A DNA stretch of 64,000 bases from an uncultured Bacteroidia bacterium (GTDB lineage: Bacteria; Bacteroidota; Bacteroidia; Bacteroidales; UBA932). Position 1 is the first letter of the stretch. The number at the start of each line of letters is the position of its first letter. A program made the position numbers and the translations under genes. The stretch lies in assembly GCA_902789435.1 (NCBI GenBank), contig CADAOA010000001.1, positions 28,050 to 92,049 on the forward strand, written 5' to 3'. This document shows, piece after piece, positions 1-64,000 of the stretch. The notes beneath the pieces are model-generated. The model saw nothing but the letters and a program-made list of their open reading frames with translations, searched no databases and was not told where the DNA came from.

Positions 1-1061
1 TCGCAGAGGAGGATCTTGTTCATTTCCTCGGCGATTCTCTCGCGGCTGAGTATCTCCAGCCTGCCTTTGTTCCTTTTTATGCTCTCGATGGACTCCGGAA
101 CAATGGTAAAATGCAGCTGGGAGGCAAACCTGATGGCGCGGATCATTCTCAAAGGGTCGTCCGAGTAGGTGATGTCCGGGTCCAGCGGGGTTCTCAGCAG
201 GCCTTTCTGAAGGTCCGCCACTCCGCCGAACGGATCCACCAGATTCCCGAAGTCCTCCTTCTGCAGGCTGAAAGCCAGGGCATTGACTGTAAAATCACGG
301 CGTTTCTGGTCATCCTCGAGAGTTCCGTCTTCAACGATAGGTTTCCTGGAATTGCGGTTGTAGGACTCTCTCCTGGCTCCCACAAACTCTATCTCGATGC
401 CGTTCCATCTGAACATTGCCGTTCCGAAGTTCTTGAATACGGATACCTTGCTGTGGATTTTCTCCCCGACGGCGCTTGCTATCTCAATTCCGCTGCCTTC
501 TACTACCACGTCAATGTCGTTGCGAGGCCTCTGAAGGAAGCAGTCCCTCACAAAGCCTCCTATGACAAAGGCCCTTACGCCGTGCTCCGCCGCAGTCTCG
601 GATATTATCTGGAATATCTTGTCTTTAAGGAATATGTCGTTTCCTCCTGTCATTGCCTGTTCTTTCTTTTCTTCGGTGTAGGCAGGTATGTCGCCGATGA
701 ACACATACTGTTTTTTCTCCTGGTCATACCGGCAGGCAAAGGTTTCCTTCCCGTTTGTTACCACGATGTATTCTACCTTGAGTATCAGTGCATAGTGCCA
801 TATCTGCTCAAATGTCCTGGAAGAAATCTTAACCGTGGGTCTCTTGCATTCGACAATCATCTTGGGGGTGAGGTCTTTCCCGTAGCAGACGATGTCGCAC
901 CTTAACTTTACATCGCCGATGGAGATTTCAGTCTCGCTGCCCATCATGTGCAGAGGCCAGCCCCGCTTTTCGTTGAGATAGCGGATAAACTGCTGCCGGA
1001 CATTCTCCTCCGGAGTCAGTGCCACACGTTTCTTTCTGAGCGGGTCAAAAATCTCTTCCAT
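1..1061 (-). CDS. HSDR_N-like nuclease domain fused to CCA-adding enzyme (3' end off window)
   Basis: One uninterrupted frame starts at the ATG at 1061 and leaves the left edge after 353 codons. Residues 1-130 look like the stand-alone HSDR_N_2 proteins of Bacteroidales (N-terminal PD-(D/E)XK domain of type I restriction subunit R), with candidate catalytic residues D56 and E71-x-K73. After only about ten residues, with a Met at 137 (ATG at 653), the frame becomes a class II tRNA nucleotidyltransferase/poly(A) polymerase head: GGFVRD at 168-173, metal-binding D182-x-D184, a DFTVNALAF motif and DDPLRMIRAIRFA. That enzyme adds CCA to tRNA 3' ends; no CCA is encoded on the tRNA in this window. 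The HD domain expected downstream is not visible. In relatives I know of, the two domains are separate genes and the HSDR_N gene lies beside holA, as here. An internal start at Met137 could also give a free CCA enzyme. Domain calls are firm; the fusion could be an assembly indel. Confidence 0.8.
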   Translation of the reverse strand, partial: MEEIFDPLRKKRVALTPEENVRQQFIRYLNEKRGWPLHMMGSETEISIGDVKLRCDIVCYGKDLTPKMIVECKRPTVKISSRTFEQIWHYALILKVEYIVVTNGKETFACRYDQEKKQYVFIGDIPAYTEEKKEQAMTGGNDIFLKDKIFQIISETAAEHGVRAFVIGGFVRDCFLQRPRNDIDVVVEGSGIEIASAVGEKIHSKVSVFKNFGTAMFRWNGIEIEFVGARRESYNRNSRKPIVEDGTLEDDQKRRDFTVNALAFSLQKEDFGNLVDPFGGVADLQKGLLRTPLDPDITYSDDPLRMIRAIRFASQLHFTIVPESIESIKRNKGRLEILSRERIAEEMNKILLC

Positions 1062-1067
1062 AACACA

Positions 1068-1075
1068 CAAATATA
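1068..1075 (-). promoter_or_regulatory. -7 element TATATTTG for the nuclease-CCA gene
   Basis: On the minus strand the sequence matches the Bacteroidetes -7 consensus TAnnTTTG exactly. It ends 6 bp before the ATG, so the transcript would be leaderless or nearly so. No clear -33 TTG is seen. Confidence 0.45.
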
Positions 1076-1087
1076 AGAAAAATGGGT

Positions 1088-1095
1088 TAACTTTG
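1088..1095 (+). promoter_or_regulatory. -7 element TAACTTTG for holA
   Basis: Matches TAnnTTTG and lies 24 bp before the holA ATG. No -33 box is evident at the expected distance. It sits 12 bp from the divergent -7 element of the neighbouring gene. Confidence 0.4.
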
Positions 1096-1119
1096 AAGAT
1101 GGATACAGAAGTATAGTTT

Positions 1120-2163
1120 ATGGCTCAGAAGATAGACAAGGAAGGCAGTGTAAGGAAGTTCCAGCAGATAATGGACAATATCCGCGCAAAGAAGTTCACC
1201 GGCATATATGTCCTTGCCGGAGAGGAGCCGTACTATTCAGATGTGATCATCGATGCTCTCAACTCCACAGTGCTGGACGAGAGCCAGAAAGACTTCAACC
1301 TGAGCGTTGTCTACGGAAACGAGACCGATGCCGGACAGATTGTCTGCCTTTGCAGGAGATATCCTGTTGCCAGCCCGTATCAGCTGATCATCGTCAAGGA
1401 GGCTCAGCAGCTTTCTTCCCTCCAGCCTTTTGAGTATTACCTGAAGGTTCCGGCTCCTGACACCATCCTGGTGCTGAGTTTCACGGGCAAGAACCTGGAC
1501 AAGCGCACCGGTTTCTACAAGAGCCTCAAAGACAAGGCGGAGGTCCTGGAATCCTACCCTCTGGACGAGTGGAAGGTCCCGCAGTGGATTACAAACCACG
1601 TTCAGGAAAAGGGTTACAGCATCGAGCCTGACGCCGCCCAGCTTCTGGCCCAGAGCGCTGGAGTGTCGCTGAGGAAGATTGTCCTTGAGATAGACAAGCT
1701 TATCAAAGGCACAGACGGCACCGTCATAAGAGTCAAGGACGTTGAGGTGAACATCGGCGTTTCAAGAGACTACAACCCGTTCGAGCTCTGCAAGGCGATA
1801 GGGGAAAGGAACATCCTGAGGGCCTTTTCTATCGCCGAGGTGTTTGCCTCCAACTCCAAGAAATACCCGATCCAGGCCACTTTGGGCGCAATGTTCTTCT
1901 ACTTCAACCAGCTTCTGACTGTTGAAGCCGAGCTCTCACACGGCGAAAGAGACTTCTTCTCCGCTTGCCAGAAGGCCGGAGTCTTTGGAACCCAGAGAGT
2001 CAGGGAATACCAGACCGCAGCCAGAAACTTCCCGCTGAAAAAGACCATGGGCGTAATTTCCCTGATCAAAGACACGGACCTCAAGTCCAAGAGCAACTAC
2101 GGCGGCAATTCCACAGACGGAGCCCTCCTGAACGCCTTGCTTACAAAGATCTTTGTGCTGTAG
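1120..2163 (+). CDS. holA: DNA polymerase III delta subunit
   Basis: HolA is the clamp-loader subunit that opens the beta sliding clamp at primed DNA. The 347-residue protein has the family length. The N-terminal AAA+-like part contains an IYVLAGEEPYY stretch near residue 30 and a later TGKNLDKRTGFYKSL stretch typical of HolA; the C-terminal third is the helical collar domain. The gene is divergent from the HSDR_N-CCA gene, an arrangement (HSDR_N-type gene next to holA) that I recall from Bacteroides. It is convergent with an outer-membrane protein gene 16 bp away with no obvious terminator between them. Confidence 0.93.
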   Translation: MAQKIDKEGSVRKFQQIMDNIRAKKFTGIYVLAGEEPYYSDVIIDALNSTVLDESQKDFNLSVVYGNETDAGQIVCLCRRYPVASPYQLIIVKEAQQLSSLQPFEYYLKVPAPDTILVLSFTGKNLDKRTGFYKSLKDKAEVLESYPLDEWKVPQWITNHVQEKGYSIEPDAAQLLAQSAGVSLRKIVLEIDKLIKGTDGTVIRVKDVEVNIGVSRDYNPFELCKAIGERNILRAFSIAEVFASNSKKYPIQATLGAMFFYFNQLLTVEAELSHGERDFFSACQKAGVFGTQRVREYQTAARNFPLKKTMGVISLIKDTDLKSKSNYGGNSTDGALLNALLTKIFVL

Positions 2164-2179
2164 ATGTATCTGTAACAGC

Positions 2180-2797
2180 TTAGAACCTGAAGTTTACTCC
2201 AAGGGCAATCAGCGGTTCTATCCATGCTCCGGCACCACCTCCAGCAAACAGTGTCCCTACATCAGCTCGCACATACGGTGATATGGTTACGCCTCCGGCA
2301 TTGAAAGCCTTTCCTATGCCTGCACTTGCCACTATGCCTCCATCTTCAAGATCGCTGTCAGAGAACCCCAATGTAGCACCTGCTCTCAAGTTGAGATAAA
2401 ATGGATCTTTGCCTTGAGAGAAGTTGAATCTGAAATCAGCGAAAACAGGAACGTTGTACCTGTCTTTTTTGAATGTTTTCTCATGAACGGTGCCAGTTGC
2501 ATCTCCAATTCCAACTTTGACATCACCATCTTTATCGCGATAATAATCAAATCCCAACCCCACTCCTATGGAGGTTTTCGCTGACTTCTGCTTACCAATG
2601 ATGAAATAGGCTCCAGCCTTTCCGTTCCAGTCGCTGCTGAGGCAGAAAGCATATTCTCCTCCAACTTCGAAATATCGCTGAGGTGTAAAATCTCTCTTGT
2701 CCTGAGCTGATAGTCTTGTTGCTCCAAACAGAAGCAGGGAAAAGACGAGGCAGGTCAGGACCCGCCTTGGAAAAGATATAAGTCTTGTTCTAGCCAT
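2180..2797 (-). CDS. small outer-membrane beta-barrel protein
   Basis: A 205-residue protein with an N-terminal signal peptide (hydrophobic stretch at about 13-26, likely cut after LSAQ near 32). The rest alternates polar and hydrophobic residues as in a porin-type barrel and ends in an aromatic residue (GVNFRF), the usual barrel-insertion signal. Repeated Gly/aromatic strands and a conserved Asp-rich loop (YYRDKDGDVKVGIGD) resemble the outer membrane protein beta-barrel families (PF13505/PF13568). It follows alr after 66 bp and may be the last gene of the envelope operon or have its own weak promoter. No specific function can be given. Confidence 0.7.
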   Translation of the reverse strand: MARTRLISFPRRVLTCLVFSLLLFGATRLSAQDKRDFTPQRYFEVGGEYAFCLSSDWNGKAGAYFIIGKQKSAKTSIGVGLGFDYYRDKDGDVKVGIGDATGTVHEKTFKKDRYNVPVFADFRFNFSQGKDPFYLNLRAGATLGFSDSDLEDGGIVASAGIGKAFNAGGVTISPYVRADVGTLFAGGGAGAWIEPLIALGVNFRF

Positions 2798-2863
2798 AAT
2801 AAACTGATTTCATTTGTTGTTATGCCGGTTGCATATTGTTTTGCAGCTTAATTGCGTTGCAGC

Positions 2864-3970
2864 TTACTTTACCACCACTCTCTTTACGCGCTTTGCTATT
2901 GAGGTATAGACCTCGTATGGGATGGTGTCCAGAACCTTTGCCTGGTCGATGGCTGTCGGTTTGTCACCGAAGACGGTCACGATGTCTCCAACCTTGACAT
3001 CCTTTACATTGGTAACGTCTATCATGCACATGTCCATGCAGATGTTGCCGATGGTAGGAACGAGTTTGCCGTTTACGCAGAACTTGGTGGCTCCTCTGCC
3101 GAAGTGGCGGTTGATGCCGTCTGCATATCCAAGAGGCAGGGTGGCGATCTTTGAAGGGCGGGTAATCTTGCCGTGGCGGCCGTAGCCTACGGTGCCGTCT
3201 TCCGGAGTGAGCTCCTTGATCTGGAGGATGCGGCATTTCAGACTTGCTACAGGCATAACGTTCTTCTGGTTGACGGCGCTTACACCGTAGATGCCGATGC
3301 CGAGCCTGCACATGTCTTTCTGGTACTTGGAGAATCTCTCTATGCCGGCTGAGTTGAGTATGTGGTGGATAGGGTGGTAGCCAATAGCCTCGTCTATCTG
3401 TGGAGCCATCTTGTCGTAGAGGGCAATCTGGCCAAGGGTGAACTTGTCCCATTTCTTCTCGTCGGATGCGGCAAGGTGGGAGTAGATGCTCTGGACCTTG
3501 ATTTCCTTGTGGGCCTTGAGGAACTTGATCAGTTCAGGAAGCTCCTTTTCCATGAAACCCAGGCGGTGCATTCCGGTATCGAGCTTTATGTGCACAGGAT
3601 AAACGTCAACTCCCATCTTCTTTACAACGGCGTCGAACTTCTTGAGGGAATAGAGGTTAGGGATGCCCGGCTCCAGGCCGTTCTCTATGATTTCCTTGTA
3701 GTAGTCTGTTCCTGTGGTCAGAACTATGATAGGGGTCTTGATGCCGCCCGCGCGGAGCTCGATGCCCTCTATCGGATGAGCTACTGCAAAGTAGTCTGCC
3801 CCGGCCTTTTCCATCAATTTTGCAAAGTCAACGGCGCCGTGGCCGTATGAGTTGGCTTTGATGAGGATCAGAAGCTTGGTTTCCTTCTTGAGGTAGCTTC
3901 TGAAATACTTGAAGTTATGGAGAGCAGCCTTGGTGCTTATCTCCATCTGTGCAAATGTCTCTTTTTCCAT
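2864..3970 (-). CDS. alr: alanine racemase
   Basis: A PLP-dependent racemase making D-alanine for peptidoglycan. The start is placed at the ATG at 3970, 13 bp after the preceding epimerase gene; a longer frame to 4111 would overlap that gene by 128 bp and only adds an unrelated basic N-terminus. The 368-residue product is of normal length. K38 in the KANSYGHG motif is the PLP lysine, R222-x(5)-Y228-G is the phosphate-site strand, and Y263 in VGYGRHG is the second catalytic base. Many Bacteroidetes fuse alr to murF; here it stands alone. It is probably co-transcribed with the glycosylation genes upstream. Confidence 0.93.
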   Translation of the reverse strand: MEKETFAQMEISTKAALHNFKYFRSYLKKETKLLILIKANSYGHGAVDFAKLMEKAGADYFAVAHPIEGIELRAGGIKTPIIVLTTGTDYYKEIIENGLEPGIPNLYSLKKFDAVVKKMGVDVYPVHIKLDTGMHRLGFMEKELPELIKFLKAHKEIKVQSIYSHLAASDEKKWDKFTLGQIALYDKMAPQIDEAIGYHPIHHILNSAGIERFSKYQKDMCRLGIGIYGVSAVNQKNVMPVASLKCRILQIKELTPEDGTVGYGRHGKITRPSKIATLPLGYADGINRHFGRGATKFCVNGKLVPTIGNICMDMCMIDVTNVKDVKVGDIVTVFGDKPTAIDQAKVLDTIPYEVYTSIAKRVKRVVVK

Positions 3971-3983
3971 TTTATTAAGGACT

Positions 3984-4961
3984 TTAACTAATCTTGTAAA
4001 ACGCTTTGTACCAGTTATAGAACTCGGCGATGCCTTTTTCAAGAGGAGTGTCGGGGCGGAAGGCATAGTCTTCTTCCAGGGCCAAAGTGGATGCAAATGT
4101 AGTGTAAACATCGCCTCGTTGCATTCCTTTCATCACCTTTTTCGCCTTTTTGCCGGTAGTTCTCTCTATGGTGGAAATGAAGTCCATAAGCTGTACCGGA
4201 CGGCTGTTGCCGATGTTGTAAACGGGGCGTCTGGACTTGTTCGGGCCTTCAATCACGGCCACGATACCTTTGACGATGTCGTCTATATAGCTGAAGTCAC
4301 GGCTGAGGTTGCCACGGTTGTAAACATCTATAGGCTCGTCGCCGAGGATTTTCTTCATAAACTTGAAAGGAGCCATGTCTGGCCTTCCCCAAGGGCCGTA
4401 GACGGTGAAGAATCTCAGGCCGGTTGTCGGGAGGTTTCTCTGGTGGGTATAGACGTGGGCCATCAGCTCGTTGGATTTCTTGGTGGCGGCATAAAGGCTC
4501 TGAGGATCGTCAGTGCGGTCGTCTTCGCAGAAAGGAACCTTGGCGTTGTTGCCGTAGACGCTTGAGGAACTGGCATATACAAGATGCTTTACCTTGTACT
4601 TGCAGCAGAGTTCCAGGATGTTGAAAAAGCCGATGATGTTGCAGTGGATGTAGCTTGAGGGATTCTCGAATGAGTATCTCACTCCGGCCTGGGCAGCCAG
4701 GTTGCAGACCTTGTCGAACTTATGGGTCTTGAAGATCTTTTCCATTGCGCCGAGGTCAGCGATGTCTTTCTCGGAGAAGGAGAAGCTGCCCTTTGCGGTC
4801 CTGGCGCATTTCCTGACATAGGCGAGCCTTGCCTTTTTAAGGCTAGGGTCATAGTAGGAGTTCATGTTGTCGATTCCGACAACCGTATGGCCTCTTCTTA
4901 CCAGTTCCACGGCGGTGTGGGAACCTATGAAGCCTGCGGCACCTGTCAAAAGTATCTTCAT
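3984..4961 (-). CDS. UDP-glucuronate 4-epimerase-like SDR protein
   Basis: An NAD-dependent extended short-chain dehydrogenase of 325 residues. The Rossmann motif GAAGFIG is at 7-13 and the catalytic Y157-x(3)-K161 follows the Ser cluster at 131-134. The stretch DN-x-N-x-YYD-x(2)-LK-x-ARL at 31-46, and the later GRPDMAPFKFMKKIL segment, are hallmarks of UDP-glucuronate 4-epimerases (CapI/LpsL), which make UDP-galacturonate, rather than of GalE. The gene overlaps the upstream GT39 gene by 4 bp (ATGA), so the two are translationally coupled. Together with the GT2 and GT39 genes this suggests the activated sugar used by this operon is a uronic acid; that is inference. Confidence 0.85.
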   Translation of the reverse strand: MKILLTGAAGFIGSHTAVELVRRGHTVVGIDNMNSYYDPSLKKARLAYVRKCARTAKGSFSFSEKDIADLGAMEKIFKTHKFDKVCNLAAQAGVRYSFENPSSYIHCNIIGFFNILELCCKYKVKHLVYASSSSVYGNNAKVPFCEDDRTDDPQSLYAATKKSNELMAHVYTHQRNLPTTGLRFFTVYGPWGRPDMAPFKFMKKILGDEPIDVYNRGNLSRDFSYIDDIVKGIVAVIEGPNKSRRPVYNIGNSRPVQLMDFISTIERTTGKKAKKVMKGMQRGDVYTTFASTLALEEDYAFRPDTPLEKGIAEFYNWYKAFYKIS

Positions 4962-6613
4962 TGTTCTTCTTTGTTAACTTCTGCGTTGTCTTTCTTGGCG
5001 GAGAAATCTGCATAGCAGACATTGTCTCCGAGCCTTACGTAAGGCTTGCCTTCAAGGACGCTTCTCAGGGTGGAGTCTCTCTTGAGCCTCCTTTCCTTGA
5101 AGAACAGTATTCCGTCCTGGATGCCGCTGAGGCTCTCTTTGTCTATTTCTTTGATAGAGAGTCCTTCCTGCTTGAAGTAATAGTCCATGTTAGGAGCCGC
5201 GCTGAAGTCGTAGTAAAGCAGCGGGCTATCTTTCTCCCTGGCGGTCCTGGCGGCTTCCAGGCATCCGTCCTTGACTCCGGTCATCCTGTTTATCTGGTTC
5301 ATAGAGAAACTGCCCAGGAATATGGTCACGAAGATGGAAGCCGATATGATGGAAATTGCCAGCGGGGTATGCTTGTCTTTCAAGGCTTTCAGAGCGAGCA
5401 GTCCGCCCAGAACCATCGGGATGAGAATCACCCAGTATGGAGCCCAGAGTCCGGGCAGGGCCCCGGCAATCTTTTCCGGAATGATGAATCTCTTGAAAAT
5501 GGATGCGATGCCTATCGCGATAAAAATCCAGGCTATGGCCGCCACGATTCCCTTGACAAGTCTGTCATCCTTGAAATACGGCAGAAGAAGCGCTCCGCCG
5601 TAGATGAAGAACGGAATGGCAGGGAGAAGATAAATAGCGATCTTGGAACTTACAAGGGAGAGCATCACGAGGATGGTCAGTGCCGTGGTAATCATCAGCT
5701 TGATTCTGATACCTCCCAAAAAGCGGTTCCTCCATCCCTTGATTATGAGCACGATGCAGAGCAGGCTCCATACTGCGACAATCCACCAGTAGCCCGCAAG
5801 ATAGTACCAGAATGGGGCCTTGTGGTGGAAAGAGTTCACGCCACGGTCCACTGTCTGGTGGAAGAGCAGGTTGTTCAGGTAGCCCTTGCCGCCTTCCAGA
5901 TAGACTCCCGTCCACCAGAGGCCGCAAAGAACAATCAGAATGAGCCAGAATCTCCAGCCCAGGTATTTTCCTATCCTCAGATCCTTGTCGGCGACAAGGA
6001 AAACCAATATGCAGATCACAGGGGCCAGAAATCCCACGGCTCCCTTGGAGAATATGGCAAAGAACACATAGATTGGCAGAAGGATGCGGTCTCTCTTGAA
6101 AAGGGCAGCTTCGTGAGTCATTTCTCCCGCCTTTGCCTCCCTGGCTCCTTTCTTGTTGGCGTACATCTTGCCGAAAGTGTACATGGCCAGCACTATGAAC
6201 ATGCACATCAGCATATCCATCCTCAAGACTATGGAGGCTGCCAGGAACATCACGCTCGAGTGCAGCATCAGAAGGGCGGCCGTGCTCTCTTCCCCGTCCA
6301 GTTTCTCCTCTGTCCAGCGGTCCATTATCCAGCCGGTTACAAAGGCCGGAAGGAGACTCAGAAGGCAGCTCAGTAGAAACATCGAGTGGAACCCGAAGAC
6401 TTTCTTCAGGATCATCGCGAACCAGAAATACAAAGGCGGCTTGTCCGCGTAAGGCTGACCGTGGTCGTAGAAGGTTATGAAGTTGCCGTTAGAGAGGGCG
6501 TCGTCCACGATGTTCAGGTACCTCAGTTCGTTGGCAGGAGTGTATTCCCTCAGAATCATCAGAGGGAGAAGCATCGCGAAGATGAAAAGGAATATGACGG
6601 TTCTTCTTTTCAT
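4958..6613 (-). CDS. ArnT/PMT-like GT39 glycosyltransferase
   Basis: A 551-residue integral membrane protein with about eleven hydrophobic segments in the N-terminal two thirds and a soluble C-terminal part of about 110 residues. Near the N-terminus E29 in ANELRY corresponds to the catalytic acidic residue of the first periplasmic loop in PMT/ArnT enzymes (usually DExRY), and K58-PPLYFWF matches their KPPLxYW motif. These enzymes move a sugar from a polyprenyl-phosphate carrier to lipid A or another acceptor on the outer face of the inner membrane. Four-base overlaps on both sides (with the LAB_N gene and the epimerase gene) mark a tight operon. Donor and acceptor are not known; a uronic acid is suggested by the epimerase. 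Confidence 0.85.
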   Translation of the reverse strand: MKRRTVIFLFIFAMLLPLMILREYTPANELRYLNIVDDALSNGNFITFYDHGQPYADKPPLYFWFAMILKKVFGFHSMFLLSCLLSLLPAFVTGWIMDRWTEEKLDGEESTAALLMLHSSVMFLAASIVLRMDMLMCMFIVLAMYTFGKMYANKKGAREAKAGEMTHEAALFKRDRILLPIYVFFAIFSKGAVGFLAPVICILVFLVADKDLRIGKYLGWRFWLILIVLCGLWWTGVYLEGGKGYLNNLLFHQTVDRGVNSFHHKAPFWYYLAGYWWIVAVWSLLCIVLIIKGWRNRFLGGIRIKLMITTALTILVMLSLVSSKIAIYLLPAIPFFIYGGALLLPYFKDDRLVKGIVAAIAWIFIAIGIASIFKRFIIPEKIAGALPGLWAPYWVILIPMVLGGLLALKALKDKHTPLAISIISASIFVTIFLGSFSMNQINRMTGVKDGCLEAARTAREKDSPLLYYDFSAAPNMDYYFKQEGLSIKEIDKESLSGIQDGILFFKERRLKRDSTLRSVLEGKPYVRLGDNVCYADFSAKKDNAEVNKEEQ

Positions 6614-7302
6614 GAGCGGGCCTCCTTTTTACGCTGTTTGTTAAGGATCATCAGATTCCTTGTATATGATATGAATCCTGTCGCCTGTCCGATTGCCAGC
6701 ACGGGATCTTTCCTGATAATTGCGTATGACACTATGCAGGCGCTGCCAATCAGGCTGATGATCCAGAATCCGGCAGGAAGGTGGCTCTCGTTCCTTTTCT
6801 TGGAATAGAAGAACTGGTAAACGAATCGCAGTGTAAAGATTATCTGTCCCAGGGAACCATAGATAACAAGCCACAAAGGAATGTTGGTGTTCTGGAAAAC
6901 CTGTTGCTTGAAGCCCTCGAGGTCTGTCAGTATGTATCCGATTCCTACGATTGGGGTTATAAGGAGTATTGTAAGGAGCGGTGCCTTCCACCAGATGTTG
7001 CCCTTTGAACCCTCAATCCGCCCGTCCTTGGAAATGCTCCAAACTCCCTTGATCTTCAGGTTCCACATATAGATGTAGTAGGAGATAACCTGGCCGAACA
7101 TTATGGCAAAGTCGTTCCTCAGCCATCCGTATATGAAAAACAGGTATGAAGCCACCAGACTAAGTACCCAGAAGATGGTAGGGGACACCACTTTCTTCTT
7201 TCTCTCAGACATAATCCACTGGACCAGTATCCTGGCGGAGAAAAGCCCCTGCGCCAGAAATCCGATACCGAATATGATCCATTGGCTGAGTGTCCTCTCC
7301 AT
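6610..7302 (-). CDS. membrane protein with two LAB_N domains
   Basis: A 230-residue membrane protein with six or so hydrophobic segments. It contains two copies of the lipid-A-disaccharide synthase N-terminal domain (LAB_N, PF07578) fold: residues 1-80 (GFLAQGLFSARILVQW ... GQVISYYIYMWNL) and about 145-225 (GSLGQIIFTLRFVYQF ... GQATGFISYTRNL). It is not LpxB itself, whose catalytic GT19 part is absent. In many bacteria this small protein sits between a DPM-type GT2 and an ArnT-type GT39, as here, and is thought to help handle the lipid-linked sugar. The start is 9 bp after the GT2 gene and its stop overlaps the GT39 start by 4 bp. Confidence 0.82.
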   Translation of the reverse strand: MERTLSQWIIFGIGFLAQGLFSARILVQWIMSERKKKVVSPTIFWVLSLVASYLFFIYGWLRNDFAIMFGQVISYYIYMWNLKIKGVWSISKDGRIEGSKGNIWWKAPLLTILLITPIVGIGYILTDLEGFKQQVFQNTNIPLWLVIYGSLGQIIFTLRFVYQFFYSKKRNESHLPAGFWIISLIGSACIVSYAIIRKDPVLAIGQATGFISYTRNLMILNKQRKKEARS

Positions 7303-7311
7303 TTGCGGATA

Positions 7312-8046
7312 TTATAAATTGTTGTCCTTGAAGGAGTAATTGATGTATCTTTTTTTCATCCAGCGATAGGCGAAGCAGTCTTTCATCGGGCCGATGAGCC
7401 TGTTCCAGACATTGTACTTGGATACGCCGGCAACTCTTGGGAAATGCCTTACCGGAACCTGCTTCATCTTTCCGCCGTCCTGAAGCTGGATCAGCGCCGG
7501 GAAGAAACGGTGCATGCCTGTGAACATAGGAACTCTCTTGGCGTAATCGGTGTGGAGGATTTTCAGAGGGCATCCGGTGTCCGTGGCACCGTCGTGGGTG
7601 AACATCTTGCGGAATCCGTTTGCAAACTTGCTCTGGAAATTCTTCCAGGCGGAGTCCTTGCGGTTGGCCCTGATTCCCATAACCAGAGGGTATTCGTCGG
7701 CGTAAGGGAGAAGCAGGTCAAAGTCCTCAGGAGTGGTCTGGAGGTCAGCGTCTATATATCCCACAAGCGGGGAGAAGGTGTTGTCGAATCCGGCCTTGAT
7801 GGCTCCGCTGAGCCCGGTTCTCTTCTCCAGGGAAAGGTAGAAGAAGTTCTTCCTTTGTGAGCACTCTTCCTTAATCATTTCCAATGACTTGTCAGCGCTT
7901 CCGTCGTTGACGAAAAGCACGCATGCGCTCTTGTCCTCAGAAGAGTTTATGTACTTGTCCAGGGTTTCTGCCAGCCTGGCTATGTTTCCCTCCTCGTTGA
8001 ACACGGGGGAAATTATGGTGAATCTGTAATCCGCAGTTTTGTTCAT
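7312..8046 (-). CDS. GT2 polyprenyl-phosphate glycosyltransferase
   Basis: A 244-residue GT-A enzyme of family GT2 (dolichyl-phosphate mannose synthase/ArnC/RgtE type). Motifs: ISPVFNEEGN at 12-21, NDGS at 47-50 and the metal-binding D99-A-D101 followed by LQTTPED. It lacks the C-terminal membrane pair of ArnC, so it is the short, peripheral form. It should transfer a sugar from a nucleotide donor to a polyprenyl phosphate on the cytoplasmic face, feeding the GT39 enzyme encoded downstream. It is the first gene of the operon, with a -7 element placed only 6 bp before the ATG. Confidence 0.88.
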   Translation of the reverse strand: MNKTADYRFTIISPVFNEEGNIARLAETLDKYINSSEDKSACVLFVNDGSADKSLEMIKEECSQRKNFFYLSLEKRTGLSGAIKAGFDNTFSPLVGYIDADLQTTPEDFDLLLPYADEYPLVMGIRANRKDSAWKNFQSKFANGFRKMFTHDGATDTGCPLKILHTDYAKRVPMFTGMHRFFPALIQLQDGGKMKQVPVRHFPRVAGVSKYNVWNRLIGPMKDCFAYRWMKKRYINYSFKDNNL

Positions 8047-8052
8047 AACTCA

Positions 8053-8060
8053 CAAATATA
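8053..8060 (-). promoter_or_regulatory. -7 element TATATTTG for the GT2-LAB_N-GT39-epimerase operon
   Basis: Exact TAnnTTTG match ending 6 bp before the GT2 start codon, implying a leaderless message. No -33 TTG is present at 19-21 bp. Confidence 0.45.
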
Positions 8061-8095
8061 ATAATTCTATTCCAATCACCTTCGCTGATACACAA

Positions 8096-8126
8096 TAAAA
8101 AAGGATGGCCCTAAGGTCATCCTTTT
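8096..8126 (-). terminator. intrinsic terminator after the Hc1-like gene
   Basis: An AAAAGGATG/CATCCTTTT stem with a further inner pair around a short loop, followed on the minus strand by a T run. It lies about 20 bp after the Hc1-like stop and separates it from the GT2 operon. Confidence 0.75.
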
Positions 8127-8146
8127 CTCATCTTCAGTTCAGTTGA

Positions 8147-8323
8147 TTACTTCTTTGCAGCCTCTACGGAAGCCTTTCTGAAGTCCTTCATCAGCTTGGT
8201 GATTTCCAAAGCAGCCTTTCTTGCGCGAGTTCCGGCAGCCTTGTTACCCTTAACGATCTGTGCTTCAGCATCCTTGTTGAAAGCCTCAAACTGAGCCTGA
8301 ATGTTCTTGAATATTTTTTCCAT
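8147..8323 (-). CDS. histone H1-like (Hc1-type) small protein
   Basis: A 58-residue protein starting MEKIFKNIQAQFEAFNKDAE and ending in KASVEAAKK. It is rich in Lys and Ala, helical, and carries the GNKAAGTRARKAALEI core that marks the Hc1-like (PF07432) proteins found throughout Bacteroidetes. Such proteins are thought to bind DNA or the nucleoid, by analogy with chlamydial Hc1, but have not been well studied. It has its own terminator (8096-8126) and 113 bp of mostly AT-rich sequence upstream in which no consensus -7 element is convincing. Confidence 0.82.
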   Translation of the reverse strand: MEKIFKNIQAQFEAFNKDAEAQIVKGNKAAGTRARKAALEITKLMKDFRKASVEAAKK

Positions 8324-8436
8324 AATAAAAATGTTAAAAAGTAATTATTGTGTTAACATAGTCTTCAAATCCAATCATAAAAATAGCAATAATTCTTTCA
8401 ATGTCCAAAACTTTTCAGAAAAAGTCCGGAAAAACG

Positions 8437-9792
8437 CTATTTCTTGATAAATGCTCCTGTAAAGCCGTCTCTAAAGTGAAGTTCTTTACCGATTCCGTCA
8501 GAGGCCTTGGTGGCTTTCGTGTCAGGGAGATCAGGATAGGATCCGGTGGCAATGTGTTCCAGACATGCTTTGATGAGGTCTTCCTTTCCGGAGAAATCGT
8601 GATAAAGATCGTCGTATCTCTTGTTCTTTGGAGTGATTCCGTTGTCATAGTCTGCCTTGCCTTCTGAGTTCATGCAGTAGAAGCAGATAGGCAGGAATGC
8701 ATAGTCTATGTCCTTTTCATTGGCTTTAGGAGGATAGAGGAAGACATACATTCCGTTCGGCTTGCCGTAGGTCTGGCCTCCGACAGTCTGAACTTCGATG
8801 TATGGGTTCAGGCAGTTGATCATGCTCTCTGAAGCCGAGGCGGTCCTGGATCCCGTAATGACATACAGTCTGTCCAGGTCAAGGGAGTTGGCCTCATGCT
8901 TGATTTTGTAGCTTTTGTCCTCCTTCTTGTTTGCCAGGTTGTGGGATAGGGTTACGAAAACCTTACCGTCCGCTGATGCCGGGGCAAGATAACCTGCAAT
9001 TACGTTGCATAATTCAAGGTCTCCGCCACCATTGTACCTTAGGTCGAGGATGAGGTCAGTGACTCCCTGGGATTTCATCTGGGTCAGGGTACTTATCACC
9101 TCGTTCTTCATGTTGGAGTTGAAGGTGGTGTAGAGAATGTAGCCAACCTTGGCGCTCTTGGAGAGCTTGTCGCAATCAGCGGCGGTGAATATTTTGGACA
9201 AGGTGACGGAATTGCTCTGATAAGAGGTCTGGGTAAGGTTCAGCTCCACGCTTTCATCATTTGTGTTCTTGAAGGTGAATTTGTTGGATGCCCTTTCGAT
9301 CTCATCGTAGAACCTTTCGGTCCTTATGAGCGTTTCCACATCTGTTCCTGCGATATGGGTAAGCTGCCAACCTCTGGTTACTCCTGCTTTTGCCAGCGGG
9401 GAATTCTTGTCCACATATGTCACATACACGTCATAATCCTGGAAATAGTCTATCGGCTGAGATATGTGGAATCCGTAGGAGGTGGAAATGCCGGTTTCCA
9501 TCGAGTTGTAGGAATAGCCGTTCATCATCCAGCTCCAGCGGTCTTTCCTTACCAGCCTGGACATGAAATACTCGTCAACGCTTTTTCCTTTCATTGACGA
9601 TGAAGGCATCTGGTCGGCCCAGTAGTAGTACTGAGACATCAACTGGTCTATGTAAGATTTTACTTCGGTGGAATCCTTGTCTGATTTATCATCCTTGCCG
9701 TTTCCGTCCAAGAAGCAGGAGGATAAGGTAAAACTCAGTGACAGGCAAACCAGGAAAATGGCTATGAAGGAACTTCTAAAGATTTTTTTCAT
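8437..9792 (-). CDS. S41 family peptidase, lipoprotein
   Basis: A 451-residue C-terminal-processing-type protease. A lipoprotein signal ends at C26 (LSSC). An S41 N-terminal helical segment spans about 40-85, a PDZ-like region about 100-190, and the catalytic domain about 215-400. D250 lies in the ILDLRYNGGGD motif; the nucleophile is S321 in TASASES and the general base K344 in TYGKPNG. It is likely anchored to the outer membrane and faces the periplasm or the surface, degrading or trimming peptides. The family is abundant in Bacteroidetes. A -7 element lies at 9850-9857, about 50 bp before the gene. Confidence 0.9.
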   Translation of the reverse strand: MKKIFRSSFIAIFLVCLSLSFTLSSCFLDGNGKDDKSDKDSTEVKSYIDQLMSQYYYWADQMPSSSMKGKSVDEYFMSRLVRKDRWSWMMNGYSYNSMETGISTSYGFHISQPIDYFQDYDVYVTYVDKNSPLAKAGVTRGWQLTHIAGTDVETLIRTERFYDEIERASNKFTFKNTNDESVELNLTQTSYQSNSVTLSKIFTAADCDKLSKSAKVGYILYTTFNSNMKNEVISTLTQMKSQGVTDLILDLRYNGGGDLELCNVIAGYLAPASADGKVFVTLSHNLANKKEDKSYKIKHEANSLDLDRLYVITGSRTASASESMINCLNPYIEVQTVGGQTYGKPNGMYVFLYPPKANEKDIDYAFLPICFYCMNSEGKADYDNGITPKNKRYDDLYHDFSGKEDLIKACLEHIATGSYPDLPDTKATKASDGIGKELHFRDGFTGAFIKK

Positions 9793-9849
9793 AACAATCT
9801 ATTTTGTCAACGATATCTCATGATGCAATAATGAGACCAACTTGTGAGG

Positions 9850-9857
9850 CAAAAATA
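9850..9857 (-). promoter_or_regulatory. -7 element TATTTTTG for the S41 peptidase gene
   Basis: Exact TAnnTTTG match on the minus strand, leaving a leader of about 50 nt. No -33 box is seen. It lies within 13 bp of the divergent -7 element at 9870. Confidence 0.4.
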
Positions 9858-9869
9858 CAGATTTTTTGT

Positions 9870-9877
9870 TAAATTTG
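9870..9877 (+). promoter_or_regulatory. -7 element TAAATTTG for the alanine symporter gene
   Basis: Exact TAnnTTTG match 23 bp before the ATG at 9901. It lies inside the longer possible frame that begins at 9844, which argues for the 9901 start. Confidence 0.45.
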
Positions 9878-9900
9878 TTGATGTGTTTATAATTACGATT

Positions 9901-11349
9901 ATGGAAGGCAGTTTCATTTCTATTCTGGGATCCTATATTAAGTCTTTCAGCGATTTTCTCTGGGGCTGGCCGCTTATCATCCTTCTGGTGGGAACACACC
10001 TTTTCCTTACCATAAGGCTTAGGTTTCCTCAGCGATACATCTTCAAGGCTATCGGCATATCATTTAGGAAAGACAAGAATGCCGAAGGCGACGTTAGCCA
10101 GTTCGGGGCATTGACCACGTCTCTTGCAGCCACAATAGGAACAGGAAACATAATCGGAGTGGCTACGGCCGTTTCCCTGGGAGGCCCGGGGGCCGTGCTG
10201 TGGTGCTGGCTTACAGGACTTTTGGGCATCGCGACAAAATACAGTGAAGGCCTTCTAGCCATAAAATATCGTGTAAAGACAGCCAAGGGCACTATGATCG
10301 GCGGTCCTATGTACGCGCTGGAAAGAGGAGTCAAGAGCAAGTTCCTGGCTGTGGCCTTCTGCGTTCTGGCTGCTTTGGCTGCTTTCGGAATCGGAGACCT
10401 GGTCCAGTCCAACGCCATTTCCACCCTGCTTGACAACGAAGGGCTCTTCGGCCCTAACTTCGCCGGAATTCCAAAGCACTGGACGGGCCTTACGGTAGCG
10501 TTTCTGGTCATGTTGGTAACCTTCTTCGGAATCAAGGGAATAGCCAGGGTATGCGGATTCCTGGTACCGTTTATGGCCATATTCTACGTTGTCGGATGCC
10601 TTGTGATACTTGGCATGAACTGGAGTGTTCTCGACGAGACCATAACCATGATATTCAGCTCTGCCTTTACCGCCAAGGCCGGTGCTGGCGGAATTGCCGG
10701 ATTCACTGTTATGATGGCTTGCCGCTACGGTATCGCCAGGGGACTTTTCTCCAACGAGTCCGGTATGGGATCTGCTCCTATAGCAGCAGCCGCTGCCCAG
10801 ACCAAGAACCCAGTACGCCAGGCTCTGGTGTCTTCTACCGGCACTTTCTGGGATACTGTAATAGTATGCGCCCTGACCGGTCTGGTTCTGGTTTCCAGTA
10901 TCTACGCAAACCCTGGAATAGACTATAAGGACGGAGCCAGGCTCACGCAGATGGCATTCGGGCAGATTCCTTATGTAGGTTCCATAATCCTTACGGTCAG
11001 CCTTGCCACTTTTGCCTTCTCTACCATCCTGGGCTGGAGCTACTATGCGGAGCGCAGCGTGGAATACCTTGCCGGCAGAAGAGTCATATTCATCTACAGG
11101 ATAATCTGGATAGTGCTCATCTATGTCGGAGCCGTGATGAATCTTGAAATCGTGTGGAATTCTGCAGACATCCTCAACGGACTGATGGCGATTCCGAACA
11201 TCATTTCCCTGCTACTGCTTAGTGGGGTGATAGTCAGAGAGACAAGAAAATATCTGTGGAACAAGCAGCTTGACAAACAATCCGATGAGGAGATTCCGCT
11301 TATCACCGGCCGCAGGGCTGCCCGTGCAGACCTTACAGATGACATTTAG
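9901..11349 (+). CDS. AGCS family alanine/glycine:sodium symporter
   Basis: A 482-residue transporter with about ten membrane segments. Family signatures: GTGNIIGVATAVSLGGPGAVLWCW near residue 80, GGPMYALERG, and FSNESGMGSAPIAAAAAQT near residue 280. It imports small neutral amino acids with sodium. The start is set at 9901 (MEGSFISILGSY) because the promoter element lies within the extra 19 codons of the longer frame. The C-terminal 40 residues are charged and cytoplasmic. A lipoprotein gene follows 49 bp downstream and may be read from the same promoter. Confidence 0.9.
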   Translation: MEGSFISILGSYIKSFSDFLWGWPLIILLVGTHLFLTIRLRFPQRYIFKAIGISFRKDKNAEGDVSQFGALTTSLAATIGTGNIIGVATAVSLGGPGAVLWCWLTGLLGIATKYSEGLLAIKYRVKTAKGTMIGGPMYALERGVKSKFLAVAFCVLAALAAFGIGDLVQSNAISTLLDNEGLFGPNFAGIPKHWTGLTVAFLVMLVTFFGIKGIARVCGFLVPFMAIFYVVGCLVILGMNWSVLDETITMIFSSAFTAKAGAGGIAGFTVMMACRYGIARGLFSNESGMGSAPIAAAAAQTKNPVRQALVSSTGTFWDTVIVCALTGLVLVSSIYANPGIDYKDGARLTQMAFGQIPYVGSIILTVSLATFAFSTILGWSYYAERSVEYLAGRRVIFIYRIIWIVLIYVGAVMNLEIVWNSADILNGLMAIPNIISLLLLSGVIVRETRKYLWNKQLDKQSDEEIPLITGRRAARADLTDDI

Positions 11350-11398
11350 CCTGGTTGCACGTTTTTTGCATTAGAAACAGAAAACAAAGATTATTTAT

Positions 11399-11887
11399 AT
11401 GAAGAAGTTCCGTTTGATTTCAGCTGTGCTGCTTATTGCGGCAATTCCAGTTTTGTTTTCCTGCTCAAAGAAATCGTCTTCAGGAGGAGAAGAAGAGCAG
11501 ACAGAGACTTTCCAGACCATCAATGCCAGATTCTATTACGGTAATAATTCCACGGCAGCTCCAGAAGTGATCGATATGGAAGTAGGCGGCACATTGACGC
11601 TTTATGTGGGCAACGGCTCTACCAAGGAAATCTTCGGCGGACCTGTCAAGTGGACTGCTACCGGAAACGGAAAGTTGAGCCTTTCCGCGATTCAGAAGAC
11701 TGTAGGCCTGGCTCAACCTAAGACCAAGGCTACTCCTGACTATACCACTACATCCGCAACAACCAATGCCACAACCATCTTGAAAATTGTAGCATCGGAA
11801 GACGGACTTGTTTCCCTTACTGCCAGGGATGCAGTCGGAAATTCCAAAGTCCTTATGATCAACATCTATCCTAAGGATTCCGAATAA
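11399..11887 (+). CDS. hypothetical lipoprotein with Ig-like character
   Basis: A 162-residue predicted lipoprotein: hydrophobic signal at 5-20 and lipobox FSC at about 20-22, followed by a Ser/Glu-rich spacer (SSSGGEEEQTETFQ). The mature part is beta-rich with alternating strands (EVGGTLTLYVGNG, ILKIVASEDGLVSLTARDAVGNSKVLMINIYP), the last strand resembling bacterial Ig-like (Big_2) domains. No enzyme motif is visible. It probably sits on the outer membrane. Function unknown. Confidence 0.65.
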   Translation: MKKFRLISAVLLIAAIPVLFSCSKKSSSGGEEEQTETFQTINARFYYGNNSTAAPEVIDMEVGGTLTLYVGNGSTKEIFGGPVKWTATGNGKLSLSAIQKTVGLAQPKTKATPDYTTTSATTNATTILKIVASEDGLVSLTARDAVGNSKVLMINIYPKDSE

Positions 11888-11909
11888 GGGTCAGGATTCC
11901 CGTTGTAAT

Positions 11910-13205
11910 CTATTCAGTCATATTGAACCGTGCCTTCAGCCATTTGAGGGCCTCTTCGCTTTGCCATGGGTAAAGCCAGTGGCCGGTGTCGCGTGCCAGG
12001 CACAGAGTCTTAGGCGCCTTGATGACATTATATGCTGAGAATGTGGATGAAGGGCAGCATACAATGTCGTTGAACCCCCAGGCATAGAATCCCGGTTGGG
12101 AGAGGAAGCGTGCGAAGTTCACTACATCATAGTACTTGGAAACGGCAACTTTCTGTTCGATGATGGGATCGCTCTTGTCTATGAACAGATGCGGCCAGCC
12201 TCCGCTACGTCCGTAGTAATAGCCGGTAACATCGCAAAAGGCCGGGAAATAGGCGAAAAGTGCGCTTATCCTCTTGTCCAGCGCGGCTGTCACGATGGAG
12301 AGCATTCCGCCCTGGCTTCCTCCGTAGCAGGCGATGCGGCTTTGGTCCACATCATTCCGTGAGCACAGATAGTCGACAGCCCTTATACAACCCATATAGG
12401 TCCGCTTGTAGTAATAGGAATCGCGGTTTTCAATACCTTTCAGCACATAGCCGGACATGGCCCCGTTCTCAAGCTGGCGGTAAATCTCGCCGTCCTGATC
12501 TACCGGAATGCCGTGGACTCCGATGTTCAGCACAACAAAGCCTTCGTATGCCAGGGGATCCGGACCGCTGAACTTGCGCACGGCCGCTCCCGGAAGACGT
12601 AGGATAGCCGGCTTTTTGCCTTCAGCCTTAGGCACTGTGAGAACGCCGTACACATAATTGCCCGCCTTGTATGACTGGATGCGGATATAATAGACATCCA
12701 CGCGGTCGTTGCTCTCTTCAGGAGAATATCTCTCGCGGATGAGCATAGGGACCTTGGCGGCCCTGGCCTTGGAGTTTTCCCAGAATTCCTCGAAGTCTTC
12801 CGGCAAAGATGTGGTAGGTTCTATCTTGTACGGGTCATATCCGATGTTGGTCTGGCTGGAGTAGCGCTTTCCGTTATAGGTGACACTGACGTTTACTGTC
12901 GTGAAACCAGGGACTTTACGTCCTGGTACAGTGATGCGGGCTACGCCATCCTTGCCGGTGGTCACCTTGCCGGTCTTTTCCGCCTTCAGTTTTTCCGGAC
13001 CATAGCTGTAGGCGATTTCCGTAAGCGGCATCCTCACGTTTTCCTTTACGGCATAGAGGGTGAACACTGCCTTTTCTCCGCAGGAATATGTCCAGTCTGC
13101 GTGGTCAGGCTCTGCATAGACGCTGATAAACTGCTTGGACGGCTGGCTGAATGCGGCCGTTACCGCCAGCAGCGTCGAAACGAATAGACAAATAAGTTTT
13201 TTCAT
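11910..13205 (-). CDS. acetyl xylan esterase / deacetylase family (AXE1)
   Basis: A 431-residue secreted alpha/beta hydrolase. Signal peptide 1-20 (cut after AAFSQ), an N-terminal beta-sandwich of about 100 residues with a GKDGVARITVPG segment, then the AXE1 (PF05448) domain from about 130. The catalytic triad reads S297 in YGGSQGGM, D380 in GFNDIVCCPSST and H409 in DTGHW, all in family positions. It should remove acetyl groups from xylan, oligosaccharides or similar esters in the periplasm or outside. It starts 1 bp after the DPP III gene and so is read with it. Confidence 0.88.
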   Translation of the reverse strand: MKKLICLFVSTLLAVTAAFSQPSKQFISVYAEPDHADWTYSCGEKAVFTLYAVKENVRMPLTEIAYSYGPEKLKAEKTGKVTTGKDGVARITVPGRKVPGFTTVNVSVTYNGKRYSSQTNIGYDPYKIEPTTSLPEDFEEFWENSKARAAKVPMLIRERYSPEESNDRVDVYYIRIQSYKAGNYVYGVLTVPKAEGKKPAILRLPGAAVRKFSGPDPLAYEGFVVLNIGVHGIPVDQDGEIYRQLENGAMSGYVLKGIENRDSYYYKRTYMGCIRAVDYLCSRNDVDQSRIACYGGSQGGMLSIVTAALDKRISALFAYFPAFCDVTGYYYGRSGGWPHLFIDKSDPIIEQKVAVSKYYDVVNFARFLSQPGFYAWGFNDIVCCPSSTFSAYNVIKAPKTLCLARDTGHWLYPWQSEEALKWLKARFNMTE

Positions 13206-13206
13206 A

Positions 13207-15216
13207 TTACTCGAATGAGTATTTCTTTCCGTATTCCATCATCTGCTTCAGGTAGTCGTCTGTGTAAACTATCTTGTAGTCAACCACCTTGCCGTTCTTT
13301 TCAACCGGAACGATATCCGGGTTGATAAAGCCCTTGTAAGGCTTGAGGTTGAGGCCAGCATACCTTTGGAGGACTTCCTTGTGGAGAACAGGGTCTATGT
13401 CAACCGCATAGGTCTCGATGAGTTTCTTTCCGGCCTTGTAGTCTCCCTCTGACTTGATTCTCTGTATCTCTGCCAGGAGCTCTCCGAACAGTCCGCGGAG
13501 TTTCTCGAAATCGTTGATGACAAAATATGTCTTGCCGTCTTTGGTCTTTTTCTCGATGACATTGTCCTTTGCTCCGTGCTCGTATGCCCACTCGGCCACG
13601 AGCTTGCGGTTCTGCATATGGGCCTCGGTGTTCTTCTTTCCAAGCTCTATTCTTGTGAACTGGGTGAACAGGCCGTTGCGGATGTAGGTCATATACTCAG
13701 CCTTATAGGCGTCTGCATCAGGAAGAAGTCCCATCTCGACCAGTTTAGGGTCGGCCAGATAGTAGAGCGCAAACAGGTCCGCCCTGGCTTCCTCGAGAGC
13801 GGAGTTGAACTCCTTGAGGGCATTCTCCTGAACGTTAGGAAGAAGCTGTCCGGATGCATGGCCCAGGCACTCGTGAAGGTCGGTATGCAGGTTGTCGGTC
13901 ATGACGCCGTACTTCTTGCACATGTCTATCTCCGCCTGGTCCCAGGCAAACTCGGAGAGTATGCTCTTCGGGCTTTCGTTGGCTGCCTTGTCATATGCCT
14001 CGGTGATGTTGTTTATGGTCACGCTCTTGGAACCGTATTCCTTCCTGATCCAGTTGGCGTTAGGCAGGTTTATGCCGATAGGGGTGGAAGGGTAGCAGGC
14101 TCCGCCCAGGGCGGTCACGTTAATCACCTTTGCGCTAACTCCCTTCACGTTCTCCTTCTTGAAGCGCTTGTCAACAGGAGAATTGTCCTCGAACCACTGT
14201 GCCTGTGAACTGATGGCCTCGGTCCTGCGGCTGGCTCCCAGATCCTTGAAGTTGGCGATGCCTTCCCAGGTAGCTTTCCTTCCCAGAGGATCGTCATAGT
14301 CCTCGATGAAACCGTTGGTGAAGTCCACAACCTTCGCTCCGTCATCCACCCACTGGATGTTGTAGGCGTCCCAGTCGCGAAGGTCTCCTGTGGTATAATA
14401 CTTTACAAGCAGTTCAATGGTCTTCTTCTGGCCGTCTGTTTCAGCATATTCCTTTGCCTTCTCCAGATTCTCTATGATCTTTTCGATCGACTTTGAGTAG
14501 AGGCCGCCCACCTTCCAGACCTGCTCTGCTATAGTTCCGTCCTCGTTCTTTACAAGCTTGGAATTCAGGCCGTAGGAAATCGGATGCGGATCCTTCGGGT
14601 CTTCCATCTTGTCGTAGAAATCGTTTACTTCTTTCTGAGTCAGGTTTCCTTCATAGAAGTTGACGGCAGAGTTTGCAACCATATCCACCTTGCTGTCGTT
14701 GCACCTTCTCATAGGGAGTATATATGTCTCGTACATCACTGGCAGAAGCTCTTCGCAGAGTTCTCCCTGCCCGGTCTGCTCCATAAGGCCCCTGAAATAG
14801 TCAGGCGGACAGGCCGGATAGAACTTGTCCTCTGCATAGTGATGGTAGATGCCGTTGGAGAAGAAAACCCTCTTGGCATAAACCAGAAAGTCCTGATAGT
14901 CTTTGCAATCCTTGTCTCCCTTATATTCGTCGATGATCTTTTCAATAGTCTTCCTTATGCGGAGGTTGTATTTTCCCATCTGGTCGAAGATTATGTCCCT
15001 TCCGCACTTAGCCGCCTCTGACGTATAGTATAGGAACGCCTTATTTTCGAAGCTCAGCGAATCCCAGTCCGGAATCTGGTACCTGAGGATCTGGAGGTCG
15101 GCGAATTCATCAACGATGTATGTGAAAGGCTTGTCACTGTCAGCCTTTTTCTCGTCGGTACAGCCTGCTGCAAGTGCTGCAGCGAAGATTGTCAACATAA
15201 TTGTAAACTTTTTCAT
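13207..15216 (-). CDS. dipeptidyl peptidase III (M49), lipoprotein
   Basis: A 669-residue zinc peptidase that releases dipeptides from peptide N-termini. Lipoprotein signal with C19 (AAGC). The M49 signature HECLGH is at 448-453 (the Bacteroidetes five-spaced form of HEXXGH) and the third ligand motif EEARAD at 475-480. Length and layout match the bacterial DPP III enzymes of Bacteroides. It lies 23 bp after the two-helix membrane protein gene and 1 bp before the esterase gene, forming a three-gene unit. The physiological link among the three is not obvious. Confidence 0.92.
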   Translation of the reverse strand: MKKFTIMLTIFAAALAAGCTDEKKADSDKPFTYIVDEFADLQILRYQIPDWDSLSFENKAFLYYTSEAAKCGRDIIFDQMGKYNLRIRKTIEKIIDEYKGDKDCKDYQDFLVYAKRVFFSNGIYHHYAEDKFYPACPPDYFRGLMEQTGQGELCEELLPVMYETYILPMRRCNDSKVDMVANSAVNFYEGNLTQKEVNDFYDKMEDPKDPHPISYGLNSKLVKNEDGTIAEQVWKVGGLYSKSIEKIIENLEKAKEYAETDGQKKTIELLVKYYTTGDLRDWDAYNIQWVDDGAKVVDFTNGFIEDYDDPLGRKATWEGIANFKDLGASRRTEAISSQAQWFEDNSPVDKRFKKENVKGVSAKVINVTALGGACYPSTPIGINLPNANWIRKEYGSKSVTINNITEAYDKAANESPKSILSEFAWDQAEIDMCKKYGVMTDNLHTDLHECLGHASGQLLPNVQENALKEFNSALEEARADLFALYYLADPKLVEMGLLPDADAYKAEYMTYIRNGLFTQFTRIELGKKNTEAHMQNRKLVAEWAYEHGAKDNVIEKKTKDGKTYFVINDFEKLRGLFGELLAEIQRIKSEGDYKAGKKLIETYAVDIDPVLHKEVLQRYAGLNLKPYKGFINPDIVPVEKNGKVVDYKIVYTDDYLKQMMEYGKKYSFE

Positions 15217-15239
15217 ATATCCGTTTGTTATACTTTCTT

Positions 15240-15851
15240 TTAGAATTGCCTGGCCTGATAGTTATCCTGACTGTCGTTGCCGGGACCTTCTTCCGGTCTT
15301 ATGTCATCGTTATCTCCGTCATCAGCCTTTCCTTGGAAAATGTCCCTGATCTTGTCGATTACAAGGCCGACATAGTGAAGCGGATTGAGCATTTTCTTGA
15401 GCATCTGGTACTCGATTGCTATATCTTCTTCCTTGTCCTTGATTTCTGTTTCCACGAATTGCTGCTTGAGATTAAGTTCCCTCATGCTGGAAAGCTTTTC
15501 GTCACCCAGCAGCATTCCAGTGTAGAACCTGGCCATCTGGTTGGCGAACAGTCTCTTTCGTGAGAGCCATATTACAACTCCCAGGATCAGGACAATGGCG
15601 GCGGAGCAAAGGAATCCCAAAGCGTTGCTGCCGAAAAGGTCTCCAAGGAAAAATCCGGCCGCAAGACACAGCATCATAAGTACGATCGTTCCGGTCAGCA
15701 GAAGTATCGTGATTACAATGACCCTGTTTGAAACTACGGACATTTTTTCAGCGCCTTTGAGAGCGGCTCTATCCACCTGCATATACAGGTATTTCCGGAT
15801 TGAAGAACCCAGGCCTTCATCTACCGGTCGTGAGAAATTGTTCTTTTCCAT
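15240..15851 (-). CDS. holin-X-like two-helix membrane protein
   Basis: A 203-residue protein with two adjacent membrane helices at roughly 45-100 (VIVITILLLTGTIVLMMLC ... ALGFLCSAAIVLILGVVIW), then a charged, helical C-terminal half ending in an Asp/Asn-rich tail. This is the layout of the phage_holin_3_6/holin-X (PF07332) proteins found as chromosomal genes in most Bacteroidetes; there are no phage genes nearby. The ATG at 15851 is preferred to a TTG two codons upstream. It heads the operon with DPP III and the esterase. Function unknown. Confidence 0.7.
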   Translation of the reverse strand: MEKNNFSRPVDEGLGSSIRKYLYMQVDRAALKGAEKMSVVSNRVIVITILLLTGTIVLMMLCLAAGFFLGDLFGSNALGFLCSAAIVLILGVVIWLSRKRLFANQMARFYTGMLLGDEKLSSMRELNLKQQFVETEIKDKEEDIAIEYQMLKKMLNPLHYVGLVIDKIRDIFQGKADDGDNDDIRPEEGPGNDSQDNYQARQF

Positions 15852-15886
15852 CGTCAAGTGGTTTTAGCAGAAAATTCTATCAGATA

Positions 15887-15894
15887 CAAAGATA
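15887..15894 (-). promoter_or_regulatory. -7 element TATCTTTG for the holin-X/DPP III/esterase operon
   Basis: Exact TAnnTTTG match about 35 bp before the ATG; no -33 box. Confidence 0.45.
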
Positions 15895-15920
15895 ACAAGA
15901 ACCTGTCTTGAAAAAAATAG

Positions 15921-15950
15921 TTGCTCTGCCGGATAAAAATTGTAATTTTG
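15921..15950 (+). promoter_or_regulatory. promoter of the C11 peptidase gene
   Basis: TTG at 15921-15923, 19 bp, then TAATTTTG at 15943-15950: both boxes at the spacing usual for the Bacteroidetes primary sigma factor. The ATG at 15981 is 30 bp downstream. Confidence 0.65.
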
Positions 15951-15980
15951 TCTTTTCAGGAAGTTATTCATAGACGGATT

Positions 15981-17234
15981 ATGAAGATATTCAGACATAT
16001 TGTAGCCCTGTTTTCCGTTGTCTTGACGGTCCTGCCTTCTTGTTCCAAGGTGGAGCCTAAGGACGTGGTGTTCGAGGAGAAGGAAAAGACATTGCTCCTT
16101 TATTTTGCTTCCCATAACAACCTTTACATGGATGCGGCTTCAAACATCAGCAAGATTATCAAGGGATATGTTCCTTCAGACGGCAACATTGTTCTGTACT
16201 GCAACAATTTCGACCTTTCCACAAAACAGATGAAGGATACCCTTCCGCTGCTTGTCAACATTTCCAGGAACAAGAAGGGCGATGTCCAGATAGATACAAT
16301 CTACAAGTTCCCTTACATTAATTCCTGTACCAAGAATCAGATGAAATCAGTTCTGAATATTACCAAGACCATCTGCCCCGCAAGGCATTACGGTATGGTG
16401 CTCTGGTCTCACGGAACAGGATGGCTTCCACAGGGTTATTATAAAACCCATGCTTTCACATCTTCAGACGAAAAGATGATGTACAGCAACCAGCGGTCAA
16501 GGTTCCCTGCACCTCCTGGAGGAGTGGATCCTTATGCCCATATGGTTAAGTCTTTCGGAAGCGAACTCGGGGTGGAAATGTCCGTCTTTGATATTCAGGA
16601 GGCTTTGGGGGAGACCCATTTCGATTTCATCGCGATGGATGCCTGCTTCATGGGAGGTGTGGAGATTGCATACCAACTCAAGGATTACTGCGACTATTTC
16701 ATAGGTTCCGCCGCCGAGATACTGACAGACAGTTACCCTTATGATACTGTAATCGAGAAGATGTTCAACGATGATTACATCGGAGTTTCCCAGGCCATTT
16801 ACGATTACTACAACGCTCAGAGCGGCGAATACCGTTCCGTTACAATAGCAACCGTGAAATGCTCGGAACTAGAGGCCGTTGCAGACGAAGCCAAAGCTTT
16901 GTTCGAGGATTACAGGGACGATATCCCTTCTGTGGACCCAACTACGGTTCAGAGATTTTTCAGATATGACGATCACTGGTTCTATGACCTGAAGGATTTC
17001 CTGGACAATCTGTGCGGCACATCCGAGACAGTTGCCTTCACCTCGGCTTTATCAAAAGCCGTCATAGCCAAATACACAACTGGCAGGATGATAACTCTCG
17101 ATATCGATCCTGCCAAGTTCTGTGGTCTGAGCACCTATATTCCTGACGATTCGGAAACGGAACTGATAACCTACTATCAGAAATATGCGTGGAACGATGC
17201 TGTCAAGATGATCGTTCCGCCAACGTCAGATTAA
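15981..17234 (+). CDS. clostripain-family (C11) cysteine peptidase, lipoprotein
   Basis: A 417-residue predicted lipoprotein (C21 in LPSCSK). The peptidase C11 fold is shown by the catalytic dyad: H144 in LWSHGTGW and C222 in FIAMDACFMGGVEIAYQL, followed by the conserved GSAAEILTDSYPYD segment. Family members cleave after basic residues; several gut Bacteroidetes export such enzymes, and some act on toxins or surface proteins. The start at 15981 gives a proper signal peptide; a longer frame starts inside the promoter. Its stop lies 2 bp from that of the convergent rubrerythrin gene. Confidence 0.88.
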   Translation: MKIFRHIVALFSVVLTVLPSCSKVEPKDVVFEEKEKTLLLYFASHNNLYMDAASNISKIIKGYVPSDGNIVLYCNNFDLSTKQMKDTLPLLVNISRNKKGDVQIDTIYKFPYINSCTKNQMKSVLNITKTICPARHYGMVLWSHGTGWLPQGYYKTHAFTSSDEKMMYSNQRSRFPAPPGGVDPYAHMVKSFGSELGVEMSVFDIQEALGETHFDFIAMDACFMGGVEIAYQLKDYCDYFIGSAAEILTDSYPYDTVIEKMFNDDYIGVSQAIYDYYNAQSGEYRSVTIATVKCSELEAVADEAKALFEDYRDDIPSVDPTTVQRFFRYDDHWFYDLKDFLDNLCGTSETVAFTSALSKAVIAKYTTGRMITLDIDPAKFCGLSTYIPDDSETELITYYQKYAWNDAVKMIVPPTSD

Positions 17235-17236
17235 TC

Positions 17237-17791
17237 TTACTTCTTGAAGAAGCGGTTGTAAAGGCCTTCGAAGCCTTGTCCGTGGCGAGCCTCATCCTTG
17301 CACATCTCATGAACGGTGTCGTGGATGGCGTCGTAGTTGAGTTTCTTTGCCTTGGTGGCAATGTCCTTCTTGCCGGCGCATGCTCCTCTTTCGGCCTCGA
17401 TTCTCTTCTCCAGATTGGTCTTGGTATCCCAAACCATCTCGCCGAGAAGCTCGCAGAATCTTGCTGCGTGGTCAGCCTCTTCCAGAGCATATCTTCTGAA
17501 TGCCTCGCCGATTTCAGGATATCCCTCGCGATGTGCCTGACGGCTCATTGCCAGATACATTCCGACTTCGGTGCATTCTCCGATAAAGTTAGCCTTCAGG
17601 CCTTCCCAGATCTCCGGGTCGCATCCCTTGGCAACGCCGATAACGTGCTCGTCTGCCCAGGCCTTCTTGTTTTCTTCCTCGACCACCTCAACGAATTTCT
17701 CTCTTGGCTGCTTGCACTGAGGGCATCTCTCAGGAGGTTCTGGTCCTTCGTGGATATAACCACATACTGTACATCTGAATTTCTTGATCAT
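17237..17791 (-). CDS. reverse rubrerythrin
   Basis: A 184-residue peroxide-reducing di-iron protein. The rubredoxin-like iron site comes first (C7, C10, C23, C26) and the ferritin-like domain second, so this is the reversed domain order described for clostridial and other anaerobe rubrerythrins. Di-iron ligands appear in the [24 protein letters not shown] and [11 protein letters not shown] segments. It protects anaerobes against peroxide. It is monocistronic with its own two-box promoter, back to back with rplY. Confidence 0.9.
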
Positions 17792-17855
17792 AAGTGTAAT
17801 AGGTATTTGTTTGTATTGTTTCTGTCTTACCGGAATCAGTATCCGGGTCTGAAAT

Positions 17856-17885
17856 CAAAGATAGAAACAATTTCGTTAAGAGCAA
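17856..17885 (-). promoter_or_regulatory. promoter of the rubrerythrin gene
   Basis: On the minus strand TTG (17883-17885), 19 bp, TATCTTTG (17856-17863). The leader is about 60 nt and no clear repressor palindrome is seen. Confidence 0.65.
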
Positions 17886-17924
17886 TAGGTAGGACGTCGC
17901 TGAGTAATAAAGAAGAATCCGGAT

Positions 17925-17954
17925 TTGCAGGAGAGCCAAAAATGTTTATCTTTG
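17925..17954 (+). promoter_or_regulatory. promoter of rplY
   Basis: TTG (17925-17927), 19 bp, TATCTTTG (17947-17954). Transcription should begin near 17961, giving a leader of roughly 78 nt that is strongly structured. Confidence 0.65.
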
Positions 17955-17965
17955 CGCCGCATTTC

Positions 17966-18017
17966 GCCCGACGGGTTCGGGCTCGGTGCAATGGGGTCCC
18001 CGGAAAGGTGGACTGAG
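17966..18017 (+). promoter_or_regulatory. structured 5' leader of rplY (candidate cis-regulatory RNA)
   Basis: Between the promoter and the ATG lies a GC-rich 52-nt element in an otherwise AT-rich leader. GCCCGA (17966-17971) and TCGGGC (17977-17982) form a 6-bp hairpin with a 5-nt loop. CTCGGT (17982-17987) can pair with ACTGAG (18012-18017), while GTCC (17997-18000) can pair with GGAC (18010-18013); the last two share bases and so exclude each other. Ribosomal-protein autoregulation is the natural reading, but no known class was recognised. Confidence 0.5.
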
Positions 18018-18038
18018 TAACACTTAAAATTTACAATT

Positions 18039-18632
18039 ATGCAGATTATCACATTGAACGCAGCCGAGCGTAAAATCGGCACCAAGCAGGACCTTAAGAA
18101 GATCCGCAGGGCAGGAAACGTTCCTTGCATCATCTATGGCAACGGAACCCAGCATCTGGACATCGCCATTCCACTGGCAGACATCAAGAAGATTACGGAC
18201 ACTCCTAAGTCTTTCATTATCCACGTAAACCTCAACGGTGAGATTCATCCTTGCATCCTTCACGACGCACAGTATGATCCTATCACTGATGACGCTATCC
18301 ACATCGACTTCCTCGCTATTTCCGAGGATAAGCCGGTTGAGATCGCCGTTCCTGTAAACATTTTCGGTAATGCCGAGGGTGTAAAGCAGGGTGGCCGTCT
18401 GAGAGTTGGCGTTAGAAAGGTTAAGGTTTGCGGTCCTATGGACAAGCTTCCTGATCAGATCGACGTGGACATCACCACTCTTGGAGTAGGTAAGGCTATC
18501 TATGCAGGCGAGCTTTCAGTAGAGGGCTGCCAGATAGCTTCCCCTAAGAAGCTGATGGTTTGCGAGATCAAGCGTACCCGCGCAGCCGCTGCAGCTGCAG
18601 CAGCAGAAGCTGAGAACGCTGAGGCAAAGTAA
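18039..18632 (+). CDS. rplY: 50S ribosomal protein L25 (Ctc form)
   Basis: L25 binds 5S rRNA. The 197-residue protein is the long Ctc/TL5 form: an N-terminal 5S-binding barrel (residues 1-90, KKIRRAGNVPCIIYGNG near 25) and a C-terminal beta domain (RVGVRKVKVCGPMDKLPDQIDVDIT), with an Ala/Glu-rich tail (AAAAAAAEAENAEAK). A two-box promoter and a structured leader precede it and a strong terminator follows, so it is monocistronic. Confidence 0.93.
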   Translation: MQIITLNAAERKIGTKQDLKKIRRAGNVPCIIYGNGTQHLDIAIPLADIKKITDTPKSFIIHVNLNGEIHPCILHDAQYDPITDDAIHIDFLAISEDKPVEIAVPVNIFGNAEGVKQGGRLRVGVRKVKVCGPMDKLPDQIDVDITTLGVGKAIYAGELSVEGCQIASPKKLMVCEIKRTRAAAAAAAAEAENAEAK

Positions 18633-18654
18633 TCGCAGACAGGAGTTCTTTCTA

Positions 18655-18695
18655 AAAGTGGATGTCCGAAACCTTTTGGACATCCACTTTAACTT
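18655..18695 (+). terminator. terminator of rplY
   Basis: A perfect 13-bp stem, AAAGTGGATGTCC (18655-18667) with GGACATCCACTTT (18678-18690), with a 10-nt loop and a T-rich tail. The 3' end is also AT-rich on the other strand. Confidence 0.85.
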
Positions 18696-18728
18696 TATTA
18701 CCTTGCGTCTGATTTAGAAAGACAGATA

Positions 18729-19427
18729 ATGGCCGGAAAGTATCTCATAGCGGGTCTTGGAAACATAGGTGCCGAATATGCCGGCACCCGTCATAACATA
18801 GGCTTTATGGTGGTGGACCGTCTGGCAGAAGATGCCGGAGCCGTCTTCAAGGTTGACCGCCTGGGAAGCATTGCGGAAATCTCTTATCGTGGAAGTAAAC
18901 TCCTCCTTCTGAAACCTTCCACCTATATGAACCTCAGTGGCAAGGCAGTCAGCTACTGGATGCAGAAGGAGAACATCCAGAAGGAGAACCTTATGGTCAT
19001 CTGCGATGATCTGGCCCTTCCGGTGGGAACCGTGCGTATGCGCAAGAAAGGCAGCGACGGAGGCCACAACGGACTTGGAAACATCAACCAGATTCTCGGC
19101 ACGTCTGACTATTGCCGCATCCGGGTGGGCATAGGCAACGGTTTTCCCCGGGGAGGCCAGGTAGACTATGTTCTTGGGCGCTTTGAAGGTGAAGAGGCCG
19201 CCAAGCTTCCGGAAGTCCTCAAGCGAGCCGCCCAGGGAGTGAAGGACTTTACTTTCATGGGCGCGGACCGTGCAATGAATATCTGCAACACAGATCCCAA
19301 GAAGGCCGAACCTAAGCCGGTGGAATCAGCCGTTAAGGAAGTTGTCGCTGAGGATAAACCAAAAGAAAAAGAACTTTCCTTCAAGGAAAAGCTCCAGAAT
19401 CTCTTCAAAAATAACAAAAAGGAATAA
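18729..19427 (+). CDS. pth: peptidyl-tRNA hydrolase with C-terminal extension
   Basis: Pth frees tRNA from peptidyl-tRNA dropped by stalled ribosomes. The catalytic H22 lies in GTRHNIGFMVVD, the conserved Asn and Asp in STYMNLSGKAV and DDLALPVG, and GSDGGHNGL is present. The catalytic domain ends near residue 187; a further 45 residues rich in Lys, Glu and Pro (KKAEPKPVES ... LFKNNKKE) follow, making the 232-residue protein longer than the usual 185-195. The tail is probably disordered. The stop codon abuts that of the convergent S4-domain gene with no base between them. Confidence 0.92.
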   Translation: MAGKYLIAGLGNIGAEYAGTRHNIGFMVVDRLAEDAGAVFKVDRLGSIAEISYRGSKLLLLKPSTYMNLSGKAVSYWMQKENIQKENLMVICDDLALPVGTVRMRKKGSDGGHNGLGNINQILGTSDYCRIRVGIGNGFPRGGQVDYVLGRFEGEEAAKLPEVLKRAAQGVKDFTFMGADRAMNICNTDPKKAEPKPVESAVKEVVAEDKPKEKELSFKEKLQNLFKNNKKE

Positions 19428-19805
19428 TCAGAAACCGTCCATCAGGCGGTCAATATCGCGCCTTTCCTTCTTGGTAGGGCGGCCGCTTCCACGTTCCCTT
19501 TTCAGGAATATCGTTTCAACCGGAGCTATAAGCTTGTCCAGCTCGCTTTGCGGAGTGGTGTTTTCTGCATACTGGTCCACGAGCTTGGCTCCCTGGCGTT
19601 TGTCAACCGGCTCAATCACCGTATAACTGTAATGGATAGCTCCCTTGCGGACTTCTATGGAATCTCCCGCCTTGATTTCCCTGGAGGATTTGGTCTGGGC
19701 GCCGTTTACGAAGACCTTGCCCGTGCGGCAGGCCTCGGCAGCTTCACTGCGTGTCTTGAACACCCTTATAGCCCAAAGGTATTTATCTATCCGTACGTTA
19801 TCCAT
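19428..19805 (-). CDS. S4-domain RNA-binding protein (Hsp15-like)
   Basis: A 125-residue protein whose first 60 residues form an S4 RNA-binding domain (RIDKYLWAIRVFKTRSEA, FVNGAQTKSSREIKAGD), as in Hsp15/RqcH-partner proteins that bind the 50S subunit carrying stalled nascent chains. The C-terminal half is basic (LKRERGSGRPTKKERRD). The ATG at 19805 is used because the frame upstream is the Cys/His repeat DNA of the preceding gene read in another frame. The gene overlaps that gene by 8 bp, so the two are coupled. Confidence 0.85.
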   Translation of the reverse strand: MDNVRIDKYLWAIRVFKTRSEAAEACRTGKVFVNGAQTKSSREIKAGDSIEVRKGAIHYSYTVIEPVDKRQGAKLVDQYAENTTPQSELDKLIAPVETIFLKRERGSGRPTKKERRDIDRLMDGF

Positions 19806-20766
19806 TGTGATGGTGATGATGTCCGCAATCGCAATCGTCATCGTGATGATGGTGGTGTCCGCAATCGCACTCGTCGTCATCTTCCTCTTCTTCTTCTTTC
19901 GGAGGCTCCGGAATGTTACACAGATAGATGCGCAGGAATGATGATGTCGGGTTATCGCCCTCCTGGCTCGGAGCTATTGTCATTTCCTGGATGTCGTGAG
20001 GAACAAGGGCAAGCGGGAATTTGCCGTCCAAGGTAATGCAGGTCTCGTCAGAGATTTCTGTATAACCTCTGAAGTCTTTTACCTTCAGCGATGTTTGGTT
20101 GTCGAGATTAAGGATGGCCATAAAGCTTTCCGTCTGGTCTGGAGCTATGGTCTGAGGTTTGGTGATGGCAACCCTTTCCATCCTGAAAAGACATTCCTCA
20201 GGAGCCACATATTCCGGATTGGTGGCACTGAGGTTGATGAAATCCAGAGCTTCCACCAGTTGGTCGGTCTCTTCTATATTGAAGTCGCAAGGAGAGTTCT
20301 GGGCTACTTCCACATATCTTACGCCTTCTCCGATGCGGAACGGAACGCCCGGACGGATGTAGAAAGTTTCTCCCTCTTCCGGCCCGATCTCGTTCAAGGT
20401 CTCGAGTATGTTTCCACCCTGGCTTCTTTCATAGATATCCGTGGCGGTAATGTCTTTCTTGAACCCGATCCAGATGGATGAATCTTCCTTTGCGGAAAGA
20501 ATGTAGAGCATCCTTTCCTTGCCCCAGCATCCGTAGCGTGGAAGAGCGGTCCGGTCATCCGGGGAAACCGTGATATGTCCACTCTCATCGCTGATTTTAA
20601 CGGTTATGGGCAGATTGCCCTGGAAAAAACTGAAGGCCTTGTCGCCTAGCAGATTGCCCATATAGGTATCTATCAGGTCTTCCAGGGAGTTGTCCTTGAG
20701 GAAGCCGTTCAGGGCAGTGCTTTCAGGCTTTATGCTGTCCAGCAGCAGGGGATATATCTTTTTCAT
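19798..20766 (-). CDS. degenerate class I phosphomannose isomerase homologue with Cys/His-rich tail
   Basis: A 322-residue protein whose core aligns by eye with class I mannose-6-phosphate isomerases: SGHITVSPDD (62-71) against their LSVQVHPDD, WGKERMLYIL (81-90) against GKTEMWYVL, and YIRPGVPFRIGEGV against YIPAGRVHAIGAGV. All four zinc ligands appear replaced: Gln by T66, His by S68, Glu by R85 and His by F143. The usual N-terminal segment is also shortened. From residue 291 an acidic run is followed by two copies of CDCG-HHHHH (300-308, 312-320), a likely metal-binding tail. It overlaps the CPBP gene by one base and lies in an operon with a sugar nucleotidyltransferase. It is probably not an active isomerase; its role is unknown. 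Confidence 0.75.
   Translation of the reverse strand: MKKIYPLLLDSIKPESTALNGFLKDNSLEDLIDTYMGNLLGDKAFSFFQGNLPITVKISDESGHITVSPDDRTALPRYGCWGKERMLYILSAKEDSSIWIGFKKDITATDIYERSQGGNILETLNEIGPEEGETFYIRPGVPFRIGEGVRYVEVAQNSPCDFNIEETDQLVEALDFINLSATNPEYVAPEECLFRMERVAITKPQTIAPDQTESFMAILNLDNQTSLKVKDFRGYTEISDETCITLDGKFPLALVPHDIQEMTIAPSQEGDNPTSSFLRIYLCNIPEPPKEEEEEDDDECDCGHHHHHDDDCDCGHHHHHNG
19807..19869 (-). repeat. tandem duplication encoding two CDCG-His5 blocks
   Basis: Two 27-bp copies (19843-19869 and 19807-19833), separated by three Asp codons, encode the metal-binding tail of the isomerase homologue. Codons vary between GAC/GAT and CAC/CAT, so the copies are not fresh duplicates. Confidence 0.8.
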
Positions 20767-21719
20767 TACAAAGCGGCGGTATTCTCGTTGCCGGTGTCAG
20801 CCAACAATATTTCTTTCGGCTTGAAGCTCTGTGGTTTCTTAGGCAGATACTTGTTCAGAAGGAATATGCCTGCAATTACAATCAGGGCACCTCCGCCAAC
20901 CAGTACCCAGTACCACATGTCGGTTCCGGTAAGCTGGACCATATTCTCCCTCGATGTTGCATCGGGATCCATCTCAGGCAGAGCCCAGAACAAAGCGATT
21001 GAAGAGAAGTTGTTTACAAAATGCATGAAGATCACGGCCCAGATACTGTGGCTTCTATAGTAAACCCATCCGAAAAGACATCCCAGGACGAAAGCCGGAA
21101 TGGCCTGCCAGAAATTCAGGTGCATGGCTCCGAAAAGAAGTGAAGACCATAGGATGGCCAATACGACAGAGCCTTTTGAGAGCAAGCCCCTCTCTATGGT
21201 TCCTCTCATTATGAATTCCTCAAAAAGCGGTGCGAATATGGCAACTGAAACAATGGTGTCCACAGGCCTGGTGGAAATGCTCTCGAACATTTCCTTGAAG
21301 TTATCCGGCATCGGGAAATAACTGGTAACCGGATCCAGAACCCAGCTCAGACCCAATGTCATCAAAAGCAGCAAGATGCCAAGAGTCAGGAAGTTGAACT
21401 TTCCAAGATGCGGAGAGTCAACTTTGACTGGAGCTTTCATCGGATCATGGCTGTAGCTGTTTCCCATCAGCCAGATGAACAACACCGGGATAATCATCTG
21501 GAAGAAATAAATAAGACTTAGTTTTCCAGACAGGATGCTTGTAATGCCTGAAGGATCAGATACCGTCTTGGCTGCCATCGACAGCTCTCCGTTTATGGCG
21601 GCTGCAATGAATGCGGCAACCATTGAAACGATACCGCCCAGGATGAACAGGATCAGCAGGATTACCAGGCTGCCTCCGATCCCGGGCTTGTAATATTTTG
21701 GTTTTGAGAAAATATTCAT
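20766..21719 (-). CDS. CPBP family intramembrane metalloprotease
   Basis: A 317-residue protein with about eight membrane segments. The CPBP (CAAX protease and bacteriocin-processing) motifs are E167-E168-x(3)-R172 in LFEEFIMRG, H200 in FGAMHLNFW and a later HFVNN motif. It belongs to the Rce1-like glutamic intramembrane proteases, with roles in processing or immunity that differ between members. The stop codon overlaps the next start (TAATG). It is 28 bp downstream of the nucleotidyltransferase gene. Confidence 0.87.
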   Translation of the reverse strand: MNIFSKPKYYKPGIGGSLVILLILFILGGIVSMVAAFIAAAINGELSMAAKTVSDPSGITSILSGKLSLIYFFQMIIPVLFIWLMGNSYSHDPMKAPVKVDSPHLGKFNFLTLGILLLLMTLGLSWVLDPVTSYFPMPDNFKEMFESISTRPVDTIVSVAIFAPLFEEFIMRGTIERGLLSKGSVVLAILWSSLLFGAMHLNFWQAIPAFVLGCLFGWVYYRSHSIWAVIFMHFVNNFSSIALFWALPEMDPDATSRENMVQLTGTDMWYWVLVGGGALIVIAGIFLLNKYLPKKPQSFKPKEILLADTGNENTAAL

Positions 21720-21747
21720 ATTGTCTTCCTCTGCGATGTGAAATGAC

Positions 21748-22653
21748 TTAGAAAAGAGGTGAAGGGTAAGTGCCGTCTTCAGCCATTTCTTTCAGGCGGG
21801 CTACAACTTTAGCGCGGTCTTCCTTGTAAGTTACTCCGAACCAGGCGGACGGGGAGGAAAGAACCTTTACGTTAGCCTTGCCTTCCTCAATCATCCTGCT
21901 GACAACGGAAGGAACGTAGAATTCCTTCTTTGGCTCGTCGATGTTCTGGGTAAGGAATTCCTTGAAGAGAACATCGGATTCTTCCATATAGTCAGGGGTG
22001 AATCCCCACATGTTCATTGATGTGCAGGTCTTTGCCGGAAGAGAATGCTCCACGCCCAGGAGGTTTTCTCCCAGAATCCTGCGGCCTTCCTTTCGGATGT
22101 TGCCGTGTTCTTCCACCTTTACCAGATGGTCCTTGCTGTCCAGTGTGCAAATACCTCTGGAAACGCTTCCGCTCTCGGATAAGGTGTTTTTCAGATAGAA
22201 TCCTACCATGCAGAACTTCCCTTTCTGGCCTTTCCTTATCCTGCCAAGGTAGTCCGCCAGGCACTTGAAGGATTCCCTTCCGTAGAAATCGTCCGAGTTG
22301 ATTACTGCAAAAGGTCTGGTTATCACATCCTTCGCGCTGAGGACTGCCTGACCTGTTCCCCAAGGCTTCTCTCTGGGAACCTTTGGGCAGAAGCCTGCCG
22401 GAAGGTTATCCGGCTCTTGGGTTACTATGGTGTATTTGATCTTGCCTTTGAATTTGGAAGCAACCTTCTCCTCAAACTCTGCGCGGAATTTCTCCCTGAC
22501 AACGAACACAACGTCTGCAAAACCTGCAAGGATCGCGTCATAAATGGAAAAATCCATAATGGTCTCACCTTTAGGTCCCACGCCGTCAAGTTGTTTGAGT
22601 CCTCCGTACCTGCTGCCCATACCGGCAGCCATAATCAGAAGTGTAGGTTTCAT
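21748..22653 (-). CDS. sugar-phosphate nucleotidyltransferase-like protein
   Basis: A 301-residue GT-A-type nucleotidyltransferase. The start signature MAAGMGSRYGGLKQLDGVGPKGE (8-30) has the GxG-x-R loop and a Lys that binds nucleotide, GTGQAVL near 97-103 and NSDDFYG near 118-124 provide the sugar and metal sites. Its family in Bacteroidetes is close to UTP-glucose-1-phosphate uridylyltransferases and related enzymes, but substrate cannot be told. It is the first gene of the operon with CPBP, the isomerase homologue and the S4 protein. Confidence 0.8.
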   Translation of the reverse strand: MKPTLLIMAAGMGSRYGGLKQLDGVGPKGETIMDFSIYDAILAGFADVVFVVREKFRAEFEEKVASKFKGKIKYTIVTQEPDNLPAGFCPKVPREKPWGTGQAVLSAKDVITRPFAVINSDDFYGRESFKCLADYLGRIRKGQKGKFCMVGFYLKNTLSESGSVSRGICTLDSKDHLVKVEEHGNIRKEGRRILGENLLGVEHSLPAKTCTSMNMWGFTPDYMEESDVLFKEFLTQNIDEPKKEFYVPSVVSRMIEEGKANVKVLSSPSAWFGVTYKEDRAKVVARLKEMAEDGTYPSPLF

Positions 22654-22662
22654 TTTATTTTA

Positions 22663-22670
22663 TAAATTTG
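22663..22670 (+). promoter_or_regulatory. -7 element TAAATTTG for the FtsB/DivIC gene
   Basis: Exact TAnnTTTG match 30 bp before the GTG start. No -33 TTG. Confidence 0.45.
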
Positions 22671-22677
22671 TGACGTG

Positions 22678-22685
22678 CAAAAATA
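22678..22685 (-). promoter_or_regulatory. -7 element TATTTTTG for the nucleotidyltransferase operon
   Basis: Exact TAnnTTTG match on the minus strand, 24 bp before the ATG. It overlaps the divergent promoter's transcript start region, so the two promoters may compete. Confidence 0.4.
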
Positions 22686-22700
22686 ATAAAAAATACGGCA

Positions 22701-23030
22701 GTGAGCTTCTTTGGCAGACTAAGTGAAAAGCCCGGATTCAGGCAAGTGTTCAAGGTATTGAAGAACAAGTACTTCATAGTTACGGCTGCGTTCCTGATAT
22801 GGATATTCTTCTTCGATACCAACAACCTCATTTCCTGGTACCGCGACCTCAAGCAGCTCGGCTGGCAGAACCGGCAGAAGGTTTATTACCAGGAAGCCAT
22901 ACGTCAGGCGGACGAGAAACTTAACGAGCTTACCTCCAACAAGGACTCCCTGGAAAAGTTTGCCCGGGAGCAGTTCCTTTTCCACGAGGCGGGAGAGGAT
23001 ATCTATGTCGTTGATGAATCCGAGGACTAG
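22701..23030 (+). CDS. septum formation initiator (FtsB/DivIC-like)
   Basis: A 109-residue protein with one membrane helix (about 24-41, YFIVTAAFLIWIFFFDTNN) followed by a coiled coil of about 45 residues and a C-terminal KFAREQFLFHEAGEDIYVV motif typical of FtsB/DivIC. It would join the FtsQ-FtsL divisome complex. The start codon is GTG at 22701; no ATG is available. Its stop shares the palindrome CTAG with the stop of the convergent purB. Confidence 0.88.
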   Translation: MSFFGRLSEKPGFRQVFKVLKNKYFIVTAAFLIWIFFFDTNNLISWYRDLKQLGWQNRQKVYYQEAIRQADEKLNELTSNKDSLEKFAREQFLFHEAGEDIYVVDESED

Positions 23031-24376
23031 ATTCCCGTATAATTCTGAGGTGTGACTGAAAGCATCTCTTTCTTCACGCTTTCTTTTATTTTCAGGCCCT
23101 TTACAAACTCCGCGATGCTTTCCCGGGTGACCTTGGTGTTTACCCTGGTCAGTTCCTTGAGTGTCTCATAAGGATGCGGATAGCCTTCCCTGCGGAGGAT
23201 GGTCTGCAGGGCTTCTGCCACCACAGCCCAGTTGTCTTCCAGGTCTGAATTCAGTTTCTCGCGGTTGAGGATCAGTTTGCCAAGGCCTTTCTTCAGCGAT
23301 TTGAGGGCAATGATGGAATGTGCGATTGGCACTCCCACATTCCTCAGTACTGTGGAATCCGTCAGGTCTCTCTGCATTCTGGAAATCGGGAGCTTGGAGC
23401 TCAGATGCTCGAATATTGCGTTTGCCACTCCGAAGTTGCCCTCGGCGTTCTCGAAGTCGATAGGGTTAACCTTGTGCGGCATCGCTGAGGACCCGACTTC
23501 TCCGGCCTTTATCTTCTGCTTGAAGTACTCCATAGAGATGTAGGTCCAGACATCACGGCACAGGTCTATGAGTATAGTGTTGATTCTCTTGAGGTTATCA
23601 AACAGGGCGGCCAGGTTGTCGTAATGCTCGATCTGGGTTGTAGGATAAGAGCGATCCAGCCCGAAAGCCTCTTTCTGGAATGCTGCGGCAAACTTGTTCC
23701 AGTCTATCTGGGGATATGCCACCTTGTGGGCGTTCATTCCTCCGGTGGCGCCTCCGAACTTGGAAGAATAAGGCACGGTCTTAAGAAGCTTGAGCTGCTT
23801 GTCCAGCCTTTCCACAAAGACCTTGATTTCCTTGCCCAGAAGAGTAGGTGAAGCCGGTTGCCCGTGGGTGTGGGCGAGCATCGGAACATCCTTCCACTGC
23901 TTTGCAAACCCTTCGAGAGTCTTCTTTACATCCAGAAGTTCAGGCATATATGCTTCGGCAACGCCTTCCTTCAGGCTAAGAGGAGTTGCGGTGTTGTTGA
24001 TATCCTGGCTGGTAAGGCCAAAATGCACGAACTCGGAAAACTTCTCAATCTTCAGCCTCTTGAACTCTTCCTTGATGAAATACTCCACGGCTTTCACGTC
24101 GTGGTTGGTGATTTTCTCGATATCCTTCACCCTTGCGGCCTGTTCCACGGTCAAATCTTTATAGATCTTTCGAAGCGTCTGGAACTTGCTCTTCGGGAAT
24201 CCTTTAAGCTGAGGAAGCGGTATGTTGCAAAGGGCTATGAAGTATTCGATTTCAACTCTTACCCTGTAGCGTATCAGAGCGTATTCAGAGAAATAGTCAC
24301 TGAGTTGTTCAACCTTGTTCCTGTATCTTCCGTCGATTGGCGAAACTGCCGTAAGAGAGTGAAATGCCTTATCCAT
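23027..24376 (-). CDS. purB: adenylosuccinate lyase
   Basis: PurB catalyses two steps of purine synthesis: SAICAR to AICAR and adenylosuccinate to AMP, both releasing fumarate. The 449-residue protein is of normal length; the fumarase/aspartase superfamily signature GSSAMPHKVNP lies at 295-305, and HTHGQPASPT and TSQDINNTA segments bind substrate. The start is 11 bp after folP; a -7 element inside the end of folP may give it its own transcript. Confidence 0.95.
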   Translation of the reverse strand: MDKAFHSLTAVSPIDGRYRNKVEQLSDYFSEYALIRYRVRVEIEYFIALCNIPLPQLKGFPKSKFQTLRKIYKDLTVEQAARVKDIEKITNHDVKAVEYFIKEEFKRLKIEKFSEFVHFGLTSQDINNTATPLSLKEGVAEAYMPELLDVKKTLEGFAKQWKDVPMLAHTHGQPASPTLLGKEIKVFVERLDKQLKLLKTVPYSSKFGGATGGMNAHKVAYPQIDWNKFAAAFQKEAFGLDRSYPTTQIEHYDNLAALFDNLKRINTILIDLCRDVWTYISMEYFKQKIKAGEVGSSAMPHKVNPIDFENAEGNFGVANAIFEHLSSKLPISRMQRDLTDSTVLRNVGVPIAHSIIALKSLKKGLGKLILNREKLNSDLEDNWAVVAEALQTILRREGYPHPYETLKELTRVNTKVTRESIAEFVKGLKIKESVKKEMLSVTPQNYTGI

Positions 24377-24387
24377 AAATATGTTTT

Positions 24388-25212
24388 TTAGCCTCGCAAA
24401 TTTAATGATTTTTCAAATAGCCTGACCGTCTGGACGGCTTCCTTGACATCGTGGACCCTGAGTATGGCCGCACCTTTCTGCAATGCCCTGTAATTCAACA
24501 CGCAGGTTGCCGGAAGGCTTTCTTCGGGAGTTATGCCCAACAACTTGTAGATCATAGACTTTCTTGACACTCCTGCAAGTATTGGCCGCTCCAGGCTCTG
24601 AAGTTCGTCCAGGCCTTCCAGAAGCTCGTAGTTCTGCTCCAGCGTCTTTGCAAAGCCGAATCCCGGATCCAGAACCCAGTCTTCTATTCCGTACCTGTCA
24701 GCCTTCTCGGCAAATTCCTCAAAGTACCGCTTCACTTCAGCAACTACTCCGTTAGGATAGTCTGTCAGAGTCTGCATCGTGTCCGGAGTTCCTCTCTTGT
24801 GCATAGCAATGTACGAAAGCCCAAGATCACCAACAGTTTCAAGCATCTCAGGATCATCTTCTCCTGCTGATATGTCGTTGACAATTATCGGCCCCAGTAT
24901 GTCGCAGGCACGTCTTGCGATTTCGCTCCTGAAAGTATCTATCGAAATTTCAGGCACTTCCTGCCCGTTGCAGAACATCTCGGACTTGACTTGTGAAATC
25001 CTTTCCAGCGGCTCTTCCAGGTATTCCCATTCCTGCTCCAGAGTAACCGGAGTGCTTCCAGGCCTAGTGGAGCAGGCTCCGATGTCTATGATAGAAGCCC
25101 CTTCAGAGGCCATCTTGGTAAAGGCCTTTTCAACATCCTCAGCGCCGAGCCTTCTGCTTCCTTCATAGAAAGACTCGCGGTTGACGTTGATTATGCCCAT
25201 CACTTTTGCCAT
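24388..25212 (-). CDS. folP: dihydropteroate synthase
   Basis: FolP joins p-aminobenzoate to dihydropterin pyrophosphate in folate synthesis and is the sulfonamide target. The 274-residue protein has MGIINVNRESFYEGS at 5-19 (family form GILNVTPDSFSDGG), the DIGACSTRPGS loop at 43-53, VNDISAG, and WVLDPGFGFAKT with the pterin-binding DPG. Several signature residues differ from the common form, but the fold motifs are in order. It is upstream of purB. Confidence 0.9.
   Translation of the reverse strand: MAKVMGIINVNRESFYEGSRRLGAEDVEKAFTKMASEGASIIDIGACSTRPGSTPVTLEQEWEYLEEPLERISQVKSEMFCNGQEVPEISIDTFRSEIARRACDILGPIIVNDISAGEDDPEMLETVGDLGLSYIAMHKRGTPDTMQTLTDYPNGVVAEVKRYFEEFAEKADRYGIEDWVLDPGFGFAKTLEQNYELLEGLDELQSLERPILAGVSRKSMIYKLLGITPEESLPATCVLNYRALQKGAAILRVHDVKEAVQTVRLFEKSLNLRG
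24397..24404 (-). promoter_or_regulatory. -7 element TAAATTTG for purB
   Basis: Exact TAnnTTTG match, 20 bp before the purB ATG, overlapping the last codons of folP. It would let purB be expressed apart from folP. Confidence 0.4.
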
Positions 25213-25240
25213 ACTGATTCAGAAGTTTAATGATGATATG

Positions 25241-25248
25241 CAAATATA
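25241..25248 (-). promoter_or_regulatory. -7 element TATATTTG for folP
   Basis: Exact TAnnTTTG match 28 bp before the folP ATG. Confidence 0.45.
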
Positions 25249-25284
25249 CTTTATCGCGATGACAAAGCAACTCACTTTTATTTG

Positions 25285-25292
25285 TAAATTTG
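25285..25292 (+). promoter_or_regulatory. -7 element TAAATTTG for tmk
   Basis: Exact TAnnTTTG match 23 bp before the tmk ATG; divergent from the folP promoter. Confidence 0.45.
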
Positions 25293-25315
25293 TACGATAG
25301 ACGCCAATACTGAAT

Positions 25316-25990
25316 ATGCTGATAGTAATTGAAGGACTTGACGGTGCCGGAAAGAGCACCCAGGTCAAAATGCTCAAGGAATACATAGTTGAAAAAGGAT
25401 ATGATCTGGAATATCTCCATTTCCCCAGATATGAGGCTCCTGTTTACGGAGACCTGATAGGGGAGTTCCTCAGGGGAGGTTTCGGAGACTTGAACCAGGT
25501 ACATCCTAAGCTGGTGGCTCTTCTCTATGCGCTTGACAGGCAAGACGCTGCCTCATCGTTGAGGAAAGCCCTGAAAGCAGGAAAGACCGTCCTTCTGGAC
25601 AGGTACGTGTACTCCAACATAGCATATCAGTGTTCCAAGATCACAGACAGGGAAGAGAGGGAAAAGCTCCGCAGCTGGATATTCTCCCTGGAGTATGACT
25701 TCTACAAGATTCCGCGGCCGGATGTGAACATCTATCTGAACGTGCCGCTGGACTTTATTGCTTCAAGACTGGCTTCTTCACGAAGCGAAGACAGTGACCG
25801 GGACTATCTGAACGGGCAGAGGGATATTCACGAGGAGAGGATCAGCTTCCAGGAAGGCGTGAGGAAGATGTATCTGGAAGAGTGCGAGAGAGACTCTGAT
25901 TTCCAAAAGGTTGAATGTATGGCCGAGGACGGCTCGATGCTGCCTCCGGACGAGATATTTGAGCGTATTAAAGAGAAACTTCCTTTGTAA
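25316..25990 (+). CDS. tmk: thymidylate kinase
   Basis: Phosphorylates dTMP to dTDP. The P-loop GLDGAGKST is at 7-15, the DR-Y motif LLDRYVYSNIAYQ near 95, and a lid region with Arg residues (ASSRSEDSDRDY) near 155. At 224 residues it is slightly longer than typical bacterial enzymes, and its sequence is of the type seen in many Bacteroidales. The next gene starts 4 bp later. Confidence 0.92.
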   Translation: MLIVIEGLDGAGKSTQVKMLKEYIVEKGYDLEYLHFPRYEAPVYGDLIGEFLRGGFGDLNQVHPKLVALLYALDRQDAASSLRKALKAGKTVLLDRYVYSNIAYQCSKITDREEREKLRSWIFSLEYDFYKIPRPDVNIYLNVPLDFIASRLASSRSEDSDRDYLNGQRDIHEERISFQEGVRKMYLEECERDSDFQKVECMAEDGSMLPPDEIFERIKEKLPL

Positions 25991-25994
25991 CTGT

Positions 25995-27344
25995 ATGTTC
26001 TGGAAGCTGTTGAGAAAAGCGGCCCGTTACCTGGTGGGAATAGTGTTCATCGCTTCAGGTTTTCTGAAGGGAGTGGATCCGGTAGGCACATCGCTGAAGG
26101 TAAAGGAATATTTCCACGCCTTCCTGGGGATGGATCCGGGCCATTGGGCACTGTGGCTGGGAATTGCGCTTTGCGTAGTGGAGTTTCTGACGGGAGTGTG
26201 CATACTGAAGGTCATCAAGTTCAGGTTCTTCTCAGCGATTGCATTTCTGATGAGCCTTTTCTTTGCAGGGGTAACGCTTTATTCCGCACTTACGGGAAAG
26301 GTTGAGGATTGTGGCTGCTTCGGAGATGTGATTCATCTTGACCCCTGGCCGTCATTCTACAAGAACATAGTACTGGTGGTACTGACCGCTTTCCTTTATT
26401 CCCAGCGGCATAGGGCCAGACCAATAGCCGGCAGTTTCTGGGAATGGGCGTTCATGTTCGGCTATTCAGTGTTCATTGTGGGTTTGGCTCTGTACTCGAT
26501 GAGAGAACTTCCTCCGGCAGACCTGACGGATTTCCGCCCGGGAAGAGATCTTTTCAGAGGAGACTCCACGGCCCTTGTCAAATACAAGACGGAGATTATA
26601 TATTCTAAGGATGGCGTGCGCAAATCATTCAGTCTCAATCATCTGCCAGATTCTACCTGGAAATATGAGGAAACCGTCTCCACTGTGGTGGAAGGAAGCG
26701 AGAGGGTTGCAAGGCAGATGCCTCTGATTCTGAAGAATTCATTTGGGGAAGATATGACTGAAACAGTTCTCAAGTCCGAGTCACCTGTTGTCTTCATTTC
26801 TTTCTACGATGGTGACGGAATCACTCACGATGATCTTGGCAAGCTCAAGAATCTCGGTGATTCCCTCAACTATGGCCGACACCGCGCAGACGTGTACGTT
26901 CTCAGTGCAATGACTGAGGAAGAAACTTTAGCAAGGCTGAAGCCAATCGCCGATGCCGTTGAGAATGAGGCGATTTCTGATGTCTTCTCTTCCTCATACA
27001 TCGAAAAGAGCTTGCCATTCAGCCTGGTCTATTCCGATTACAAATCCGTTATCACCTTCAATCGCTCCAACGGTGGGGCTACGTATGTAAACCGTGGAAT
27101 CATTGTAAAGAAATGGAGCGCCGCCAAATATTCCAACAGAAAAATCGTTTCCGACATAACCAAGGATCCATACCTGCTGACCCAGGGCAGCGAAGGACGT
27201 TCCCGTCTCTTCCTGATAGTCTCCCTTGCAATCATCATTGGTATGGTGCTGATTATAAGGTTAATATTCAAAGCTCTCTACAAGACGGTCAAAGGAACCG
27301 TAGATGTCCTTGAAAAAATCGGAGAGGATGATATTCAAAACTGA
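25995..27344 (+). CDS. BT_3928-like DoxX/MauE membrane protein
   Basis: A 449-residue membrane protein. Residues 1-190 hold four or five membrane helices in a DoxX/MauE-like arrangement, with VEDCGCFGD near 100 as in MauE-type proteins that manage disulfides or quinone reduction. A periplasmic region of about 200 residues follows, and a single helix near 405-425 (FLIVSLAIIIGMVLIIRLIF) ends it. The ATG at 25995 begins right after tmk; a longer frame overlaps tmk by 80 bp and is rejected. Known in Bacteroides as BT_3928-family proteins of uncertain role. Confidence 0.75.
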   Translation: MFWKLLRKAARYLVGIVFIASGFLKGVDPVGTSLKVKEYFHAFLGMDPGHWALWLGIALCVVEFLTGVCILKVIKFRFFSAIAFLMSLFFAGVTLYSALTGKVEDCGCFGDVIHLDPWPSFYKNIVLVVLTAFLYSQRHRARPIAGSFWEWAFMFGYSVFIVGLALYSMRELPPADLTDFRPGRDLFRGDSTALVKYKTEIIYSKDGVRKSFSLNHLPDSTWKYEETVSTVVEGSERVARQMPLILKNSFGEDMTETVLKSESPVVFISFYDGDGITHDDLGKLKNLGDSLNYGRHRADVYVLSAMTEEETLARLKPIADAVENEAISDVFSSSYIEKSLPFSLVYSDYKSVITFNRSNGGATYVNRGIIVKKWSAAKYSNRKIVSDITKDPYLLTQGSEGRSRLFLIVSLAIIIGMVLIIRLIFKALYKTVKGTVDVLEKIGEDDIQN

Positions 27345-27348
27345 CGAT

Positions 27349-28311
27349 ATGAAATTCAAACTGAAAAGCTTAATCCTTCTGCTGGCTATCTGCTCAGCGG
27401 TTGTACTGAATCAATCCTGCGGCACGCCGTCCAACATCCCTCAAACGGAGACTGTAACGCAGATCTATGGCAGTTCGTTCGGAAATGCCCCGCAGGTTTT
27501 TTCCAGATATCTTCCTTCAGATGGAATCGCAGAGGGAACAAAGATCGTTTTTCAGACCTCCAATCCAGAGAGAGGACTCAAGGTGATGAATTACCATTTC
27601 GAGTCTTTGTTCGGAGCGCCTCAGGATATCTCTGTAATAGAGCTGGATGCTTCCCGATATGAATTCAGGGTGACAGACCATGTCAAGCTTGTGCGCACAT
27701 CTGAGATAGCTTCAGCAGCCGGAGCCGCTGCCGCTATTAACGGAACATTCTACGATATGAAAAAGGGCGGAAGCGTATGCTACCTCCAGATAGACGGGGT
27801 TGTTGCAGACACCACCAAAGGCCGGGATATGAAGGTCCGGGCAACTGGAGCTGTGGTCGTCAGAAAGGGAAAACTGTCCGTTGAACCGTGGAATCAGGAC
27901 AAGGAAAAAGCATTCCGTTCCAAGCTCAGGAAGAACACTTCGGTAATGGCCACCATGCCGCTTCTGATAATGGACGGATTTGCAGTTGAACTGCCTTATT
28001 ACAAAGGCTTTTCAGATAAGCGTCATCCTCGCAGCGTGGTCTTTGGGAAAGACGGAAAGGTTTGCCTTATGGTTATCGATGGCCGAAGCAAGGGCAACGC
28101 TGCCGGAATGACTCTGGATGAGGTTCAGCGATATCTTGTATCGATTGATGGAGGTAAGGGCTGTACTTCGGCAGTCAATCTTGACGGCGGTGGCTCCTCC
28201 ACCCTCTGGACCGCAAAGGATGGAATCATCAATCATCCATCCGACAACAGCAAGTTCGACCATAAAGGAGAACGCCGCGTTGCCAACAGCATCGCAGCGT
28301 TCAAAAAGTAG
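27349..28311 (+). CDS. phosphodiester glycosidase family lipoprotein
   Basis: A 320-residue predicted lipoprotein (C24 in LNQSCG). It carries the NAGPA domain (PF09992), whose mammalian member removes the GlcNAc cap from phosphomannose: AAAINGTFYDMKKGG near 125, MVIDGRSKGNAAGMTLDEV near 243 and the metal-site AVNLDGGGSSTLW near 280. It likely acts on sugar-phosphodiesters such as those of wall or surface polymers in the periplasm. The start at 27349 is 4 bp after the preceding gene; a longer in-frame start at 27304 lies inside that gene. Confidence 0.87.
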   Translation: MKFKLKSLILLLAICSAVVLNQSCGTPSNIPQTETVTQIYGSSFGNAPQVFSRYLPSDGIAEGTKIVFQTSNPERGLKVMNYHFESLFGAPQDISVIELDASRYEFRVTDHVKLVRTSEIASAAGAAAAINGTFYDMKKGGSVCYLQIDGVVADTTKGRDMKVRATGAVVVRKGKLSVEPWNQDKEKAFRSKLRKNTSVMATMPLLIMDGFAVELPYYKGFSDKRHPRSVVFGKDGKVCLMVIDGRSKGNAAGMTLDEVQRYLVSIDGGKGCTSAVNLDGGGSSTLWTAKDGIINHPSDNSKFDHKGERRVANSIAAFKK

Positions 28312-28325
28312 AAAGAATCCCTGTT

Positions 28326-31043
28326 TTAGAGGGTTCTCTTGATTTCCTCGATCTTGTAGGCCTCGATAACGTCGCCCTCCTTGATGTCGTTGAAGTTCTC
28401 GATACCAAGACCGCAGTCGTAGCCGGCAGCCACTTCCTTCACGTCGTCCTTTCCTCTCTTCAGAGATGCCAGAACGCCTTCCTTGATAACGATACCGTCG
28501 CGGATGACCCTGATCTTGGCGGTTCTGGTGATCTTGCCTTCCTTTACCATACAGCCGGCGATTGTTCCGACCTTGGAAATCTTGAAGGTCTGCCTTATCT
28601 CCAGGGTTGATGTCACAACCTCTTTCTCCACAGGTGCGAGCATACCCTCGATACCGCTCTTGACCTCGTTGATGGCATCGTAGATGACTGAATAGAGACG
28701 GATTTCGATCTCTTCCTTCTCGGCCATCTTCCTGGCGTTCATACTTGGACGTACCTGGAAGCCGATGATGATGGCCTCTGAAGCCTCGGCCAGCAGAACG
28801 TCGCTCTCGGAGATCTCTCCAACTGCCTTGTGGATGACGTTCACCCTTACTTCCTCGGTAGAGAGCTTGATCAGGGAATCGCTGAGAGCCTCGATAGAGC
28901 CGTCCACGTCTCCCTTGACGATGATGTTGAGTTCCTTGAAGTTGCCGATGGCGATCCTTCTTCCGAGCTCTTCCAGGGTGATGTGCTTCTGGGTCCTGAG
29001 GCCCTGGATTCTGAGCAGCTGCTCACGCTTGTTGGCAATCTCACGGGCATCCCTTTCGTTATCGAAGATATTGAAAGTGTCGCCTGCCTGAGGAGCGCCG
29101 TTAAGACCCAGTACTGAAACAGGAACTGAAGGACCTGCTTCCTTGATCTTCTGGCCTCTTTCGTTGAACATTGCCTTTACCTTTCCGGTGTACATTCCTG
29201 AAAGCATTATGTCTCCGGTGTGCAGGGTTCCGCCCTGAACCAGAAGGGTAGCAAGGTATCCGCGGCCTTTGTCCAGGGATGACTCGATAACGGTTCCGAC
29301 AGCCTTCTTGTTAGGGTTGGCCTTCAGGTCGAGCATATCGGCCTCGAGCAGGACCTTGTCCAGAAGGTCGGCCACACCGATACCCTTCTTTGCAGATATT
29401 TCCTGGCACTGGTACTTGCCGCCCCAGTCTTCTACCAGGATGTTCATCTGGGAAAGCTGTTCGCGGATCTTGTCAGGCATTGCGCCCGGCTTGTCTATCT
29501 TGTTGATGGCAAATATCATAGGAACGCCGGCAGCCTGGGCGTGGTTGATGGCCTCAACGGTCTGAGGCATCACGGCGTCGTCTGCTGCGACTATGATAAT
29601 GGCAAGGTCAGTCATCTTGGCTCCACGGGCACGCATGGCGGTGAAGGCCTCATGGCCAGGAGTATCCAGGAAGGTGATTCTCCTGCCGTTAGGAAGCTTC
29701 ACGTTATATGCTCCGATGTGCTGGGTAATTCCTCCGGCCTCTCCGGCAATCACGTTGGACTGGCGGATGTAGTCCAGCAGGGAAGTCTTACCGTGGTCTA
29801 CGTGACCCATTACGGTAACGATAGGGGCTCTTGGCTCCATATCCTCAGGCTTATCCTCTACAGTCTCCTCCTTGATGGCCTCCTGGATTTCAGCGGAAAC
29901 GAACTCGATCTTGTAACCGAAATCTTCAGCCACGAGGGTAAGGGCGTCGGCATCCAGTCTCTGGTTGATGGAAACCATAAGGCCGAGGTTCATGCAGGCG
30001 CTGATGACCTTTGTCACAGGCTGGTCTATCATCACAGCCAAATCGTTGACCGTAACAAACTCGGTGACCTTCAGGATATTGCTCTCGAGACCTCTTCTCT
30101 GGATCTCTTCCTCTCTCTTTTCCTCGGCGATTTCTCTCTTTTCCCTTCTGTACTTGGATCCCTTGGTCTTTCCCTTTCCTTCAACCATCCTCTGGTAGGT
30201 CTCCTTGATCTGCTTCTGAACTTCGTCCTCGTCCACCTCGTTGCGGATAGGCTTGAATCCTTTCTTTCCCTTCTTGTCCTTAGCTTTCTTGGCGGCCTCG
30301 CGGTTCTGGTTGCTCTCCTTGCTTATATCAACCTTCTCCTTGGTGTTCTTCTTGATCCTTTCTCTCTTTCCACCGCTCTTTTTCTTTGGGCTCTCGAACT
30401 TGGAAAGGTCTATCCTCTGGCCAGTGTCCTTAGGGCCCTGGAGCTGCTCGACCTTAGTCTCGATGAAGTTGCTTGGGGATTCATCTTTCTTCTGAGGCTC
30501 AACAGGTTCAGAAGCTTTCTCCTCTTTCTTCTCCTCAACCGGCTTCTCTTCTTTCTTCACATCTTCCTTCTTGGCCTCTTCCTTCTTCTTGGCAGGAGCC
30601 TTAGGAGCTTTCTCCTCCTTCTTTTCAGGAGCCTTTTCCTCTGCAGCAGGTTTAGGTGTTTCTTCCTTCTTAGGCTCTGCCGGCTTTTCCTTCTCCTTCT
30701 TGCCTGAAATCTTGTCCAGGTCTATCTTGCCTACGACTGTAGGAGCCTTAGGAGTTTCAACGGCAGTTTCTATGAAATTGTCCTTAGGCTTTTCTTCCTT
30801 TTCCAGCTGGTATGTCTTCTTGTCGCTTTCTGAAATCCTCAGCGACCCGGCTATTTTCTTTGCGTCTTCCTTCACCTGCTGCTGCGGAAGGAATTCTTTC
30901 TGCACCAGGGCGAGGGTCTCCTCGTCGAGCTTCGCATTAGGATTGGCCTCCACGCTCTTTCCCTTCTTTTCAAGGAAATTGATGAGGGTGCTCATTCCTA
31001 TGTTGAAGTCTTTGAGGACTTTACTTATTCTCATTCCTGCCAT
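28326..31043 (-). CDS. infB: translation initiation factor IF-2
   Basis: IF-2 is the GTPase that brings initiator tRNA to the 30S subunit. The 905-residue protein starts with an IF2_N domain ([25 protein letters not shown]), then about 250 residues rich in Lys, Glu, Pro and Ala ([18 protein letters not shown] type) that are likely disordered, a second IF2_N-like segment, the G domain from about 405 ([21 protein letters not shown]) and domains II-IV. ATG 31043 is used; an ATG three codons later is equally possible. It lies 27 bp after nusA. Confidence 0.96.
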
Positions 31044-31070
31044 TTATATCTCCTTTTTTAACGTTTAAAA

Positions 31071-32324
31071 TTATTCTTCCATAGGGTCTTCGAACTCTGC
31101 CTGGAGTATCTTCTTAACTTCCTCCACGGTCTCGAGGTCGAGGTCTGCCCTTTCCATAATGTCCTCGTTGCTCATGCGGAGAACGTCCTTGGCGGTGTCG
31201 AAACCAACCTTGCGGAGAGCATCGATAACCCACTGGTCGATCTCGTCGTTGAATGAGCTCAGGAGAACGTCGTCGTCATCGGCACCCTGGACATCCCTGA
31301 AGATCTCGATGTCCATTCCGATCATAAGCTCAGCCAGGCGGATGTTGCTTCCGTTCTTTCCCACTGCGAGGGATACCTGGGATGAATCCATCGTGATAAG
31401 AGCCTTGTTTTCTTCCTCGTTGATCTTTATAGTGGAGATCTTCGCAGGGGAGAGGGCTCTCTGGATAAGGAGCTGGGTGTTTGTGGTCCAGCTGATTACA
31501 TCTATGCTCTCGTTACGGAGCTCACGTACGATGCCGTGGATACGGCTTCCCTTTACGCCCACGCATGCTCCTACAGGGTCGATGCGGTCGTCATAGGACT
31601 CAACTGCAACCTTTGCCCTGTCACCAGGTATGCGGACGATTTTCTTGATGGTGATCAGACCGTCGAAAATCTCAGGAACTTCCTGCTCGAAGAGTCTCTC
31701 CAGGAATACGCTGGCGGTTCTGGAAAGTATGATGCTAGGGTTGTTGTTCTTCATCTCAACCTTTGCAACGACGGCCTTGACGGAATCTCCCTTGCGGAAG
31801 AAGTCAGACGGAATCTGCTCGCTCTTAGGCAGAACCAACTCGTTGTCAGCGTCATCGCGAACCAGAACTTCCTTTTTCCAAACCTGGTAAACTTCTCCAA
31901 CCACAACCTCACCGATCTTGTCTTTGTAGTAGTTGAAAAGGTTGGCCTTGTCTATGTCCATAATTCTGCCGGAGAGGTTCTGGCGGAGGTTCAGGACTGC
32001 CCTTCTTCCAAAGGAAGCCAGAGGAATCTCTTCTGTGTAATCCTCACCGATTTCGAAGTCGTTGTCAGGCTCCTTTGCATCTACCTCGGCCTTGGAGATT
32101 TCCAGCATAGGATCCTCAACCTCCTCAACGATGGTGCGGTTACGCCAGATCTGAAGGTCTCCCTTGTCGATGTTGATGATGATGTCGAAATTTTCAGCCG
32201 TTCCGTAAGTCTTGGCCAGCTGGGTGCGGAAGATGTCTTCCAAAACGCTCATCAGGGTTGCCCTGTCGATACCTTTGCCCTCTTTGAACTCGGCAAAGAA
32301 CTGGGCTAAATTTAATCCTTCCAT
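31071..32324 (-). CDS. nusA: transcription termination/antitermination factor NusA
   Basis: NusA binds RNA polymerase and acts in pausing, termination and antitermination. The 417-residue protein has an N-terminal polymerase-binding domain (NLAQFFAEFKEGKGIDRATLM), an S1 domain, two KH domains (IDPVGACVGVKGSRIHGIV; MDSSQVSLAVGKNGSNIRLAE) and an acidic C-terminal part with a helix-hairpin-helix-like segment. The ATG at 32324 is chosen; a frame extending to 32393 is in the leader and lacks homology. nusA is the first gene of the unit: rimP, normally just upstream, is missing. Confidence 0.95.
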   Translation of the reverse strand: MEGLNLAQFFAEFKEGKGIDRATLMSVLEDIFRTQLAKTYGTAENFDIIINIDKGDLQIWRNRTIVEEVEDPMLEISKAEVDAKEPDNDFEIGEDYTEEIPLASFGRRAVLNLRQNLSGRIMDIDKANLFNYYKDKIGEVVVGEVYQVWKKEVLVRDDADNELVLPKSEQIPSDFFRKGDSVKAVVAKVEMKNNNPSIILSRTASVFLERLFEQEVPEIFDGLITIKKIVRIPGDRAKVAVESYDDRIDPVGACVGVKGSRIHGIVRELRNESIDVISWTTNTQLLIQRALSPAKISTIKINEEENKALITMDSSQVSLAVGKNGSNIRLAELMIGMDIEIFRDVQGADDDDVLLSSFNDEIDQWVIDALRKVGFDTAKDVLRMSNEDIMERADLDLETVEEVKKILQAEFEDPMEE

Positions 32325-32365
32325 ATTTGTGTATTTTATAATTTTCTCATTTCCAGGCAACAAAG

Positions 32366-32388
32366 AAGGGAACCGTCTGGTCCCCTTT
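32366..32388 (-). promoter_or_regulatory. hairpin in the nusA-infB leader
   Basis: AAGGGAACC (32366-32374) and GGTCCCCTT (32379-32387) form a 9-bp stem with one mismatch and a 4-nt loop. It lies within the first 40 nt of the predicted nusA message and 42 nt before the ATG. No T run follows on the minus strand, so it is not a plain terminator; a regulatory or stability role is possible. Confidence 0.45.
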
Positions 32389-32410
32389 CTCACTTGCCTT
32401 TTCTGGAGTG

Positions 32411-32442
32411 CAAAAGTATGTTTTTTAGTTCAGAATACCAAA
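32411..32442 (-). promoter_or_regulatory. promoter of nusA-infB
   Basis: Minus strand TTTG (32439-32442), 20 bp, TACTTTTG (32411-32418). This is among the best matches in the window to the Bacteroidetes consensus. The message would carry a leader of about 80 nt. Confidence 0.7.
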
Positions 32443-32451
32443 AAAAATGAG

Positions 32452-32459
32452 TATATTTG
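32452..32459 (+). promoter_or_regulatory. -7 element TATATTTG for lpxD
   Basis: Exact TAnnTTTG match 23 bp before the lpxD ATG, lying just upstream of the divergent nusA promoter's -33 box. Confidence 0.5.
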
Positions 32460-32482
32460 AAAATTATTAGAATCAGTTCAAT

Positions 32483-33487
32483 ATGGAAGTTACAGCTGAA
32501 AGAATAGCGCAGCATCTTAAAGGAGAAATCATCGGCGATCCTAACGTGAAGGTCAGGATGGTTGCCAAGATCGAGCATGGCAAACCGAATGAAGTATGTA
32601 TCCTGCACAACGATAAATACAAGGAATATCTTCTTACATCCAATGCCGGAATAGTTATAGTCAGCCGTCATCTGGTGCCTGAGCAGAAGGTTAAGCCTAC
32701 ACTCATCGTGATGGAAGACGCTCACCCTGCATTCGCTTCCTTGCTGGAACTGCTGAACACAATCAAGAAGAGCCAGAAGAAAGGGCACAGCCTGCTGTCT
32801 TACAGGGCCTGGTCCAGCAAGATCGGCAAGAGGGTTTATATCGGAAAGTTCAGTTATATCGGTTCCAAGACCACAGTCGGCAACGGATGCCAGATCCATC
32901 CTCAGGTTTACATCGGGAACAATGTGACTATCGGAGAAAACTGCATACTTTATCCGGGTGTCAAGATCTATGACGATTGCAAGATCGGGAACAACTGCAT
33001 ACTTCACGCTAATGTGGTCATTGGTTCCGACGGTTTCGGATTCGCTCCTGTTGAGGACGGAAGTTACAAGAAGATTCCTCAGACCGGAAACGTGATCTTG
33101 GAAGACGATGTTGAAATCGGCTCCAACACGGTGGTGGACCGTGCCGCAATGGAATCCACGATCATCCGCAAGGGTGTGAAGCTGGATAACCTCATCCAGA
33201 TCGCCCACAATGTCGAGATCGGGGAGAATACTGTGATCGCAGCCCAGAGCGGTGTTGCAGGAAGCACCAGGATCGGAAAGAACTGCCAGCTGGGAGGTCA
33301 GGTCGGAGTAGTAGGCCACATAACCGTTGGAGACGGAACAATAGTAAACGCACAGAGCGGAATCCAGGGATCTGTCAAGAGCGAACTCGGCCAGAAGGGA
33401 CTTATGGGAAGCCCTGCCATACTGATGAGCCAGTATCTCAGATGCTATGCCAAGTTCCGTCATCTGGCGGACCCTGAGAAGAAATAA
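32483..33487 (+). CDS. lpxD: UDP-3-O-(3-hydroxyacyl)glucosamine N-acyltransferase
   Basis: LpxD adds the N-linked hydroxyacyl chain in the third step of lipid A synthesis. The 334-residue trimeric left-handed beta-helix enzyme has an N-terminal uridine-binding domain (1-100), hexapeptide repeats from about 110 (IGKRVYIGKFSYIG) and the catalytic His in AHNVEIGENTVIAAQSGVAG. It opens the lpxD-lpxC-fabZ-lpxA operon. Confidence 0.95.
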   Translation: MEVTAERIAQHLKGEIIGDPNVKVRMVAKIEHGKPNEVCILHNDKYKEYLLTSNAGIVIVSRHLVPEQKVKPTLIVMEDAHPAFASLLELLNTIKKSQKKGHSLLSYRAWSSKIGKRVYIGKFSYIGSKTTVGNGCQIHPQVYIGNNVTIGENCILYPGVKIYDDCKIGNNCILHANVVIGSDGFGFAPVEDGSYKKIPQTGNVILEDDVEIGSNTVVDRAAMESTIIRKGVKLDNLIQIAHNVEIGENTVIAAQSGVAGSTRIGKNCQLGGQVGVVGHITVGDGTIVNAQSGIQGSVKSELGQKGLMGSPAILMSQYLRCYAKFRHLADPEKK

Positions 33488-33492
33488 TTTCG

Positions 33493-33500
33493 TACATTTG
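33493..33500 (+). promoter_or_regulatory. possible internal promoter TACATTTG before lpxC
   Basis: Exact TAnnTTTG match in the 33-bp gap between lpxD and lpxC, 20 bp before the lpxC ATG. It may let lpxC be expressed independently. Confidence 0.35.
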
Positions 33501-33520
33501 TCAAATACGAAAATCACTTT

Positions 33521-34462
33521 ATGTATACGAATCAGCACACTCTGAAAGGAAAATACGAGTTTGAAGGCAAGGGACTCCATACCGGGCGCAAAGTCCATAT
33601 GATGGTGGAGCCGGCACCAAAGAACTTTGGAATACAGTTCAAACGTTCCGATTTGGGAGAAAGCGCTCCCCTGGTGGAGGCCTGTGTGGATTACGTAAGC
33701 GCCACCGCCCGCGGTACCACCCTTGACAAACAGGGAGTTACGGTTCTCACGCTGGAGCATCTCATGGGGGCTCTCTACGGAATGCACATAGACAACGCCC
33801 TTATTACCCTGGATGCCCCGGAAGTTCCGATCCTGGACGGAAGCGCCAAGCCTTACGCAGACGCTTTCTCAAAAGACGGTCTTCAGGAACAGAACGCTCC
33901 GAGGAAATATCTGGTGCTGGACCGCAAGGTTGTCTGCCGCAACGAGAAGGGGAGCGAGATGGTGGTCCTTCCGGACGATCATTTCTCAATCGACGTGATG
34001 ATAGACTACAATTCCAAGGTAGTTGGCTGCCAATACGCAAGATATGAGATAGATACGGATTTCGTAAAGGAGATTGCCCCTTGCCGTACGTTTGTTTTCC
34101 TCCACGAGCTCGAGCCGCTTTTCAAGTACAATCTGATAAAAGGCGGAGACCTGGACAATGCACTTGTGATCGTTGAGAATCCGGTGCCTCAGGAAGAGTT
34201 GGACCGCCTGGCCGGAATATTCAACGTCAACAGGCTGGAAAGGGTGCCGGAAGGCTATCTGTCCCATACGTCGCTGAGATTCCAGAACGAATGTGCAAGA
34301 CACAAACTGCTGGATGTCCTCGGCGATTTCTCCCTGGTGGGCTATCCTATCAAGGGAAAGGTGATTGCCTACAAGAGCGGACATTCCATAAATTCAACCA
34401 TTGCGCGTGAACTCCGCACCTTGGCACTCAAGCAGTTCCGCCGCCGCTGGAACGAACAATAA
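33521..34462 (+). CDS. lpxC: UDP-3-O-acyl-N-acetylglucosamine deacetylase
   Basis: LpxC is the committed zinc deacetylase of lipid A synthesis. The 313-residue protein has zinc ligands H80 (TLEHLMGALYG), H261 and D265 (ARHKLLDVLGD) and ends soon after the normal LpxC core (LKQFRRRWNEQ). In most Bacteroidetes LpxC continues into a FabZ domain in one polypeptide; here a TAA ends it and fabZ is a separate gene 23 bp later in a different frame. Confidence 0.95.
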   Translation: MYTNQHTLKGKYEFEGKGLHTGRKVHMMVEPAPKNFGIQFKRSDLGESAPLVEACVDYVSATARGTTLDKQGVTVLTLEHLMGALYGMHIDNALITLDAPEVPILDGSAKPYADAFSKDGLQEQNAPRKYLVLDRKVVCRNEKGSEMVVLPDDHFSIDVMIDYNSKVVGCQYARYEIDTDFVKEIAPCRTFVFLHELEPLFKYNLIKGGDLDNALVIVENPVPQEELDRLAGIFNVNRLERVPEGYLSHTSLRFQNECARHKLLDVLGDFSLVGYPIKGKVIAYKSGHSINSTIARELRTLALKQFRRRWNEQ

Positions 34463-34485
34463 GATTATTTTTAAATTCTGAAAAA

Positions 34486-34995
34486 ATGGATATTGAGAAA
34501 ATCAAGGAAGTTAAACAGAGACTTTCCGTTGCTCCGAAGTATGACCCGGATGCAGAACCAGTTTATGACGTGCTTGGAATCCAGAAGCTTCTTCCTCACC
34601 GCCCACCATTCCTGATGGTGGACAGGATCATTGAGGTTGAGCCGGATGCAATCGTCGGCATCAAGACCATAGGCGTTAACGAGTATTACTTCAGAGGGCA
34701 TTTCCCTACGGAGCCTGTAGTTCCTGGAGTTTTGCTGGTTGAGGCAATGGCTCAGGTTGGAGGTATCCTGGTTCTCCGCAGTGTGGATGAACCTGAAAGA
34801 TATTCAACTTACTTTGCCAAGATAGACGGCTTCAAGTTCCGCCGCAAGGTGGTTCCTGGAGACGTGGTAACCTTCAAACTCATCATCACCCAGCCTCTGG
34901 AGCACTCTCTGGTTTGCATGAGAGGAAAGGCTTGGGTTGGCAATTCCGTTGCCTGCGAGGGAGATATGGTAGCACAGGTAATCAAGAACAAGTAA
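34486..34995 (+). CDS. fabZ: 3-hydroxyacyl-ACP dehydratase FabZ
   Basis: FabZ dehydrates beta-hydroxyacyl-ACP in fatty acid synthesis. The hot-dog fold is shown by LLPHRPPFLMVDRI (35-48) and the catalytic pair H72 and E86 in GHFPTEPVVPGVLLVEAMAQ. The first 25 residues (KQRLSVAPKYDPDAEPVYDV) resemble the linker found in Bacteroidetes LpxC-FabZ fusions, which suggests it arose by splitting of such a fusion. It lies between lpxC and lpxA. Confidence 0.94.
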   Translation: MDIEKIKEVKQRLSVAPKYDPDAEPVYDVLGIQKLLPHRPPFLMVDRIIEVEPDAIVGIKTIGVNEYYFRGHFPTEPVVPGVLLVEAMAQVGGILVLRSVDEPERYSTYFAKIDGFKFRRKVVPGDVVTFKLIITQPLEHSLVCMRGKAWVGNSVACEGDMVAQVIKNK

Positions 34996-35013
34996 CATCA
35001 AATAAGCTATAGA

Positions 35014-35808
35014 ATGGAAAACGCAAATGTCCATCCGAATGCAAAAATCGGTAAGAACGTTGTTATAAGCCCTTTTGTCACGATCGCTGAGCATGTCGAA
35101 ATAGGTGACAACTGCTGGATCGGCCCTTGCGCCGCAATCAACGATTACGTAAAAATCGGAAATAACTGCAAGATCTTCAACGGCGCCGTAATCGGCGGCC
35201 TTCCTCAGGACCTCAAGTTCCAGGGAGAGGAATCTTATGTGGAGATAGGAAACAACGTAACAATCAGGGAATATTGTACGATTAGCCGCGGTACTGCCGC
35301 CAGTGGAAAGAACAAGACAGTCATCGGTGACGATACCTTCCTGATGGCATATGTTCACGTGGCTCACGACTGTCGTATCGGTAGCCATTGTATCCTCGTT
35401 AGTTACGTAGGCCTTGCTGGTGAGACTGACGTGGATGACTGGGCAATTATCGGAGGCTCTTCCGCAGTTCACCAGTTCACACATATAGGAACTCATGCCA
35501 TGATTTCCGGAGGCTCCTTCCTCAGCAAGGATGTTCCTCCATATTCTATCGTTGGAGACCGCCCTGTTACTTTCTCCGGAATCAATGTGGTTGGACTTCG
35601 CAGAAGGGGTTTCACTATGGAGCAGATAGACAGGATGAGAGACGTTTACAGGATAATCTACATGAACGGCCTGAACGTTTCCGACGCCTGCCGTGCCGCA
35701 GAAGCCGAGCTTCCTGATTCTCCGGAAAAGAGAACAATACTGGATTTCATCGAGAACAGCAAGAGGGGCATCGTAAGGTATAATCCGCTCAAATCTACTT
35801 CAGAGTAG
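35014..35808 (+). CDS. lpxA: acyl-ACP:UDP-N-acetylglucosamine O-acyltransferase
   Basis: LpxA carries out the first acylation of UDP-GlcNAc. The 264-residue protein is a left-handed parallel beta-helix with hexapeptide repeats (IGDNCWIGPCAAINDYVKIG), the catalytic His in MAYVHVAHDCRIGSHC and the family's C-terminal helical part (GLRRRGFTMEQIDRMRDVYRI). It follows fabZ by 18 bp. Confidence 0.95.
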   Translation: MENANVHPNAKIGKNVVISPFVTIAEHVEIGDNCWIGPCAAINDYVKIGNNCKIFNGAVIGGLPQDLKFQGEESYVEIGNNVTIREYCTISRGTAASGKNKTVIGDDTFLMAYVHVAHDCRIGSHCILVSYVGLAGETDVDDWAIIGGSSAVHQFTHIGTHAMISGGSFLSKDVPPYSIVGDRPVTFSGINVVGLRRRGFTMEQIDRMRDVYRIIYMNGLNVSDACRAAEAELPDSPEKRTILDFIENSKRGIVRYNPLKSTSE

Positions 35809-35810
35809 CG

Positions 35811-36440
35811 ATGCGGCTGTTGCTCAGCAGCGCATATTTTCCTCCGGTTGAGTATTTTGCGGCGATAGCAAAATACGGGGGAGCGTTGGTTGAGGCCTGC
35901 GAGAACTATCAGAAGCAGTCTTGGCGCAACCGTTGCACCATTCTCACTGCAAACGGAAAGATGAACCTGAATATCCCCGTCCTGCGTGGCGGGGATGATT
36001 GTACCCACAGCCTTCCCATAACCTCAATAGAAATAGATTACCAGGAAAACTGGCCAATCCGCCATCTCAGGGCTATGGAGGCCGCCTACAGGAATTCCCC
36101 TTTCTTCGAGTATTACATAGACGATATATCGGCGATCCTGCTGAAAAAGGAAAAGAGCCTTTTCCAGCTTAACCTGTCTCTGACCAAACTGCTTCTGAAG
36201 TTTTGCGGAATCAAGGCTGAATTGGGTCTTACAGAGGATTTTGTCGCCGATTATAAAGATACTGCGGTGGATCTGAGAAACCGCATCCATCCAAAGAGCA
36301 AGCTTCCTTCGCTGATGAAGGAATGGGGCATAGAAAAACCCTGGTGGCAGGTTTTTGCTCCCCAGGGTTTTGTCTCAGGTCTCAGCGTAGTGGACCTTCT
36401 TTTCAACGAAGGGCCTAACGCCATTTCCTTCCTTGTCTAG
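35811..36440 (+). CDS. WbqC family protein
   Basis: A 209-residue WbqC-like (PF08889) protein, starting LLLSSAYFPPVEYFAAIAKYG and containing ENYQKQSWRNRCTILTANGK and a central SIEIDYQENWPIRHLRAMEAAYRNSPFFEYY motif. The family occurs in O-antigen and other glycan loci and is thought to be a transferase, but the reaction is not settled. It starts 2 bp after lpxA, so it belongs to the lipid A operon here. The stop shares the palindrome CTAG with the convergent porin gene. Confidence 0.83.
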   Translation: MRLLLSSAYFPPVEYFAAIAKYGGALVEACENYQKQSWRNRCTILTANGKMNLNIPVLRGGDDCTHSLPITSIEIDYQENWPIRHLRAMEAAYRNSPFFEYYIDDISAILLKKEKSLFQLNLSLTKLLLKFCGIKAELGLTEDFVADYKDTAVDLRNRIHPKSKLPSLMKEWGIEKPWWQVFAPQGFVSGLSVVDLLFNEGPNAISFLV

Positions 36441-37999
36441 AATCTCCAGCCGAAAGTTGCCAGAACTTTTACGTTTGAGCGCTCCATAGTTGTAAAACTT
36501 GGGTCGCCCAGAACATATTCTGCTGCAGGCTCGGTGTCCATGAAAGGAACGGTGCTCTTCTTCAGACTGGCTGCAACTGCAAGGTCCAGGTAGAAACCGC
36601 CTCCGAATGTCATTCCCACGCCGAAGCTTCCGGTGTAGTTCTTGATTGCGGTATTCATCAGATCCTTCTTGATACCGTTATCGGCATACTGGAATCCGGC
36701 TCTCAGAGCAACATTCTGGACAGGATAAACCTCGGCTCCGATCCTGAGCTTGTTGGCCATCTTGAAATTGTCTGTGATCCATTCGTTTTCAGCCTTGAAG
36801 TCTGAATAGTCGTAAGGGTTGCTGTCGTGACGGTTGCGTAACCTTGTCTGTGAAGGGTTGCTTCCCTCGTAGTCAAGGCTTATGCTTCCTCCCTTGAATA
36901 CGGTAGCAAAGCCGACATTGTAATGGAACGGGGTGTTGACGCGGTAATCATAAACTCCCTCAGGAGAGTGCAGACTTGCCTTGTATCCATCGTCGAATGA
37001 AACGTCGGTATCCCAGTAGTACTTGTCAGTCAGAGCGTACCAGGTAGGGGTGGAAACGCTGGCTCCAACCCTGAAATTATAACTTGGTGCCCAGATGAAT
37101 CCGAACTTGAGGTTGATACCTGTTCCGGTTGTACGGAGATTGTAATACTGGTCAAGGTATTCGAAATGACCGTCCACATCAGCATAGGAAGTGGTATTGT
37201 CTTCAGAGTACTTCTCCTCAACCTTGTTCCATACTGTGAACATTCCAATGTTCATTCCTACATAGAACTGGTCGCTGAAATTCATTCCGAAGTTAAGGTC
37301 ATACTCTCCGATAGAGCCATAGCTCTTTCTGGAAATCAGCTGGGATGAGTTGTAACCGTCCACATCGATTGAACTTGTAGGGTAGAACATGTCTCCACTG
37401 CCGGTCTTTACGGTATCCAGAAGGCTGCCGTTCCAACCCAGGACAACTGGCCAGTAATAGCTTCCGTAGCTGAAAGGATCAGGAGTGGCGGTATCGTCAA
37501 AATCTGAACCGTTGAATCCGCTCTTGTTTGCCATTCCGGCAAGTCTCCAGGTGTAACTGTCGTCAACCTGGTTTGCGCCTGCCTTTACGGTAGCATTGAA
37601 ATTATTGTGCTTGTTGTAGGAAAAACCTAAGGATATGCTGCGTACACCTCCCCTTTGTCCAGTATTCATAACGGCTACGCCACCGATGTTGGCAATGCCG
37701 AAAGTGGCACGGTTGGCGCTGGTTCCCACTCCCAGATATTTAGTGTCGGTTTTAACACTGGTAACGGCAGGGGTAAATGAGAACTCGTTGAACTTGAATA
37801 CGGCAGAAGCTGCCGGGTTGATGGAAATTGCGCCCATATCTCCGCCGAGGGCTGTCATGGCGTTACCCATGGCAACACTTCTTGCCGTACCCTCCCTCTG
37901 GAAGTCGGACAGCTCGTAGGCCGTTGATATGCTCTGGCCGAAAACCTGGCCAAGCGCAACAGTGCATACAGCTAACGCTGTTAGAATAATCCTTTTCAT
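36437..37999 (-). CDS. OmpP1/FadL-type outer-membrane transporter
   Basis: A 520-residue outer-membrane barrel. Signal peptide at 1-20 (MKRIILTALAVCTVALGQVFG). Near the mature N-terminus the GTARSVAMGNAMTALGGDMGAISINPAA segment is the FadL/TodX-family hatch motif (PF03349 type), and the chain ends LATFGWRF. Such proteins move hydrophobic compounds across the outer membrane. The ATG at 37999 is preferred to a TTG four codons upstream. It lies 32 bp after the repeat lipoprotein gene. Confidence 0.88.
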   Translation of the reverse strand: MKRIILTALAVCTVALGQVFGQSISTAYELSDFQREGTARSVAMGNAMTALGGDMGAISINPAASAVFKFNEFSFTPAVTSVKTDTKYLGVGTSANRATFGIANIGGVAVMNTGQRGGVRSISLGFSYNKHNNFNATVKAGANQVDDSYTWRLAGMANKSGFNGSDFDDTATPDPFSYGSYYWPVVLGWNGSLLDTVKTGSGDMFYPTSSIDVDGYNSSQLISRKSYGSIGEYDLNFGMNFSDQFYVGMNIGMFTVWNKVEEKYSEDNTTSYADVDGHFEYLDQYYNLRTTGTGINLKFGFIWAPSYNFRVGASVSTPTWYALTDKYYWDTDVSFDDGYKASLHSPEGVYDYRVNTPFHYNVGFATVFKGGSISLDYEGSNPSQTRLRNRHDSNPYDYSDFKAENEWITDNFKMANKLRIGAEVYPVQNVALRAGFQYADNGIKKDLMNTAIKNYTGSFGVGMTFGGGFYLDLAVAASLKKSTVPFMDTEPAAEYVLGDPSFTTMERSNVKVLATFGWRF

Positions 38000-38031
38000 A
38001 GTATCCGTCAATTAAATAATATCCTTAATGA

Positions 38032-39420
38032 TTACCTTCTGGTGGAAGATCCGCCTGAACGTGAGCTGCCACCACCGCTGGAATGTCCTCCGCCGGATGA
38101 GTAACCTCCGCCGGATGAGTAACCTCCGCCTGAACGGCTGCTTCCTGAAGAGTAGCTTCCGCTGGAAGTTGAACGGCTGCTACCTGAAGAATAGGTTCCG
38201 CTGGAAGATGAGCGTCCGCTTCCTGATGAATAGCTTACGCTGGAACGTCCGGAAGAGCTGGAACGGGATGTTGAAGCCCTTCTAGAAGGAGTTGAGCTCT
38301 GCCTGTAAACAGTACCGGTGCTATGGCCGGATCTGGACATTGAAGGTCTGCCGGTGCTTGCTCCGCTTCTGGTAGAAACCGCATTGCGGTTGGTTACAGT
38401 GCCACGGTTGGTTGCTGTTCCGTATCTTACACCTCCGTTAGAGCTGCGGCTCATGGTAGCGTTGCGTGAAGAAGAAGAACTGCGGCTGACTGCAGCATTG
38501 CGGTGAGGAGCTACGTTACGGTTGGTTGTAGCGTTGCTTCTGGAAATGGTACCTCTGGAGTTACTCCTTACATTTCCTACGGTAGGGGTTCTGCGGTAAG
38601 AGCTGCCTACAGCCCTATGTCCGGCGTTGTTCCTTGGAGTGATGCCAGTTGCGCGTCCCATATTCACGCCTCCACGGCCGTTGACTCCGCCTCTACGGGT
38701 ATAGTACCTGCCGTAGTCATTGTAGTGGTGGCCTGGTCTGTGCCATCCGTGATGCCTGTAAGGGTAGCTGTAATAAGGCCTGTAATACCACGGGTCGTGC
38801 CATCCCCACCCCCAGGAATAATAGGAATATGGATAATACCATCTGTCCCAATAGTTCCAGCCGTATCCCCATGGATCGTGCCATCCCCATCTCCAGCTCC
38901 ACCAGTCGTTCCAATAAATGGCACTGTGGTAGCCGTAGCGGTAGCCATAGTAATGGTAGTTCCAGTTCCAAGCGAACGGGTTGTACCAAGCCAGATCCCA
39001 AGGATCGATTACAACGTTTACGGTGTAGGTCGGACTGTCAAATTTTCTCAGTCTTGCCTCATAGCTCTCATCGTCATCTGCAATGACGTAGGTTGTCTGA
39101 GGGTTGTATTCTACGTTAACAATGTTTTCGTCGCCGACAAAAATTGTGTCTGTATAACCGGTCTGGGAGGCGAATACGTTGCTATTGGAGTTCAGTATCG
39201 CCGTAGTCCGGGTCTTGAGCTGATTAACATTCTGACCTGATGAGACCGTTGTGTGGGTAGTCGGGCTCACCTGCTCAGAAGCACCAGGAACTGCATCGGA
39301 GGAGGTGTAATAGATACTGTTCATATATCCTCCGTTGCCGTTTGCAGAGTAGGTACCTGTTCCACAAGAAACAAGTGCCAGACTTACTGCAACTAAGATA
39401 GATACGCTAATGTTTTTCAT
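38032..39420 (-). CDS. Trp/Tyr-rich, Ser/Gly/Arg-repeat lipoprotein
   Basis: A 462-residue predicted lipoprotein (C19, LVSC). Residues 20-140 are an ordinary soluble region; 140-240 are extraordinarily rich in Trp, Tyr, His and Gly (YHYYGYRYGYHSAIYWNDWW type), and 240-462 are basic and low complexity (Asn/Arg/Thr, then Ser/Gly repeats such as SSGGGYSSGGG). Proteins of this design occur in other Bacteroidales next to outer-membrane genes, and their function is unknown to me. It may form surface or matrix structure. It is divergent from proS, with the porin gene downstream. Confidence 0.75.
   Translation of the reverse strand: MKNISVSILVAVSLALVSCGTGTYSANGNGGYMNSIYYTSSDAVPGASEQVSPTTHTTVSSGQNVNQLKTRTTAILNSNSNVFASQTGYTDTIFVGDENIVNVEYNPQTTYVIADDDESYEARLRKFDSPTYTVNVVIDPWDLAWYNPFAWNWNYHYYGYRYGYHSAIYWNDWWSWRWGWHDPWGYGWNYWDRWYYPYSYYSWGWGWHDPWYYRPYYSYPYRHHGWHRPGHHYNDYGRYYTRRGGVNGRGGVNMGRATGITPRNNAGHRAVGSSYRRTPTVGNVRSNSRGTISRSNATTNRNVAPHRNAAVSRSSSSSRNATMSRSSNGGVRYGTATNRGTVTNRNAVSTRSGASTGRPSMSRSGHSTGTVYRQSSTPSRRASTSRSSSSGRSSVSYSSGSGRSSSSGTYSSGSSRSTSSGSYSSGSSRSGGGYSSGGGYSSGGGHSSGGGSSRSGGSSTRR
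38060..38240 (-). repeat. coding tandem repeats (Ser/Gly blocks)
   Basis: Imperfect repeats of 18-24 bp (core TACTCATCCGGCGGAGG on the minus strand, then Ser/Gly/Arg variants) encode the C-terminal Ser/Gly blocks of the lipoprotein. Such arrays can change copy number by slippage. Confidence 0.75.
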
Positions 39421-39448
39421 TGTTGCCTCCTGCGTTAAATAAATTTTG

Positions 39449-39456
39449 TATTTTTG
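39449..39456 (+). promoter_or_regulatory. -7 element TATTTTTG for proS
   Basis: TAnnTTTG match 55 bp before the chosen proS ATG (39512). Confidence 0.35.
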
Positions 39457-39474
39457 TGCGGTTCAATTTTAAAA

Positions 39475-39482
39475 CAAATATA
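39475..39482 (-). promoter_or_regulatory. -7 element TATATTTG for the repeat-lipoprotein gene
   Basis: Exact TAnnTTTG match on the minus strand, 54 bp before the ATG at 39420. Confidence 0.4.
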
Positions 39483-39511
39483 ATCAAAAATTATTCCAAA
39501 GATTGAAGGGT

Positions 39512-40990
39512 ATGGCTAAACAGATAACGTCAAGACAGGAAAACTACTCTCAATGGTATAACGATCTGGTCGTAAAGGCCGGACTGGCAGAAAATTCCGC
39601 TGTCAGGGGATGTATGGTGATCAAGCCGTGGGGCTATGCTATCTGGGAGAAGATGCAGCGCCAGCTGGACAAGATGTTCAAGGAAACCGGTCACGAGAAC
39701 GCATATTTTCCTCTTTTCATCCCGAAATCCTTCCTGAGCAAGGAGGCGGAGCATGTTGAGGGATTCGCGAAAGAATGTGCCGTGGTAACCCACCACAGGC
39801 TTATGACCAATCCGGATGGTCCGGGCGTAGTGGTTGACCCGTCTGCAAAACTTGAGGAAGAACTGGTCGTAAGGCCGACATCTGAAACAATAATATGGAA
39901 CACATATAAGAACTGGATTAGTTCCTACAGGGACCTTCCGATTCTTGTTAACCAGTGGGCTAACGTAGTAAGGTGGGAGATGAGAACCCGTCTTTTCCTG
40001 CGTACGGCAGAGTTCCTGTGGCAGGAAGGCCATACGGCTCACGCCACTCAGGCCGAAGCCATCGCTGAGACAGAGAAAATGGTGGGAGTATATGCGGATT
40101 TCGCCCGCAACTATATGGCTCTTCCGGTTATCGTGGGACACAAGACAGAGAGCGAGAGATTTGCCGGAGCTCTGGATACCCTCTGCATCGAGGCTATGAT
40201 GCAGGACGGAAAGGCCCTTCAGGCGGGAACATCCCATTTCCTGGGCCAGAACTTCGCCAAGGCGTTTGACGTGAAATATCAGAGCAAGGACGGCGCTCTT
40301 GAATATGTATGGGCTACATCCTGGGGAGTTTCCACAAGGCTCATGGGTGCTCTGATCATGGCTCACGGAGACGACAACGGTCTGGTTCTCCCTACAAATC
40401 TGGCTCCTATCCAGGTGGTTATGGTTCCAATCTTCAACAAACCGGAGCAGCTGGATGCGGTTCTGGAAAAGATGCGCTCCATCAAGGCCGGCCTGGAAAA
40501 GCTGGGTATAAGCGTAAAGATCGACGACAGGGAAAACGTACGCAGCGGTTTCAAGTTTGCCGAGTGGGAACTGAAGGGTGTTCCGGTGAGACTTGCCATC
40601 GGTCCTCGTGACCTGGAGAACAATACCGTTGAAGTTGCCCGCAGGGATACCCTCACCAAGGAGAGCCTCAGCTGCGACGGCATAGAGGACAACGTAAAGA
40701 ACCTGCTGGACGAGATAGAGAAGAATATTTACACCAAGGCTCTGGCCTTCAGGGATGAGCACATCATCAAGGTTGATACTTGGGATGAATTCAAGACACA
40801 GATCGAGAAGGGCGGATTCCTTCTCTGCCACTGGGATGGTACTGCCGAGACCGAGGCGAAGATCCAGGAGGAGACCAAGGCAACCATCCGTTGCATCCCG
40901 ATCGATTCCTGCGTATGCGAGGAAGAGGGCAAATGCGTATACAGCGGCAAGCCTTCTCATCGCAGGGTAGTATTTGCAAGAGCATATTAA
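39512..40990 (+). CDS. proS: prolyl-tRNA synthetase (archaeal/eukaryotic type)
   Basis: A class II synthetase of 492 residues. It is the short type without the bacterial editing insert, as in Bacteroidetes, archaea and eukaryotes: class II motif 2 is [15 protein letters not shown] ... [19 protein letters not shown] near 115-170, and the C-terminus has a zinc-type Cys cluster ([13 protein letters not shown]) and ends in the conserved aromatic FARAY. ATG 39512 ([16 protein letters not shown]) is chosen over a TTG three codons earlier. Confidence 0.95.
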
Positions 40991-41016
40991 CAGACACTAA
41001 GACAATAGATTAAGAT

Positions 41017-41733
41017 ATGGACAACGACCAGCCTTTGTCGCCCAACAAGCAATTGGTTGAGGCGCTCAGTGGAAAATCCAACACCAAGTCCCTGATATTT
41101 GACAGGGCCCTGGAAGTCTTCAACAGCCTTAAGGAATTGCTGGCTGAAATCAGCAACGACCTGGACGAGGCTCTGGATGAGATCAAAGATTCCGGCAAAG
41201 TGCTCAGCCGACGCGTTAAATTGGAGTACAGGGACAAGGGAAAACTGGAAGCTGAGGTGAGGTTCGCCGACGATGTCCTGGTGTTCAGCCTTCTTCCGGA
41301 CGTTTACCAGTTTGACAAGGATCACGCAGTTTGGAAGAATCCTTACTCCACACAGGAGAAGTTCAATACCTACTGCGGAGTGATTACCGTCCACAATTTC
41401 CTTTACGAATCCGTTAAACTAAACCGTGATTGCGACCCTGGTTATCTGGTAGCCAGGCTGTTCATCAACCGTGAGGGATTTTTCTTCGTTGAGGGAAAGC
41501 GGCAGCCTAGAAACAAGATTTCCGATTTCGGAAAGGTGATGCTGGACAAGAAGGAGCTCCGCGATTTTGTGGAGAACGCCATGCTATACGCCATCAGTTT
41601 CGACCTTCTGGTTCCGCCGTTCGAGAATGTGAAGAGCATTACCGTGGGAGACAAGGATTCTGATGATTACAGGATTCCTACCGGAAAACGTAATGGTTTC
41701 GGCTATAACACCGACGATGTTTTGAATGACTAG
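41017..41733 (+). CDS. conserved protein of unknown function
   Basis: A 238-residue cytoplasmic protein with no signal or membrane helix. The N-terminal 75 residues look helical (FDRALEVFNSLKELLAEISNDLDEALDEIK), the middle is beta-rich and the C-terminal half contains FINREGFFFVEGKRQPRNKISDFGKV and ENVKSITVGDKDSDDYR. I recall similar proteins in other Bacteroidales but can name no domain. It lies between proS and the DUF3078 gene and overlaps the latter by 8 bp, so it may work with that outer-membrane protein. Confidence 0.7.
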   Translation: MDNDQPLSPNKQLVEALSGKSNTKSLIFDRALEVFNSLKELLAEISNDLDEALDEIKDSGKVLSRRVKLEYRDKGKLEAEVRFADDVLVFSLLPDVYQFDKDHAVWKNPYSTQEKFNTYCGVITVHNFLYESVKLNRDCDPGYLVARLFINREGFFFVEGKRQPRNKISDFGKVMLDKKELRDFVENAMLYAISFDLLVPPFENVKSITVGDKDSDDYRIPTGKRNGFGYNTDDVLND

Positions 41734-42760
41734 GAAGTTCTACATATTGCTTTTGGCCCTGACTTTGGGCTTGTTCTGCCAGAGTGCCCATTCCCAGGTT
41801 AAAATCGGATTCTGGGGAGACACTATCCGTAACAAGAAGGTGGAACCTATCCAGAGCGGGTTGAGCAAGGAGCAGGAACTTGTAAGGCTGATTGGCCTGA
41901 ACTTCCCGACTCCTGAACCTGACTATGGGGGACCTTCTCCAAAGTTCTGGACCATAGGCCTTAATGATGAACTTATCTTTTCGCAGGTTTCCCTTACCAA
42001 CTGGGCGGCCGGAGGTAGCGGTTCCATCGCCTTCAACGCTTACTTGAACGGTATGGCCAACTACGCCAAGGGCAAGATCTTCTGGGATAACCGTGCCCAG
42101 CTGGGCTACGGCTTTGTCCAGAACTATGATGTGGGATACCGCAAGAGCGAGGACCGCATAATCCTGGACAGCAAATGGGGATATCAGGCCTACAAGAAGA
42201 TTTACTTCTCCGCCTTTATGAACTTTAAGAGCCAGTTCTCTCCCGGATTCGACTACAACAAGAACAACGAGGCCAAGATGAAGTCCAAGTTCCTGGCTCC
42301 AGGTTATCTCACAGTCGGTTTGGGTATGGACTGGAAACCGGGCAACGGTAAGGTTTTCTCTCTCAACTTTGCTCCTCTTACGGGAAGTATGGCGATAGTA
42401 GCCGCAGACAGCGCCCTGAGAGTCAAGTACGGCAACAAGTACAACCGGCCTGTCCGCTGGGAACTGGGAGCCCAGCTAAAGGCCGTCTTTTCAAAGGCCC
42501 TGACCAAGGACTTCAAGGTCGCATCTCAGCTGTCCCTCTTCTCCGACTACATGGGAACTCCTTCCAACATAGTGGTTTACTGGGACGTGCAGGCAGACTA
42601 CACTCTCAACAAATATTTCAAGGCATCGCTGAGGACCAACCTCATCTACGATGACAAGATCAAGATTGCAAACAAGGAAGGGCATGAGGCCGCCCGAGTC
42701 CAGTTCAAGGAGATATTCGGCCTCAGTTTCTCCTACACAATAGGAACATATAAGAAATGA
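41726..42760 (+). CDS. DUF3078 outer-membrane protein
   Basis: A 344-residue exported protein: signal peptide at 1-24 (cut after SAHSQ), then the DUF3078 (PF11276) region with QVSLTNWAAGGSGSIAFNAYLNG and repeated aromatic beta-strands ending in SYTIGTYKK. It is typical of Bacteroidetes and likely an outer-membrane barrel; its function is not known. It overlaps both neighbours (8 bp and 4 bp), placing it in one operon with the unknown protein and tilS. Confidence 0.82.
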   Translation: MTRKFYILLLALTLGLFCQSAHSQVKIGFWGDTIRNKKVEPIQSGLSKEQELVRLIGLNFPTPEPDYGGPSPKFWTIGLNDELIFSQVSLTNWAAGGSGSIAFNAYLNGMANYAKGKIFWDNRAQLGYGFVQNYDVGYRKSEDRIILDSKWGYQAYKKIYFSAFMNFKSQFSPGFDYNKNNEAKMKSKFLAPGYLTVGLGMDWKPGNGKVFSLNFAPLTGSMAIVAADSALRVKYGNKYNRPVRWELGAQLKAVFSKALTKDFKVASQLSLFSDYMGTPSNIVVYWDVQADYTLNKYFKASLRTNLIYDDKIKIANKEGHEAARVQFKEIFGLSFSYTIGTYKK

Positions 42761-44154
42761 GCACTGTTTCTGAGAAAGTTGCTTCATTTCTGTCCCGGCA
42801 AAAGATTTCAGGTTCTTTGCTTCTGGCAGTAAGCGGGGGTGTCGATTCTTCCGTGATGACTCACGCTGTTTTTGAACTTAGAAACGAGTTCAAAAGGATA
42901 GGGGTTGCCCACGTGAATTTCCATCTCAGAGGAGAAGACAGCGACCGTGACCAGGAATTTGTCCGTAATCTGGCCCAGAGATACGGCTTTGACTTCTTTA
43001 CCGCTGATTTTGACACTCTTGCATACGCCAGGCAGCATAAGCTTTCAGTGGAAATTGCAGCTCGCCAGCTCCGTTATACCTGGTTCAGGGAATTGGCGGA
43101 GAAGGAAGGCTTTCACACCTTGCTTACAGCCCACAACGCTGATGACAACGCTGAAACCCTGCTTCTGAACCTTGTCAGGGGGACGGGCCGCCAGGGGCTT
43201 GGAGCCATCCGCCCGTTCGGGAAGCTGGACAACGGCAATTTGCGTGTGGCGCGTCCGCTGCTAAGTGTTGAACGTTCTGAGATTGAGGCTTATGCAAAGG
43301 AAAACAATCTTTCATTCTGCATAGACAGGACAAACTCCCAAAGCGAGTATTCCAGAAACAAGGTCCGAAACTGTGTGATGCCGTACCTGAAGGAAATCAA
43401 TCCTTCCGTCATCTCGACTCTTGGCAAAGACATTTCGAGATTCAGGGAGATGAACGCTGAGGTTGACAAACTCGTGGCCGCAAAAGTTGAAACCCTTCTT
43501 GTAAAGACGGAACAGCCAAAAGGCGGAATTGTTGAAGCTCTGAGAGATAAATATTTGGTTTTCAGGGCTTCTGCAGAGAGGCTCCGTGAAACTGAGAGCA
43601 AGGGTTTCTATATTGCGGAACTGCTCAGGCGATTTGGCATCCCTCTGAACGAAGATGAGTTGGATAGTATTGCCTCTTGCCTTGAGGCCGAAAGCAGTAC
43701 AACCAGAACCATAAGGCTTGACCATCATATTGCCACGATAGAAAGAGGGGAACTGAGACTATACGGCATTCCTGATAATGCCGATGAGCCTATAGAACTT
43801 AAAGGTCCTGGCGTATATTCATTCGGCCCGTTCACGGTAATAGTGGAAGAAAAAGATGCGTTGTCTCTGGGCAGGGGAGTGAGTTCGCTGGATGCTGACA
43901 AAGTGCATTTCCCTCTGGTTTGCAGGACAATGCAGGAAGGAGACAGGTTCTCTCCGTTTGGCCTGAAAGGGAGCAAGAAAGTTTCAGATTTTCTCAACTC
44001 CAGAAAAGTGGATCTGCTTTTCAAGAACATCCTTCCTGTCCTGACAGAAAAAGACGGAAGCATTGTCTGTCTTCCGTCTTTAGAAATCGATGACCGTTTC
44101 AAGGTCACATCGCAGAGCAAAAAAGTGCTGACTGTATCAGCCCAAGTCTGCTAG
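42757..44154 (+). CDS. tilS: tRNA(Ile)-lysidine synthase
   Basis: TilS converts C34 of the CAU-anticodon tRNA-Ile to lysidine so that it reads AUA. The 465-residue protein has the PP-loop SGGVDSS at 26-32, then TAHNADDNAETLLLNLVRGTG near 127 and substrate-binding TilS domains ending with FKVTSQSKKVL. It overlaps the DUF3078 gene by 4 bp. Its stop shares the palindrome CTAG with the sppA stop. Confidence 0.94.
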   Translation: MSTVSEKVASFLSRQKISGSLLLAVSGGVDSSVMTHAVFELRNEFKRIGVAHVNFHLRGEDSDRDQEFVRNLAQRYGFDFFTADFDTLAYARQHKLSVEIAARQLRYTWFRELAEKEGFHTLLTAHNADDNAETLLLNLVRGTGRQGLGAIRPFGKLDNGNLRVARPLLSVERSEIEAYAKENNLSFCIDRTNSQSEYSRNKVRNCVMPYLKEINPSVISTLGKDISRFREMNAEVDKLVAAKVETLLVKTEQPKGGIVEALRDKYLVFRASAERLRETESKGFYIAELLRRFGIPLNEDELDSIASCLEAESSTTRTIRLDHHIATIERGELRLYGIPDNADEPIELKGPGVYSFGPFTVIVEEKDALSLGRGVSSLDADKVHFPLVCRTMQEGDRFSPFGLKGSKKVSDFLNSRKVDLLFKNILPVLTEKDGSIVCLPSLEIDDRFKVTSQSKKVLTVSAQVC

Positions 44155-45929
44155 TAGCTGAACTCGTAGTTGTAAGGCATTCTCACGTAGGTCTTTACGC
44201 CATTGTTTTCTTCAATGTCCTTGAGAATCTGCTCTGCCTGTGAAACGTTCTTCTTTCCGAAGATCTTCTTCAGGAGGGTTTCTTCTCCGCTGCCGGAGAA
44301 GCTTTCCATCATCATTTCCATCTGGGTCTTTACCCTTGGATACTCTACAACCTGGTAGTCTGAGGCATTCACAAGGTTAGCGGTATACTTGATTGCGTCT
44401 TCGATTCCGCCGATTTCGTCAACGATGCCAACCTGGACACCCTGGGTTCCGGTCCACACTCTTCCCTGGGCGATGGAATCCACCTGGGCGACAGTCATAT
44501 TCCTTCCGTCTGATACGATGTTCATGAACTTGGTGTAGATCTGCTCAATGAATGTCTGGGTGTAGGCTTGTTCCTCCTCGTCCATAGGGCGGCTCAGGTC
44601 ACCGGCCGTGGCATGCTTGTGGGTTCCAAGCTGTACTGCGTTGATTTTCAGATGTTCCTTGAGGCCCTTTGCATAGTTGAAAGCCAGGGAGAATACTCCG
44701 ATGGAACCGGTGAGAGTGGTCTTGTCCGAGAAGATATGCTTTACCTGGGCTGAAATCCAGTATCCGCCGCTGGCAGCATACTCGCCGAAGGAGCATACGA
44801 TAGGTTTTTCAGCAGCAAGCTTCTGGAGAGCTTCTCTCATCAGCTCGGCAGCCTGGGCGTCTCCGCCAGGAGAATTCACCCTGAATACAACTGCATCGAT
44901 TTTGTCATCCTTGCGGATCTTCTCCACCTCGCGCACGAACTTGGTGGCGGCAATTCCGCTTCCGTTCATCGCAATCTCGCCTTCGGCATAGAGAACAGCA
45001 ATCTTTTTATCTCCTTTCAGCTTGTTCCCCAGACTCTTGGCATAATTCGAAATGGTTATCACATTCAAGTCTTCTTCCTTTTCAACGCCTACAAGTCCGC
45101 AGATCTTCTGGCTATATTCGTCTGTGGTAAGAGTTTCGTCAACCAGGTTGAATTCCTTGGCAGACTTGGCGGTTCCTATCTTCAGGTTGTCAATAGCATC
45201 GTTGAGAACCTGAGGGTCCAGGTTGCGGCTTTTACAGATGGCTTCCGAGAAACACTCCCAGATTGAGTTGAGCATTTCCATATTCTGCTGGCGGTTCTCA
45301 GGGCTGATATCGTTTTTGATGTACTGCTCGGCGGCTGCCTTGAACTTGCCGTGGCGGATAAGCTGGAACTCCACTCCAAGCTTGTCCAGAGCGTCTTTGA
45401 AGAACATCATGCTTGCACCCAGTCCCTGGATTGGCATTAAGCCTTCGTTATGAATATAGACCTTGTCTGCCACGCTTGCAACGTAGTATCCGCCAAGCGA
45501 ATAGTTTATTCCGTACGCAACGATCGGCTTTCCGCAGTCGTGGAATTTCACGAGGGCATTCCTGAGCTCTTCCAAATTGCTCAGTCCGCTGTTTACCGTT
45601 CCTTTGTCGGTGATCAGAATCATAGAGACTCTGTTGTCCTCAGCTGCTTTCTCGATTGACCTTATTGCATCATAGATGCCGAGGGAAGCCTTTGGCATGC
45701 TCAAGAAAGGAATACCAAGGTCTGCGGACACTCCCTCCTGTGTTCTCTCTCCAATAGCCTCGGAGAGGTCGATTTTCAGGATAGAACCGTTCTTTACTGT
45801 AGGAATGGATTCAGAAGATGCTCCTGCACTCATCAGGGCGCCAATGAGCATAAAGAAAAGAATCAGGTTCAGAATCATGGCCACAAGACATCCAAGCAGT
45901 GCGGCCAGAAAGGTTTTCCAAAAATTCAT
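44151..45929 (-). CDS. sppA: signal peptide peptidase SppA, 67K type
   Basis: SppA degrades cleaved signal peptides at the inner membrane. The 592-residue protein has an N-terminal membrane anchor (7-35) and a tandem peptidase arrangement: the catalytic Lys lies in GKFKAAAEQYIKNDISPE in the first half and the nucleophile Ser in TTLTGSIGVFSLAF in the second. This is the E. coli-type long form. It is monocistronic; upstream, only a weak -7-like TACCTTTA is visible. Confidence 0.93.
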   Translation of the reverse strand: MNFWKTFLAALLGCLVAMILNLILFFMLIGALMSAGASSESIPTVKNGSILKIDLSEAIGERTQEGVSADLGIPFLSMPKASLGIYDAIRSIEKAAEDNRVSMILITDKGTVNSGLSNLEELRNALVKFHDCGKPIVAYGINYSLGGYYVASVADKVYIHNEGLMPIQGLGASMMFFKDALDKLGVEFQLIRHGKFKAAAEQYIKNDISPENRQQNMEMLNSIWECFSEAICKSRNLDPQVLNDAIDNLKIGTAKSAKEFNLVDETLTTDEYSQKICGLVGVEKEEDLNVITISNYAKSLGNKLKGDKKIAVLYAEGEIAMNGSGIAATKFVREVEKIRKDDKIDAVVFRVNSPGGDAQAAELMREALQKLAAEKPIVCSFGEYAASGGYWISAQVKHIFSDKTTLTGSIGVFSLAFNYAKGLKEHLKINAVQLGTHKHATAGDLSRPMDEEEQAYTQTFIEQIYTKFMNIVSDGRNMTVAQVDSIAQGRVWTGTQGVQVGIVDEIGGIEDAIKYTANLVNASDYQVVEYPRVKTQMEMMMESFSGSGEETLLKKIFGKKNVSQAEQILKDIEENNGVKTYVRMPYNYEFSY

Positions 45930-46004
45930 ATCGGTGAGTTTTTAATTATTTCCGCTAATAAGACGTAAAGGTAGGGGAATTAACTACAAAATCAAAGGAT
46001 TTGT

Positions 46005-46012
46005 TATATTTG
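46005..46012 (+). promoter_or_regulatory. -7 element TATATTTG for the GH9-deacetylase gene
   Basis: Exact TAnnTTTG match 30 bp before the ATG at 46043. The following nfnAB genes may be read from it too. Confidence 0.45.
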
Positions 46013-46042
46013 TATGATAGGAAAAAATCATCCAGGACGATT

Positions 46043-48667
46043 ATGAAAAGAGTATTTCTGCTTCTTGCATTTTTGGGCTTGTCAGTTGCTCTGACAGCTC
46101 AGAAACATATCAGAATCAACTATGTGGGATATCTCCCGAAATCGGTGAAAGTGGCTGTGTATTTTGAGGAAAAGAGTGCCGACACTCCGCTTACGGATGC
46201 GGAGAAGGCGGCGGTGAAAGTTGCGGCATCCGGTCAGACGGCGTGGAGCAGAAGGCCTAAGGAGGTTTCTATGTCAAATCCTAAGGCACAGCTTGGCGGG
46301 GGAGAAGAGTTCGTAATTTTCGATGCTGTGACGGACCTTCCTGTTTTCAGCGGAATAGCAACTCCCGCAGACCCTTCCAAGTGGGTGATGAAAGAGGCCT
46401 ACAGGCTGAATTTCTCAGCTTTCGAGAAACCTGGCGGATATTATATAAGATTCAAGGGAGCTTATTCTCCGGTCTTCAAGATAGGGGCGGACGTGTATGA
46501 TGGAGCGGCCGACATTCTGCTCTATTACATGAGGCAGCAACAGTGCGGCTACAACCCGTTCACGGACACTCTCTGCCATCAGTTGGACGGCTACATCGTG
46601 GACCATCCTGAGAGGAACGGAGAGAGGATAGATGTTCGCGGAGGCTGGCATGATGCGTCTGATTACCTTCAGTATCAGACTACCAGCGCAACGGCTACTT
46701 ACCACATGATGTTCGCCTGGAAGTGGATTGAGGACAAGAGCATTTTCGCGGACCGATATCAGGCAGACGGAAAACCGGGAGCCAACGGAGTGCCTGACAT
46801 TCTTGACCAGGCCCGCTGGGGATTGGACTGGATGGTGAGGATGAACCCGGAAGACAGGGTGATGTTCACCCAGATCGCCGATGACAGAGATCACATAGGA
46901 TTCAAGCCGCCACAGTTTGACACTGCTGACTACGGCTGGGGTCCCGGCAACGGACGTCCGGTGTATTTCCTTACCGGCAAGCCTCAGGGAATGGGCAAGT
47001 TCGGAAAGAACCGCACAACCGGAGTGTCTTCCGCAGCCGGAAAATTCGCTTCCACATTTGCTATGGGAAGCGATGTCTTCTCCGCGATAGACCCGCAGTT
47101 TGCAAAGAAGATTGCCGCCAAGGCGGTTCCGGCATACGAATATGCCAAGGAGTTCCCTGGCAACACCCAGACCGCCTGCTACATTTCCAGATACTTCTAC
47201 GAGGAAGACACCTGGGTGGATGACGTGGAACTGGCAGCAGCCACTCTCTATGCAACCACCAAGAATCCTGTATATCAGGAAGAGGCAGACTATTACGGAG
47301 AGCAGGAGCCTGTTTCTCCGTGGATGGAGCTCGGAAGGGGAAGGCATTACCAGTTCTATCCTTTCATAAACCTCGGCCACTTCCTTCAGGCAGAAAGCGG
47401 AGACGAGGCTCTGAGGCTGAAATACACCGAGTTTATGAAGGAAGGCCTGCAGGACCTCAGAGACAGGGCGGCGGACGAACCTTTCATGCACGGCGTCCCT
47501 TACCTGTGGTGCTCGAACAACCTTACCAGCGCCGCCGTCACCCAGGCGCAGCTTTACCGCAGACTCACCGGAGATAAGACCTATGAAGAGATGGAGGCGG
47601 CTTTGAGAGACTGGCTGTTCGGCTGCAACCCGTGGGGAGTGTCTATGATAATCGGCTATCCTAAAGGCGCTTACCTTCCGACTCGTCCACATTCTGCCTT
47701 CACTGAGGTACACAGGGAGATAACCGGAGGCCTGATTGACGGACCGGTTTACAACTTCATATTCGCTTCCAGGGCAGGCGGCGGACTCAGGGAACCGGAC
47801 GAGACTCCAAACCTGAACAGGGGAATAGCAGTTTATCATAATGATATCGGCGACTATGCCACCAACGAGCCTACCATGGACGGAACGGCCGGACTGACTT
47901 ATTACTTCGCGACACTTGAGCAGGAAGGAAACCGCCAGAAGAAGGAATACAGTCCGTCCACAGCAAAAGCTGTCAAGGACCAATATGGTGCCATCCGCCG
48001 AATAGATCCTACCAAGAAAGAAATCTATCTTATTTTCTCAGCAGACGATATGTTCAACGGCGGAGAGAAAATCCTCAAGCAACTGGCCAAGGAAAAGGTA
48101 AAGGCCTCGTTCTTCTTTACCGGAAACGCTCTTCGCAAGCCTGAGTTCCAGGAAATTATCCAGCAGATAGTAAGTGAGGGCCACTATGTCAGCGGCCATT
48201 CGGACAAGCATCTTCTGTACGCTCCTTGGGACGGAAACAGAGACTCTATGCTTATAAGCAAAGACAGCATACTTGCCGATATCCGACTCAACGCAAAGGA
48301 ACTTGAGAAGTTCGGCGTTATGCAGAGCCAGTCCAGGTATTTCCTTCCTCCTTACGAGCATTATAACACGGAGTCTGTGAATATACTCTCCAGAGCTGGT
48401 TACATCCCTATCAACTACACTCCTGGAACAGCTACTCCTGCAGACTATACCATTCCTTCAATGAGTTCATACGTAGAGGCACAGAAACTGATAGACCGTC
48501 TCTACGCATTTGAGGCCAAGAGCAATCTCAACGGCGCTATCATACTGATCCATCCGGGAATAGAGGAATCCCGCCCTGATTCAGAGAGGCTCTACAACCG
48601 CGTGAGGGAAATCGTGATGTACCTGAAGAAAAAAGGCTATACTTTCAAGACCTTCAAAGATCTCTAA
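46043..48667 (+). CDS. GH9 glycosidase fused to polysaccharide deacetylase
   Basis: An 874-residue exported protein (signal peptide 1-20, cut near TAQK). After an N-terminal Ig-like CelD_N domain (about 21-150) comes a GH9 (alpha/alpha)6 domain of about 450 residues with the catalytic-base motif GGWHDASDY (D204, D207) and the proton-donor motif TNEPTMDGTAGL (E609). From about 660 a NodB-type (CE4) deacetylase domain follows: D668-D669 in SADDMF (usually TFDDG), H719 and H723 in SGHSDKH, FLPPYEHYN and ILIHPG. GH9 members cleave beta-glucans, and CE4 enzymes remove N- or O-acetyl groups, so one protein may deacetylate and cut a beta-linked polymer. ATG 46043 is chosen for its signal peptide. 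It sits 1 bp before nfnA. Confidence 0.87.
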   Translation: MKRVFLLLAFLGLSVALTAQKHIRINYVGYLPKSVKVAVYFEEKSADTPLTDAEKAAVKVAASGQTAWSRRPKEVSMSNPKAQLGGGEEFVIFDAVTDLPVFSGIATPADPSKWVMKEAYRLNFSAFEKPGGYYIRFKGAYSPVFKIGADVYDGAADILLYYMRQQQCGYNPFTDTLCHQLDGYIVDHPERNGERIDVRGGWHDASDYLQYQTTSATATYHMMFAWKWIEDKSIFADRYQADGKPGANGVPDILDQARWGLDWMVRMNPEDRVMFTQIADDRDHIGFKPPQFDTADYGWGPGNGRPVYFLTGKPQGMGKFGKNRTTGVSSAAGKFASTFAMGSDVFSAIDPQFAKKIAAKAVPAYEYAKEFPGNTQTACYISRYFYEEDTWVDDVELAAATLYATTKNPVYQEEADYYGEQEPVSPWMELGRGRHYQFYPFINLGHFLQAESGDEALRLKYTEFMKEGLQDLRDRAADEPFMHGVPYLWCSNNLTSAAVTQAQLYRRLTGDKTYEEMEAALRDWLFGCNPWGVSMIIGYPKGAYLPTRPHSAFTEVHREITGGLIDGPVYNFIFASRAGGGLREPDETPNLNRGIAVYHNDIGDYATNEPTMDGTAGLTYYFATLEQEGNRQKKEYSPSTAKAVKDQYGAIRRIDPTKKEIYLIFSADDMFNGGEKILKQLAKEKVKASFFFTGNALRKPEFQEIIQQIVSEGHYVSGHSDKHLLYAPWDGNRDSMLISKDSILADIRLNAKELEKFGVMQSQSRYFLPPYEHYNTESVNILSRAGYIPINYTPGTATPADYTIPSMSSYVEAQKLIDRLYAFEAKSNLNGAIILIHPGIEESRPDSERLYNRVREIVMYLKKKGYTFKTFKDL

Positions 48668-48668
48668 T

Positions 48669-49514
48669 ATGTACAAGATAGTTGACAAGCAGCAGCTGAC
48701 ACCTCTGATCTACTCGCTTTGGGTGGAAGCTCCAAGGATTGCCAAAAGTGCAAAGCCGGGGCAGTTCCTCATCGTCCGTCCGTCTGACAACGGAGAGAGA
48801 GTCCCGCTTACAATATGCGATTACGACGCTGGGAAGGGAACAGTGCGGATAGTCGTGCAGATAGCTGGAGTTTCCTCCAGCAAGATCTGCAAGATGAACG
48901 TTGGAGATTTCCTCTGCGATGTAGCCGGCCCGCTCGGCAAACCGTCTGAGTTCATGGATATTCCGTACGAGGAGCTGAAGAACAGACGCTACCTGTTTGT
49001 GGCAGGCGGAGTAGGGGCCGCACCCGTTTATCCTCAGGCGATGTATCTGCACAAGGCAGGAGCCCACGTTGATGTGATCATCGGAGCTAGGAACAAGGAC
49101 CTTATCATAATGGAAGACGAGATGAAACAGGCCTGCTCAAACCTTTACATCTGCACCGACGACGGTTCAAAGGGCGAGAAGGGAGTCGTGACCTTGCTTA
49201 TGGAAAGGCTGGGAAACAATTACGATATGTGCGTGGCTATCGGCCCGATGATAATGATGAAGTTTGCAACCCTCACGGCAAAAAAGATCAACCTTCCGAT
49301 TACGGTGAGTCTCAATACATTGATGGTGGACGGAACCGGTATGTGCGGAGCTTGCAGGGTGAGTGTTGCAGGGAAGACGATGTTCGCCTGCGTGGACGGG
49401 CCGGAATTCAACGGCTACGATGTGGACTTTGACGAGGCTATGCGTCGCCAGACTCTTTACCGCAAGCAGGAGCAGGAGGCCAACGCCGCCGCAGGACTGG
49501 AGTTTAAAAGATAG
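48669..49514 (+). CDS. nfnA: NADH-dependent ferredoxin:NADP+ oxidoreductase, NfnA-type subunit
   Basis: A 281-residue FAD/NAD-binding reductase of the dihydroorotate dehydrogenase electron-transfer type. An FAD domain at 1-100 (PLTICDYDAGKGTVRIVVQ) precedes the NAD domain (FVAGGVGAAPVYPQA near 113) and a C-terminal [2Fe-2S] site in DGTGMCGACRVSV ... FACVDGPEF. Directly followed by an NfnB-type gene (3 bp), so the two make the electron-bifurcating NfnAB complex that couples NADH and ferredoxin to NADP+. The GH9 gene ends one base before it. Confidence 0.88.
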   Translation: MYKIVDKQQLTPLIYSLWVEAPRIAKSAKPGQFLIVRPSDNGERVPLTICDYDAGKGTVRIVVQIAGVSSSKICKMNVGDFLCDVAGPLGKPSEFMDIPYEELKNRRYLFVAGGVGAAPVYPQAMYLHKAGAHVDVIIGARNKDLIIMEDEMKQACSNLYICTDDGSKGEKGVVTLLMERLGNNYDMCVAIGPMIMMKFATLTAKKINLPITVSLNTLMVDGTGMCGACRVSVAGKTMFACVDGPEFNGYDVDFDEAMRRQTLYRKQEQEANAAAGLEFKR

Positions 49515-49517
49515 GTT

Positions 49518-50900
49518 ATGGCAAACAAGATAGACAGGGTTCCGGTAAGGGAACAAGATCCGAAGGTCCGGGCAACGAACTTTGAAGAAGTATGCTACGG
49601 GTACAATGCACAGGAAGCTCAGTTGGAGGCCTCCAGATGCCTGGGCTGCAAGAAGCCTCGCTGCGTTGACGCCTGTCCTGTAGGCATAAAGATTCCGGCA
49701 TTCATACACCAGGTTCTGGAAGGAGATTTCAGGGCCGCTTTCAGCACAATCTCTGAAGACAGTTCTCTTCCTGCGATCTGCGGAAGGGTTTGCCCTCAGG
49801 AAACCCAGTGCGAGGGCAGCTGCATACTCGGTGTCAAAGGACAGCCGGTATCAATCGGAAAACTCGAGAGATTTGTCGCCGATTATGCTAGGGAGCAAGG
49901 GGAAAAGGCTGAAGATTGCCATAAACAGAGTTCCGGAGCAAAGGTTGCCATTGTAGGCAGCGGACCGGCCGGACTGGCCTGTGCATCAGACCTTGCCAAA
50001 CTTGGATATGATGTGACGATATTCGAGAGCCTGCACAAGGCTGGCGGAGTTCTCACATACGGAATCCCGGAGTTCAGGCTTCCAAAGAAAGCCGTTGTCG
50101 AGAAGGAAATCCAGAATCTTCTGGATATGGGCATCAAGATAGAGACAGATGTTTTTGTGGGACGAACTGTGACCATAGATGACCTTATGGACAAGGAAGG
50201 CTTCAAGGCGGTGTTCGTGGGAACAGGCGCTGGACTTCCTCTTTTCCTCGGCATTCCGGGAGAGAACCTGAACGGGGTTTTCTCGGCTAACGAATATCTT
50301 ACCAGAAACAATCTGATGCAGGCTTTCAGCAAGGATAGCGACACTCCTATTTTCCAGGCGAAGAAAGTCTGTGTTGTAGGTGGCGGAAACGTGGCGATGG
50401 ATGCCGCAAGAACCGCACTCAGGCTTGGAAGTGAAGTGACAATAGTATATCGCAGAAGCGAAAAGGAACTTCCCGCACGTGCAGAAGAGGTTCATCACGC
50501 AAAAGAGGAAGGCATCAACTTCCAGCTTCTTACAAATCCTGTGGAAGTCCTCGGCGATGAAAACGGATGGGTTAGGGGAATACGCTGCATCCGCATGGAG
50601 CTCGGCGAACCGGACGAGAGCGGACGCAGAAGCCCTGTTCCGGTGGAAGGTTCTGAGTTTGACATAGAGGCTGATGCTTTGATAGTCGCCTTGGGCACCA
50701 AGATCAACCGCCTGATTGCCGATACTACTCCTGGCCTTGAGACCGACCGCAAGGGCAGGCTTGTGACCACGGAAACCGCAACCAGCCGAAAGGGCGTCTT
50801 CGCAGGCGGAGATGTCGTTACAGGAGCGGCAACCGTAATACTCGCGATGGGAGAGGGCCGCAAGGCCGCCAAAGCCATCCACGAATATCTGAAAGGCTAA
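49518..50900 (+). CDS. nfnB: NADP-linked NfnB-type subunit (GltD-like)
   Basis: A 460-residue glutamate-synthase small-subunit-like flavoprotein. N-terminal cysteines for two [4Fe-4S] clusters are in [14 protein letters not shown] near 40 and [16 protein letters not shown] near 90; FAD-binding [21 protein letters not shown] near 150 and NADP-binding [19 protein letters not shown] near 290 follow, and the C-terminal [20 protein letters not shown] motif is typical. No glutamate synthase large subunit is nearby, so the Nfn role is favoured over GOGAT. Confidence 0.88.
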
Positions 50901-50907
50901 AAACTTA

Positions 50908-50915
50908 TATCTTTG
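50908..50915 (+). promoter_or_regulatory. -7 element TATCTTTG for hisS
   Basis: Exact TAnnTTTG match in the 37-bp gap after nfnB, 22 bp before the hisS ATG. Gives hisS its own start. Confidence 0.45.
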
Positions 50916-50937
50916 CAACCATAAATTTTATCAAGAA

Positions 50938-52305
50938 ATGGCACAAGTGCAGAAACCTAGCATTCCAAAGGGAACAAGAGACTTTTCTCCGGAGCAGATG
51001 GCCGGGAGGAATTACATATTCGACACAATCAAGAGCGTATTCAAGCAGTTTGGCTACAAACCGATAGAGACTCCTTCCATGGAAAATCTCTCCACGCTCC
51101 TGGGCAAGTACGGAGAAGAGGGCGACAAGCTCCTTTTCAAAGTGCTCAACAGCGGTGAGGCTTTTTCCGGGATTTCTGCCGATGACCTTCAGAAAGGAAG
51201 CAATGCCCTTAGTCTCAAGGTATGCGAGAAGGGCCTCAGATATGACCTTACAGTTCCGTTTGCAAGATATGTGGTCCAGCACCGCAACGAAATCACCTTC
51301 CCGTTCAAGCGCTACCAGATCCAGCCGGTATGGAGGGCTGACCGTCCCCAGAAAGGCCGTTACAGAGAGTTCTACCAGTGCGATGTGGACGTCATAGGCA
51401 GCAAGAGCCTTCTCAACGAGCTGGAACTCGTGCAGATTGTGGACAAGGTTTTCGGGAAATTCGGAATCAACGTCTGCATCAAGATAAACAACCGCAAGAT
51501 CCTGGCCGGATTGGCAGAAGTTATGGGTTTCCCGGAGAAACTGGTGGAGATTACCATCGCGATGGACAAGATAGACAAGATCGGCCTCGATGCCGTAAAG
51601 GAGGAAATGCTTTCCGAGGGTGTCGACGAAAAAGGCTTCTCCATTCTGGAACCTGTGCTTTCTTTCATCGGCACCACCCGGGAAAAGATCGCTCTCATCA
51701 GCGATGTTGTAAGCTCAAGCGAAACCGGACGCAAGGGAGTGGAGGAACTTCAGACTCTGTTCAACTACATCGCTGAGGCAAATATTTCCCAGAAGGTGGA
51801 AATCGATCTTTCCCTTGCAAGGGGCCTGAATTATTACACCGGGGCTATCTTTGAGGTAAAGGCCCTGGATTTTGCAATAGGCAGCATCTGCGGCGGCGGA
51901 AGGTATGACAACCTCACCGGCATATTCGGCCTTCCGGATGTTTCAGGAGTGGGAATATCATTTGGAGCGGACCGTATCTACGATGTGCTTACAGGGCTTG
52001 ACAAGTTCCCGCAGGAGGCAATCGGAGGAACAAGAGTGCTGCTGTCCAACATGGACGAGGCATCTGTCGCATATCTCCTTCCACTAGCCGGAAAACTCAG
52101 GGAAAACAATATAAACTGCGAGGTATATCCAGACTCAAGCAAGCTCAAGAAGCAGTTTGAATATGCAGAGAAAAACAATATTCCGTTCTTTATAATTGCC
52201 GGAGAATCAGAGGCTCAAGCTGGAACCGTCAATATCAAGAATCTGGAGACTGGAGAACAGTCCACTGTTTCCATCGCCGAGGCAGTTGCTTTTCTGGACA
52301 GATGA
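50938..52305 (+). CDS. hisS: histidyl-tRNA synthetase
   Basis: Class II synthetase of 455 residues. Motif 1 begins at [14 protein letters not shown]; motif 2 is [29 protein letters not shown] near 122, the His-binding [14 protein letters not shown] is near 295 and motif 3 is [15 protein letters not shown]-like near 340. The C-terminal anticodon domain ([24 protein letters not shown]) completes it. It lies upstream of the initiator tRNA. Confidence 0.95.
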
Positions 52306-52312
52306 AGAAAAA

Positions 52313-52343
52313 TTTGGTAATTAAGATTATTTAATTACCTTTG
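52313..52343 (+). promoter_or_regulatory. promoter of the initiator tRNA gene
   Basis: TTTG (52313-52316), 19 bp, TACCTTTG (52336-52343): a full two-box match, 11 bp before the tRNA. Confidence 0.75.
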
Positions 52344-52354
52344 CAGCCCAATAC

Positions 52355-52428
<74 letters not shown>

Positions 52429-52430
52429 CT

Positions 52431-52474
52431 AAGAAATGCCAGGCAATAGAGCCTGGCATTTCTTTTGCCCTTTT
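52431..52474 (+). terminator. terminator after the initiator tRNA
   Basis: A perfect 14-bp stem, AAGAAATGCCAGGC (52431-52444) with GCCTGGCATTTCTT (52451-52464), 6-nt loop, followed by a T-rich run including TTTTTT. Confidence 0.9.
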
Positions 52475-52624
52475 TTAATGGTTCATTCCCGTTCATATAC
52501 GAGAATTATAACAAAAATGTTGCATTTTTTAAAATAGTGTGTAAATTTGTGCCCGATTTGCGTACGTGCGCCATTAGGCACATTTGTGAAAAAGAGAGAA
52601 TATTTACTAAGTAATTAATATATT
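52475..52624. other. intergenic leader region of the fimbrial operon
   Basis: No gene. It holds the operon promoter (52520-52549) and a leader of about 70 nt in which TGTGCC near 52549 and GGCACA near 52578 could pair as a 6-bp stem with a wide loop. The last 40 bp are AT-rich. No inverted repeats suggesting an invertible promoter were seen. Confidence 0.5.
52520..52549 (+). promoter_or_regulatory. promoter of the fimbrial operon
   Basis: TTG (52520-52522), 19 bp, TAAATTTG (52542-52549), with AT-rich flanks. Confidence 0.65.
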
Positions 52625-53902
52625 TTGAAAAAGCTGGTATTAATTCTACTGCTGTCCGTTTGCGGATTGTCAATGGCCTTCGCCCAGGAAAGGGAAACAG
52701 GTCATTTCGGCAGGCAGATATACTTCAAGAAGATGTATACTCTGCTGGATACTGCCTATAAAGACAACGCAAAGAATATGGCCTTCATTATGAATGAGAT
52801 AGGCCGTATCGTAAAGGACCCACAGATGGGCATCTCAAAGATCTCCATCGTATCTTCCGCATCTCCTGACGGATACCACCTCCGTAATTTGAAGTATTCA
52901 AAGGAAAGGGCGGAGAGTATCATAAACCTGATTTCCGGAAAATATCCTGAGACGAAGAGTGTCTTTGAGGTAGTGTCCAAAGGTATTGACTGGGAGGGAG
53001 CCATACAGGTTGTAGAGGCTTCTGACGTCAAATATAAGGACGAAGTACTGAAAATACTCAGAGAGACTCCGGTCGAGGCAAAGAAGAATGGGGTCACAGT
53101 TTATCCTCGTCACGATCAGTTGTATCGCCTCAGAGGCGGAGTGCCTTACAAATGGTTGACCGAGAACTCTTTCAAGGAGTTGAGAAAGACCGTCGTCGAG
53201 GTTTGGTTCTGGAGGGAGATACCTGTACCGGCTCCTGCTCCGACACCTACACCAGAGCCGGAACCGGAACCTACACCAGAACCGGAACCTATCTTTGAGC
53301 AACCGGCTCCTGAGGTTCGTCTGCCTCAGCCTTGCTTCGCAGTAAAGACAAACTTCCTGTATGACTTTACCGCAACTCCTAACTTCGGTATCGAGATACC
53401 TATTAAAAATAAGTGGAGTATCGGAGCAAACTACACCTTCCCTTGGTGGGTTTGGAGTCATAATGCAAGAGCTTACCAGGCTCTGTACTGGGAAGTATAT
53501 GCTAGACGCTGGCTGGGCAACCGCGAGAAGAAAGACGTTCTTTCCGGATGGTTCATCGGATTTAACGGCGGTGGCGGATATTACGATATCGAGCCACACC
53601 GCTCTCTTCCACACAGAGGATATCAGGGTTGGGGTCTGACCGCAAGTCTCGAAGCCGGTTATGCCGTTTATCTGAGCGACAGATGGAGCATGGAATTCTC
53701 CGTAGCTGCCGGATATGGCCATACAGACTATGCTAAGTACAAGGGTGTGCTTGATGACGAGCATCTTGTATGGCAGCATGATGACCACCGCGAGTATGTA
53801 GGACCAACTAAAGTAAACGCATCTCTTGTATACCTTATATATCATAAGGGCGACAAGGCCAAGAGAAAGCAACTTAGAGAACAAAGGAGGCACGAAAAAT
53901 GA
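52625..53902 (+). CDS. DUF3575 outer-membrane protein of fimbrial operon
   Basis: A 425-residue exported protein (signal peptide 1-20, AFAQ). Residues 30-190 form an OmpA-like region (KISIVSSASPDGYHLRNLKYSKERA at 72-96). A Pro/Glu-rich linker (PAPAPTPTPEPEPEP) spans 199-231. The C-terminal half, from about 238, is the DUF3575 (PF12099) barrel-like domain with FAVKTNFLYDFTATPNFGIEIP. DUF3575 genes head fimbrial operons in Bacteroides. The start is TTG at 52625, as no ATG gives a signal peptide. It overlaps the next gene by 4 bp. Its role may be outer-membrane anchoring or export of the fimbria. Confidence 0.83.
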   Translation: MKKLVLILLLSVCGLSMAFAQERETGHFGRQIYFKKMYTLLDTAYKDNAKNMAFIMNEIGRIVKDPQMGISKISIVSSASPDGYHLRNLKYSKERAESIINLISGKYPETKSVFEVVSKGIDWEGAIQVVEASDVKYKDEVLKILRETPVEAKKNGVTVYPRHDQLYRLRGGVPYKWLTENSFKELRKTVVEVWFWREIPVPAPAPTPTPEPEPEPTPEPEPIFEQPAPEVRLPQPCFAVKTNFLYDFTATPNFGIEIPIKNKWSIGANYTFPWWVWSHNARAYQALYWEVYARRWLGNREKKDVLSGWFIGFNGGGGYYDIEPHRSLPHRGYQGWGLTASLEAGYAVYLSDRWSMEFSVAAGYGHTDYAKYKGVLDDEHLVWQHDDHREYVGPTKVNASLVYLIYHKGDKAKRKQLREQRRHEK

Positions 53903-55026
53903 GAACAATGAACACACATTATATATATAGAATGCAGCGATTCATTCTTGTGGCAGCAATGCTTGTTGCCCTTGTTTCCTGCCAGAGGCGTCCTCTGGAG
54001 TATTTCTACAAGCCGGAGGCCAAGATTATCCTCAAGGTTGACTGGACAGACTTCCCTGAGAAGCCTACCGGAATGACCGTTTTCCTCTTCAAGGACGGCG
54101 AGACTGGACAGGCTTTCTCTACCTCAGAGGTTGACCAGACAGAACTTAACGTTACAGCCGGCCGTTACAAGCTGTTCGTAATGAACCAGTCAATGACAGA
54201 GTTCGGAGGTATTACCTTCAAGGATATGTATTCTTATGAAAATGCAGAGGCGGTCATCTCCAAGGTTGCTTCCAAGTGGTACGCTATTATGAAGGGTGTG
54301 ATAGCATCACAGGAGGGTGACGAACTGCCAGGTGTCGGCTCACAGCCTGAAGACCTGGGTATTGCCATCGCCGAGGAGTTTACCATTTCGGAGGATGAGG
54401 TGAAAGAGTTTAACTACCAGTACGCCAAGTGGCGCAAGGGTAAGGGCAAGCAGGATGGAGACGGCGAGGCTGCAGACGATGCGCCTGTCGACAAGGACGC
54501 TCCTGCACTCAGAACCATTTCCGCAGTTGCACACAACGTGGTTTCAAGACTTCACGTGAAGATTTACTTCCATAACATTCCTACCCTGTATTCAGTAAGA
54601 ACTTCTATGGAAGGTCTGGCTGACTCTTACATGATTACCCAGAAAACCACTTCAAGCCGTACTGTTGCACAGCTTATGGAAAAATGGGACATTCATGTAA
54701 CCAGCGCAGACGGAGTTGACGGTTATGTCGAGACTACAATCCACACCTTCGCCCTTCCTGACGGAGTGACTTCCGTTGCCCAGAGAGATCCTCGGGCCAA
54801 CATATTTACCGTTCAGGCTCTCCACAAAGACCTGAAGACCATCACCGAAGAAGTTTACACCGTGGGTGACAAGTTCAAGATCAGCTTCCCTGGCAAGATC
54901 AGGATGCAGATGGACCTGGAGGTAGGACCTATCAACCTTCCTTACTCTCCTGGTGGAGATGCCGGCGGATTCATTTCCTACGTGGAAGACTGGGACGATG
55001 TAATTGATGTTCCGATTCCTATTTAA
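53899..55026 (+). CDS. DUF5119 fimbrial-operon lipoprotein
   Basis: A 375-residue predicted lipoprotein (C28 in ALVSCQRRPLE). The N-terminal segment IILKVDWTDFPEKPTGMTVFLFKDG is the DUF5119 (PF17145) mark of an Ig-like transthyretin fold. DUF5119 proteins occur in fimbrial operons, paired with DUF3575 and Mfa_like fimbrillins, and are thought to act as base or anchor proteins. It overlaps the upstream gene by an ATGA; ATG at position 12 (MQRFILVAAML) could be the actual start. Confidence 0.8.
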   Translation: MRTMNTHYIYRMQRFILVAAMLVALVSCQRRPLEYFYKPEAKIILKVDWTDFPEKPTGMTVFLFKDGETGQAFSTSEVDQTELNVTAGRYKLFVMNQSMTEFGGITFKDMYSYENAEAVISKVASKWYAIMKGVIASQEGDELPGVGSQPEDLGIAIAEEFTISEDEVKEFNYQYAKWRKGKGKQDGDGEAADDAPVDKDAPALRTISAVAHNVVSRLHVKIYFHNIPTLYSVRTSMEGLADSYMITQKTTSSRTVAQLMEKWDIHVTSADGVDGYVETTIHTFALPDGVTSVAQRDPRANIFTVQALHKDLKTITEEVYTVGDKFKISFPGKIRMQMDLEVGPINLPYSPGGDAGGFISYVEDWDDVIDVPIPI

Positions 55027-55102
55027 TAATAAGAGTTGGAATCGCTAAACAGAAAACAAATAACAATTCATTTTATTATTCACTTTTAAAACAAAATTTT
55101 TC

Positions 55103-56176
55103 ATGAAAAAATTTTTCTTACTGGCTGCAGCAGCTGTAATGGTTTTTGCAAGCTGCTCCAAGAACGACCAGCCTGAGCAGAGAGAGGCAGCTATCGCTTT
55201 CTCTAGCTACACAGGACGTGCTATTTCCAAGGCAGACGATGGTTCTTTCATCGGCAAGGGTACTACCGAGCTGCTTACTGGATCCAAGTTTGCTGTTTGG
55301 GCTTATGCTACAGGCGCAACCGCATTCGACGGAACCAACACTTCCAACGTTTTCATGAACAACGTTGAGGTTACCTATGCAGGTGGCGGTTACAACGACG
55401 AGACCAAGTACACCTACAGCCCACTGAGGTACTGGCCAAACGATGAGGCTAACAACAAGCTCTCATTCTTTGCAGTTTATCCTTACGGAGCTACTGGCCT
55501 TACCGCTCCTGCTAACGGTTGGGGTGCTTACACTTTCACCGCTCAGACTGATCCTGCTGACATGGTTGACTTCCTCTTCTCAGAGGTTGCAAAGGACCAG
55601 ACTTACAGCGCTACCAACAGCGGAAAGAAGGGTGTTGTTAACATGAAGTTCCACCACGCTCTTTCAATGGTTAAGTTCAAGGTTAACACCGACGCTGACT
55701 ATGCAGCTGATGGTACTGTTATCACTCTGAAGAGCATTAAGGTTGCTGCTGTTAACACAGTTGGTACTTTCACTCCTGCAGTTGCTACTCCATTTGGAGC
55801 ATGGTCTGCTCAGGGAACTCCAGCTGAGTTCACTGTATTCAATGGAACTAAGGCTCTGACCACCACCGCAGTTTTCGTTCCTACCGGAACTGAGGCTAAT
55901 GACGCATTCCTGATGGTTCCTCAGACTCTGTCTGACAATGTAAAGGTTACCGTTGTTTACACTGTTAAGACTGGTTCTGACGCTGAGATCGAGAACACTG
56001 CTGAGATCGTTCTCAACACTGCTCTTGACTCTAGCAAGAACCCTATCACTGCTTGGAACATGAACCAGAACACTGTTTACACTTTCACAGTTGGTCTGAA
56101 GCCTATTAAGTTCATTGCTGAGGTTGTTGACTGGGACACTGAGACTGTTTCAGGTATCACTATCCCTGCTGAGTAA
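55103..56176 (+). CDS. fimbrillin family protein (major shaft candidate)
   Basis: A 357-residue predicted lipoprotein (C18, FASC) of the Mfa_like_1/fimbrillin family. It has the paired beta-sandwich layout with VTYAGGGYNDETKYTYSPLRYWPNDEANNKLSFFAVYPYG near 95-130. Codon use differs clearly from the neighbours: GCT, GTT, ACT and AAC/AAG dominate, as in abundant proteins, so this is likely the major shaft subunit. It is close to the next gene's product, and a hairpin lies between the two. Fimbrillins of this type are processed lipoproteins that assemble by donor-strand exchange. Confidence 0.86.
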   Translation: MKKFFLLAAAAVMVFASCSKNDQPEQREAAIAFSSYTGRAISKADDGSFIGKGTTELLTGSKFAVWAYATGATAFDGTNTSNVFMNNVEVTYAGGGYNDETKYTYSPLRYWPNDEANNKLSFFAVYPYGATGLTAPANGWGAYTFTAQTDPADMVDFLFSEVAKDQTYSATNSGKKGVVNMKFHHALSMVKFKVNTDADYAADGTVITLKSIKVAAVNTVGTFTPAVATPFGAWSAQGTPAEFTVFNGTKALTTTAVFVPTGTEANDAFLMVPQTLSDNVKVTVVYTVKTGSDAEIENTAEIVLNTALDSSKNPITAWNMNQNTVYTFTVGLKPIKFIAEVVDWDTETVSGITIPAE

Positions 56177-56198
56177 TCTTTATTACCAGGCAAAATTT

Positions 56199-56230
56199 AA
56201 CCCGGACGGGCCTGACCGCCTTTCCGGGTT
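56199..56230 (+). terminator. intercistronic hairpin after the first fimbrillin gene
   Basis: AACCCGG (56199-56205) and CCGGGTT (56224-56230) pair exactly over 7 bp, with a possible inner GC pairing. No T run follows, so it may be a partial terminator or a 3' mRNA-stability hairpin that raises fimbrillin expression over the genes behind it. Confidence 0.55.
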
Positions 56231-56256
56231 CCAGAAAAATATAAGATTTAAAAGAT

Positions 56257-57327
56257 ATGAGATTAAGAATCAGACAGATGATCAAGCTGATGACAGTAGG
56301 CTTCATGGGCCTGGCTGTTCTTTCCTGCAGCAAGGGGGACAACCAGCCTGAATATCAGAAGCCATTAGGATTCAGCGGGTACACGGCACGTCCTGCCTCA
56401 AAGGCAAACGCTTCCTTTGTACAGGGCACCGAGCTTCCTAGCGGACAGGCTTTCGGCGTGTATGCTTACAACACTGGAACAAATGAAACATTTGATCCGG
56501 AGAGCATCTCTACTTACGGCAAGTTCATGACAGACGTTGCCGTTACTTACAGCGGCGGCGGAGCTTCAAATCCTCAGAAGTATCCTTACTCTCCGATGCG
56601 CTACTGGCCTAACTCCAAAGAGAGCAACCGCCTGGCATTCTTTGCCTATTATCCTCACAACGGAGCAGGACTCACCAAGACCGGTTTTGCAGACTTTACT
56701 GTTACTGTTCAGGACACCCCTGCCAGCCAGGTGGACTTCATGCTGGCTGACGTTGTTGACAACCAGATGTACGGCGCTGCCGGAACTGCCCACACCAGCA
56801 CAGATGTTGTTGACCTGCATTTCTACCACATGCTTACCCAGGTTCGCTTCAAGGGCAAGACCGACGCTCCTTCCGGTGCAACGGTAAAGGTTACAGGCCT
56901 GATCATCGAGGGAGTGTTCAACAAGGGAACTCTTGCTCCTGATGTTGCTGCCGCTTCTTCCACATGGACTGTTGACGAGACATCTACAGCAGATTATGAG
57001 CTCACTCTGAAGGATATCGCTCTTCCAAGCACTACAGTTGACCCTTCTGCTGAGGCTGCAGCTCTTACCGAGGCAAACCAGACACTGCTTCTGATGCCTC
57101 AGACACTTTCTGACGCCGCTGCACTGAGCATTACCTACAGCATTGTCACCACAACTCCTGCCAGGACCATCACCGAGACTGTTTCAGTCCCTCTGAAGTC
57201 CCTTCTGGCAAAGTGGGATAGAAACAACCAGATTGTCTACACTCTGAATATAGGTCTTCACCCAATCGAGATCAGCGCAAGCGCAGAAGACTGGGGCGAG
57301 GATGAATATATAGTTATCGTTGAGTAA
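56257..57327 (+). CDS. fimbrillin family protein, paralogue of the preceding subunit
   Basis: A 356-residue predicted lipoprotein (C24, LSC). It shares strings such as VTYSGGGASNPQKYPYSPMRYWPNSKESNRLAFFAYYP with the upstream fimbrillin and clearly arose by tandem duplication. The codon bias is less extreme. It may be a minor shaft or adaptor subunit of the fimbria. Confidence 0.85.
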   Translation: MRLRIRQMIKLMTVGFMGLAVLSCSKGDNQPEYQKPLGFSGYTARPASKANASFVQGTELPSGQAFGVYAYNTGTNETFDPESISTYGKFMTDVAVTYSGGGASNPQKYPYSPMRYWPNSKESNRLAFFAYYPHNGAGLTKTGFADFTVTVQDTPASQVDFMLADVVDNQMYGAAGTAHTSTDVVDLHFYHMLTQVRFKGKTDAPSGATVKVTGLIIEGVFNKGTLAPDVAAASSTWTVDETSTADYELTLKDIALPSTTVDPSAEAAALTEANQTLLLMPQTLSDAAALSITYSIVTTTPARTITETVSVPLKSLLAKWDRNNQIVYTLNIGLHPIEISASAEDWGEDEYIVIVE

Positions 57328-57339
57328 AAAATTAAGGAT

Positions 57340-58827
57340 ATGCGTATATATAACTTTTTTGCAGTTTTACTTCTGAGCGCAGGTCTGCTGGCTTCCTGTT
57401 CCAAGAGTTCAGGAATTGAAGAGCCTGTTGTTCCTCAGGAGCCTGAAACTCCTACGGCAAAACTTCCGAACATCACCTTCGGCAAGCCGGTAACCAAGGC
57501 TATGCTGAACGATGCAGACCTGAAGGAAATAGGAAGCAAGATCCATGTTTATGACCTTCTGACAGGTTATTCTGGAGTTACTTTCGAAGGCTGGGATCCA
57601 AACACTCCTTATATAGATGAGGAAATCATCTACAACGGAGTAGAGGTTTGGAAGTATTCCTCCAATGGAGTCTATCCTTGGACAGCTACAGGAACTCACA
57701 AGTTCTTCGGTTATCTGACTTTCGACAAGAAGTCTAACCTTACCAATCCTGTAACCCCAACTCTTTCAGGATCAACTATGTCGGTTCCTGCCATTACTTT
57801 CACTCCTGCTAGCACCCAGTTCGACTTCCTGTTCTCAGATGCAGTTGAAAGGAATGCCGCCAACAAGGACTACAGCGTGGTTCCTCTGAACATGAGGCAC
57901 CTGTTCACAGCCCTGAGCGTGGAGGTTGAGAGCAAGACAGACACCAAGGTAAGGCTAAACAGCATAGACTTTGCGGGCCTGAAGAATAAGAACACCGCTT
58001 CCATAGCATTTGCAACTCCTTCTGAGGTTACATACGGAGCTTCTTCAGTTGACGGAAGCTTCTTCCCGACAATGGCATCTTACATTGAGTTGGATGAAGA
58101 CGAGGTTTATGATCCTCTCACCAAGACTGAGGCCCCTTCAGAAAGGACATACTTCTTGCTCTGGCCTCAGACAATAGATGATGTTGCTCCTACAAACCTG
58201 GAGACAGATCCTGCAAGACAGGCTCAGGGATACACACATCTTTCAACAGATTCCCTTATAGTTGTAGACTATGACCTTTATGTGGCTGGCAACTGGGAGC
58301 ATCACGCAACAAGGATGAAACTCCCTAAGATGCCTTGGGAGGCCGGAAAGAAGTATCACTTCACGATCCAGTTCTCAGACAAGCTCATCCAGCTCACCAC
58401 CAAGGTTCTCCCTTGGGACTACAACGAGTATGACGTTGACTACTCTGAAGGAACTGTTGTGGTTCCTACCGGACTGAAGTTCGACGCTTCCACCTGCAGC
58501 GTTTCTGGCAATGTTGCAACAGTGGTTTCCGGTAAGAACCCTGTAGGAACATTCACAATCATGGCTCCTGTAGGCGGAACCTGGATGGTGGGAATGACAG
58601 GCGACACCGAATACTTCTCCATCAGCCCGACTTCCGGCACTATCGACCCTAACGGCGCCGAGTCTGGCAGGGTTTCTATCACCGTTACTCCTAACCTCAG
58701 CCTTGCAAGACCTGCAGACAAGCAGATCAGGCTCAAGTTTACGGTTACAGCAAACGGAAGGGAAATCGATGCACAGAGTGAAATCAACCGTGACGATTGG
58801 ATTATATTACTCCCTAAGAACCAGTAA
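57340..58827 (+). CDS. fimbrillin family protein with BACON-like C-terminus
   Basis: A 495-residue predicted lipoprotein (C20, LASC). Residues 40-370 are fimbrillin-like, with DFLFSDAVER, MRHLFTALSVEVESK and WPQTIDD segments. The last 110 residues (about 385-495) form a BACON-like Ig domain: TFTIMAPVGGTWMVGMTGD, ISPTSGTIDPNGAESGRVSITVTPN and LKFTVTANGREIDAQSE. BACON domains often bind carbohydrate or mucin in Bacteroidetes, so this may be an accessory or adhesive subunit. Confidence 0.8.
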   Translation: MRIYNFFAVLLLSAGLLASCSKSSGIEEPVVPQEPETPTAKLPNITFGKPVTKAMLNDADLKEIGSKIHVYDLLTGYSGVTFEGWDPNTPYIDEEIIYNGVEVWKYSSNGVYPWTATGTHKFFGYLTFDKKSNLTNPVTPTLSGSTMSVPAITFTPASTQFDFLFSDAVERNAANKDYSVVPLNMRHLFTALSVEVESKTDTKVRLNSIDFAGLKNKNTASIAFATPSEVTYGASSVDGSFFPTMASYIELDEDEVYDPLTKTEAPSERTYFLLWPQTIDDVAPTNLETDPARQAQGYTHLSTDSLIVVDYDLYVAGNWEHHATRMKLPKMPWEAGKKYHFTIQFSDKLIQLTTKVLPWDYNEYDVDYSEGTVVVPTGLKFDASTCSVSGNVATVVSGKNPVGTFTIMAPVGGTWMVGMTGDTEYFSISPTSGTIDPNGAESGRVSITVTPNLSLARPADKQIRLKFTVTANGREIDAQSEINRDDWIILLPKNQ

Positions 58828-58830
58828 GAT

Positions 58831-61170
58831 ATGAAAAGATATATACTTCTTTTAGCAATTTCAGTCTTGGCCTTTGCTTCTTGCAGCAAGGAGGAGACAA
58901 CTCCTAAGTTAGAGGAAAGGAGCGGCATCTCCCTAGATGTAGTTTGCTCCACTATGGATCCTGTAACCAAGGCCGGAATATCCGGAGTAAAGCCTGGCGA
59001 AGACGCATACAATGAGAATATCATCAAGACGATAGACTACTACTTCTATCCGGAAGGCGCTACCGACCAGAATGCTGTTCTTGAGGGCAGGGTTTCTCCA
59101 AATGCTCTTAACCAGTACACGGTGAATGTGGCTATAGATGAGGCAATGCTTAACACCACCCTCTTCCCAAGGCCTACCAATACCTGTCAGGTTGCAGTTC
59201 TGGTAAACTATCCTGGCGACCATCCTACAGGCAGCACCAAGATTACAGATCTGGAGTCTCTTTCTCTGACCATCCAGCTTACTGACGGACCTAAGCCAAG
59301 AGGCAAGGACCAGTCCGAGTTTGTGATGTTCGGCGTTCAGCAGGTTACGCTCATAAGCCGCAAGGCCACTCTGGTTGCCAGCGAGATTGTTGACGTTCAC
59401 AGAATTGCCTGCAAGATTACCCTGGACGCTTACATTACTCCTAGCACCATAGCTCCTGTAAAGCTGATTGACGGCGGTGTAGAATACACCCTCAACCAGG
59501 AATGGCAGCCAATGATTGACCAGATGTACATCTATCTGGAAAACGGAGTCAGCAATGCTTTCGTAAGCGGAGACCCTGAGGCAGCCAAGCCTTACAACTA
59601 CTTCAAGTATGACCAGAGGCCTTTCACCGGCGAGATGGCTACTCATCAGATTATCAGAAAAGAATATGGTCCAGATCCGGAAAACCCAGATAATCCTGAT
59701 CTTGTTCTGATAGGCACTACTACCACCACGGAGCAGTTCCACAAGTCTTATCCGTTCTACACTTATCCTCAGACTTGGCCTACAGCCGATCCTAAGGAGC
59801 CGTTCCTCAAACTCGTTCTCCCTTGGACCAGGATTGCAGGTGACGACCACGAGTACAACCCTGACTGGGAAACCAAGCCTCACTCTTGGGGAAGCATCCA
59901 GAAGCAGTTCTACTACAGGATTCTCCTTCCTCACGATGAAACAGGTTTCGTAAGCAACAACTGGTATCACATCAACCTTGACGTGGCCATCCTGGGTAGT
60001 GATATCGATGATGCTTCTGTTGACATTGAAGGCAAATATTGGGTAGTTAATTGGGGCGACGCTACTCCTGTTGAGGCTGATATCAAGGGTTCAAGATACC
60101 TTTCAGTATCCCAACTCAAACACACGATGTACAATGTAACAACTCTTGAGATTCCTTATGTAACCAGCAATAAGTGCTCTATTTCCAACTTGAGCGTAAG
60201 GCAGTACAACTTCGTTTCAGGTACTTATACAAACTATACGTCACAGGCTCAAAGCGGCAACTGGGTTTCTCTGGATGAGAACAATAACATTGTTATCAAC
60301 CATACCCTTAACAATGACATTACAAGCAGCACATTTGATGTAGCTCCTTATGAGTTCACATTCCGCATCAGGCACGAGGATTCTGAAGGCTCAATTTACT
60401 ACAAAGACATTACAGTTCTGCAGTATCCTGCAATGTACATTGAGGAGCATCTGTCCAATGGCTTTGCTTTCGTGAAGGGTACAGGAAACGAAACTGCTTC
60501 AGAAACGATTCAGGATAATAATGCTCAGTTGGCCGCTCAGTACAGAAACATGGGTACCATGGTTCAGCGCTCTACAGTCAACGGTCATGGTAACAACAAC
60601 AACCAGCACCAGTATACAATTCACGTGACAGTGCTTCCGGAAGGTTCCACCAGTTCAATCGGTGACCCGAGGTCTGCTACACCTAGCACCCTGAACAGCG
60701 GAATTACACAACTGGACAACTACAGGCCAACCGCTGACAATACTTCAGATATTATCGCTCCAGTATTCAGAATTGCATCTTCTTACGGAAAGACTGCTCA
60801 GATGACATTTGAAGGCGCTCAAAAGAGATGCGCAGCATATCAGGAGAACGGTTATCCTGCAGGCAGATGGAGACTTCCTACTCAGGCAGAAATTCTGTAC
60901 CTGATGACTCTGTCAAATATGAACAAGATTCCTACTTTGTTCGACCCTGAGCCTGATGCTGGATATTGGTCTGGTGACAAGTGGTTTATGATTAGGAACA
61001 ATTCAGGAAACCTTGAATTCGTAAATGCAAATGGAGCCACACCGAACAATAGGCAGTACACAATCAATGGCTCTAATTATTATGTATGGGCCCGTTGCGT
61101 ATACGACGAGTGGTACTGGGGTTCTGAACAGGTAGAGCCATTGACTACTTGGGGAGGTTACAAAGATTAA
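58831..61170 (+). CDS. large fimbrial-tip-type lipoprotein, FISUMP-like end
   Basis: A 779-residue predicted lipoprotein (C18, FASC). The N-terminal 380 residues look fimbrillin-like with strand-rich repeats, the middle contains SSTFDVAPYEFTFRIRHED, and from about 655 there is a Lcl/FISUMP-like (DUF1566 type) segment: RWRLPTQAEILYLMTLS, YWSGDKWFMI and YYVWARCVYDEWYWG. Domains of this type are found at the tips of other bacterial adhesins. It starts 3 bp after the preceding gene. Probably a minor tip component. Confidence 0.72.
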   Translation: MKRYILLLAISVLAFASCSKEETTPKLEERSGISLDVVCSTMDPVTKAGISGVKPGEDAYNENIIKTIDYYFYPEGATDQNAVLEGRVSPNALNQYTVNVAIDEAMLNTTLFPRPTNTCQVAVLVNYPGDHPTGSTKITDLESLSLTIQLTDGPKPRGKDQSEFVMFGVQQVTLISRKATLVASEIVDVHRIACKITLDAYITPSTIAPVKLIDGGVEYTLNQEWQPMIDQMYIYLENGVSNAFVSGDPEAAKPYNYFKYDQRPFTGEMATHQIIRKEYGPDPENPDNPDLVLIGTTTTTEQFHKSYPFYTYPQTWPTADPKEPFLKLVLPWTRIAGDDHEYNPDWETKPHSWGSIQKQFYYRILLPHDETGFVSNNWYHINLDVAILGSDIDDASVDIEGKYWVVNWGDATPVEADIKGSRYLSVSQLKHTMYNVTTLEIPYVTSNKCSISNLSVRQYNFVSGTYTNYTSQAQSGNWVSLDENNNIVINHTLNNDITSSTFDVAPYEFTFRIRHEDSEGSIYYKDITVLQYPAMYIEEHLSNGFAFVKGTGNETASETIQDNNAQLAAQYRNMGTMVQRSTVNGHGNNNNQHQYTIHVTVLPEGSTSSIGDPRSATPSTLNSGITQLDNYRPTADNTSDIIAPVFRIASSYGKTAQMTFEGAQKRCAAYQENGYPAGRWRLPTQAEILYLMTLSNMNKIPTLFDPEPDAGYWSGDKWFMIRNNSGNLEFVNANGATPNNRQYTINGSNYYVWARCVYDEWYWGSEQVEPLTTWGGYKD

Positions 61171-61182
61171 TTTACTTGGATT

Positions 61183-63936
61183 ATGAAAAAGCTTATATAT
61201 ATATTTCTGATTCTGCTCGGCTTCACATCCTGTATGAAGGAAGACAGGGCAACAATGGAGCCTGATGCAACAGACAAGGTAGACATTATCTTTGGAGTAG
61301 ACCTTCCGGAGACACATACTAAGGTGATGGCTGACGACCCTCAGGTTCAGAATCTGAGAGTGGCAGTATTCGGAGGATCCGGCTTCTTGAAAGAGTATGT
61401 CCAGGCTGATCCTATTGGTTACGCCACCGAGAATACTACCAAGTATAACTATAAGGTCAGGCTGTCGCTGAGCGACAGTTACCTGAAGGTGCATTTCATT
61501 GCCAACGGTCCTGCAACCCTTCCGTTCAAGTATGAGGATGAGGTAATGTCTGTACAGACTGTCTCAGGCAATCAGGATGCTTACTGGCAGAAGATAGAGC
61601 TTCCTAATGGTATTACAGCAAAGAAAGACGAAGACGGAGTATATATCAAGGTAAACGGCGAATATGTGGTTTCAGATGAAACCAAGGCCAAATTCCAGGA
61701 TATTCCTTTGGTTCGTAACTTCGCCAAGATTGTGGTTACTAGTTCTACCTCTGACTTTACTCCAAAATCATATCTTTTGGTTAACAAGCCAACCGCTGGA
61801 AGTATTGCGCCATACAACAAGTTATACAACGCTTTTGTAATGAATTACCAGGATTCAACTATGGCTCAGTTGAAGAACTCCTATCCTGGCAATATTCCTG
61901 CAGCCGTCACTATAGACAAGAGCATTCCTGCAGCAAGTGATTTCCCTTCAAATCCTACACCTGTCTATATGTACGAGAGGCCGATTCCTACAGAGGATGC
62001 TACCTTCTTGATTGTTTATGGTACCTATTCAGACGGCAAGGACTACTATTACAGAATAGAACTCCAGGACGCTAACGGCTATTATGCTATCTACAGGAAC
62101 TGGGTTTATACCATAAATATCAAGGGTATTCTCAGACCAGGTTCTGCTACTCCTACGGATGCCGCCAACTCTTCTGGTTCCGGTGATGTTTCAACAGACC
62201 AGAAGGCTGAGAACCTGACAGACGTATCAGACGGTATAGCACGTATCTTTGTTCAGTATACAGATACTACAATTGTAGGTAATGGAGTAAATGTAACACT
62301 CAAGTATATGTTCTTGCCAGATGCAACCTCAACTGCTTCTGCAAATGGTGAAGTTTCTGATGGTGTTGGAGTAGAGATAGCCAAGCATCAAGTTGGATCA
62401 ACAGGAGCTGTTATTGCCGGTGATATTACCCGTGCTTCTTCAGATGAAAATCATTGGAGAACGCTCTCTTTCACTACTACTAATGCTGGTGAAGTTACAA
62501 AGACTGAGTCTATCAAGATTACGGGCCATTACAAGAACGGCAGTGTTCAGTCTAAACTCTTCAGAATTGTAACTTTCCACCTGATGAGCCTTCAGACTAT
62601 GCAGGTGGTTTGTGATCCTCACGACCTTCTCAAGGGCAAGGGCGAGAAAGTGGATGTCCTTATCAAATTACCTAAGGATCTTCCTCGTTCATTGTTCCCT
62701 CTCCAGCTCAAGATCGAGTCTAGCGAGAACAGCATAACTCCGGACAATGATAATCTTCCTGTTACCCCGGGCAAGTCTATCATAAATGGAACAACTGCCA
62801 CTTATCAGTTCATCAAGACTCTCGATTATGATGATTATCTTGCTCTTCAGGAGGCTTCTACTGATGAGTGGGTAACTGTCACAACTCACTTCAAGACAAC
62901 CAAGGAGTCCAGCGACTGTGATGTATATGTTGCAAACCAGTATTTCAATACTGCTCATGACAACTTCGTTACATACACAATCAAGGACTTCAGCAACCTG
63001 CAGTTTGACAACTACACACAGTCTGCAGCAGATATGCCTGTAGAATTCTCATTCCACATGGATGCTACAGATATCCCTCGGACGGTTACTATTAAACTCA
63101 CAGGTCTCAAGCCTGCCGAAGGCAGTACTCTGGTTAAGGTAGGAACAAACACTTACGAGTACACTACAAGCGGTTCTACTGGAACTGTTGACCTGTTGAC
63201 ATCAACTGATGATGGTTATTACAGAGTAGACATCAGTGCACCTCATTATAATGATGCATATCTGGACAATCTGCTCGAGTATATTAATCCAAGGTTTACT
63301 GGAAGCAGTGCTCAATTTGGTACCGGAAAAGAAGTTCCGTTCTCATTCAGCTTCGTATATGGTGCTGTTGAGCCTGTGACATTCACATTGAGCAACCTTG
63401 AGCCACGTGCAAGTGATATTTCTTCTGGACTGTTTACATCATTGGGCGGTAACAAGTGGTTGTTCACACCAAACAATACAAATCAGGCTCAAACTGTTAC
63501 ATTTGTAACAACAAGCCTTTGGTCTGATGTTGCAGTATCCTATATGGAAGGTGACCATTATGTTGCTGCTGGTTCATTCAACCTTCCTAGAACACTGACT
63601 GTTGCTAGTCAGGCATTAGCTTTTGATTATAGTGATAGTTGGATAGGCGGGTATGGTCCAAACAATAATGGTACAATAACAGTTTATACGACTACTGGAA
63701 CTCCGGTTGCAACCTTCACGGTGAATAATAATAGACGAAATAGTGCTCAGGTTAGCATAGACTTGTCAAAATTTAGCAGCAACGAGAGAGTCTACTTCTC
63801 ATTCACCAGAGGAGGAGTTTGGACGACCACTTATTATACTTCTTCCACTTACACTTTAACTCAGTTGCAGAACGCAACCAACAGTAATTCAGGAAGACTT
63901 AATATCTCTGGTTATACTGAGACCAGACCTTGGTAA
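61183..63936 (+). CDS. large fimbrial-operon lipoprotein (tip adhesin candidate)
   Basis: A 917-residue predicted lipoprotein (C17, TSC), the last gene of the operon. The N-terminal 320 residues resemble the DUF4906-type fimbrial proteins (VRLSLSDSYLKVHFIANGPATLP, RNWVYTINIKGILRPG near 300). Several beta-rich repeats of about 100 residues follow (AADMPVEFSFHMDATDIPRTVTIKLTG, GKEVPFSFSFVYGAVEPVTFTLS). The last 130 codons are AT-rich and Asn-rich, unlike the rest. No enzymatic motif is present. Likely a tip adhesin; the assignment to a named family is tentative. Confidence 0.68.
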   Translation: MKKLIYIFLILLGFTSCMKEDRATMEPDATDKVDIIFGVDLPETHTKVMADDPQVQNLRVAVFGGSGFLKEYVQADPIGYATENTTKYNYKVRLSLSDSYLKVHFIANGPATLPFKYEDEVMSVQTVSGNQDAYWQKIELPNGITAKKDEDGVYIKVNGEYVVSDETKAKFQDIPLVRNFAKIVVTSSTSDFTPKSYLLVNKPTAGSIAPYNKLYNAFVMNYQDSTMAQLKNSYPGNIPAAVTIDKSIPAASDFPSNPTPVYMYERPIPTEDATFLIVYGTYSDGKDYYYRIELQDANGYYAIYRNWVYTINIKGILRPGSATPTDAANSSGSGDVSTDQKAENLTDVSDGIARIFVQYTDTTIVGNGVNVTLKYMFLPDATSTASANGEVSDGVGVEIAKHQVGSTGAVIAGDITRASSDENHWRTLSFTTTNAGEVTKTESIKITGHYKNGSVQSKLFRIVTFHLMSLQTMQVVCDPHDLLKGKGEKVDVLIKLPKDLPRSLFPLQLKIESSENSITPDNDNLPVTPGKSIINGTTATYQFIKTLDYDDYLALQEASTDEWVTVTTHFKTTKESSDCDVYVANQYFNTAHDNFVTYTIKDFSNLQFDNYTQSAADMPVEFSFHMDATDIPRTVTIKLTGLKPAEGSTLVKVGTNTYEYTTSGSTGTVDLLTSTDDGYYRVDISAPHYNDAYLDNLLEYINPRFTGSSAQFGTGKEVPFSFSFVYGAVEPVTFTLSNLEPRASDISSGLFTSLGGNKWLFTPNNTNQAQTVTFVTTSLWSDVAVSYMEGDHYVAAGSFNLPRTLTVASQALAFDYSDSWIGGYGPNNNGTITVYTTTGTPVATFTVNNNRRNSAQVSIDLSKFSSNERVYFSFTRGGVWTTTYYTSSTYTLTQLQNATNSNSGRLNISGYTETRPW

Positions 63937-63970
63937 TCGCTGAGAAGAGATTAAGACTAGCAATACTTGA

Positions 63971-64000
63971 AGGAGCCTCGGAGTTATTCCGGGGCTCTTT
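63971..64000 (+). terminator. terminator of the fimbrial operon (at window edge)
   Basis: GAGCCTCGGA (63973-63982) and TCCGGGGCTC (63988-63997) pair over 10 bp with one G-T, 5-nt loop, followed by a T run cut by the window end. Confidence 0.8.

Follow-up and report, generated by a model that had tools for sequence, protein, structure and literature searches.

The M6PI-like gene and its neighbours

The window (the whole stretch of DNA that was analysed, 64,000 nucleotides) contains a gene related to mannose-6-phosphate isomerase, abbreviated M6PI throughout. The coordinates, strand and length of its ORF were verified and are listed with the other features in Table 1. The neighbours named in the original prediction, a nucleotidyltransferase-like gene, a CPBP gene and an S4 (Hsp15-like) gene, are present on the same strand. 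The CPBP gene and the M6PI-like gene have one base in common. With its start at 19805, picked by the 125-residue length of several relatives, the S4 gene overlaps the tail end of the M6PI-like gene. Three of the operon's proteins gave no match to anti-phage defence models, and no relative was present among the viral contigs searched.

Table 1. Features of the M6PI-like locus in the window.
Feature	Position	Strand	Basis
S4-domain (Hsp15-like) gene	19428..19805	-	ORF, domain search, neighbour in relatives
M6PI-like pseudoenzyme (putative), 322 residues	19798..20766	-	ORF, TIGR00218 match, PDB matches, hhalign
Acidic and His/Cys tail, residues 287-322	19801..19908	-	Sequence composition
CDCG-HHHHH block 2, residues 312-320	19807..19833	-	ORF translation
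CDCG-HHHHH block 1, residues 300-308	19843..19869	-	ORF translation
Codons 159-163; P159 and N163 opposite Asp and Arg of intact copies	20278..20292	-	Alignment
Codon 143; F143 at second His ligand position	20338..20340	-	Alignments
Codons 83-85; K83 kept, E84, R85 at Glu ligand position	20512..20520	-	Alignments
Codons 66-68 (T66, V67, S68); Gln and His ligand positions	20563..20571	-	Multiple and profile alignments
CPBP (Rce1-like) membrane protein gene	20766..21719	-	PF02517, E = 2.9e-23; adjoins orthologues in relatives
Sugar nucleotidyltransferase-like gene	21748..22653	-	PF00483, E = 2.3e-6

The recognisable class I M6PI sequence of the window protein spans residues 14-287. It matches TIGR00218 (ManA) with an E value of 1.6e-5 and 24.3 bits, far below the cut-off of 116.2 bits. 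This cut-off is strict, since 9 of 14 named control genomes had a match and 5 passed; in the window's genus, 11 of 39 genomes have a match above it. The Pfam search matched the window protein to no family, and hence to no FKBP domain either; L018, an intact orthologue from the same genus, matches PF20511 and PF21621. The best PDB sequence matches were 1zx5 (E = 2.1e-8) and 1qwr, both class I M6PIs. Foldseek placed the same two structures first (best E values 1.1e-10 and 2.0e-10, TM 0.28-0.37) when searched with two low-confidence AlphaFold2 models (mean pLDDT 45.6 and 55.0). This ranking supports a probable M6PI (bicupin) fold family, not residue positions; because the mean pLDDT is low, neither residues nor the pocket were read from the models. 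Thirteen relatives, with 54-94% identity over the best segment, come from Bacteroidales or Bacteroidia records, and the titles of 8 of these records name the rumen, omasum or reticulum.

Linked orthologues in the family

By position, the window gene is orthologous to ordinary class I M6PIs in its family. Intact and lost copies alike recurrently have CPBP on the upstream side and S4 on the downstream side, with pth and L25 alongside. We counted a copy as linked when at least one of these two, CPBP upstream of it or S4 downstream, lay near by on the same strand; some genera offered one marker alone (S4 in g22; CPBP in g3, g10, g12, g17 and g21). From 134 M6PI-like rows we removed 5 short ones and retained 129, comprising 81 linked copies (L057, at a contig end, was placed by hand) and 48 unlinked copies. 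The 13 initial relative loci encoded proteins identical to those of genomes surveyed and were merged with them. Copies in which His, Glu, His and Arg were all present were called intact, which divided the linked copies into 43 intact and 38 lost. G022 and G118, both counted intact, read HHEH and have Gly replacing the active-site Lys. Longer M6PI-like frames of 537-621 residues were also seen, at G107:C22:7106-7516 and in G182, G185, G234, G262 and G268.

The linked copies come from 16 genera, in 13 of which every copy read is intact; the exceptions are g1 (the window's genus), g16 and g22. A linked copy was found in 36 of the 39 genomes searched in the window's genus (29 lost, 7 intact) and not in G027, G154 and G174. 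A quickly built tree, in which several branches are long, gathers the 48 unlinked copies into a single supported group; a second supported group contains the 29 lost copies from the window's genus and sits beside its 7 intact ones. The lost state needs a minimum of 3 changes on this tree, a count that does not distinguish gain from loss.

Loss of the metal site and other catalytic residues

Gln98, His100, Glu118 and His175 are described as the conserved metal-binding residues of the Bacillus amyloliquefaciens M6PI in an extract of PMC4718643, which also names Lys116 among the catalytic residues of the Bacillus enzyme and uses a K96Q mutant model of the B. subtilis enzyme. The proposal that T66, S68, R85 and F143 replace the four zinc ligands in the window protein was borne out. 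In a profile-profile alignment (hhalign, probability 100, E = 8.7e-55) of 13 sequences including the window protein (A1) with 10 intact orthologues (A2), T66 and S68 pair with Q and H of QxHPDD, R85 with E of GKxE, and F143 with H of PGxxH. A separate multiple alignment gave the same four placements. Alignment and a predicted structure had both been suggested as checks; the former confirmed the ligand positions, whereas the models were too poor for residues. Against 1zx5 (Archaeoglobus), which itself has His at the Gln position, the Glu pairs with E84, one residue off R85, and E84 might conceivably still serve as a metal ligand. Both His positions (S68 and F143) are lost under either alignment. 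The active-site Lys, two residues before the Glu position, is retained as K83.

The losses extend beyond the metal site. Past the second ligand motif, an Asp and an Arg spaced four residues apart in intact copies are replaced by P159 and N163 in the window protein; these positions, which we take to be D270 and R274 of the Salmonella enzyme, presumably have a catalytic role. The window protein also lacks roughly 50 residues at its N terminus, among them WGG and GESWE. In a two-pattern search for these N-terminal motifs, 36 of the 43 intact linked copies had both, as did 45 of the 48 unlinked ones; among 37 lost copies (one contig-end copy omitted), 31 have neither motif, 5 the first alone and 1 both. 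The Asp, the Arg and the N-terminal stretch are thus gone besides the zinc ligands. There is good support for the view of the original prediction that this is not a normal isomerase, and we regard the protein as a putative pseudoenzyme. Six linked copies of genus g22 are also ligand-depleted, namely L101 (TCKH), L111 (QNAF), L119 (QHTY), L165 and L166 (both RHVY) and L171 (LNAY); 5 of the 6 have no His/Cys tail, and each such genome has an unlinked QHEH copy.

These losses bear on whether the protein might still be an enzyme, that is, an isomerase or epimerase that acts on another substrate and needs either no metal or the metal bound by its tail. According to an extract of PMC3765361, metal-independent epimerases exist in the cupin superfamily, and 22 of the 29 lost copies in the window's genus have retained the active-site Lys. 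The window protein, however, lacks the ligands, the Asp, the Arg and the N-terminal motifs, and we give this explanation only a small chance of being correct.

Selection on the core and the rebuilt pocket

Twelve linked lost copies were compared pairwise (66 pairs), and dS was under 1.2 in 26 pairs. Across these 26 pairs the core dN/dS was 0.037-0.150, which is strong purifying selection; among G160, G162 and G165, where no second class I copy was found, it was 0.037-0.043. Open frames and low dN/dS rule out a decaying pseudogene. Particular new residues recur in the lost copies of the genus: S68 and R85 are each found in 19 of 29 and F143 in 22 of 29, and PHD or PHE occurs at positions 256-258 in 17 of the 19 copies with S and R. 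The low dN/dS, together with the new residues fixed in this S-R subclade, indicates that the ligand-free protein is kept by selection, its old pocket apparently rebuilt rather than decaying. Such a pocket may bind a ligand different from mannose 6-phosphate.

An alternative explanation is a regulatory or ligand-sensing pseudoenzyme. The rebuilt pocket (K83, E84, R85, S68 and F143) would bind a phosphosugar or another anion and control a partner, with the tail tuning the response to metal. In the main subclade the specific new residues have become fixed and do not drift, the core is under strong purifying selection, and the nucleotidyltransferase-like and CPBP genes adjoin the lost copies of the genus that were read, bar L057 at its contig end. 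The partner and the ligand are nevertheless hypothetical, and models with mean pLDDT of 45.6 and 55.0 are too poor for a pocket; we consider this explanation unlikely, though worth keeping in view. A more specific form of it, in which a zinc isomerase was converted in place in one genus to a metal-dependent regulator, the S/R/F pocket reading a sugar phosphate or anion and the tail reading metal supply so that both jointly control a partner encoded beside it, appears distinctly unlikely.

The His/Cys tail

As had been noted, the window protein terminates in an acidic run and two CDCG-HHHHH blocks (ECDCGHHHHHDDDCDCGHHHHHNG). Its last 40 residues contain 15 His and Cys, and the runner-up had 8 among 404 mechanically called ORFs of at least 100 residues in 464 kb (the window and 20 stretches of its genome). 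With a tail scored as present when at least 6 His and Cys lay beyond position 285, tails were found on 18 of 43 intact linked, 26 of 38 lost linked and 0 of 48 unlinked copies. CxC occurs in 17 of the 18 tailed intact and 23 of the 26 tailed lost copies. Past position 285, the 26 tailed lost copies consist of 21% H, 18% D, 14% E and 10% C. None of 30 loci belonging to other families within the order scored as tailed; these were the 30 top-ranking places in a search of 119 genomes that gave matches in 111 and included 2 genomes of the window's own family. As far as sampled, the tail is restricted to the linked lineage of the window's family.

The original prediction held that the tail was gained together with ligand loss. 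This coupling is not supported and was rejected, given tails of the same type on intact orthologues (18 of 43), including all 7 intact copies of the window's genus. Since these orthologues occupy the same locus, the tail probably predates the loss in the window's lineage, and within the genus an older tail is the most likely order of events. The search for homologues with losses and a tail, also proposed then, gave 38 lost linked copies, 26 of them tailed. Four of the 29 lost copies of the genus (G150, G168, G171 and G175) have 0-3 His and Cys past position 285, as do, with 0-2, 8 of the 9 lost copies of g16 and g22, G084 being the exception. Near-tailless lost copies exist; therefore the tail is not the reason for keeping every lost copy.

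In the 26 pairs used for the core, silent changes per site in the tail exceeded replacements per site, which is weaker evidence than that for the core as the tail alignment is gappy. Between the tails of G000 and G166 we counted 3.5 silent changes over 16.0 sites and 2.5 others over 89.0 sites. From its composition and the selection on it, the tail likely binds metal. Two irregular tails were observed. In G108 (L007 / L040; M6PI-like gene from 1501 / 4001) the array apparently passes into similar repeats read in a different frame (ITTITTMTTT...), with the S4 gene 446 nt further on. In L049 (G158) a single TGA falls inside the region that matches the window protein, and the match extends past it; the ORF stops early in the tail.

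We also considered a functionless, slippage-prone repeat attached to a core kept for a role unrelated to metal. Tail length and order change fast, L006 and L007 have long repeat arrays, the latter apparently running into another frame, and 12 of the 38 lost copies bear little or no tail. Slippage alone would sit poorly with a His, Cys, Asp, Glu and Gly composition and a CxC kept across genera despite varying length, with the favouring of silent changes, and with mixed His codons in the window's tail (CAT 5, CAC 5). We regard a functionless tail as improbable.

Other M6PI genes in the same genomes

Within the window's genus, searches for class I and type II genes turned up a further M6PI gene in 27 of the 29 genomes whose linked copy is lost and in 0 of the 7 whose linked copy is intact. 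In 20 of the 29 there is a class I gene of QHEH type, unlinked and without a tail, a count that includes G169 and G172, seen in partial views, and the window's own broken gene; G159 has an unlinked class I gene plus a type II gene. Type II genes are the only other M6PI in 7 of the 29, these being 7 of the 9 lost-copy genomes in which no second class I gene was found; one type II protein read at full length has 455 residues. Neither class was found besides the lost copy in G167 (87% complete) and G173 (74% complete). Family-wide, a second class I copy accompanies 29 of 38 lost versus 3 of 43 intact linked copies, where absence outside g1, g16 and g22 rests on single matches and type II genes were searched in g1 only.

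Fisher tests gave 7e-11 (family) and 0.0014 (genus) for a second class I copy and 4e-6 for any other M6PI gene in the genus; these values ignore kinship and are not taken as proof. Independent-pair tests on the tree had no power, with 2 usable pairs for loss against a second copy and 6 for tail against loss. Ligand loss thus goes with another M6PI gene in the genus, and because independent losses are few (a minimum of 3 state changes) this is an association, not proof. Compensation by a second class I copy alone is an incomplete account, as a repeat search found none in 9 of the 29 lost-copy genomes of the genus.

The window's own genome has a second class I gene, a canonical ManA, which is broken in the assembly. 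At L002:1390-2300 (G000:C6) it is 107 bp short compared with the G166 copy and its frame is broken. Its flanking DNA is 99.1-99.5% identical to that of G166, yet the core dS at the linked locus is 0.63; recent transfer, wrong binning of the contig or a fault in the assembly could each account for this. A type II gene was not found in the window's genome. Since the second class I gene is broken and a type II gene was not found, the genome may have no working M6PI of either kind.

A proposed pseudoenzyme kept for metal binding

The explanation that we favour, at a probability of about 0.5, is that an isomerase turned pseudoenzyme in place and was kept as a metal-binding protein, a buffer or donor with a SlyD-like tail. 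The linked enzyme would first have borne a His/Cys/acid tail that bound Zn, Ni or similar ions beside the zinc enzyme. Isomerisation would then have been taken over by another M6PI, after which catalysis could be lost in the linked copy while the copy was retained for its tail on a stable bicupin scaffold. The tail would buffer metal in the cytosol or pass it on, as is supposed for the SlyD tail. In the main subclade the pocket would have been rebuilt (S68, R85, F143 and the new PHD motif), with a ligand that is perhaps not mannose 6-phosphate.

One locus offers a graded natural series, from intact tail-less through intact tailed copies and copies with partly lost ligands to fully lost and tailed ones. 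This series, with the link between loss and another M6PI in one genus, allows tests of why a pseudoenzyme is retained once its reaction is carried out elsewhere, and of whether a metal-binding tail can explain the retention.

Comparison with known systems

Our literature searches, which covered titles and the beginnings of abstracts, found nothing on a ligand-free or His/Cys-tailed M6PI. Type II M6PIs (PF01050), called bifunctional in an extract of PMC4718643 and combining the isomerase with GDP-mannose pyrophosphorylase, have the isomerase reaction in common with the family; they are a separate gene and family from the window protein. Class I M6PIs (ManA; TIGR00218, PF20511/PF21621; 1zx5 and 1qwr) resemble the window protein in sequence and in the locus of family members. 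Unlike them, the window protein has no metal ligands, Asp, Arg or WGG/GESWE motifs, has no Pfam match, and bears a metal-type tail.

The closest parallel to the tail is SlyD, whose variable tail of His, Cys, Asp and Glu binds up to 7 Ni(II) according to an extract of PMC7055735. Four FKBP places are present in the window's genome, and the one that was read (L235) has no SlyD-like tail. SlyD carries an FKBP domain, whereas the window protein is an unrelated cupin whose metal binding and delivery are putative. The window tail is likewise C-terminal, variable and rich in His, Cys, Asp and Glu, and like the SlyD tail described in that extract (PMC7055735) it is carried on an isomerase fold.
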